DNA of 33,356 bases. Source: Rhodothermia bacterium (GTDB taxonomy: Bacteria > Bacteroidota > Rhodothermia > Rhodothermales > UBA2364). The stretch lies in assembly GCA_017303715.1 (NCBI GenBank), contig JAFLBZ010000017.1, positions 1 through 33,356 of the forward strand. Direction: 5' to 3'. Position numbers and translations under genes: made by a program. Shown piece after piece: positions 1-33,356 of this stretch (position 1 is the first letter of the stretch; every line of letters begins with the position of its first letter). The notes under the pieces are model-generated. The model saw only the letters and a list, made by a program, of their open reading frames with translations. It did not search any database and was not told the DNA's origin.

Positions 1-89
1 TGCACCCGCGATGCCCATCAGGTTTTGCAAATAGGGTGACACAAAACTGTTATTCACTTTCTTGCAATAGGAATGCTCTTTCGATAGGG

Positions 90-296
90 CTACTTGCCCG
101 AATCGGGTTTGAAATTCGTTTTTTTTTTGTTAGATTCGGGGACATCTCCCAAGTTTCTTTCTAAGACTTCTCGCCCTAATTCTACCCAAAGCTGGTCGAA
201 TTGTTTCTCGTATTCAAAGAACGAATCTAATTCGTTTAAGGCACTTATTTCTTGATAACGTTGGCGGGCAAGAGCTACAAATTGATCTTCGGTCAT
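90..296 (-). CDS. Short upstream ORF (ORF A) of IS transposase, 68 aa
   Basis: This is a 68-residue, strongly charged protein starting MTEDQFVALARQRY and containing an EYEKQFDQLWVELGRE segment. The open frame extends upstream to 389, but the internal ATG at 294-296 gives the conserved-looking MTE start, so I chose it. The protein looks like the N-terminal part of a transposase from Bacteroidota IS elements (from memory, not searched). Its frame passes through a run of ten A residues on the coding strand (plus-strand T run 119-128) and stops at 90-92. One base back, the -1 frame is open through the rest of the window. Either the run is a programmed slippage site joining ORF A to the transposase, or an indel has broken one gene. 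Confidence 0.5.
   Translation of the reverse strand: MTEDQFVALARQRYQEISALNELDSFFEYEKQFDQLWVELGREVLERNLGDVPESNKKKTNFKPDSGK
119..128 (-). other. A10 slippery run, candidate -1 frameshift site
   Basis: On the minus strand the codons read AAC AAA AAA AAA ACG. Backing up one base after the third AAA gives AAC GAA TTT and enters a frame that stays open to the left edge (at least 40 codons). The zero frame ends at the TAG at 92-90. A-rich heptamers of this kind are well known in IS frameshifting. Confidence 0.5.
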
Positions 297-370
297 GGTT
301 CGATACGGTTTATAATGAAAGGAGTCTAACTTCCTCAAAATACAACTTTTTACCACAAATGGGAAGTTTT

Positions 371-392
371 GAAATGCACCCTGTTGCATTTC
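371..392. repeat. 8-bp inverted repeat with 6-nt loop
   Basis: GAAATGCA (371-378) and TGCATTTC (385-392) are perfect inverted copies separated by CCCTGT. They lie just upstream of the IS ORF and could be part of the IS end or a small regulatory hairpin. No U-run follows on either strand, so a terminator is unlikely. Confidence 0.35.
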
Positions 393-421
393 CAGTAGGT
401 GTTATCAACCGATAAAAATAT

Positions 422-667
422 TTGTTGGGACGTACAACGAACAGAATGCCCAAAAGGGTTATTGTTGCATTATTGATGAATGGGCACATTGAGAAACAAA
501 ATACCGTTCTTGGGAGCAAACAAAAAAGTTTAATCTGGCATTTGGCGGGTGTAACCAAACCTTTGGCCAACCGTCTTGGGTTTGCCAACGTGGATAGTGT
601 GGCTCCTTTGATTTTCGGTGGGATGAAATTCAGTCAAGGAACCACAGTTGGGGGCACGCCGGAGTAG
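422..667 (+). CDS. Hypothetical 81-aa protein ending at a terminator
   Basis: I do not recognise this protein. It is basic near the N-terminus (MLGRTTNRMPKR), has a short hydrophobic stretch (VIVALLM), and its C-terminal half contains an AGVTKPLANRLGFANVDSVAPL segment. The argument that it is real is positional: its last codons run into a good intrinsic terminator pointing the same way (653-687), and the only other candidate transcript in this gap is the opposing IS. It could equally be the 3' remnant of a longer gene cut by the neighbouring IS, since its 5' end lies only about 30 bp from the inverted repeat at 371-392. A minus-strand ORF overlapping it (310-588) shows nothing recognisable. 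Confidence 0.3.
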   Translation: MLGRTTNRMPKRVIVALLMNGHIEKQNTVLGSKQKSLIWHLAGVTKPLANRLGFANVDSVAPLIFGGMKFSQGTTVGGTPE

Positions 668-687
668 TCATTCCGACGTGCCTTTTT
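653..687 (+). terminator. Intrinsic terminator
   Basis: GGCACGCCGGA (653-663) pairs with TCCGACGTGCC (672-682), with one internal mismatch and an 8-nt loop, and is followed by TTTTT (683-687). The T-run is only on the plus strand, so it ends transcription coming from the 422-667 side. It lies 6 bp beyond the 3' end of ilvD, which is on the opposite strand. Confidence 0.7.
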
Positions 688-692
688 CGTGA

Positions 693-2375
693 TTACAAGT
701 CCGTTAAGCAACCATTACTGGCGTTTTCGACCGCCTTAATGTACTTCCACAAGTATCCACTCGAAACCCTGTATGGGGGTTTTTGCCACTTCGATTTGCG
801 GTTTGCCAGCTCGTCGTCGGAGATGTTGAGCGAAATCGTATTGTTTACCGCATCCAAAACAATGGTATCGCCATCTTGAATAAGGGCAATTTCCCCGCCT
901 TCCATAGCTTCCGGCGTAACATGCCCCACAACAAATCCATGCGTACCACCGGAGAACCGTCCGTCGGTGATCAAGGCAACCGATTCCCCAAGCCCTGCAC
1001 CCATAATGGCCGAAGTGGGTTTTAACATTTCGGGCATTCCCGGCCCTCCTTTTGGGCCCACATAGCGGATCACCACCACATGACCGGGCTTTACGAGTCC
1101 ATTGTGAATACCGAGGTTCAGGTCTGCCTCCGAGTCAAAACAAATGGCCTTTCCTTCAAACCGTTCGCCCTCGTGTCCGGTTATTTTGGCCACAGCACCT
1201 TCTTTGGCAATATTGCCATACAAAATTTGAATATGACCTTCGGATTTGATTGGATTGGAGAGCGGGCGAATTAGGTCTTGGTCTTCGGGAAAATCGGGGA
1301 TGTTTTCAAGGTTTTCTGCGATGGTTTTACCCGTAACCGTTAGGCAGTTGCCCTCTAAGAGGCCTTCTTTGAGCATCAACTTCATTAAGGCCGGAATACC
1401 GCCAATTTGGAACAGGTCTTCCATCAGGTATTTCCCACTTGGCTTCATATCCGCCAAGAGCGGTGTAGTGTTAGAGATTTCCTGAAAGTCATCTATCGTT
1501 AATGCAATGCCGCCGGTTCGGGCGATAGCAATCAGGTGGAGTACGGCATTGGTAGAGCCTCCCAAAACGGTAATCACTTTCATCGCATTGGTCAGCGAAG
1601 CACGGGTAATAATGTCTTTTGGTTTGAGGTCTTTCTCAATGAGGTTTCGGATGGCGTTGCCCACGGTTTGGCATTCGCGTTTTTTCTCTTCGCTACGTGC
1701 TGGACTGGACGAGCTGTACGGCAAGCTCATCCCTAATGCTTCGATGGCAGAACTCATCGTGTTTGCGGTGTACATTCCGCCACATGCACCGGGTCCGGGG
1801 CAAGCATTTTTAATGACTTCGCGGTAGTCTTCCTCGCTAATTTTGCCTTGTAATTTTTTGCCGTAGGCTTCAAATGCCGATACGATGTTGAGTTTTTCGC
1901 CTTTGTAGTGACCTCCATTGATGGTTCCGCCATAAACCATAATGGAGGGGCGGTTAAGCCGTAGCATGGCCATAATTGCACCGGGCATGTTCTTGTCGCA
2001 ACCCGCTGTAAAAACAAGTCCATCATAAAAATGCGCACCTGCAATAGACTCGATAGAGTCCGCAATGATTTCGCGGGAAGGGAGGGAATACCGCATCCCG
2101 TCGTTCCCATTTGTAATGCCATCACTCACGCCAATGGTATTAAAAACCAGCCCCACCAAACCGGCATCATGCACGCTTTTCTTCTGCAAGGCGGCAAACA
2201 TGGCCAAGTGCATATTACAAGGATTGCCATCGAATCCCGTGCTTCCGATGCCAACAAATGGTTTGTTAAGGTCTTCATAAGGGACGCCGGAGCCGATAAT
2301 CATGGATTGGGCTGCCGGAAGTGATTCGTCTTGGGTTAGCAAACGGCTATGCTTATTTAGGATGTTTTCGGACAT
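693..2375 (-). CDS. ilvD: Dihydroxy-acid dehydratase
   Basis: IlvD dehydrates 2,3-dihydroxy-isovalerate and 2,3-dihydroxy-3-methylvalerate to the 2-keto acids in valine and isoleucine biosynthesis, in the cytoplasm. The 560-residue length is normal for the IlvD/Edd family. The three Fe-S cluster cysteines are present: C53 (GNPCNMHL), C126 ([10 protein letters not shown]) and C198 ([15 protein letters not shown]). The C-terminal [14 protein letters not shown] motif supplies the serine proposed as catalytic base. The start (ATG at 2375) gives a standard N-terminus leading into SRLLTQ. No other ilv or leu genes are visible within the window. The gene is monocistronic here, separated from rho by a terminator. 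Confidence 0.97.
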
Positions 2376-2451
2376 GGGACTGGATATAAAGGTTTATACA
2401 AACGAATTTTCCGGAAGATAAGGTTGTTCTTTCCCAAAATGCTTGTGAGGT

Positions 2452-2491
2452 AAAAAAGAAGAAAGCGGCCTTCTGAAAAGAAAACCGCTTT
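2452..2491 (-). terminator. Intrinsic terminator downstream of rho
   Basis: On the minus strand AAAGCGG (2491-2485) pairs with CCGCTTT (2468-2462) across a 16-nt loop, followed by CTTCTTTTTT. It lies about 20 bp past the rho stop codon and before ilvD, so the two genes are probably transcribed separately. Confidence 0.7.
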
Positions 2492-2512
2492 TTAAATTAA
2501 TTTTTTGGGCTT

Positions 2513-3625
2513 TTATCGTGTTGGGGTAATGTCGTGCAGCAATTCTTCGTTAGAGCTGGTTTGGTTAATACGTTTAATGAGGGCTTGTCCGGCTTCTATC
2601 GGATGACGCATGTTCAAAACCCGCATCAGGGTATGCTGACGATACGTGATATCGCCCAACAACTGGTCTTCATTTCGCGTTCCGGAGCGACGTACATTAA
2701 TGGCCGGAAAAATGCGTTTATTGGCCATTTCGCGGTCTAAAACGATTTCGCAATTGCCCGTCCCTTTAAATTCCTCCAGAATCACCTCGTCCATACGGCT
2801 CCCCGTATCCGTCAGTGCGGTTGCGACAATGGTAAGCGATCCTCCACGCTCTTGCTTTCGTGCGGCCCCAAAAATCCGTCGGGGAATGTTTAGTGCTCTG
2901 GAGTCTAAACCACCAGAGAGCGTTCGGCCACTACCCGCACTGAAAATGTTAAACGTCCGACCGAGTCGCGTGAGGGAATCTATGAGGAAAACAACATCTC
3001 GGCGCATTTCCACCAGTCGTAAGCAATATTCAAGGGCAAGGGTTGAAACCCGAACATGGTTGTCTTCCTCGCGGTCGTTCGAGGAGGCAAAAACCATTGC
3101 CGGAATGTTCCGCTTAAAGTCGGTTACTTCCTCAGGGCGCTCATCCACCAACAAAGCAACCAATGCCGCTTGTGGGTGGTTTTGATGAATACCACGCGCA
3201 ATGCCGTGTAAAATCAAGGTCTTACCTGTCCGTGGAGGTGCAACGACCATCGCACGCTGCCCTTTCCCAATCGGGGACACAATGTCTATCATGCGCATGG
3301 GGATGTCTTTGGGACTTGTAATTAAGTTCCATTTTTCATTGGGGTAAACGGTTGGCTCGTTCGAATCCACAACAATCTTCACCCAACGATCTACCGGAAT
3401 CCCCATGACCTTTTCTACGGTTTTAACGACCATGTCTCCTTTTTTTCCCGGAACAGCTGTCCCTTCGATAGCGACCCCATCTCGCAGATTAAATCTTTTG
3501 ATCATTGGTGGGGGGACAAAGGGATCCAACTCTCCTTTAGGAAGGTCATGCCTAAGGGTGCGTACAAATCCAAATTTTTTATCGCCGATAAGTTCCAGCA
3601 GACCAGTGAAAAATTGTCCTTCCAT
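2513..3625 (-). CDS. rho: Transcription termination factor Rho, short form lacking the N-terminal helical domain
   Basis: Rho is the hexameric RNA-dependent ATPase that terminates untranslated transcripts. At 370 residues it is shorter than E. coli Rho (419). The protein begins directly in the cold-shock-like primary RNA-binding domain (GLLELIGDKKFGFVR, RRFNL-like KRFNLRDG near residue 45), with no Rho_N helical domain in front. The ATPase core is complete: Walker A APPRTGKT (129-136), Walker B VVFLIDSLTRLGR, the Q-loop region SGRTLSGGLDSRAL, FGAARKQERGGSLTI, and the R-loop motif EEFKGTGN. The ATG at 3623-3625 is the only Met near the domain boundary. The next gene upstream is divergent. Whether this is the only Rho or a second paralogue cannot be seen here. 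Confidence 0.93.
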   Translation of the reverse strand: MEGQFFTGLLELIGDKKFGFVRTLRHDLPKGELDPFVPPPMIKRFNLRDGVAIEGTAVPGKKGDMVVKTVEKVMGIPVDRWVKIVVDSNEPTVYPNEKWNLITSPKDIPMRMIDIVSPIGKGQRAMVVAPPRTGKTLILHGIARGIHQNHPQAALVALLVDERPEEVTDFKRNIPAMVFASSNDREEDNHVRVSTLALEYCLRLVEMRRDVVFLIDSLTRLGRTFNIFSAGSGRTLSGGLDSRALNIPRRIFGAARKQERGGSLTIVATALTDTGSRMDEVILEEFKGTGNCEIVLDREMANKRIFPAINVRRSGTRNEDQLLGDITYRQHTLMRVLNMRHPIEAGQALIKRINQTSSNEELLHDITPTR

Positions 3626-3882
3626 TTATGCGATGTAGGTTTTAGGTTTTCGGGTGCGTAAGATTTGGTTTATCCTGCGGTTTAAGCCTTTTGGTTGCTT
3701 ATTTTACCCAATGTGTTGTTGCAAGGGGCAATCGGATTATGGGGCGAATACATGAAACATACTGCTTTTGTTGCTGTTCGCTGATCCGATGCCCAACCAA
3801 AATAAGGCGGAAGGATTATTTTTTGCAATTAATTGTCCACTTCCGCAAAGTATTCAACGGAAGAGCAAAATACTAAGAATGT

Positions 3883-6054
3883 ATGGTTGTGGTTTCAGTT
3901 GTTCTGGCAATTGTTTTTTTACGGCATTCAGTAGCTCGGATGCACCATTTTATAGACGTCCTTGCCGCTTCATCCTATGAACTTGATGGCTATCGGTACA
4001 ATTTGAACAAGTTTTCCTCTCAAATACTTGCACTGCGCCATGTGTTGGGGATGATCTTTGCCGGTGTCGTAGCGTTGTTGCTCTTTTATGGGATGACTTG
4101 GTTTGCCTATGGCTTGGTCTTGATGGTGGTAGTTTTGTTCATTAAAAAACAAGTCTTTGCGCATTATTCCATCCAAACGTTTGCACCTGAGAAGCGGCAA
4201 CTTTCTTTTGCGATGGGTATGTTTTTGTGGTCGTTACCCGTGTTGATGGGAAGCATTTTGTGGGCGTTCTCCATCAAAACAACAGGTTGGGCGTTTTTTG
4301 TCCTTGGCTGGCTGACGTCCGACATCGCGATTCCGATTTGGGTGGGAATAACTGCACGGTTTTTGTCGTGGAGAAGACGCCGTGCCATGCGCCGTAATCT
4401 ACGTTGGGTGAAGCGGGTCTTACGTAGCCGGAAAGATTTGGGCGTGGTTTTCTTTTGGGGAGATCAGGCCTCTTATTGCGCTTTCGTCCAAAAAATGGGT
4501 ACGTATATTTCGATTTTATCCACAAACGGTGCTTGTCTGGACATTCAGGACTTGGCGCTTACGATGAAGGCGGAATTAAAACCAGAACACCGCTTGCTCG
4601 TTATATGGGGGGCGTTAGAAAGTGATCATCCCGAAGCCCTTCGCGCTTTTCAAACATTGGTCAAGATTTGTCAAGTGGATGTATATGTGGTGTTAGAAGC
4701 CGCCGATCAAATAGAACATACGCCGATTCTCTTGCGCCAAATTCAGGTTTCAGATGCCATATTGTTTGACGCCGAAAATCCGCAAACTGAAAAGCAGGTT
4801 TTATTGTCCGAAGGCAAGAATTGGTTGATTTCTGCAAATGGCCGAGCGGCAGACCTCCAACTCTTTGATGATCCTGAAGACGGGCATTGGGTTTGGTTAA
4901 GAGACGACCGCTCGATGTGGTATCGGCTCGAAAAGCCACAAAACTTTGATAAAACCCAAGCAAATGCTCTTTTGTGTATGATTGGACTCATGCGTATTGC
5001 CGGAAATGAACCGCCGTTTACTCCACATGAACAACCTGCTTTTTTTTATAATAGAAAACGCTTAAAATTACAGGAACCTATGCTGGAAGAGGTGATCCGT
5101 GCCAATATGGACAACACGCTCGTAAAAACCGAACTACAAGTATTTGGCGAAAAATACCAAGGAAAGGTGCGTGACACCTATACGAAAGAGGAAAGGGTTA
5201 TACTGGTTGCAACCGATCGCATTTCGGCATTCGATCATGTTTTGGCGGAAGCTATTCCGTTCAAAGGGCAAGTTCTCAACCAGTTAGCGGCATATTTTTT
5301 TAAACATACCGCTACTGTGGTTCCAAACCATGTTTTGGCCGTACCTGATCCCAATGTAACCATCGGTTTGCGTCTCCAAATTGTACCGATTGAGTTTGTC
5401 GTTAGGGGTTATCTTGCTGGACATGCTGCACGTACCTACATCAATGGGCAGCGCGAATTGTGTGGGATTGTCCTGCCCGAAGGTTTGGTACCCCATCAAA
5501 AACTGCCCCATCCGATTCTTACGCCCACCACAAAAGCGGCGCAAGGGCACGATATGGATACCCACCGAGAGGAAGTTCTGGCACGAGGCATCCTGACGGC
5601 ATCGGAGTGGGAGGAACTCGCTAACATGGCGTTAGCCCTTTTTGAGAAAGGAAGTGAAATGGCAAGAGAACGTGGGCTTTTACTGGTGGATACCAAATAT
5701 GAATTTGGAAGAACGCGAGATGGACGATTTGTCTTGGCCGATGAAGTCCATACCCCAGACTCTTCCAGATACTATCTTGCCGATTCATACGATGCATTAT
5801 TCGCATCTGGACAAACACCACGCCAACTCTCTAAGGAATTTGTGCGCGAATGGCTGATGGAACGCGGTTTTCAAGGCCGAGAAGGAGAACTTATGCCACA
5901 TCTGGATGAGACATTTCGGGAAACCGTTGCACTTAGGTATATGGAGTTGTATGAAAGAATTACAGGGGAAGCCTTCGTCCCAGACACTCACCCGCTGCCT
6001 GAAGTCCGAATTCGGGAAAATATGATGTACTACGAAAATGGGGAACACATTTAA
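3883..6054 (+). CDS. purC: Membrane Mur-ligase-like region fused in frame to SAICAR synthetase (PurC)
   Basis: This is a 723-codon open frame in two parts. Residues 400-723 are a complete PurC, which joins aspartate to CAIR in purine synthesis: GKVRDTY, VATDRISAFDHVL, IVPIEFVVRGYLAG and LVDTKYEFG are all present. Residues 1-395 hold several hydrophobic segments (about 1-13, 50-90, 107-127, 133-160), a basic stretch RRRRAMRR, then a soluble region laid out like the central domain of membrane-anchored MurF proteins. In it, the expected P-loop GSxGKT position reads FFWGDQASY and the EMGA position reads IWGAL, so ATP binding is probably lost. An in-frame TAA at 3874-3876 fixes the upstream limit of the frame. 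The MurF C-terminal domain is absent. The two halves meet just after a T8 run (5040-5047) where one extra base would give TAA TAG. They may therefore really be two genes, with purC starting at 5080 or 5107. Confidence 0.8.
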   Translation: MVVVSVVLAIVFLRHSVARMHHFIDVLAASSYELDGYRYNLNKFSSQILALRHVLGMIFAGVVALLLFYGMTWFAYGLVLMVVVLFIKKQVFAHYSIQTFAPEKRQLSFAMGMFLWSLPVLMGSILWAFSIKTTGWAFFVLGWLTSDIAIPIWVGITARFLSWRRRRAMRRNLRWVKRVLRSRKDLGVVFFWGDQASYCAFVQKMGTYISILSTNGACLDIQDLALTMKAELKPEHRLLVIWGALESDHPEALRAFQTLVKICQVDVYVVLEAADQIEHTPILLRQIQVSDAILFDAENPQTEKQVLLSEGKNWLISANGRAADLQLFDDPEDGHWVWLRDDRSMWYRLEKPQNFDKTQANALLCMIGLMRIAGNEPPFTPHEQPAFFYNRKRLKLQEPMLEEVIRANMDNTLVKTELQVFGEKYQGKVRDTYTKEERVILVATDRISAFDHVLAEAIPFKGQVLNQLAAYFFKHTATVVPNHVLAVPDPNVTIGLRLQIVPIEFVVRGYLAGHAARTYINGQRELCGIVLPEGLVPHQKLPHPILTPTTKAAQGHDMDTHREEVLARGILTASEWEELANMALALFEKGSEMARERGLLLVDTKYEFGRTRDGRFVLADEVHTPDSSRYYLADSYDALFASGQTPRQLSKEFVREWLMERGFQGREGELMPHLDETFRETVALRYMELYERITGEAFVPDTHPLPEVRIRENMMYYENGEHI
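5040..5047 (+). other. T8 homopolymer at the Mur-like/PurC junction
   Basis: The frame reads GCT TTT TTT TAT AAT AGA. One inserted T converts it to TTA TAA TAG, two tandem stops, ending the membrane protein about 25 bp before an ATG that would start PurC. The site may reflect an indel, a sequencing error in a homopolymer, or real transcriptional slippage. Confidence 0.6.
5080..6054 (+). other. purC: PurC domain with its own candidate start codon
   Basis: The ATG at 5080-5082 (PurC-like MLEEVIRANM) or the one at 5107-5109 (MDNTLVKTEL) would give a free-standing PurC of 324 or 315 residues, close to the length of the long yeast-like PurC enzymes. The stretch just before 5080 is AT-rich and resembles a gene boundary. 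GAAGAGG precedes 5107 by about 12 bases. This entry marks the alternative reading of the fused frame, not a second gene. Confidence 0.6.
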
Positions 6055-6214
6055 AGGCTTTGCGAGAGGCATTTTTTCCACAAAACCCGTCTGTTCGGTC
6101 TAAGAACTTAAAAGCCTTCCATCATCGCTTGCCATAAATCTTTTACAAGGGATTATTTTTCGGTTGTTTTTGCTGTAATTGAACGTTATAATAAACAGGA
6201 CATTGGGTGTAAAA

Positions 6215-6222
6215 TACGTTTG
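6215..6222 (+). promoter_or_regulatory. Candidate -7 element (TAnnTTTG) before the OmpA-like gene
   Basis: TACGTTTG matches the Bacteroidota -7 consensus and lies about 90 bp upstream of the start at 6310. I do not see a convincing TTTG about 20 bp upstream, so the support is only the -7 match and the position. The remainder of the 255-bp gap (6055-6309) shows no gene or convincing terminator. Confidence 0.3.
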
Positions 6223-6309
6223 TGTGAAATTTCCTTCTCGCTAAACGTTTTATCCTGAAAAATCACCTAATAACCTCGTATTCCTCATCCATTTAACCAT
6301 TCTGAAGTT

Positions 6310-7350
6310 ATGTCTAACCTGATGAAACTCCTCTTGGGGTTGTTGGGGGTGTTGATATTATCGTTCTTGTGTACGTCTTGCCATCATTCAGCGATTGAGG
6401 CAAAGCTACAAAAAACGGTTCTATCAAGCCTCCAAGCGCCTGAATTTACAGGGGTTATTCCCAAATTTGATGGGGCGATCGGGACGCTTACAGGTACCGT
6501 TCCGAACCAAGAAGCGGCAGATGCCGCACTCGCCACCGCCCGAAATGCCGCCGGATTTTTGTTCCCCATAAAAAATGACTTGACGATCGGTGGAGCCAGC
6601 CCTATTGATGGGGGAGAATTGGCAAGTTTGAATGTGGGGTTTGACGCAAATGGTATGGTGGTGCTTTCGGGAATTGTTCCAGATGAAGACACCAAAAACA
6701 AAGTCCTCAAAGCGGCACAAGAAAAATATGGCGCCGAAAAGGTCATCAATCAATTGGTCGTCAATCCGGGTATTGCACCGTTTAGCGGCGATGTTGGGCC
6801 GCTCGTTTCTGCCTTCCTGTCGAAAGGTGCATTAATGAATGGCGGCAAACTCAATCTTACAGGCGATACAATCTCCTTAGAAGGCGATGTGCAGTCCGAG
6901 GCCGTGAAAACCGAAGTCGCAGATGCTGCAAAAACCACTTACGCAAAGGCGATCATCCAGAATAATTTGGTGGTCAAAACACCTGAAAATGCGCAACTAC
7001 AAGCCAGTTTGAACGAACTAACCCTGCAAAACATTGAATTCGAGACGGCAAGCGCTGTGATTAAACCTTCTTCGATGGATGTGGTTAAGAAAGCTGCCGA
7101 ATACCTGAAGCAGTACGCCTCGAATGCTGTTGAAATTCAAGGACATACAGATAACGAAGGAAATGCGGCTAAAAACGTAACCCTTAGCCAAAAACGCGCC
7201 GAAGCCGTTAAAGCAGCTTTGGTTACACAAGGTGTACCGAATCCCGACAGACTGACCACGAAAGGGTTTGGGCAATCCAACCCCGTTGCCGATAACAATA
7301 CAGCGGTTGGGCGTCAGAAAAACCGGCGCGTAATGTTCGTTCTACGATAA
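6310..7350 (+). CDS. BON-repeat / OmpA-family outer-membrane lipoprotein
   Basis: This 346-residue protein has a lipoprotein-type signal ending at C24 (FLCTSC). The lipobox is loose (C-T-S before the cysteine), so type I cleavage is a possible alternative. Residues of roughly 40-225 contain three repeats of the BON type, each with an L-x-G-x-V strand followed by a helix (LTGTVPNQ, LSGIVPDE, LEGDVQSE). The C-terminal part, about 230-346, is an OmpA peptidoglycan-binding domain: IEFETASAVIKPSS, IQGHTDNEGN, LSQKRAEAVKAAL, GFGQSNPVA, and the closing GRQKNRRVMF. It probably sits in the outer membrane facing the periplasm and holds the wall. It is followed after 39 bp by the TM-HhH protein, probably in the same operon. 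Confidence 0.85.
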   Translation: MSNLMKLLLGLLGVLILSFLCTSCHHSAIEAKLQKTVLSSLQAPEFTGVIPKFDGAIGTLTGTVPNQEAADAALATARNAAGFLFPIKNDLTIGGASPIDGGELASLNVGFDANGMVVLSGIVPDEDTKNKVLKAAQEKYGAEKVINQLVVNPGIAPFSGDVGPLVSAFLSKGALMNGGKLNLTGDTISLEGDVQSEAVKTEVADAAKTTYAKAIIQNNLVVKTPENAQLQASLNELTLQNIEFETASAVIKPSSMDVVKKAAEYLKQYASNAVEIQGHTDNEGNAAKNVTLSQKRAEAVKAALVTQGVPNPDRLTTKGFGQSNPVADNNTAVGRQKNRRVMFVLR

Positions 7351-7389
7351 TCCACCAAAAAATGATAACCCTCTAAACTTCTAAATATC

Positions 7390-8070
7390 ATGACGTTACT
7401 CTGGTCTGAAATCCTCATTTGCCTGTTGCTTGCATTTTTATTAGGTCTCCTCATTGGTTGGTGGATTTGGGGTCGTCGTAAAGAGACCATAAAAGAAGTT
7501 CACACGGATGACTCCCATTGGCGAAATCTCGAAGCCGATTTGCGGGCGAAACTTACCGCCAAGGACAATGAAATCGGTGGTTTGAATGCCAAATTAAGCG
7601 GTCTTTCTGCTGATCTCCATGCCTGTAACGAGAAAGTAGCAGGTCTTGCAAAAGCAAATACGGATCTTGCCGCCTCGGCAGCAACAACCGTGATGACAGC
7701 CTTCCCTGATAGCGGTGTTAGTGGTGCGACGTTAGCCTCTGGCTTCGCTGCTTTAAAGGACGACGATGATGATGATTTACCCATTGCACCACCCGTCTTA
7801 CCAACTTGGATGCCCAAAGCAGATATCGGTGAAAAAGAAGACCTGAAAGAAATTGTGGGCGTTGGACCGTTTTTAGAGAAAAAATTAAATGCCTATGGTA
7901 TTTACACTTTCCGACAAGTGGCGACCCTTACAAAAGACAATATCAAGGAATTGGGTGGAACGTTTGGTTCCTTCCCAGACCGTATTGAACGTGAAGAGTG
8001 GGCGCGTCAAGCCCGCGAACTCCATGCAAAGTATCATGGTGGGGAAGCATTACCAAAATTCTCCAATTAG
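7390..8070 (+). CDS. Membrane-anchored coiled-coil protein with C-terminal helix-hairpin-helix domain
   Basis: This 226-residue protein has one transmembrane helix at about 5-27 (LICLLLAFLLGLLIGWWIWG), followed by a charged, Ala/Leu-rich region likely to be coiled coil (about 45-95), a low-complexity linker with a run of six Asp near residue 130, and a C-terminal domain (about 150-222) of the DLKEIVGVGPFLEKKLNAYG type. The GVGPFLEKKL turn is the helix-hairpin-helix signature found in DNA- and RNA-binding proteins and in several L21-like extensions. The closing FPDRIEREEWARQARELH segment recurs in this domain family. The function is unknown. Its pairing with the OmpA/BON lipoprotein suggests an envelope role, but the topology (N-in or N-out) decides whether HhH faces DNA or the periplasm. 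Confidence 0.8.
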   Translation: MTLLWSEILICLLLAFLLGLLIGWWIWGRRKETIKEVHTDDSHWRNLEADLRAKLTAKDNEIGGLNAKLSGLSADLHACNEKVAGLAKANTDLAASAATTVMTAFPDSGVSGATLASGFAALKDDDDDDLPIAPPVLPTWMPKADIGEKEDLKEIVGVGPFLEKKLNAYGIYTFRQVATLTKDNIKELGGTFGSFPDRIEREEWARQARELHAKYHGGEALPKFSN

Positions 8071-8094
8071 CTTTAAGGCAAACTGAATCCATTT

Positions 8095-8130
8095 CCCCGC
8101 TTGACTTAATCTGTTGGCGGGGATTTTTTT
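8095..8130 (+). terminator. Intrinsic terminator of the OmpA-HhH operon
   Basis: CCCCGC (8095-8100) pairs with GCGGGG (8117-8122) across a 16-nt loop and is followed by ATTTTTTT. The T-run is on the plus strand only. The hairpin covers the last codons of the opposing gene at 8106-8375. Confidence 0.75.
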
Positions 8131-8375
8131 GTGTGGCTATACCGATTAGAGAAGCGTATTCCCAAACGCAGACATAATTCCTGATATGCCTTTGTACTCA
8201 TCCATCGTTGGCCATCGGTGTAGGCCGGACGTAGGTAATAAGTCCCTTCTCGGTGAAGTGGGGTTCCATAAACACAGCAAAAACGTTCAACGCCATCACC
8301 TTCTCGCCATTTTTTACGTTGCCATGAGCATTTTGCCAATGCCTCCCAGTCCACTTCAGGTTTTATTAATGTCAT
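8106..8375 (-). CDS. Hypothetical 89-aa protein, translationally coupled to upstream lipoprotein
   Basis: I do not recognise this protein. It is rich in Trp, Arg and Tyr, has three or four cysteines (KCSWQ, ERFCCVYG, ELCLRLG), and ends in a polar tail. There is no signal peptide or membrane helix, so it is probably cytoplasmic. Its start codon overlaps the stop of the preceding gene in the arrangement TAATG (8373-8377), which is strong evidence that it is translated and coupled. Its last seven or so codons overlap the terminator hairpin of the convergent OmpA-HhH operon. Confidence 0.6.
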   Translation of the reverse strand: MTLIKPEVDWEALAKCSWQRKKWREGDGVERFCCVYGTPLHREGTYYLRPAYTDGQRWMSTKAYQELCLRLGIRFSNRYSHTKKSPPTD

Positions 8376-8938
8376 TAGAATCTGGGTATTTTTTGCTCGT
8401 CAATCAGGTGGGGACGGTGAAAGTTCCATGCCTCTGCATCCAATAAATACGAACCATCGGACTGAACGCGCCATACCTGAAGGTAATTCGTGACGCGCCA
8501 TTTTAGCCCTTTTTCTGGGGTTGTTTTCCAATAGGCCAAGCCTGTTTCATAGATCATAAACTCATTTCCATTTACGGTAAGGGTTTGTTTCCTAAGGTCT
8601 TTAACGTTGCTTAATTGTTGTTGCCACCAAGAAGTTATGGGTGATCTTCCCATGACAAAGCCATGATATGGTGCGGAAAGGCGGGCTTGTGGGGTGTATA
8701 ATTGCACAATGTTTTCTACACGTCCACTCCGAACGGCCTGTCTAAAAGCGTGATTCCCACGTGCCGTTGCTTCCCGCATGTTTATTGCACCCATCGAAGA
8801 AGGATCCGTTGAAGCGCCACATCCCAGCATCCAAAGGCCAGAAAAGAGCATGAAGAAGACGGATGACGTGATGGACAATGGGCTTGAGCGGCGAGCAGGA
8901 ATTTTATGGCGGCACAAGGTTATAAATGTGTTCCACAT
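8375..8938 (-). CDS. Lipoprotein with SnoaL/DUF4440-like (NTF2-fold) domain
   Basis: The protein has 187 residues. A basic N-terminus (RHKIPARR) and hydrophobic stretch lead to the lipobox WMLGC, lipid-modified at C40. The mature part has the layout of the NTF2-like SnoaL/DUF4440 family: an N-terminal helix (ARGNHAFRQAVRSGRVENIVQLYTPQARL), GRSPITSWWQQQL, then alternating strands ending in NYLQVWRVQSDGSYLLDAEAWNF. Members are small alpha-beta barrels, often with no assigned reaction. It is the first gene of a two-gene unit with the 89-aa protein and is divergent from radC. The family call rests on the pattern, not a search. Confidence 0.7.
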   Translation of the reverse strand: MWNTFITLCRHKIPARRSSPLSITSSVFFMLFSGLWMLGCGASTDPSSMGAINMREATARGNHAFRQAVRSGRVENIVQLYTPQARLSAPYHGFVMGRSPITSWWQQQLSNVKDLRKQTLTVNGNEFMIYETGLAYWKTTPEKGLKWRVTNYLQVWRVQSDGSYLLDAEAWNFHRPHLIDEQKIPRF

Positions 8939-8990
8939 CTTGTCTTAGGGATTTAAATAAAGGCTTTTTTGTCCTACTTACCGACGCATT

Positions 8991-9752
8991 ATGGAAACCG
9001 TTCCCAAGTCAAAAAAATCGCAAGAAGCGCCTCTCGATTCACCCAAAAACGAAAATCGTTATTATTTACCGATCCACCAATGGCATGTATCGGATAGACC
9101 TCGCGAAAAACTCATCACAGGTGGGGTACGGAGTTTATCGGATTCCGAATTAATCGCCCTCATTTTTGGGAATGGAACCACCACGAAAGAAGGGCCTATT
9201 TCTGCCCTACAATTAGGCCAGCATTTGCTTAACCGCCACAAAACCTTGGGTATGTTGTCCCAAAAAGCCATGAACGAACTCACGGAAATTTCTGGTATAG
9301 GGACGGCAAAGGCGGCACAACTGATGGCCGCTTTCGAGATCGGGAAGCGGGTGGAGGCCGAGATTCCGGAAGAATTGCCCAAAGTTACCAGTCCAGAAGA
9401 TATTGCACGTATCTACGGACCTCGGATGCGGGACTTGCCCGTTGAGGTTTTTAGGGTGGTTTTACTGAACAGGGCCAACCGAATTATTGGAGACAAAGAA
9501 ATTCATCGTGGCGGGTTTTCTGCCAGTCTGGTGGATGTCCGTGCGGTTTTCCTCCATGCACTTCAGGAGAAGGCATCGGCCATTATTTGTATGCACAATC
9601 ACCCTTCTGGAAACCTCGAACCAAGCAGAGAGGACATAAAAGTCACCCAGAAATTGGTGGAGGCTGGGAAATTATTGGATATCACGGTTCATGATCATGT
9701 CATCATAGCCGGTAAATCCTTTACATCGCTGGCAACAAAAGGCTTGATGTGA
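8991..9752 (+). CDS. radC: RadC-family JAB1/MPN-domain protein
   Basis: The 253-residue protein has the complete RadC layout: an N-terminal UPF0758 segment (RPREKLITGGVRSLSDSELIALIFG), an HhH motif (LTEISGIGTAKAAQL, about 96-111), and the C-terminal MPN domain with the metalloprotease-type pattern H202-x-H204-(x7)-S212-xx-D215 (MHNHPSGNLEPSRED). The upstream glutamate of the JAMM site is most likely the one in GDKEIHRGG. RadC has been linked to DNA repair, but its biochemical role is not settled. The N-terminal 25 residues are polar and poorly conserved-looking. The METVPK start at 8991 leaves a 52-bp gap to the divergent lipoprotein gene. No mobile element or toxin is next to it. Confidence 0.93.
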   Translation: METVPKSKKSQEAPLDSPKNENRYYLPIHQWHVSDRPREKLITGGVRSLSDSELIALIFGNGTTTKEGPISALQLGQHLLNRHKTLGMLSQKAMNELTEISGIGTAKAAQLMAAFEIGKRVEAEIPEELPKVTSPEDIARIYGPRMRDLPVEVFRVVLLNRANRIIGDKEIHRGGFSASLVDVRAVFLHALQEKASAIICMHNHPSGNLEPSREDIKVTQKLVEAGKLLDITVHDHVIIAGKSFTSLATKGLM

Positions 9753-10001
9753 GTGCGATGAATGATGTGCGTGAAAAATTTGGGTTATCCTCCATAGCGA
9801 ATGCGGCACTGCCTTAATGAAATTGCCATGGGTTTATCAAAATGGACGGTAATACGTATGTTCTGCGAAATATGAGGTTGTGTACCAATGGTGGGCCTCA
9901 AATGTGTAGGTTCTGCTTTTTAAAAGCGGTTAATTGACTTATCTTCCAAGACCTCCCACCTATTCCGCAAAAGCCATACCCATTGTTCCACACCAAACAT
10001 C

Positions 10002-11369
10002 ATGAAAGTTGTCGTTTTAGGGGCTACGCAAATTGGCATCGAAATCGCCCGGATGCTCAGCAACGAAAACCACGAGGTCACGATACTCGATGAATCCGAT
10101 GATCGTTTACAAAATGTACGGGATCAGTTAGAAGTATTTACCCAACAAGGGTACGGAACATCTGTTTCGGATTTGCGGATTGCAGGTGTAAATCGCGCAG
10201 ATTATGTGATTTCTGTGACCGATGACGAGCAGAACAACATCATTGCTTGTATGCTGACCAAACGCATGAACGAACAAGTGCGGACCATTGCTTGTTTGTT
10301 CTCGGCGGAAATGTTTGAACAATCACCCTTTGCCGAATGGGACATAGATTACGTTGTTCATCCGGAAGAAAGTACCGCCAATCAGATTTTACGCCTCATG
10401 CGGCGTGCCGGCGCTACGGATATTACCCCTTTTGCAGATGGACAAGTCATGTTAATTGGGTTACGACTGACGTCTAAAGAGTTGATCAATCAGACGGTAC
10501 GTCAGATGGTGATGAACAACCAACATGCTACCTTTCGATTGGTGGTGGTTCAGCGCAATACCCAAACCTTGATCCCGCAGGCAGATACTATTTTAAAGCG
10601 AAACGACCACCTGTTTTTCCTCGCCAAGTCGGAGGATGTGCCAGCAGTGATTAAATTGACGGGCAATACGGAACAACAGGTACAGGATATTATGATTTTG
10701 GGTAACTCGGATGTGTCTCGGAATGTGGCGCGGGTACTCAACAACCAATATATTGGCGGAGGAAGAGACCGACGCAAACACATTAAACTCATAGAACCAG
10801 ACCGGAATCGTGCAGAGAAAATCTCGAACGAGTTAGAACACGTCTTGATTATCCATTCACCTCTCTACAACATAGATATGCTGACCTCGGAGGGGTTGGA
10901 CAGTGTGGATGTCTTGGTGGCTGTGACCAATGATGCCGAACTCAACTTGATGACCAGCCTTCTTGCGGCACATTATGGCGTAAAGAAAACCATTGCAGGC
11001 GTCTCGCAGAGTAGTTACATCCCTTTGACAAATGCTGTGGACTTAGACTCGATGGTCAATGCCAATTATGCCACCTCGCGAGACATCATGAACTTCATCC
11101 GTAGCCAAGGCCAAAACAGCATTGCAGCCGTTCCTGATGTGGATGCCGAAATTCTGGAATTAATTGCTGGAGAACGGGCATCTATCACAAAAGGCCCACT
11201 CCGCTCGCTGATTTTGCCAAGGGGCATGGTCATTGGGTATGTCCAAAATGGTGACCGTGCAGAAGTTGCAACAGCAAATACCCAAATCCGAGAGGGCGAC
11301 CAAGTTGTCCTTTTTGTGCTACCTCACTTGGTCGAAGAGGCAAGATATTACTTCGAAGGGATTCGTTAG
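10002..11369 (+). CDS. trkA: Trk-type potassium uptake regulator TrkA, double RCK
   Basis: TrkA binds NAD(H) or ATP and gates the TrkH/KtrB potassium channel from the cytoplasmic side. The 455-residue protein has the duplicated layout RCK_N, RCK_C, RCK_N, RCK_C. The first Rossmann turn is VVLGATQIGIEIARML with acidic residue D31 at the end of strand 2 (TILDES); the second is IMILGNSDVSRNVARVL, near residue 232. RCK_C regions are seen around 145-225 and 375-455 (GMVIGYVQNGD, IREGDQVVLFV). The GxGxxG turn is relaxed in both halves (GATQIG, GNSDVS). No trkH lies in the window, so the channel gene must be elsewhere. The stop codon overlaps that of the convergent DinB-like gene. Confidence 0.92.
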   Translation: MKVVVLGATQIGIEIARMLSNENHEVTILDESDDRLQNVRDQLEVFTQQGYGTSVSDLRIAGVNRADYVISVTDDEQNNIIACMLTKRMNEQVRTIACLFSAEMFEQSPFAEWDIDYVVHPEESTANQILRLMRRAGATDITPFADGQVMLIGLRLTSKELINQTVRQMVMNNQHATFRLVVVQRNTQTLIPQADTILKRNDHLFFLAKSEDVPAVIKLTGNTEQQVQDIMILGNSDVSRNVARVLNNQYIGGGRDRRKHIKLIEPDRNRAEKISNELEHVLIIHSPLYNIDMLTSEGLDSVDVLVAVTNDAELNLMTSLLAAHYGVKKTIAGVSQSSYIPLTNAVDLDSMVNANYATSRDIMNFIRSQGQNSIAAVPDVDAEILELIAGERASITKGPLRSLILPRGMVIGYVQNGDRAEVATANTQIREGDQVVLFVLPHLVEEARYYFEGIR

Positions 11370-11917
11370 CGTGCAACAGTGGTCGCATCTGGCGCTACGA
11401 GGATGTTCAGATAGCGCTCGCGAACGACTTGTAAGTGGTGTTCTACATGTCCAGCCATCATGTAAGCAAGGGCACGTACACTGGTCTGATGTCCGTTGGA
11501 AGTCCCCATTCGTGTTGTTTCATCAGGCGTAAGGGAACGCAATAAATCCAGACTACTCCGTCTTAGGTGTATAAAACGGGCAAGGAGAGCTGTCAGTTTT
11601 TGTGTGTTAAATGTGGTATTTGCGACAAAAAGGTTTTCGTCGAAGCCAGACAAATTGGTTTGGTCGCCTCTTGAAATTCGCAGCGCACGATATGCAAATA
11701 TTTGCTCGGTATCATTCAGGTGTCCAAGCACTTCTTTTAGTGTCCACTTACCCTCTGCGTATCGGAAATGGGTTATTTCATCGGATAGACCACCAAAAAC
11801 CAACTGAACTTCTCCCATTTGTGCTTTACAGGTGCGCATTAAATCGCCATGTCCGATAGCCAACTGCACATAATGATCGAAATACGGTGCGTATTCGCTT
11901 GATGTAGGGGGTGTCAT
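11366..11917 (-). CDS. DinB-like / DUF664-type metal-binding four-helix protein
   Basis: The 183-residue protein has the DinB-superfamily pattern: YAEGKWTLKEVLGHLNDTEQIFAYRALRISRGD, with H66 as first metal ligand, and AYMMAGHVEHHLQVVRERY, where H157 with H160 or H161 supplies the rest. Such proteins are four-helix bundles, and some members are thiol (bacillithiol or mycothiol) transferases. The reaction of this one cannot be told from sequence. Its stop (TAA, complement of 11366-11368) shares the tetranucleotide TTAG with the trkA stop, so the two convergent genes overlap by 4 bp with no terminator visible between them. Confidence 0.85.
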   Translation of the reverse strand: MTPPTSSEYAPYFDHYVQLAIGHGDLMRTCKAQMGEVQLVFGGLSDEITHFRYAEGKWTLKEVLGHLNDTEQIFAYRALRISRGDQTNLSGFDENLFVANTTFNTQKLTALLARFIHLRRSSLDLLRSLTPDETTRMGTSNGHQTSVRALAYMMAGHVEHHLQVVRERYLNILVAPDATTVAR

Positions 11918-11971
11918 AAGGGATAAATTTAGGGGAAGGATTTTTTAATATACAATAGGATTGGCCCAAAT

Positions 11972-13792
11972 ATGACAACAAAAATTAACCGCTTGGCTTT
12001 TTGGTCTGTGCTTTTTATGCTGGGTACTTTTTTTCTGAATAGGGCTATGGCACAAGAAGGGGGCGCACCAAGGTATTTTCCTTATTCTGGATCTGTGAAT
12101 GCCCTCATTGTCTTGGTACAAACCCAAGAAGACCGGTTCGAGCATTGTGTGCAATACACCCATAACGAGGGTGGCGTACCAAAATATAAAGAAGTTCCCC
12201 ATCAAATTTTTTGCAGAAAGCAAGGGAGTGGTTTAAATCAATGGGAAATAGGTGCATACCAATCTTGGACGAATGATCCGCGTACTGAGTGGCCTTTGGA
12301 TACCTTAGACGTCTTGCTCAATCGTCGGAAATTGCCTTTCTGGGCCACCGAAGGTCGTTTGATTGATGCTCCCAGATCATCTAAAGTGACACAAGGCTCC
12401 CTTACGGATTTTTATCGGTTGATGTCTGGAGGTCGCTTTAATTTTCGGGGCATGGTCTATCCGTATGTCTATGTTCACGGAAAACCAGAAAAAGCCTATT
12501 TTGATGAACCAAACCCCTTTACTAATGGCGTAGTAAAAATGGCACACGAAGTGATATCCTTTGTTGGAAAGCATCCAGAAAACATTCCTTTGGACGATGC
12601 CAATCTGTGGGACACGTATCAAAATGGAAAAGGCAACGATCGCAGGCCAGATGGTAATTTCGATATGATCATTTTGGTATATCGGTTCAATTCTTTTCGG
12701 ATGGTGATCCAAGGAAGTGGGATTAGTTCTTTTGGCACGTCAGGCGGGGAAGATGGCTTTGCCGTTTCGCCATTACGCTTGGGCGCACTGAAGGTCATCG
12801 AAGGGTATCCGCATGGTTCTGGTGTGATTGCACGGGGAAATTCACACAAAGAAGCCATGCGGGTGATTGTTCACGAAATCGGGCATCGGTATTATGGTGG
12901 GCATACGAATTCAGCATTTGATGTGATGGGTTACGGATCTTATGCGTTTTATGGAGCTGGCAATCGTTTGGATTTGGGATGGGCAAAGGTGGATACGCTT
13001 GATGTCGCGGAAATGCGCAAATCTGGAAAAAATGTGCAACGCCTTTCTTTGGGTGGTTTATCGTCGGGAAGTGTCCTTCGGATTATAGATGGATCGCCTC
13101 AATGTGGTGATCTGGTGGTGGAAGCCCGACTTTGGGACAATTTCTTTGATCGGCCCGCCAATGGTCATAATGCCGATGGAGATGGGGGTGATGCTTTTCT
13201 ACCAGAAGAAGGTTTGTATATCCATAAGGCCGCTGGCGAAAATTGTGGAGGCGATCCTTATAACAGTATGGAAAATACCGGCTTAGAAATCCATCATAAA
13301 CAACTGTTTGTCGAAGGAACGAAAGGCCCACTCTCACATCCTGCTTTTGGCATTGGAGAGGTGTATTCTCCAATGTCGGCGATGCGATTCCCCTTTTACC
13401 GTCATCCTACCTTAGATATGGGCTTGGGTATTGCACACATTAAGCGTGTCGGACAGGGTTTTCGATTCTCGGTTTATCCAGATTATCTCCGATACAAAAG
13501 CGCCGTCGCTAAGCCGCTCCGTGGTCCCTTGGCCTTAGACGAAGATTCTGTTGCACGTAACGAATCCAATGTATGGACGCTTGGAGGGACTTTTTCCCTA
13601 AAAGAAAGTCTCCAGCTTAAAGTACCTACTCGGTTTTTGTTTTTGCCGAATGCACAAATCCAATTTCAAGAAGGTCAATATTTGGAAGTGACCTGCTCCG
13701 ATGGTCAAGGGATACCCCAAAAGCAGATGATCCGTGCATATAGGAAACCGTGGAGTTGGCTTAAACCAATCCTCGAAGGGAAGTGCCCATAA
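11972..13792 (+). CDS. Secreted zinc metalloprotease with HEIGHxxxxxH site (M6-like)
   Basis: This exported protein has 606 residues, with a signal peptide ending at about AMA-Q28. The active site is H301-E302-x-x-H305 with a further H311 (VHEIGHRYYGGH), and a met-turn-like DVMGYGS around M319. This is the metzincin arrangement and fits the M6 immune-inhibitor-A-like peptidases. An upstream region (RLIDAPRSSKVTQGSLTDFYRLMSGGRF, about 130-155) resembles the segment that precedes catalysis in M6-type proteins. Cysteines are few (C59, C81 and four later ones) and could form disulphides outside the cell. No type IX C-terminal domain is evident: it ends in WLKPILEGKCP. The ATG at 11972 is the only start giving a signal peptide. 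It runs divergently from the DinB-like gene. Confidence 0.8.
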   Translation: MTTKINRLAFWSVLFMLGTFFLNRAMAQEGGAPRYFPYSGSVNALIVLVQTQEDRFEHCVQYTHNEGGVPKYKEVPHQIFCRKQGSGLNQWEIGAYQSWTNDPRTEWPLDTLDVLLNRRKLPFWATEGRLIDAPRSSKVTQGSLTDFYRLMSGGRFNFRGMVYPYVYVHGKPEKAYFDEPNPFTNGVVKMAHEVISFVGKHPENIPLDDANLWDTYQNGKGNDRRPDGNFDMIILVYRFNSFRMVIQGSGISSFGTSGGEDGFAVSPLRLGALKVIEGYPHGSGVIARGNSHKEAMRVIVHEIGHRYYGGHTNSAFDVMGYGSYAFYGAGNRLDLGWAKVDTLDVAEMRKSGKNVQRLSLGGLSSGSVLRIIDGSPQCGDLVVEARLWDNFFDRPANGHNADGDGGDAFLPEEGLYIHKAAGENCGGDPYNSMENTGLEIHHKQLFVEGTKGPLSHPAFGIGEVYSPMSAMRFPFYRHPTLDMGLGIAHIKRVGQGFRFSVYPDYLRYKSAVAKPLRGPLALDEDSVARNESNVWTLGGTFSLKESLQLKVPTRFLFLPNAQIQFQEGQYLEVTCSDGQGIPQKQMIRAYRKPWSWLKPILEGKCP

Positions 13793-13793
13793 A

Positions 13794-13818
13794 AAAAGCC
13801 GAGGCTTAGTCGGCTTTT
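13794..13818. terminator. Bidirectional intrinsic terminator between convergent genes
   Basis: AAAAGCCGA (13794-13802) pairs with TCGGCTTTT (13810-13818) across a 7-nt loop. On the minus strand a run of seven T follows the stem, a strong terminator for the PBP gene. On the plus strand four T follow, ending the protease transcript. The A side begins inside the protease stop codon. Confidence 0.8.
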
Positions 13819-13829
13819 GGGTGCTCTAA

Positions 13830-16157
13830 TTACCAATCAAATCGGCGTTCCTCGGCGGGTGCTGGCGTTGGAGGCGGTGTAAATCTTTGCTGGCCTTCCG
13901 AACCCGCTTTTGGCTTCGCATTGTTCTGGTTCCTCGGACGAGGCTTCCAGAATCCTTTTGCCCCATACGAGTTATAAACTTGTTTTACCGTGTTTTTTGG
14001 TGGTTTATAATTTTGTGGTTTGGTAAACTTACGTGTAGAGACCAATTGTTCATCAATTAGGCGTTTAAAATAGTCGCCTACAACGCGCATACCTGTGCGT
14101 GCGCCTTGTCCCCATGAACCACTCAAGGTAACCCGCCGATCGTTAAAACCGACCCAAGAACCCATTACCACATCAGGGTGCATCATCATGAACCAGCCAT
14201 CGGAGGCTTCTTGGGTGGTTCCTGTTTTGCCGGCAATATCATAACTGCCCGAAATTCCGAATGATCCGCGCAAACTCTTTGCCGTTCCCTGCGAGATAAC
14301 CCCACGGAGTACATCCACAACCGTATAGGCGGTATTGGGGTTTAGAACTTCACGGTAGGTGGGATAAAAGTCTGCAATGACGTTTCCATACCGGTCTTGG
14401 ATTTGTTTAATGGGGGTGGCCAAGTGTAAGATGCCTCCACTGGCAAAAGACGTATAAGACTGCGCCATTTCCAATAGGGTCACCTCGCCGGTTCCAAGGG
14501 CCATTGCTGGAGAAGGGATTACATTTTTATAGCTTTCGTTTACCCCAAGGTCTTGTGCATATTTTACAAATTTCCTTGATCCAACCTTGCAGGCCAATTG
14601 TGCAGTTACGGTATTGAGGGATTTAACGAGTGCGGTTTTAAGAGGTACATAGGCGCCACTTCCGCGACTTCCAGAGTTTTTAGGCTGCCAACGTCCCGCA
14701 CCTTCGCAGTTTAGGGTAACTGCCGCATCAATAAATTTATAGTCCAGACCAAAACCATTTTCCCATGCGGTTGCATAGACAAAGGGTTTAAAGGTGGAGC
14801 CGGGCTGCCTTTTTGCGATACCTACGTGGTCGTATTGGTCAATCGAAAAGTCACGTCCACCGACCCAAGCCCGAATAAAGCCATTATTGGGGTCTATCGC
14901 CACCAAGCCCAATTCAATTCTGGTTTTGGTCGTTCGCAAAGAGTCCATAAAAGCTGTGTCTTTGCGTAATTGTTGTAAGGCATTTTCCTCGCCCAATTTC
15001 TTTTTAAGAAGGCGATAATTTTGCGTTTCTTTGATAAACTCGGTGAGATCTCTTGAGTTTTCAAAACGGCTTCTGGGGTGTTCGCTGTTGGAAATGCCTT
15101 GTAAGAACGTTCCTTGTTTGTCTGCTGCTTGCTCGGCGGCTTCTTGCATCTGGGAGTCTAAGGTTGTAATGATGCGAAGGCCATCGGTATAAATGTTATA
15201 GCCCTTGTCTTTGCTCCACTCATCTAGCCATTGACGGACGTATTCCGCAAAGTATGGCGCAAAGTTGCTCTGGGGTGTCACCCGTTGGATGTTTACGCGA
15301 ATGGCTTCCTCTTTGGCTGTAGCGGCTTCGTCGGGCTTGATAAAACCTTGTTCTACCATTAAATCCAGAACGGTATTCCGGCGACGTGTACAAAGCTCTA
15401 ACCGATCGTCGCGTGCGGGGTTGTAAAGGAAGGGATTTTGCAACATGCCAACCAACAATGCGCTCTCTGCCAAAGTGAGGTCTTTTTGTGATTTGGTGAA
15501 GTATGTGCTTGCAGCAGCCTCAATCCCGTGTGCGTCGTACATGTAGGCCGTGGTATTTAGGTAAAGCTCAATAATTTCATCTTTGGTATAATTGCGTTCC
15601 AACTCAATGGCCGTCATCATCTCTTTGAGCTTTCGGGTAAAGGTTTTGGCACGTCCAATTTCTTCATACATATTCCGCGCCAATTGTTGTGTGATGGTAG
15701 ATCCTCCTTGCGATTTCCCTTGCGCCCATTTAAAAGGGAGTGAAAGCGTACTCTGCAAGTCAATTCCCCAATGGTCAAAAAAGCGTTTATCCTCAGTAGC
15801 GATCAAAGCCTTACGGACGTATGGGGATACACTTTCCAACTCTACCCATTTCCTGTTTGCTTTGATAAAACGTGCCATCTCTTTGCCATCTTGCGAATAA
15901 ACAATGGAGGCCAAGTTGATTTTTGGATTTTGGAGGTCGTCTAAGGAAGGCAAATCGTTTACCATAAAAATCATAAAGATGGTAACAATGAGCGAACAAA
16001 AGGCAATAAAGCCAGCTACCGAGGCCACGCCAAGCAACGCCAATTGTTGAATGCGTTCTTTTTGACGGGCTTCAGATCCAAGATGACGACGTTCTGGATC
16101 GTTAAAATAGCGACGCAGTTCTTCCTGCGTATATTCGGTTGGTGAAGATCCCCACAT
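13830..16157 (-). CDS. Bifunctional penicillin-binding protein 1A (class A PBP)
   Basis: This enzyme polymerises lipid II and cross-links peptidoglycan at the inner membrane. The 775-residue protein has a cytoplasmic N-terminus (TQEELRRYF), a membrane anchor at about 41-66, a GT51 glycosyltransferase domain with catalytic E122 (ATEDKRFFDHWGID) and the QGGSTITQQLARN motif (150-162), then a transpeptidase domain with S454-T-F-K457 (GSTFKPF), S513-L-N515 and K644-T-G646 (AGKTGTT). All catalytic residues are intact. The tail after about residue 715 is Pro-, Lys- and Asn-rich and disordered-looking, ending in a PPPTPAPAEERR segment. It starts 5 bp after the LpxH-like gene, so both are probably one operon serving the envelope. 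Confidence 0.96.
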   Translation of the reverse strand: MWGSSPTEYTQEELRRYFNDPERRHLGSEARQKERIQQLALLGVASVAGFIAFCSLIVTIFMIFMVNDLPSLDDLQNPKINLASIVYSQDGKEMARFIKANRKWVELESVSPYVRKALIATEDKRFFDHWGIDLQSTLSLPFKWAQGKSQGGSTITQQLARNMYEEIGRAKTFTRKLKEMMTAIELERNYTKDEIIELYLNTTAYMYDAHGIEAAASTYFTKSQKDLTLAESALLVGMLQNPFLYNPARDDRLELCTRRRNTVLDLMVEQGFIKPDEAATAKEEAIRVNIQRVTPQSNFAPYFAEYVRQWLDEWSKDKGYNIYTDGLRIITTLDSQMQEAAEQAADKQGTFLQGISNSEHPRSRFENSRDLTEFIKETQNYRLLKKKLGEENALQQLRKDTAFMDSLRTTKTRIELGLVAIDPNNGFIRAWVGGRDFSIDQYDHVGIAKRQPGSTFKPFVYATAWENGFGLDYKFIDAAVTLNCEGAGRWQPKNSGSRGSGAYVPLKTALVKSLNTVTAQLACKVGSRKFVKYAQDLGVNESYKNVIPSPAMALGTGEVTLLEMAQSYTSFASGGILHLATPIKQIQDRYGNVIADFYPTYREVLNPNTAYTVVDVLRGVISQGTAKSLRGSFGISGSYDIAGKTGTTQEASDGWFMMMHPDVVMGSWVGFNDRRVTLSGSWGQGARTGMRVVGDYFKRLIDEQLVSTRKFTKPQNYKPPKNTVKQVYNSYGAKGFWKPRPRNQNNAKPKAGSEGQQRFTPPPTPAPAEERRFDW

Positions 16158-16162
16158 ATGGT

Positions 16163-16933
16163 CTAAATGTTATTCACGTTCTGTTGGTGGTAGGTTGTCA
16201 AACGTTCGACGGCTCCGTTTTTCCATGCGTTCAACGAAACTTCATCTGTGGTTAATACCGCAAAAGTTCTGTTTTTATACCAAAATCCGGTGTTCACGTA
16301 CAAACCATGTGCAAACACGTCGAGTTCGGTTTTATGGCTATGGCCCATAGCAACCAGATCACATTGATGCTGCATAAGGAGGTTCTTTGCGGCTGTCCTT
16401 AGGGCATCGATGGTTTTGGGCTGGGTTCGGTTGTTCAATTTTATCAAACTAAACCGCCGCGCAAGGGCAAAGCCCAGATCGCCAGGGAGTAGGTTTTTGT
16501 ACAAAGTTGTGGGTAAAGGATGTCTGAGAACGGGTCTTAAAAACCGATAAAAACCTTTTGAGGATTCAAAAAGGTCGCCATGTGTCAGAAATACCTTCTT
16601 CCCAAAAAAGAATTCTATAAGATAATCAAAAAATACTGATATGCCCAATTCAGATTCAAAGTAATTGAGGTGCCAAGGGTCTCTATTTCCCACAATATAC
16701 CGAATTTCTAATCCAGCATCGGCATGGTGGGCTAAAGCACCCAATAAACGGGTTGCTCCTTTGGGAATTAAATGGCGGTATTCAATGAACTGCTCAAAAA
16801 GGTCGCCAAGGAGATAAACTTTAGCGTTGTTTTTGGCCGCAAAGGTCAATAATTGCACCAAGTCCCGCTCGGCATTGGGGTCTGTATGACGGCCACCACG
16901 CCCCAAATGTACATCAGAAACAAGAATAACCAT
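16163..16933 (-). CDS. lpxH: UDP-2,3-diacylglucosamine diphosphatase (LpxH-like calcineurin phosphoesterase)
   Basis: LpxH hydrolyses UDP-2,3-diacylglucosamine to lipid X in lipid A synthesis at the inner-membrane surface. The 256-residue protein carries the ordered metallophosphoesterase motifs: D7-V-H9 (SDVHLG), G43-D44 (LLGDLFE), N83-R84-D85 (GNRDPW), H118-G-D120 (THGD) and H198-S-H200 (MGHSHK). The GNRD variant, instead of the general GNHD, is usual for LpxH of the E. coli type. The body (YRHLIPKGATRLLGALA, HADAGLEIRYIVGNRD) matches the Bacteroidota-type LpxH layout that I remember. Its presence implies LPS. The last codons sit 5 bp before the PBP1A start. Confidence 0.8.
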   Translation of the reverse strand: MVILVSDVHLGRGGRHTDPNAERDLVQLLTFAAKNNAKVYLLGDLFEQFIEYRHLIPKGATRLLGALAHHADAGLEIRYIVGNRDPWHLNYFESELGISVFFDYLIEFFFGKKVFLTHGDLFESSKGFYRFLRPVLRHPLPTTLYKNLLPGDLGFALARRFSLIKLNNRTQPKTIDALRTAAKNLLMQHQCDLVAMGHSHKTELDVFAHGLYVNTGFWYKNRTFAVLTTDEVSLNAWKNGAVERLTTYHQQNVNNI

Positions 16934-17045
16934 AGGGGTTGGTAGCCGAAGTTAGATTTTTGACGGCTTTGTAACGTTTTTGTGGAACGATTTTGTTCTA
17001 AACTTGTTAATGACGCTAAAATATAAAACTTCTTTCCTACCGTAC

Positions 17046-17729
17046 ATGAATTCATATTCTTACAGACCACCTTCGCAGTTTTCCCTTTTTCCTCCAGTCG
17101 TTAAAAACCTGCTCATCCTAAATGGGTTGTTTTTCTTTGCTCAAATTACGTTCTCTGGGACGTATCAGCCCTATTCTTTTTTAGAGAAATACTTGGCGCT
17201 TTGGCCATTAGACGCACATTTGACGGGCAACGTAGCGTTTTATCCTTGGCAGGTGGTAACTTATGCGTTTCTACATGGTGGGTTTTTTCACTTGGTTTTA
17301 AATATGTATGCCCTTTGGATGTTTGGGGCGCATATTGAATCGGAGTGGGGGCCTCAGCGTTTTGCACTATACTACTTTGTGTGTGTCATAGGGGCGGCTG
17401 CGGCTCAATTGACGGTAAGTTGGTACGAAATAAACGTCTTGGATTTGCGCACGATTGCGCCTACGGTTGGAGCAAGTGGCGGCGTGTTCGGGATTTTATT
17501 AGCATTTGGGATGATGTATCCCAATTATGAAATTTATTTCTTTCCTTTTCCGATTCCGGTCAAAGCGAAGTGGTTTGTCCTAATCTATGGTGTAATCGAA
17601 TTGGTGAATGGTGTATCTGGCGGTGCATCCAATATTGCTCATTTTGCTCATTTGGGTGGAATGTTTATGGGGTTGATCCTCATGCTGGTATGGGGTTATC
17701 GTTTGCCATTTGGGAAGCGTTTGGTTTAA
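17046..17729 (+). CDS. Rhomboid intramembrane serine protease
   Basis: This is a six-TM rhomboid with all active-site parts. Numbered from the ATG at 17046, they are N86 in HLVLNMYALWMFG, catalytic S144 in the GASGG motif (VGASGGVFGI), and catalytic H202 in FAHLGGM. The open frame begins at 16980, but the first 22 residues look like read-through of the upstream region and the MNSYSYRPPSQFSLFPP start gives the usual short N-terminus, so I prefer 17046 (227 residues). A start at 17010 is possible. It is followed by a second rhomboid-fold gene 108 bp downstream. The substrate is unknown. Confidence 0.92.
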   Translation: MNSYSYRPPSQFSLFPPVVKNLLILNGLFFFAQITFSGTYQPYSFLEKYLALWPLDAHLTGNVAFYPWQVVTYAFLHGGFFHLVLNMYALWMFGAHIESEWGPQRFALYYFVCVIGAAAAQLTVSWYEINVLDLRTIAPTVGASGGVFGILLAFGMMYPNYEIYFFPFPIPVKAKWFVLIYGVIELVNGVSGGASNIAHFAHLGGMFMGLILMLVWGYRLPFGKRLV

Positions 17730-17760
17730 TCTTCGTTGCACGTAGTTTAAAGAATTTAGG

Positions 17761-17789
17761 TTGACCCAATAAAAATGGCTATCTTATAA
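17761..17789 (+). promoter_or_regulatory. Candidate promoter before the second rhomboid gene
   Basis: TTGACC (17761-17766) is followed after 17 bp by TTATAA (17784-17789), the nearest thing to a sigma-70-like promoter in the gap before 17838. Its match to the Bacteroidota TAnnTTTG form is poor, so the call is tentative. The gap also contains no terminator for the first rhomboid. Confidence 0.3.
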
Positions 17790-17837
17790 ACCAAAAACGA
17801 GCGATAGAAATCGAAGGTAGCGTAAAATCCTAAAGAT

Positions 17838-18734
17838 ATGGAGCAAATAACGTTATGGGCAGATAAACTGCGGCTTTGGTATCACATGCAACGGAGAGGG
17901 TTCCGCGAGATTTTTGTGGGGCTTATTGTTATGTATCTTATTGGTATTTTGGTGATGCTTATTCCGGGGTTAAAGGATGTTTATTTCCACGCATTCGTTC
18001 TTGCTCCGGGTACTTCTTGGCTTACGCCTTTACAGTTGATAACCCACCCGTTTATTAACCCGTTTAGTGGTTTTTTTGGCCTCATTAGCTTTTTCTTTTT
18101 ATTGGGCTGGTTTTATATCATTACCCAAATGGCCACAGATTTTGCGCCCCCCCACCATTTGGTAGGGCAGTTTTTTGGTGGGAGTTTGTTTGCCGGTAGC
18201 CTGTATTGGCTGGTTGCCACCTTTATTCTGGAGCAAGGAAATGCGGTTTATGGGGCACATCTTGGTCTTATTGCAGTGGCTTTTGCTATTGCGCACCAGT
18301 CGCCCTCGGTGCGTATCCCTTTGTTTTTCTTTGAAGTTCCTTTCTGGGCAATGGCTTTTTTAATTCTGGTGTTATATAGCACCATGCCCGGTGGGTTATT
18401 GGCCGCTGCCGCTGCCGCTGGTTTTGGCTGGGGAACATCAGAATTGCTCAAAAGAGGGATAGACTTACATGGCTGGGCAAAAGTGTTCTTCATGACCGTT
18501 AGAAGACCTATAAGCACGCGCAAAACCATCCGGCGCGAACCCGCTCTCTCACCCTATACCATTCCTGAACGTAAATCCCATATGCGAAGAGAGGAACGTG
18601 GCGTGGAGCCAGTAAGTTCAACCTCCGATCTTGATACCATAGACCGCCTCTTGGATAAAATCAATGAGCAGGGGTACGAATCTTTGACGCCTGAAGAAAA
18701 ACAGGCTTTGTATGATGCAAGCAGTAAAAACTAA
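17838..18734 (+). CDS. Catalytically dead rhomboid-fold membrane protein with C-terminal DUF6576-like tail
   Basis: The 298-residue protein has five or six TM segments between about 24 and 205 in the rhomboid arrangement (ITHPFINPFSGFFGLI, GGSLFAGSLYWL, GAHLGLIAVAFA). Where the serine of the GxSG motif belongs it has GAHLG, with H141, and the last helix is Ala/Gly-rich (GGLLAAAAAAGFGWG) with no catalytic His. It should therefore not be a protease; it may bind membrane proteins, as iRhoms and derlins do. After the last helix comes a basic linker (about 215-260) and an acidic C-terminal motif DTIDRLLDKINEQGYESLTPEEKQAL, found at the C-terminus of many Bacteroidota rhomboids. Its 3' end overlaps the next gene by 23 bp. 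Confidence 0.8.
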   Translation: MEQITLWADKLRLWYHMQRRGFREIFVGLIVMYLIGILVMLIPGLKDVYFHAFVLAPGTSWLTPLQLITHPFINPFSGFFGLISFFFLLGWFYIITQMATDFAPPHHLVGQFFGGSLFAGSLYWLVATFILEQGNAVYGAHLGLIAVAFAIAHQSPSVRIPLFFFEVPFWAMAFLILVLYSTMPGGLLAAAAAAGFGWGTSELLKRGIDLHGWAKVFFMTVRRPISTRKTIRREPALSPYTIPERKSHMRREERGVEPVSSTSDLDTIDRLLDKINEQGYESLTPEEKQALYDASSKN

Positions 18735-19899
18735 TATCGCGACTCCGAAACGTACTTTTCTTAAAACAAATTTGCTCCTCAAATGCGCCAAAGCGAAGTC
18801 TTCCGGCTGGATTTGGTTTGTCTCTATGGTGCAGTTTTGTCTATTAGCGCTCAATACAGCTGGATTTATGGCGCGTTATGTGCCTTCTGATGTGTTTTGG
18901 CAAATTCAGATTTTGGGTGTTTTATTGCCGTTTTTGGTGCTTTCGCTACTTCCGTTTGGGCTTATTTTGCTTTTTAAGCGCAGGAATGGCATTTTCGTTT
19001 GTACGGTATGCTGTATCGTTCTTTTTGGTGCAAGGCTTTTTCCATTTGGGCTTGGAGGCGATCAGCCGAAAGAAAAGGAGGATGTGAAGGTCTTGTCTTA
19101 TAATGTGGCCTCCGTGCCGATGTCTGGTTGGTCGGAAATTTTTGGACAAGAATTGCCCGAATTGGTGATGTTCCAAGAGTCTTATTTTTGGCAAACACCC
19201 CAAAAGACCGCCACCACTCCGTATTTAACGTTTTTGAGGGATTCCTTGGAATATACGGTTGCGCCCGATGCCTTAAAACCAAAAATTGTGATCCATGAGA
19301 ACCCGATTTTAGTCCGGCATTTTTCGGTTACGGATTCAGTTACGACATTTTCCATCGCGGACGAGGAAGGAGGGGTGAGTTTTGCAACCCGTGCTGTAAT
19401 TGGGCAGGGCGATGCTAGGTTTGCCATTTATAACCTACATCTGCAATCGCTGGGAGATAAAAAACCTTGGAAAGTCTTCCGCAACGACTCTTCTTTGACG
19501 GTGACCCTTCGTCAGTTGGGCAGGCAATACGAACGCGCCTATCGCATACAAGCGTTAGAAGTGAGGCTGCTAAGAGAAGCCATAGAAAAAGAAACCTTGC
19601 CCTACCTCATCGTTGGTGACTTTAACAATACCATTCATAATTGGGCGTATGCGCAGTTGGCGATAAACATGACGGATGCGTACCTCCAGAGTGGTGCGGG
19701 TTGGGGGGGAACCTACCATAGCCGTAAGCCTTGGTTTAGGATAGACCATATTTTGGTAAGTCGGGAGTGGGAACCTATTTCCGCACATGTTTTACCTGTA
19801 TTTTTCTCGGATCATCGGCCAGTGGTTGCTTGGATCAGGCCAAAGGTAAGATTCATGAAAAAAAAGCCAAAAGGGGCCGAATACCCGCTTAATCCGTAA
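18712..19899 (+). CDS. Membrane-anchored endonuclease/exonuclease/phosphatase-family protein
   Basis: The 395-residue protein begins with three hydrophobic segments (about 33-52, 63-88 and 94-112), followed by an EEP-fold hydrolase domain from about 124 to 385. Motifs in order are N131 (VLSYNVAS), E156 (MFQES), N241 and H243 (YNLHLQS), D303 and N305 (VGDFNN), D345-H346 (RIDHILVS) and D367-H368 (SDHRP). The full metal-binding and catalytic set is present. EEP domains cleave DNA, RNA or phospho-lipids, and the substrate here is unknown. The anchor suggests that the catalytic domain works at the membrane, probably on the periplasmic side. Its start lies 23 bp inside the preceding rhomboid-like gene, implying coupled translation. 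Confidence 0.88.
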   Translation: MMQAVKTNIATPKRTFLKTNLLLKCAKAKSSGWIWFVSMVQFCLLALNTAGFMARYVPSDVFWQIQILGVLLPFLVLSLLPFGLILLFKRRNGIFVCTVCCIVLFGARLFPFGLGGDQPKEKEDVKVLSYNVASVPMSGWSEIFGQELPELVMFQESYFWQTPQKTATTPYLTFLRDSLEYTVAPDALKPKIVIHENPILVRHFSVTDSVTTFSIADEEGGVSFATRAVIGQGDARFAIYNLHLQSLGDKKPWKVFRNDSSLTVTLRQLGRQYERAYRIQALEVRLLREAIEKETLPYLIVGDFNNTIHNWAYAQLAINMTDAYLQSGAGWGGTYHSRKPWFRIDHILVSREWEPISAHVLPVFFSDHRPVVAWIRPKVRFMKKKPKGAEYPLNP

Positions 19900-19945
19900 G
19901 ACAAGACGTGTTAACCATCAACCTTATATAGAACTAAAAAGAGAC

Positions 19946-21022
19946 ATGCAAAGACCCCGTCGCATTTCACGCGCCGTACATGTTGGTAATGTACAAATTG
20001 GAGGTGGAGCGCCGATTTCGGTACAATCCATGACCGTTTCCAAAACCCACGATGTCGCCGCTACACTTACCGAGATAGAAGGCTTGGCAAGAGCAGGCGC
20101 GGATATTGTTCGTGTTGCCGTGCCGCGCCCCGAAGACGTCGCCGCTTTGCCCGATATCGTACAAGGTGCGCCCGTGCCCATTGTCGCAGACATCCACTTC
20201 AACTACCAGTACGCCCTAAAAGCAATTGAGGCGGGTTGTGCCAAAATTCGTATTAATCCGGGAAACATCGGTAAGCCGGAGTGGGAGCAGGAAGTCCTTT
20301 TGGCAGCAAAAGCGAAGGGCGTTCCTATTCGGATTGGTGTGAATTCTGGCTCGCTTGAACGAGATATTATGGACAAATATGGCTATCCGCAGCCGGAGGC
20401 CCTCTTTGAAAGTGCAATGCGCCATATCGAAATTTGCCATAAGCATGATTTTAAAGACATTATTGTTTCGGTCAAACATTCCGATGTCTTTTTTATGATC
20501 CAAGCCTACCGTCTATTGGCGGAACGAACAGACATCCCATTACACCTTGGGGTGACAGAGGCGGGTACTTGGCAAACAGGGTCTATTAAATCCGCCATCG
20601 GTATTGGATCCCTCTTGGCAGATGGAATTGGGGATACGATTCGGGTTTCCTTAACAACCGAGTCCGTAAAAGAAGTTGAGGTTGCCCACCAAATCCTTAA
20701 ATCCTTACGGCTGGGTCGCCCCGGTGTGAACATCATTGCTTGTCCTACGTGTGGACGCCTTGAGGTGGATTTGTTCAAAATTGCCGAGGAGGTAGAGCAA
20801 GCCGTTAATGCACGCAAGTTTAGCAAAAACCTAAATGTAGCCCTCATGGGTTGTGCGGTTAATGGTCCGGGTGAAGCCGCAGGTGCGGACTTAGGGGTGG
20901 CCTGTGGGCGTGGTCGGGCACATTTGTTTAAGCGCGGCGAGGTTATCCGAACCGTTGATGAAGATCGGATTGTGGAGGCTGTTCTTGAGACCATCGAGGA
21001 TTGGGAGGAGGAAACCATCTAA
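19946..21022 (+). CDS. ispG: 4-hydroxy-3-methylbut-2-en-1-yl diphosphate synthase (two-domain IspG)
   Basis: IspG reduces MEcPP to HMBPP in the MEP isoprenoid pathway using a [4Fe-4S] cluster. The 358-residue protein has the two-domain form: a TIM-barrel part (APISVQSMTVSKTHDV, IVRVAVPRPEDV, IVADIHFNYQYAL, RINPGNIGKPEWE, IRIGVNSGSL) and a C-terminal cluster domain with C266 and C269 (ACPTCGR), C303 and E310 (MGCAVNGPGEA). It lacks the large central insert that makes plant, chlamydial and many Bacteroidota IspG proteins about 600 residues or more. No other MEP-pathway genes are nearby. A terminator follows directly. Confidence 0.96.
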   Translation: MQRPRRISRAVHVGNVQIGGGAPISVQSMTVSKTHDVAATLTEIEGLARAGADIVRVAVPRPEDVAALPDIVQGAPVPIVADIHFNYQYALKAIEAGCAKIRINPGNIGKPEWEQEVLLAAKAKGVPIRIGVNSGSLERDIMDKYGYPQPEALFESAMRHIEICHKHDFKDIIVSVKHSDVFFMIQAYRLLAERTDIPLHLGVTEAGTWQTGSIKSAIGIGSLLADGIGDTIRVSLTTESVKEVEVAHQILKSLRLGRPGVNIIACPTCGRLEVDLFKIAEEVEQAVNARKFSKNLNVALMGCAVNGPGEAAGADLGVACGRGRAHLFKRGEVIRTVDEDRIVEAVLETIEDWEEETI

Positions 21023-21032
21023 CGGAAAATGC

Positions 21033-21061
21033 AAAAAAGAGGCCCGAAAAGGCCTTTTTTT
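21033..21061 (+). terminator. Intrinsic terminator downstream of ispG
   Basis: A stem AGGCC/GGCCT (21040-21044 and 21051-21055), flanked by an A-run and a T-run that extend the pairing, has a 6-nt loop and is followed by TTTTTT. It separates ispG from the lacI-type gene. Confidence 0.75.
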
Positions 21062-21100
21062 ATAACCTGCTACACCGACAAAAAAATATTTGGTTAACTA

Positions 21101-21132
21101 TTTGAAATTTAGAAAAGTGCATACTAAATTTG
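21101..21132 (+). promoter_or_regulatory. Bacteroidota-type promoter of the LacI-family gene
   Basis: TTTG (21101-21104) lies 20 bp upstream of TAAATTTG (21125-21132), which matches the TAnnTTTG -7 consensus exactly. The GTG start of the regulator is at 21193. The operator palindrome begins at 21131, overlapping the last two bases of the -7 element, as expected for autorepression. Confidence 0.6.
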
Positions 21133-21144
21133 TAAGCGCTTACA
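21131..21144. promoter_or_regulatory. LacI-family operator palindrome, copy 1
   Basis: TGTAAGCGCTTACA is a perfect 14-bp palindrome with the central CG step usual for LacI/GalR operators. It lies at the -7 element of the regulator's own promoter. The identical 14-mer recurs at 22265-22278. Confidence 0.85.
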
Positions 21145-21192
21145 TCTATGCACCATCCGTGTATTGCCCCGCAGCCTTAATCTTGTCCTACT

Positions 21193-22203
21193 GTGTCTAT
21201 AACCATTTATGATATTGCTGAAGAAGCGGATGTCTCTATTGCAACCGTTTCTCGTGCATTTAACAACCATCCAAGAGTTTCTTCCAAAACACGTAAACGC
21301 ATTTTTGAAATTGCCGAGCGGCACAATTACCAGCCCAATGCCTCAGCGCAAAGTTTGGCCAGAAAGAATACTTACCTGATTTCTGCGATTATCCCAATGA
21401 TGGCCAATTACTTCTTTTTGGAGGTGATTAGAGGGTTACAAGATCGCATTTTTGGGTCGGAATTTGACTTGACCATCTATCCGGTGATTGATCCAGACCA
21501 AGCGCCAGCCCAATTAGAAAGGGCTATGCAACGTGGACGAAGCGAGGGTATGATGTTGTTTTCTACATGGCTAACCGATGACCAGGCGGACTGGCTCCGC
21601 GCCTTTTCACAGCCTGTGATTTTAGTGGATTCCCATCACGAGTTATTCGACTCGATCGCGGTGGATAACCGAAAAGGTGGGGAGATGGCCGTAGCGCATT
21701 TGCTCCAGACGGGATTTCGTCGAATTGGGTTGGTCGCGGCAAATCTGGCTGCTGTTCCGGCACGAGACCGTAAAATTGGCTACCAAAGGGCCTTGCAAAA
21801 AGCGGGTATTGCCTTTGATCCTACCCTTGTTATCGAGAGTAAGGATGTTGTTGTTCATGGTTTTAGTGAGGAATCTGGGTATGAGGATACGCTTCGTTTG
21901 CTTGAACAGGCGCAAGATTTAGACGCCATCTTTGCCACCTCAGACGTACAAGCATTGGGCGCTTTACGCGCTTTTCGGGAAGCGGGCTTGCGTTGCCCGG
22001 AAGACATTGCCTTGATGGGATACGACGATGTAAAATTGGCTGCTTTTGCGGGCTTAAGTACCATCCGCCAACCCATGAATACGCTGGGCAATCTTGCGGT
22101 GGAATACTTCTTTAAACGATTAGAAGACCCGAATGCAGAGGTTACACACATTAGCTTAGAGCCAGAGGTGGTAGCACGCAATACTTCTTCCAAGCTGAAA
22201 TGA
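21193..22203 (+). CDS. LacI/GalR-family transcriptional regulator
   Basis: The 336-residue repressor has the LacI layout. An N-terminal HTH (residues 4-25, IYDIAEEADVSIATVSRAFN) and hinge (NYQPNASAQSLARKN) are followed by a periplasmic-binding-protein-like effector domain (LISAIIPMMANYFFLEVIRG, IAVDNRKGGEMAVAHLL, DAIFATSDVQALGALRAFRE, IALMGYDDVKLAAF, LSTIRQPM). The start is GTG at 21193, which places the HTH at residue 4; no upstream ATG fits. The effector cannot be inferred, although most members bind sugars. Palindromes at 21131 and 22265 and a weaker copy at 32272 flank its own and neighbouring promoters, so it likely controls itself and the surface-protein genes downstream. Confidence 0.95.
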   Translation: MSITIYDIAEEADVSIATVSRAFNNHPRVSSKTRKRIFEIAERHNYQPNASAQSLARKNTYLISAIIPMMANYFFLEVIRGLQDRIFGSEFDLTIYPVIDPDQAPAQLERAMQRGRSEGMMLFSTWLTDDQADWLRAFSQPVILVDSHHELFDSIAVDNRKGGEMAVAHLLQTGFRRIGLVAANLAAVPARDRKIGYQRALQKAGIAFDPTLVIESKDVVVHGFSEESGYEDTLRLLEQAQDLDAIFATSDVQALGALRAFREAGLRCPEDIALMGYDDVKLAAFAGLSTIRQPMNTLGNLAVEYFFKRLEDPNAEVTHISLEPEVVARNTSSKLK

Positions 22204-22264
22204 CCCATAGTTTACGGGTAATTGACTTGTTCTTTATAGAGACTCCATCTATTTCTTGATATAT

Positions 22265-22278
22265 TGTAAGCGCTTACA
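22265..22278. promoter_or_regulatory. LacI-family operator palindrome, copy 2
   Basis: The same perfect 14-bp palindrome, TGTAAGCGCTTACA, stands 70 bp upstream of the parvulin gene and 62 bp after the LacI-family gene. It probably controls the 22348-32018 genes. I see no clear -33/-7 pair at this copy. Confidence 0.85.
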
Positions 22279-22347
22279 CTTTTTGAAGTTTTTAAAGATG
22301 CAATATCTGGTGTAAGTGGTTCTGAATCGCTCCAATTGAGGTAAAAC

Positions 22348-24036
22348 ATGCTTTTCAAAAAAGGATTAGGATTACTGGGTTTGATGGTGCTGGTTCAATT
22401 TTCCGTAGCACAACCAGCTCCGGCCTTGGCTGATGTGGCTGGAAGTGCCATAACGACCGCTCAATTTAAGACACGCTACACCGATTATCTCTTAAAAACG
22501 GGCCTCAAAGACGATCCAAGGCTTCGGAAAGCCATGTTAGAGACGATGGTTTCTACGGAAATGATTGCTCGTGCGGCGGAAGAGCGGGGAATCGTACAAA
22601 CGCCGGCCTATAAATCTTGGCAAAAGCAGGTACGTCGCAAACTTAGTTTAGAAGCCTATTCTTCTCGGGTAATGTACCGAGACCTTGCGCCTTCGGAAGC
22701 AGAAATGCAGGAAGTATTGCAGCGGGCTTATACCACGATGAGAGCAAGCCATCTTTTTGCACGTGACAAAGCGGCGGCGGAACGTTTGTATGCCCGGCTC
22801 AAGGCAGGGGAGGCATGGAATGCCTTGGCAAAGGAAGTTTTTGCAGATTCCACCTTGGCCAACAATGGTGGATCGGTGGGGCGCTTTGAATTTGAGGAAA
22901 TGGATCCCGTATTTGAGCAAACGGCCTTTAGACTCAAACCGGGAGAGATCTCCACGCCTGTTCGTACTGCATTGGGTTATTCCATTATCCGATTAGACGA
23001 GAAGTTCACCAAGCCCATTATTACAGAAACGGAATTTGCCAACCGTAGAGACCGCTTGGCACAATATATCCTGCTCCAGAAGCGGCGCGAGGTTCGGGCG
23101 GAACACGCAGATCAACTTGAGCGGGACATAAAACCCGTCTGGAATCAGGCATCTCTCAACCGTCTGGTTTTACAATTAGAAGGGGGCGATATTGATCCGG
23201 CACGCAGACGGGAATTGCAAGCCTTGGCACTACAACCGAATTGGCAGAAGCAGCCTTTGGTGCATTTTGGCGTTTCGGGCGAGCGCAGAACTTGGACGGT
23301 TGCGCAATTTCGCTCAGAAGCCGAAGCCTTTACATCGGCGAAACAACGGGCTGCGATTAAGGACAAATCGGGTTTAATGCGTTTCGTTGTTGGGCTTTTG
23401 TTGCAGGACGAGATGGTACGGAGGGCAGAGAAAAATAGGTTTCATCAACTACCCGCTTTTATTGAGGCCGAGCGCCAAAACATGAAAGATTGGACAGTTC
23501 GTGAGGAAATGGCACGTTTAGACAAAACCATACACATTCCGATAGACTCCCTAAGATCCTATTTTGAACGAAACCGAGCGACAATGTTCTCCGACGAGAA
23601 GGTACAGGTTGCGGAAATCTTGGTTTCTACCCTCGAAGCGGCACGAAGCATAAAAGAAGACCTTACCGCCGATAACTTTTCTGAATTGGCGCAAAAATAC
23701 ACCGAGCGTCGCGGTGGGGTTGATTCGAAGGGCGATCTGGGGTACGTCACCCAAGCCGAATTGGGCGCACTCGCCGAAGCCGTTTGGCAAAGTGAAAAAG
23801 GGAGCATTTTAGGCCCTTTGGAAGTGTCAGGCAAATATGTTCTGCTCAAAGTCGGGGACAAACTGCCACCGCTTCCGCTTAACTTTGAACAAGCCGAACC
23901 CTATGTGCGCAGGTTGTTGTGGAATACCTATAGCGAAAAGGTAATGGCGCAATACCGAACTTCATTAGAAGCGAAATATCGCCATAAAACCAGCACAAAC
24001 CCGGCCTTATTGTACGATGTGTCTTTGTATAATTGA
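22348..24036 (+). CDS. Periplasmic SurA/PrsA-like peptidyl-prolyl isomerase with two parvulin domains
   Basis: The 562-residue protein is exported (signal peptide ending at about SVA-Q22). Like SurA it has an N-terminal helical chaperone region (about 30-130) and two rotamase domains. The first is at about 132-218 (ASHLFARDKAAAERLYARL, NNGGSVGRFEFEEMDPVFEQTAF, GEISTPVRTALGYSIIRL). The second is at about 418-505 (VQVAEILVSTLEAARSI, SKGDLGYVTQAELG, KYVLLKVGDK). It probably helps fold or deliver outer-membrane proteins. It heads the gene run after operator copy 2, and its stop is 9 bp from the open frame of the TonB receptor, so it is a dedicated chaperone candidate for that receptor, the large exported protein and the PorV-like barrel. 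Confidence 0.88.
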   Translation: MLFKKGLGLLGLMVLVQFSVAQPAPALADVAGSAITTAQFKTRYTDYLLKTGLKDDPRLRKAMLETMVSTEMIARAAEERGIVQTPAYKSWQKQVRRKLSLEAYSSRVMYRDLAPSEAEMQEVLQRAYTTMRASHLFARDKAAAERLYARLKAGEAWNALAKEVFADSTLANNGGSVGRFEFEEMDPVFEQTAFRLKPGEISTPVRTALGYSIIRLDEKFTKPIITETEFANRRDRLAQYILLQKRREVRAEHADQLERDIKPVWNQASLNRLVLQLEGGDIDPARRRELQALALQPNWQKQPLVHFGVSGERRTWTVAQFRSEAEAFTSAKQRAAIKDKSGLMRFVVGLLLQDEMVRRAEKNRFHQLPAFIEAERQNMKDWTVREEMARLDKTIHIPIDSLRSYFERNRATMFSDEKVQVAEILVSTLEAARSIKEDLTADNFSELAQKYTERRGGVDSKGDLGYVTQAELGALAEAVWQSEKGSILGPLEVSGKYVLLKVGDKLPPLPLNFEQAEPYVRRLLWNTYSEKVMAQYRTSLEAKYRHKTSTNPALLYDVSLYN

Positions 24037-24222
24037 TCCGTTGTCATGAACATAATGTTGTTTCAGAAAAACCATAACCCTTTTGATAAGGAAGCATCCG
24101 AAAATGACCTACAAGATATTGCAAAAGGTAGGCTCAAATCGAAGCCCATGCCTTTGGTAGGTTCTATGATAGAGCAAAATCCGCCACCTAATTCAGAATC
24201 CAATCACCCAAACAACGCAGCT

Positions 24223-27072
24223 ATGATGCGAATACCCAAACGTTGGATCGGTGTTTTTTCGCTGTTCTTGTTCGGTTTTGCGCCTTTGTGGGCACAGACC
24301 ACCGGAAAGATCACCGGAAAAGTATTTGATGCACAATTTAATTCTCCGATGCCGGGAGCAACCATCAAGATTCTGGGGACGACTCAGGGCGCCACGACGG
24401 ATGCCAATGGCGAATATGTTATTATTGGGGTTAGACCGGGTGTTTATGTTTTAGAAGTGTCTTTCGTCGGTTATGTAACCGAGAAGCGCGAGCAGATAAA
24501 CGTAAACATTGGCCTTACCACAACCGCCGACTTCAAGCTCCGTGAGCAAGTTATTGCTTCCGAAAAAGAAGTTGTAATTGTTGCGGATGCCATAAAAGTA
24601 CGAAAAGACGTTACAAGCTCCGAGTCGCGGGTTTCCGCCCAAACCATAGACAACATGCCCGTCCAAGAGTTGGGTCAGTTGGTTGGTGCGCAAGCGGGAG
24701 TCACCTCTAAAAACGGATCGCTCCACATCCGAGGTGGGCGCTCAAGCGAAGTAAAAGTCTTGGTTGATGGTGTTGCCGTGACGGATAGTTACGATGGTTC
24801 ACAATCCGTTCAAATCGAAAATGAAGGGATTCAGGAACTCCAAGTGATTTCAGGAACCTTCAATGCTGAACACGGGAATGCGATGTCTGGCGTGATCAAT
24901 GTTGTAACCAAGGAAGGAGGCAACACGAAATGGGGTGGTTCAGCAGAATGGTATTCGGGTTCTTATTTGGTGAGTGGCAAAGGCGGCGAAGATTATTTGC
25001 GAGGCATTAATGCCGGAGATTATACGGTTCGTGGTGTTCAATACCGCGATGTTGACCCTTACGGCTATTTACCTGCAAACCCGCTACATTACCAAAATGC
25101 AAAATTGGCTATTGATGGTCCCATCATTAAAGACCGCGTTTCACTTTTTGCGCTGGCCCGCTACTTCAAAAATGATGGTTGGTTTTATGGCGTTCGTAAA
25201 TACAATATAGACGGTACAAGAGGCGATAGCGCCTTGGTTCCGATGAACAATTTTGAACGACTTAGCTTACAGGCAAACTTTAAAATCCAACTAAAAAAAG
25301 GGATGTTCATAAACGTCATCGGCTTGGCCAACCAGTCGGAATCGCGAAATGGTGATTTTAACCTACGGTGGGCGCCGGATGGACGAGGCCGGAACCAAGA
25401 CTTGGGCTATGATGTGAAGGTGAAGTTTACCCACCTCGTCTCGAACAAGACCTTCTATAATATTGATGCGGGTATGTTTTTCCGCAATGCCAAGGGAGGA
25501 TTGTTCGATGATCCTTTGGATTCACGCTACAACAATTTCGGCAACCAACCCCCAGATTCTGTCGAGGTCGTTCCCGGTGTATGGGAAACCGTTGTCCGTG
25601 GAGGAAGCCGTTTTGCACGTGGTGGGACAGATTTGGGGCGCTACGACCGTGATACTCGTAGCCAAATCTTGCAAGGTAGCCTCAACAGCCAAATTTCTAA
25701 ACATCATCTGGTAAAAGTGGGCTTCGAGGCCAAACAAGACGTCATGAATTTAAAGGCGTATGGCCTTATTCCAAAAGTGGATGCGGATGGAAACCCTATT
25801 GTGCCTTTTCAGCCGGCTATTCCCGATGAAACTTCTTTAGATTTCTCGTCCTTTAGCGACATTAAGCCCTTCTCGGCAAGTGCCTACATTCAGGACAAAA
25901 TGGAGTACGAAGACCTGATCATCAATGCGGGATTGCGTTTTGACTATTTCGACTCCAACGGACAGACCTTGGCAGACCCTTCGGATCCGAACGTCTATGC
26001 GCCGTTCAAAAAAACCAATATTTATAAGGACACCAATAACAACGGGGTGATTGATGCTGCCGAAGAGGTGGAAAACAACAAAAAAACCTTAGATGAGCGC
26101 TTGGCCTATTGGTATCAAGACGCAACGCCTAAGTTCCAACTTTCCCCGCGCCTCGGTGTAGCGTATCCTATTACCGAAAAAGGGGTGATCCACTTCTCTT
26201 ATGGGCACTTCTTGCAAATTCCTACCCTAAACCGTTTATTTGATAACTACGGGTATAAAATCCGTACAAACTCTGGTACATACGGGCCATTTGGAAATCC
26301 AGACTTAAAGGCCCAAAAAACCGTGATGTACGAGATCGGGATTCGTCAGGGCTTTGGCGATTATGTGGTTGACGTTACTGCCTACTACCGCGACGTGCGC
26401 AACTGGGTGGCCACCTCGCCAGTGATTACTACCGAAATTCCGGGTACAACCTATGTGAACTATGCCAACCGTGACTATGCCAATACACGGGGGATGACCC
26501 TATCCTTTAACAAAACCTACTCCAACAACTGGGGAGCAGACTTGAGCTACACCTTCCAAGTTGTTGAAGGGTCAAATTCTAACCCGAACGACGAATTTTT
26601 CTCGCTGCTAAGCAACTCACAACCCACCATTGCATTGCTCCCCTTAGATTGGGATCAAAGACATCGGTTGTCGGGGTCTGCATATACCAACTTTGCCGGA
26701 TGGGGCGCTTCCTTACTCTTTAATTATGGAACAGGATTTCCCTTCACGCCAAGTTTTGGTAAAGCATCCCTCTTTGGTGCGAATGTTCAGCCGGAATTTG
26801 CCCGCAACTCACGCCGTATGCCTGCCGAGTTCCAAATAGACCTCAACCTAAACCGCGAGTTTAAATTAGGCGCAGTAAAACCAAAGTTCTTCCTCCAAGT
26901 CTTTAACTTGTTGGATCGTCGGAATGTGACGGGAGTTTATGGCGATACCGGAAAACCCAACATCCAACTTCAGGTTCGCGATACGACCAGTTTTGATCCG
27001 GGTTTCTGGATTCGGCCTTTCAACTATTCTGAGCCGCGCCGTGCGCACTTGGGAGTAGAATTTAAGTTTTAA
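24223..27072 (+). CDS. TonB-dependent outer-membrane receptor with carboxypeptidase-regulatory-like domain
   Basis: This is an outer-membrane receptor. From the ATG at 24223 it has a signal peptide ending at LWA-Q25, a CarboxypepD_reg-like beta domain (about 28-112, GKITGKVFDAQF to VNIGLTTTADFKL), a plug domain (about 130-235, QELGQLVGAQAGVTSKNGSLHIRGGRSSEVKVLVDG, GVINVVTKEGGN) and a barrel to the C-terminal aromatic (HLGVEFKF). I prefer 24223 because the open frame continues 59 codons upstream to 24046 with a polar, non-signal sequence that would bury the signal peptide. No SusD-like partner follows; its neighbours are a large exported protein and a PorV-like barrel instead. The substrate is unknown. 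Confidence 0.93.
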   Translation: MMRIPKRWIGVFSLFLFGFAPLWAQTTGKITGKVFDAQFNSPMPGATIKILGTTQGATTDANGEYVIIGVRPGVYVLEVSFVGYVTEKREQINVNIGLTTTADFKLREQVIASEKEVVIVADAIKVRKDVTSSESRVSAQTIDNMPVQELGQLVGAQAGVTSKNGSLHIRGGRSSEVKVLVDGVAVTDSYDGSQSVQIENEGIQELQVISGTFNAEHGNAMSGVINVVTKEGGNTKWGGSAEWYSGSYLVSGKGGEDYLRGINAGDYTVRGVQYRDVDPYGYLPANPLHYQNAKLAIDGPIIKDRVSLFALARYFKNDGWFYGVRKYNIDGTRGDSALVPMNNFERLSLQANFKIQLKKGMFINVIGLANQSESRNGDFNLRWAPDGRGRNQDLGYDVKVKFTHLVSNKTFYNIDAGMFFRNAKGGLFDDPLDSRYNNFGNQPPDSVEVVPGVWETVVRGGSRFARGGTDLGRYDRDTRSQILQGSLNSQISKHHLVKVGFEAKQDVMNLKAYGLIPKVDADGNPIVPFQPAIPDETSLDFSSFSDIKPFSASAYIQDKMEYEDLIINAGLRFDYFDSNGQTLADPSDPNVYAPFKKTNIYKDTNNNGVIDAAEEVENNKKTLDERLAYWYQDATPKFQLSPRLGVAYPITEKGVIHFSYGHFLQIPTLNRLFDNYGYKIRTNSGTYGPFGNPDLKAQKTVMYEIGIRQGFGDYVVDVTAYYRDVRNWVATSPVITTEIPGTTYVNYANRDYANTRGMTLSFNKTYSNNWGADLSYTFQVVEGSNSNPNDEFFSLLSNSQPTIALLPLDWDQRHRLSGSAYTNFAGWGASLLFNYGTGFPFTPSFGKASLFGANVQPEFARNSRRMPAEFQIDLNLNREFKLGAVKPKFFLQVFNLLDRRNVTGVYGDTGKPNIQLQVRDTTSFDPGFWIRPFNYSEPRRAHLGVEFKF

Positions 27073-27122
27073 GCAGATGTGCTCACCGGCAAAAAGCCCT
27101 AAGCCTCAACGAACATAAAATT

Positions 27123-30100
27123 ATGCGATCATCTTTTCTTAAATACCTGCTCGTTCCAATGGCCCTCCTAATGGTTGGTCAAGTTCGGGCGCAAGGTGTG
27201 GTGGATCGGAACCATGTGCCCAGTAAAGAGCGCGTGGACGACCTCCAGCGCCGAAAAGACGTGGTGGACGGCAACAACCTCCGCGCAACCATTACGAACT
27301 TCCTGCAAACCGCACAGTCCGGAGAGCCGGGAGACATCTTTTATGAATGGCCCAAAAACACCAACCGTATCTACGTTGCCCTCTCGCAAATGTGGGTCGG
27401 TGCGGAAGTGGCCTCGACCGACGGAAAGCCGCTCTATATTGTAGATGTGGCAAACTTCAGAAATAACCTCAACAACGGCACAAACGCTTGGAACTTCCGG
27501 CCTATCAAGGGCTATGTGAATCCCGCCGGACGTGCGTTTGGGATTGCACAATCCGATGAACCCAACTCGTGGCCTGCAACATGGCCCGATAAGACAAACG
27601 ATGCCACCGACCCGGGTTGGCGTGGCAGTTGGAATGGATTCTTTGGTAAAGATATCTTTAATGCAGACCAAGAGTTTTTCTACAAAGCCGGAGACGACCA
27701 ATACGACCGATACCCCAATTATTTCCCAGATGATACAGACCGTACTCGGAAAGGACTTGGTTTGGTGGTGGATGCCCGCGTCTTGTCTTGGAGCCAAATC
27801 CTCATCCAAGATGCCGTTTTTCTCTTACATGGCATTAAGAACGATGGTTCTAAAGACCTGAACAAAGTAGGCGTGTCTATCTGGTTGGCCGACTTGGTGG
27901 GCGGGGATGCCTCCGATGATATTCCGTTCTTCGATCTTGCGGAAGACGTCGCTTTTATGACCGATGCCGACGGAATCGGAACCGAGCCATTTGGTTCCGA
28001 AAAAGTGGGGGTTGCTGCAATCGCTTTCTTGGAAACACCCGGAAATGCGGTGGATCGGATTGACAACGATGGCGATGGCTCTACCAACGATTGCAACATC
28101 GCTACAGGAGAATGTTCTAGCCCCATCGTGACTGAAGCCATGATTGCCACAGAAGACCCCACAAATGGGATTGATGACAACGGCAACGGTCTTGTGGATG
28201 AAAACCGCGCCCATATCGCCTTTACCGATGCACAGGCTTCGAGCCGTGGGGTAGGTTATGCAGACCGTGTGGATAACGATGGCGATGGCGAACACGGTAG
28301 CCCGCTGGTAACAGAGGCTATGGCGGCGGCAAGTGCTTCTGATAAATGGTTGCGTTGGCCACCAAATCCAGAAACCGATCCGTTCTTGGCCAATATTAGC
28401 CCCAAACCCGTTCACTTGGTCATGATTGAGCAAGACGACATCGGTAAAGGGTTTAAAGATGGGATAGACAACGACAACAGCGCCAACGATCCCAAAGGGC
28501 AAATCCGGTATGGATGCGAAGAGTATCTCTCGGAAAAAAATTCCCCATTAGTGACACAAGCCATGATTGATGCCGCTAAAAGTGATCCCTATGGCCGATA
28601 TATCGTACCCGGAACCAGCGTGATCTTGTACCAATTGGGGCAAGAAGACCTCGGAAAACCCTATGCCGATGGCAAAGACAATGACGGCGATGGTGCCATT
28701 GATGAAGGCATTGATGAAATGATTGATGAAATGATTGATGAAAGCAGATCCGACGGAATTGACAACGATTGTGATTGGGATCCGCTACGCGATGACACCG
28801 GCTTGGATGGAGTACAGTTCTCCGGAGATGCGGGTGATGGCGACCGAAGTCCAACAACGGGAGCTGGAACCGATTTTCCGGGCGAAAAAAATATTGACGT
28901 TACCGACGTCTCCGAGTCCGATCAAATCGGTCTGACCAACGTAAAAATTATTCCAGCCTTTACCTTAGACTTTAACCGCCAGTCAGACCAAGAGTTGTTC
29001 AATAAATACATGAAACCCGGAGAATTGGATACACAAAAACCACCTCCCGGCGAGAACGACTTGGTGGTTTCGAGTGGGATCTTCCCTTTAAAAGCGGGCC
29101 AAACCGAACGGTTTTCCCTCTCTATTCAAGTTGGCTCCGACCGTACCAACGTGCTTCGCAAGCGCGATAACGCATACCAAGCCTATGCAGAAGACTACCA
29201 GTTTGCGCAAGCACCAGCCGTTCCAGCACTTACCGCAGTTCCGGGGGATAAATCCGTAACCTTGTATTGGGATAGCGCCGCAGAAGAATCCGTAGATCAG
29301 TTTCTCTTGGGGTTAGGATTACCCGCAAAAGACTTTGAAGGCTATCGGATTTATCGCGCAACGGATCCCGCATTTTTGGATGCACTCAAAATAACCGATG
29401 GCTACGGTAACCTGAGCTACAAAAAGCCCATTGCACAATTTGACCTAAAAAACGGTGTAAATGGCTTCCATCCGGTGGATGTAAATGGCGTTAAATTCTA
29501 TCTTGGTAATGACAGTGGCTTGGTTCATAAATTTGTAGATACGACTGTAGAAAACGGCATCACGTACTATTATGCCATTACCTCCTACGACTTTGGTGCG
29601 GCCACAGCCAATATCTCGCCGACTGAAGCGCCTGTTCGGATTCGTCGTCTGCCAGATGGAACCATCGAGACAGCCAAAAACGTGGTTAAAATTACACCCG
29701 GGCCTGCCGCAGCCGGATATACAAACGCAAAATTTGCCGGAACAACCCCAATTACCCTCACAAAAGGGTTAACCAGTTCTAAAATTGATTATACCATTAT
29801 AGACCCAACGGTGATTAAGGACAGCAACAAGTACCGGATTACCTTCCGTGATACCTTGATTGTTTCCCCTAACCCAAACTTGCCGGACACCTTGACCACC
29901 AAAAGTTGGTCGCTTTATGATGTGACGGCTGGGAAGTATCTTTTGGAAAAACAAAGTGCTGGATTAAAAACGGGAACTGAATTTCCGCTATTTGATGCCA
30001 CTGGAAAGGCACTCGGTTTCCGGTTGATTTTCCAGAATGAACCCTTTGTTACCCTCAATACTGCTGATAGCTTCTGGAAAAACAGTGCGGGCGCAGCAAA

Positions 30101-30965
30101 CAATCAGGTATTCCCGATTACTTTCGAGCCTTATGTTGGGGGAACCTTTGTACGGGGTCTCCGGAACCCGGCGGATTATCGCATTAAAATCGTAGAGCCG
30201 GGGCTGGGGCAATCCGTACAACTAAAAGTTCGCTCCAATGTTACCTTACCTGCTCGAAAAACGAACTTTCAGGTGTTCCGACTTGAGCCAGACGGTAATG
30301 GGGGTGTTAAAGAGGTTCCGATTGAATATGCGTTCTGGGATTTGACAGGGCCTGAAGCCGAAAACCTCGCCGTTCCGGGTATCTTTAGCAACGACACCCA
30401 ATTCGGTGAATCCGACTTTATCATTTTCTATGAATCCAAAGTTGGCGATACCTCCGGTCAGAAGATCATCACGTGGCGTGTTGGGCTTAACTTCACCTTG
30501 AAAGACCGCAAAAATCCGGCAACGGGTGATAATATTACGCTCTCTCTACGGAAGCCACTCTTGTCCTCGGATGAATTTGAGTTCACCACCGAGGCCGCCA
30601 AGATTGATACCGAAAAAGCCAAAAACGCTTTAGAAAACGTGAAAGTGGTGCCAAACCCATATGTGGCCACCAACCGATTTGAACCACTTAACCCATTCTC
30701 GACTGGGCGTGGGCCTCGTGTAATCAAGTTCATGAACCTGCCGACAAATTGCACGATCCGCATCTATACCGTTAGTGGGCGATTGGTCAAAACCTTGAAC
30801 CGAGACTATGGTGCAAACATCACCTCGCGTGATCTCTTGGATGGTTCCTTGGATTGGGATCTCCAGAGTGAAGACGGACTTTCGGTGGCTTATGGCATCT
30901 ACGTCTATCATGTAGAAGCACCCGGACTTGGGGAATCCACTGGCACTTTTGCCATCATTAAGTAA
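27123..30965 (+). CDS. Large exported protein with Asp-rich calcium-type repeats, Fn3 domain and T9SS-like C-terminal domain
   Basis: The 1280-residue protein has a signal peptide (RA-Q24). Residues of about 310-550 contain repeated acidic motifs of the form DNDGDG or DDNGNG (RIDNDGDG, GIDDNGNG, RVDNDGDG, GIDNDNSAN, KDNDGDGAIDEG, GIDNDCDWD), like thrombospondin type 3 or EF-hand calcium loops. These alternate with a second repeat, SP(I/L)VT(E/Q)AM. Next is an Fn3-like domain at about 699-830 (VPALTAVPGDKSVTLYWD, FEGYRIYRAT, TYYYAITSYD). The last ~110 residues (ENVKVVPNPYVATNRF to TGTFAIIK) resemble FlgD-like or T9SS type A sorting domains, with IYTVSGRLVKTL and AYGIYVYHVEAPG. Export to the surface by type IX secretion is likely but not shown. 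It is probably co-expressed with the receptor and PorV-like barrel around it. Confidence 0.82.
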   Translation: MRSSFLKYLLVPMALLMVGQVRAQGVVDRNHVPSKERVDDLQRRKDVVDGNNLRATITNFLQTAQSGEPGDIFYEWPKNTNRIYVALSQMWVGAEVASTDGKPLYIVDVANFRNNLNNGTNAWNFRPIKGYVNPAGRAFGIAQSDEPNSWPATWPDKTNDATDPGWRGSWNGFFGKDIFNADQEFFYKAGDDQYDRYPNYFPDDTDRTRKGLGLVVDARVLSWSQILIQDAVFLLHGIKNDGSKDLNKVGVSIWLADLVGGDASDDIPFFDLAEDVAFMTDADGIGTEPFGSEKVGVAAIAFLETPGNAVDRIDNDGDGSTNDCNIATGECSSPIVTEAMIATEDPTNGIDDNGNGLVDENRAHIAFTDAQASSRGVGYADRVDNDGDGEHGSPLVTEAMAAASASDKWLRWPPNPETDPFLANISPKPVHLVMIEQDDIGKGFKDGIDNDNSANDPKGQIRYGCEEYLSEKNSPLVTQAMIDAAKSDPYGRYIVPGTSVILYQLGQEDLGKPYADGKDNDGDGAIDEGIDEMIDEMIDESRSDGIDNDCDWDPLRDDTGLDGVQFSGDAGDGDRSPTTGAGTDFPGEKNIDVTDVSESDQIGLTNVKIIPAFTLDFNRQSDQELFNKYMKPGELDTQKPPPGENDLVVSSGIFPLKAGQTERFSLSIQVGSDRTNVLRKRDNAYQAYAEDYQFAQAPAVPALTAVPGDKSVTLYWDSAAEESVDQFLLGLGLPAKDFEGYRIYRATDPAFLDALKITDGYGNLSYKKPIAQFDLKNGVNGFHPVDVNGVKFYLGNDSGLVHKFVDTTVENGITYYYAITSYDFGAATANISPTEAPVRIRRLPDGTIETAKNVVKITPGPAAAGYTNAKFAGTTPITLTKGLTSSKIDYTIIDPTVIKDSNKYRITFRDTLIVSPNPNLPDTLTTKSWSLYDVTAGKYLLEKQSAGLKTGTEFPLFDATGKALGFRLIFQNEPFVTLNTADSFWKNSAGAANNQVFPITFEPYVGGTFVRGLRNPADYRIKIVEPGLGQSVQLKVRSNVTLPARKTNFQVFRLEPDGNGGVKEVPIEYAFWDLTGPEAENLAVPGIFSNDTQFGESDFIIFYESKVGDTSGQKIITWRVGLNFTLKDRKNPATGDNITLSLRKPLLSSDEFEFTTEAAKIDTEKAKNALENVKVVPNPYVATNRFEPLNPFSTGRGPRVIKFMNLPTNCTIRIYTVSGRLVKTLNRDYGANITSRDLLDGSLDWDLQSEDGLSVAYGIYVYHVEAPGLGESTGTFAIIK
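28698..28745 (+). repeat. Four tandem 12-bp repeats encoding an Ile-Asp-Glu run
   Basis: Units begin at 28698, 28710, 28722 and 28734 and share ATTGATGAA followed by three variable bases (GGC, ATG, ATG, AGC). They encode IDEG, IDEM, IDEM and IDES within an acidic loop of the large exported protein. Units 2 and 3 are identical, suggesting recent expansion by whole units that keeps the frame. Confidence 0.85.
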
Positions 30966-30968
30966 CCG

Positions 30969-30976
30969 CAGGAGGA
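30969..30976 (+). promoter_or_regulatory. Strong Shine-Dalgarno sequence before the PorV-like gene
   Basis: CAGGAGGA lies 7 bp before the ATG at 30984, a near-perfect anti-16S match. Most genes in this window have no recognisable SD, as is usual in Bacteroidota, so this one stands out and suggests a high translation rate. Confidence 0.6.
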
Positions 30977-30983
30977 AACCAAC

Positions 30984-32018
30984 ATGAAAAACCAACTTTT
31001 CAAACATGGTCTTGCGGTTTGCCTGATGCTGGTAGTGGCAACGACCGCGGGGGCACAAGATACCCGAAATGTAACCAATCGGGGTACCACTGCTGCCGAA
31101 TTTCTTTCCATTCCGATTGGCGCTCGTGCTACCGGTATGGGAAATGCTGTAACCGCACAGGTGGACGACCAGTCCGCAATTTATTGGAACCCCGCAGGTC
31201 TGACAAGTTTGGATAAGCCGGGGCTGAGCTTCGAGACCGCCAAATGGATCAACCAAATAAGTTTCAACTATGGCGCTTTTAGCACTCCTTTGGCAGGAGG
31301 GACACTGGGCGTTGGGATTACTTCCATCCGCACGCCGGAAATGGAGGTCGTTACCGTCGAGGAGCAAGACGGAACGGGCGAAACCTTTAATGCCGCTTCC
31401 TATGCCGTTTCTTTGTCCTATGGACGAAAACTAACCGACCGATTCTCGATCGGGGGGACGGCAAAATTGGTCTCGGAACGCATCTGGCACTCAAGTGCAA
31501 ACGGGGTGGCCATAGACATCGGAACCTTGTTCGTGACGCCTTTCCGTGGGGTTCGCCTCGGCGCTACCATCACCAACTTTGGTACGAAGTTGCAAATGGG
31601 GGGAGATGACTTGCTGATCACCACCGATATTGACCAAAACGCAGAAGGCAACAACGAAAGCCAACGGGGTTTCTTGAGAACCGATAAATTCGGGATGCCC
31701 CTTATGATGCGCATTGGTCTTGCGGGCGAAGTAGTGAAAACCAAACAAACCCGCATAACACTGGCTGTGGATGCCCTTAGCCCGAACAACTCGGAACAAT
31801 TTCTGAATGTTGGCGCCGAGGTGGGGCTTCTGGGGGATCTGGTGGTCTTGCGTGGAGGGTACAACGAGTTGCTGTTGAAAGACAGTTTACGCGGCCTTAG
31901 TGCGGGTGCTGGAATTCGGTACCGTTTTGGGGGTATAAACCTCGGTGTGGACTATGCTTACGAGTCCCAGAAGTACTTCAATGCCATCAATCGGCTTACG
32001 GTCTCGATGAAGCTCTGA
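30984..32018 (+). CDS. PorV/PorQ-family outer-membrane beta-barrel protein
   Basis: The 344-residue protein has a signal peptide ending at GA-Q25. The conserved N-terminal motif of PorV/PorQ and UPF0164-type barrels follows: FLSIPIGARATGMGNA, then QVDDQSAIYWNPAGL. The remainder is a series of strands (VGITSIR, YAVSLSYGRKL, IGGTAKLVSE, AGIRYRFGGINLGVDYAYE) ending in the aromatic/Leu terminus LTVSMKL. PorV shuttles type IX cargo to the sortase at the cell surface, and this protein sits directly after the large exported protein with a sorting-like C-terminal domain, 18 bp apart, so a dedicated cargo-carrier pair is plausible. Whether it is PorV itself or a paralogue cannot be told. Confidence 0.88.
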   Translation: MKNQLFKHGLAVCLMLVVATTAGAQDTRNVTNRGTTAAEFLSIPIGARATGMGNAVTAQVDDQSAIYWNPAGLTSLDKPGLSFETAKWINQISFNYGAFSTPLAGGTLGVGITSIRTPEMEVVTVEEQDGTGETFNAASYAVSLSYGRKLTDRFSIGGTAKLVSERIWHSSANGVAIDIGTLFVTPFRGVRLGATITNFGTKLQMGGDDLLITTDIDQNAEGNNESQRGFLRTDKFGMPLMMRIGLAGEVVKTKQTRITLAVDALSPNNSEQFLNVGAEVGLLGDLVVLRGGYNELLLKDSLRGLSAGAGIRYRFGGINLGVDYAYESQKYFNAINRLTVSMKL

Positions 32019-32037
32019 GGTACATGGCAGATTTTAG

Positions 32038-32131
32038 CAAGGGAAAGAAGATCGTCGGCATCTTGAGCATGGGTCTAAGACAAATCGGCCTCTTCTGGTA
32101 TGCTACACGGGTATTCTTTCTCTTGCTTTTT
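32038..32131 (+). terminator. Long-range stem with U-run after the PorV-like gene
   Basis: CAAGGGAAAGAA (32038-32049) pairs along all 12 positions with TTCTTTCTCTTG (32114-32125), one G-U pair included, enclosing about 64 nt that have weak internal pairing (AGCAT/ATGCT). CTTTTTT follows the 3' arm directly. It fits a terminator, with an unusually large apical part. Confidence 0.45.
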
Positions 32132-32134
32132 TAG

Positions 32135-32271
32135 TAAGTAATTGTAAAAAGAAGTCTTAGAAGTGAAAATTGTGGTCTTGTGTGGAGGCCCTCAATTTCT
32201 GGGAGGCTATTTTATAACGAATCTACTTGCGCTTGCGTTAAAAAAGCCTTAATCTTATGTGTTGTGAGCAT
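32135..32271. other. Non-coding part of the 316-bp gap before the propeller gene
   Basis: Together with the terminator-like stem (32038-32131) and operator copy 3 (32272-32285), this makes up the intergenic region 32019-32334. I see no gene, tRNA or strong hairpin here. A weak promoter is possible: TTG (32234-32236), 20 bp, then TATGTGTTG (32257-32265), which deviates from TAnnTTTG by one base. Confidence 0.4.
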
Positions 32272-32285
32272 GTAAACGCTTTCGC
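32272..32285. promoter_or_regulatory. Degenerate LacI-family operator, copy 3
   Basis: TGTAAACGCTTTCG matches the 14-bp palindrome found at 21131 and 22265 in 11 of 14 positions and keeps the core ACGCTT. It lies 49 bp upstream of the start at 32335 and just after the best promoter candidate in this gap. Confidence 0.55.
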
Positions 32286-32334
32286 AAATTCTTTTGAAAC
32301 CCCAATTCTCAATCATCAAACATAGGAAGTAAAC

Positions 32335-33356
32335 ATGAAAAAACTTCTACTCATGCTGGTGATGGGCGCATTCCTGATGCCATTGGCTGCCCAAGCGCAG
32401 AACCCATGGACACAGGCAGGTGCCTTTCCTTCAGCAACCTTCCCCACCACAACCAACCCAAAAGTGAACTGGGATGGTCATGGTGTTGCGGTAGATCCGG
32501 ATGGCAAGATTTGGTATCAACCATATTATGCTACGGATAGTACCAATGTTAACTGGCAGGCGAAGAAAGTCGCGACACGTGTTATTTATGTCTTTAACCC
32601 AGATGGCACACAGGCTTCTTTTTCTCCGGTTAAGTACATTGACCTACCGGGTGGTAAGCGGGATACCTTAGGTGGCGTTACCATCAAGACAGCCGCTGGC
32701 GCAAAATCTTTTGATCCCAATACAGGCCGTGGCTTACGTCTTGCACCAGATGGTCATATTTTGGTTTCTCAGTTCAACCTCCTTTACAAATTAGACTATA
32801 AAACGGGTGCAGGTCTGAACAAGGCTGTTGTGAACTCTTCCGGGCAATCCATTGCAGCAGCAGCGGTGGATAATGCCGGAAATATTCTGGTTGCTACAGT
32901 TACGCCGGGTGCTGAGCCAATGAAAATGTATGACAAAGATTTTAACTTCATTGGCAATGTGATCGAAAAATCTAAAATCAAAGGTTACTCACGTTCCTTC
33001 TTGCTTTCACCAGATGGCAATACCATCTATTGGTCAGGATATACCAATCACGGTGTTATTATGTATAAACGTGCCGATGAATTTTCTCCATACGATTCTA
33101 CAGGGATAGTCTTAGCAGGGTTTGATTCTGAGTCTATGACATTCCACCCCGTTACGGGTCATCTTTGGGCAAGTGCTGGCTCTAGTTTAGATACACCAAA
33201 CCGTTATCCTAATGTAAAAACCACGTGGAAACGCCGCACTTGGTACTCCTTCAACCCATCAACCCTAACACCGAAGGATTTGAACGATGCAGAAACCGCT
33301 TTAGAAAGTTTTACTTGGTCACCAACTGTGCCTGCAGATACCCTTGGTCGTCCGCG
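32335..33356 (+). CDS. Exported NHL/SGL-type beta-propeller protein, 3' end outside window
   Basis: The ATG at 32335 is preceded by an AGGAAG ribosome-binding site (32324-32329) and opens a frame of 340 codons that runs off the right edge. A clean signal peptide ends near AQA-Q22. The mature part has the repeated propeller-blade motif of SMP-30/gluconolactonase and NHL proteins: GVAVDPDGKIWYQ, GLRLAPDGHILVSQFN, AAVDNAGNILVATV, FLLSPDGNTIYWSGY and MTFHPVTGHLWASAG. Such propellers often bind ligands or hydrolyse lactones. The C-terminus, where a type IX sorting domain would be, is not visible. Operator copy 3 suggests that it belongs to the LacI-type regulon. Confidence 0.85.
   Translation, partial: MKKLLLMLVMGAFLMPLAAQAQNPWTQAGAFPSATFPTTTNPKVNWDGHGVAVDPDGKIWYQPYYATDSTNVNWQAKKVATRVIYVFNPDGTQASFSPVKYIDLPGGKRDTLGGVTIKTAAGAKSFDPNTGRGLRLAPDGHILVSQFNLLYKLDYKTGAGLNKAVVNSSGQSIAAAAVDNAGNILVATVTPGAEPMKMYDKDFNFIGNVIEKSKIKGYSRSFLLSPDGNTIYWSGYTNHGVIMYKRADEFSPYDSTGIVLAGFDSESMTFHPVTGHLWASAGSSLDTPNRYPNVKTTWKRRTWYSFNPSTLTPKDLNDAETALESFTWSPTVPADTLGRP

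Follow-up and report, generated by a model that had tools for sequence, protein, structure and literature searches.

Gene content of the locus

The stretch of DNA analyzed here (the window) spans positions 1-33356 of C17, a contig of 87,466 bases in a genome of 4.35 Mb. In line on the plus strand, it carries ispG, a LacI-family regulator gene, and genes for a double-parvulin protein (PPI), a TonB-dependent receptor, a 1280-aa exported protein (BIG), and a barrel of the PorV/PorQ family (PorVL), followed by the first part of the gene for a further protein, PROP. The regulator (21193-22203, plus strand, GTG start) matches PF00356 (66 bits) and PF13377 (Peripla_BP_3), and its gene lies outside the span 22348-33356 given in the first-pass annotation of this DNA. 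The first gene of the operon, PPI (22348-24036, plus strand), encodes an exported SurA-like PPIase/chaperone with two PPIC/Rotamase stretches. The receptor gene (24226-27072, plus strand) encodes CarboxypepD_reg, Plug, and TonB barrel domains; its reading frame is open from 24046, and translation probably begins with the ATG at 24226, directly before the signal peptide. After a gap of 50 bp follows BIG (27123-30965, plus strand), with a signal peptide, a conserved N-terminal region, calcium-type motifs, FN3-like beads, and a C-terminal domain (CTD) resembling those of type IX secretion system (T9SS) substrates, and 18 bp further on lies the gene for the outer-membrane barrel PorVL (30984-32018, plus strand). 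The last gene is cut by the window end, which leaves the N-terminal third (32335-33356, plus strand) of the 1032-aa PROP (C17:32335-35433), a predicted T9SS-exported starch-binding protein.

All genes named in the first-pass annotation were recovered on the plus strand, among them its double-parvulin chaperone and its exported protein of 1280 residues, which is exactly that length and has a signal peptide. The annotation had also reported that the locus has no SusD, and none is found in the window gene calls from LacI to the barrel. Its placement of PROP within the same module holds in part: the gene stands in line after the barrel, but the 316-bp gap between them contains a weaker operator-like site of its own, TGTAAACGCTTTCG (32271-32284; PSSM score 13.6, with the next-best non-operator in the window at 7.3). 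Scans for promoters and terminators gave no higher signal than in shuffled sequences.

Conservation of the gene order and sister cassettes

The genes for the TonB receptor, BIG, and the PorV-family barrel are contiguous in all 40 Rhodothermota loci compared, namely 20 ortholog loci plus 20 sister loci found in six genomes of this order. Full-length homologs of BIG (40-48% identity) are found in Calditrichota, Ignavibacteriota (Melioribacteraceae), Neomarinimicrobiota, and KSB1, and the order PPI-TonB-BIG-PorV-PROP is mostly kept in these four phyla. An ortholog of PPI occupies the same place in 16 of the 18 Rhodothermota ortholog loci and in 30 of the 42 loci from other phyla. The first-pass annotation had named a broken gene order in relatives as evidence against its proposal; in the neighbourhoods compared, both within Rhodothermota and for the most part beyond it, the order holds.

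The genome itself contains four TonB-BIG-PorV cassettes and two SusD genes (PF07980), the latter on contigs C1 and C22. One of the cassettes, on contig C20, is accompanied by its own LacI, two PF10091 enzymes, and an ABC importer, and sister cassettes of the relatives adjoin genes for GH10, GH16 with CBM6, GH3, or GH130 with ABC genes. This distribution suggests one TonB-BIG-PorV cassette per glycan, as is the case for SusCD pairs elsewhere. Because the sister cassettes adjoin GH10, GH16, GH3, or GH130, the triad would seem to be a glycan-uptake unit of general use.

BIG and its adjacent barrel

BIG has full-length counterparts in 19 relatives, with 52-93% identity. Its named close relatives are members of the Rhodothermales, among them a Rhodothermus and a Rubrivirga MAG, which places the host in this order. 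The receptor (48-59% identity outside the genus) and PPI (28-42%) are both less conserved than BIG. Five acidic D-x-DNDGDG-like motifs at aa 311-560 (28053-28802, plus strand), located by motif positions and alignment columns, are probable calcium sites and are largely invariant across 20 orthologs, in line with the calcium-type repeats described earlier; the region that contains them has no Pfam family match. The AlphaFold model of BIG (aa 24-1165, 20 orthologs) has a mean pLDDT of 58 with an unfolded N-terminal half, and Foldseek searches with this model returned FN3-type bead matches alone (E > 0.001) and no ligand-binding fold. The BIG sequence has no match in PDB.

BIG has the features of a T9SS substrate, namely an N-terminal hydrophobic signal and a CTD, in a genome that encodes SprA (1613 bits); SprA is present in 26 of the 27 genomes tested, the exception being a 1.8-Mb assembly that is probably a single-cell genome. 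The CTD (30609-30962, plus strand; VVPNPY...KFAIIK class) was earlier called type IX-like. It is T9SS-like, but scores 16.9 bits with the type A model TIGR04183, moderately under the cut-off of 23, and constitutes a distinct class. Each of the 109 BIG CTDs scores far better with the BIG CTD profile than with the profile of the PNPF-type CTDs typical of enzymes, and none of the 123 PNPF-type CTDs does so. This separation arises partly by construction, since the profile was scored on its training set, and it is the low cross-scores that carry the weight. Among 32 BIG CTDs searched against NCBIfam, the type B model matched none, while the models of PorZ (31/32) and PorU (27/32), with best E ~1e-6, and of type A cargo (25/32) gave matches that are all weak. 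By these profile comparisons, the BIG CTD is a class apart, and its closest resemblance is to the CTDs that PorU and PorZ retain. Profile matches of the CTD to WD40 proteins were discarded as repeat artefacts.

The barrel was previously assigned to the PorV/PorQ type, and residues 35-343 of PorVL indeed match the PorV/PorQ family model NF033709 with 189.5 bits, well over the cut-off of 90; both equivalog models score under their cut-offs (PorQ, 92.9 vs 220; PorV, 63.9 vs 250). A PorVL profile also finds the translocon PorV (6h3i_F, E 1.6e-12). In the PorV tree, a single clade (100/100) unites the starch PorVLs of Rhodothermota, and the barrels of the sister cassettes fall outside it. Of 168 genome comparisons, 115 gave BIG and PorV the same partner locus, as compared to 46 expected, although such pairing statistics are inflated by co-inheritance within one operon. 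The BIG-PorV distance correlation of 0.90 was not taken to indicate binding, because values of this size arise from species history alone; the pairing argument uses partner choice within genomes. The PorVL lineage tracks the BIG type, and BIG is strictly paired with one PorV lineage.

In Porphyromonas gingivalis, PorV holds PorU and PorQ holds PorZ (PMC5562754), and the CTDs of PorU and PorZ stay uncleaved (PMC11285876). Because BIG has a PorU/PorZ-like CTD and a barrel of the same family that follows its type, we infer that PorVL may keep BIG anchored at the cell surface by a retained CTD. The carrier barrel that the first-pass annotation had envisaged thus gains indirect support from the CTD class and from the strict BIG-PorVL pairing predicted from sequence.

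The main competing explanation, which we consider unlikely though deserving of weight, is that PorVL provides a general extra T9SS shuttle for the secreted amylases and PROP, which carry type A CTDs, and that BIG is one more cargo. All type A CTDs of F. johnsoniae use PorV (PMC12618676), and several type A CTD enzymes of the regulon described below would need shuttle capacity on starch. However, these enzymes are scattered and the CTD of BIG belongs to a different class, PorVL stands next to BIG in all loci checked and its lineage follows the BIG type, and a separate PorU-PorV pair is encoded elsewhere in the genome, on contig C1.

The large size, acidity, and FN3-like beads of BIG, together with the starch-binding domains modelled in PROP, might also befit a calcium-stabilized surface adhesin or S-layer-like assembly, in which case the nearness of starch genes would reflect attachment to starch granules or algae and not uptake. 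This explanation is quite improbable, as the TonB receptor, an energized importer, is a fixed member of the triad, the sister cassettes adjoin glycan enzymes and in several cases also ABC transporters, and the regulator is a LacI of the sugar type. We give as little credence to PorVL being a FadL-like maltodextrin channel and no carrier, with BIG partnering the TonB receptor alone, since its FadL/TodX match (PF03349, E 0.008) is weak, its matches to PorV/PorQ and to the translocon PorV are much stronger, and the sister cassettes for other glycans link the family with a CTD protein, not with a permease.

Predicted LacI regulon and alpha-glucan substrate

Two exact copies of a perfect palindrome, TGTAAGCGCTTACA, are the predicted LacI operators in the window. 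One precedes lacI (21131-21144), and the other precedes the PPI-TonB-BIG-PorV operon, about 70 bp from the PPI start (22265-22278). The 4.35-Mb genome contains only one further exact copy, upstream of the gene for a T9SS-exported GH13 enzyme. Four sites with one mismatch were found, as compared to ~0.7 such places expected by base counting. Three of them precede, respectively, a glucan phosphorylase gene that itself follows a GH13 gene, a GH57 gene, and a GH13+CBM48 gene succeeded by genes for another GH13 enzyme and a sugar-binding ABC protein. The fourth lies within an unrelated gene on contig C6 and was put down to chance. The regulon counts are confined to sites with zero or one mismatch, with the genes read from the stretches around them; sites with two mismatches are mostly due to chance (23 vs 14 in a reversed control) and were not accepted as regulon members.

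Phylogenetic footprinting revealed a strong operator in every LacI-bearing ortholog locus with readable upstream DNA, and in none of the five ortholog loci that lack LacI. The LacI orthologs are 45-51% identical and are encoded at the head of the operon in relatives. The sister cassettes have no operator, except for locus L129, which carries the same LacI (45% identity) and a GH13 gene. The first-pass annotation had proposed control by a LacI-type regulator, and the presence of predicted operators and their conservation in relatives argue for it. A conserved palindrome before lacI and alpha-glucan genes is a feature of MalR-type LacI regulons, and by its predicted regulon this regulator is MalR-like.

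PROP, previously described as a propeller, is only weakly propeller-like in its first third (NHL, 20 bits) and is mainly a starch-binding protein, with CBM20 starch-binding folds in its middle and a true T9SS type A CTD (Por_Secre_tail) at its end. CBM_20 is detected in all 18 PROP homologs (best E 1.5e-9), six of which also have CBM53, while in the copy from the window itself CBM20 reaches only E 0.032 by sequence. The structural model contains a T9SS CTD and two CBM20-like domains, with a Z of 10.5 and an rmsd of 1.9 over 92 residues against STBD1 bound to maltotetraose, and a Z of 9.7 and an rmsd of 2.8 over 95 residues against CGTase. Both sequence and fold thus identify PROP as a CBM20 starch-binding protein. 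PROP is present in 17/18 Rhodothermota ortholog loci and 31/42 loci of other phyla, and in none of 20 sister cassettes. With one BLAST criterion applied to all groups, genes for GH13, GH57, or GT35 neighbour BIG in 16 of the 18 Rhodothermota ortholog loci and in 24 of the 42 loci from other phyla, and in none of the 20 sister cassettes.

Because the LacI operator regulon, the GH13/GH57/GT35 neighbours, and the CBM20 folds of PROP agree, starch/alpha-glucan is strongly indicated as the substrate of this locus. The nutrient-capture system that the first-pass annotation had offered as one possibility can thus be given a probable nutrient. It is improbable that the TonB receptor imports another ligand and that the LacI-GH13 link is due to chance or secondary, as might be argued from a GH2 beta-mannosidase gene 1.1 kb downstream of PROP, from the 18/42 loci outside Rhodothermota that have no GH13/GH57/GT35 neighbour (several of these contigs being short), and from a canonical SusC-SusD pair that the genome carries 2.4 kb away from a GH13 gene, given the alpha-glucan content across the regulon, the CBM20 folds, the GH13/GT35 contrast with the sister cassettes, and locus L129 with the same LacI and a GH13 gene. 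Since this SusCD pair, which has a weak two-mismatch operator-like site, lies near GH13, starch may have two ports, and the TonB-BIG-PorV triad may not be the sole one for alpha-glucans; Melioribacter roseus has been described with a separate sus operon (PMC3534657).

Proposed mechanism and its significance

The cluster very probably serves starch uptake, with a large surface protein that is secreted and a PorV-type barrel belonging to that protein beside the import pore. We consider it likely that the locus is a starch (alpha-glucan) utilization operon in which a TonB receptor works with the T9SS-exported BIG and a dedicated PorV/PorQ-family barrel where Sus systems have SusD. The computed support consists of the gene set and its conservation, the predicted LacI operators, the alpha-glucan regulon, the PROP folds, the BIG CTD class, and the BIG-PorVL pairing. 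In the proposed mechanism, LacI would repress the operon until a maltodextrin signal comes. PPI would then aid the exported proteins across the periplasm, and BIG would be exported through SprA and the T9SS. The PorV-like barrel would take BIG by its uncleaved CTD and keep it held at the surface, as in the PorV-PorU and PorQ-PorZ pairs. BIG, stabilized by calcium and located beside the receptor, would hold starch together with PROP, which would act through its CBM20 folds; starch binding by BIG itself is a presumed part of this scheme. Secreted GH13 enzymes would cut the held starch, BIG would feed the glucan to the TonB receptor for import as maltodextrins, and ABC or other permeases and glucan phosphorylase would handle the maltodextrins onward.

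SusCD is the textbook polysaccharide uptake route of these bacteria, and the proposed mechanism, if true, would constitute a second TonB-based architecture, with a surface protein displayed via type IX secretion. The chances appear evenly balanced that TonB receptor, BIG, and PorV-family barrel form an architecture for glycan uptake that is general to the FCB superphylum and parallels SusCD. A second TonB-based architecture would account for the use of glycans in Rhodothermota, Calditrichota, Ignavibacteriota, Marinimicrobia, and KSB1, in which a number of these genes still carry the label hypothetical. It would also provide a role for the many PorV/PorQ paralogs, and the type IX system would gain a CTD class that has its own barrel. 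Whether a PorV-type barrel permanently holds a nutrient-binding protein beside a TonB importer is directly testable in a lineage with cultured members. No description of the TonB-BIG-PorV triad was found in the open-access literature searched.

Comparison with known systems

The locus shares with SusCD systems and polysaccharide utilization loci (PULs) a TonB receptor with CarboxypepD_reg, surface glycan-binding proteins, GH13 enzymes, and sugar-responsive regulation. As in PULs, glycan enzymes and a regulator occur in the locus or its regulon, here LacI with its operators and GH13, GH57, and GT35, with GH13 adjacent in relatives. In contrast to PULs, the surface proteins are T9SS cargo and not SLP lipoproteins, the operon includes a PorV-family barrel and PPI, and LacI takes the place of SusR. 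The locus is thus Sus-like in its working, yet lacks two defining features, the SusD partner and a SusC-type receptor, since its TonB receptor scores 68.9 bits with the SusC model TIGR04056, far under the cut-off of 368.

The pairing of a surface protein bearing a retained-type CTD with a PorV/PorQ-family barrel resembles the PorU:PorV and PorZ:PorQ pairs of P. gingivalis (PMC5562754). However, BIG has no sortase or PorZ domains and no part in cargo processing, and the BIG-PorVL pair belongs to an operon for glycan uptake that also encodes a TonB receptor, with several such pairs in each genome. The type B CTD proteins and their PorP/SprF-like shuttles (PMC9143113, PMC12618676) likewise have the cargo gene beside its own barrel gene, and their cognate CTD-barrel recognition and barrel-based surface anchoring are features that BIG may share. 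They differ in that PorVL belongs to the PorV/PorQ and not the PorP/SprF family, BIG has no type B match, and the BIG-PorVL pair is linked to nutrient uptake and not to gliding adhesins.

A further described counterpart is the xylan cluster Rmar_1067-1081 of Rhodothermus marinus, which encodes LacI, secreted glycoside hydrolases, and a TonB receptor followed by hypothetical proteins, two of them with a por CTD (PMC6987092). In these features it resembles the sister cassettes described here, although it also contains SusCD (PMC6987092). With the BIG and PorV identity of its hypothetical genes assumed from their position, these genes would fit an unrecognized sister cassette.

Additional N-terminal region of PROP

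PROP, the starch-binding protein encoded downstream of the PorV-type barrel, carries in this organism approximately 340 extra N-terminal residues (C17:32335-33500) with a weak likeness to NHL-type propellers, a stretch that is absent from the approximately 680-aa homologs of other Rhodothermales. A GH2 beta-mannosidase-like gene (L026, C17:36540-39002) lies 1.1 kb downstream of PROP on the same strand, with no sign of a link to the starch operon.

Candidate glucan loci and LacI operators outside the operon

Two further loci of the same genome encode candidate glycan uptake systems. The canonical SusC-SusD pair on contig C1 (L041, C1:57178-62029) is preceded by an SSF symporter gene and a divergent SusG-like GH13 gene, and the LacI operator occurs with two mismatches (TGTAAGCGATTCCA) 166 bp upstream of susC; this pair is a possible second alpha-glucan port. 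The sister cassette on contig C20 (L030, C20:8000-26965) comprises genes for LacI, a T9SS protein, TonB, BIG, PorV, two PF10091 'glycoamylase' enzymes, a sugar-binding protein, and permeases, and has counterparts in relatives (L112, L116, L119, L122, and L126) conserved at 55-66%. The whole set seems to form a full locus for the uptake of a glucan other than that of the starch operon.

No ortholog of the starch-type BIG was found in the relative G005. On its contig C4 (L129), the exact operator and the same LacI as in the window (45%) occur instead with a TonB-BIG-PorV cassette that is divergent and includes a GH13 gene; the operator lies before this cassette. Here one cassette type has apparently been replaced by another, with the sugar unchanged. 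The exact palindrome TGTAAGCGCTTACA also occurs at a sister-type cassette with a LacI gene (27%) in Melioribacteraceae (L208), and may therefore be common to several LacI proteins in other phyla.

Finally, contig C5 encodes a T9SS-exported GH57 enzyme (L038, C5:126950), one domain of which matches the Ig-like domain at the N-terminus of alpha-glucan water dikinase. Its export is unusual, since GH57 enzymes are mostly intracellular.
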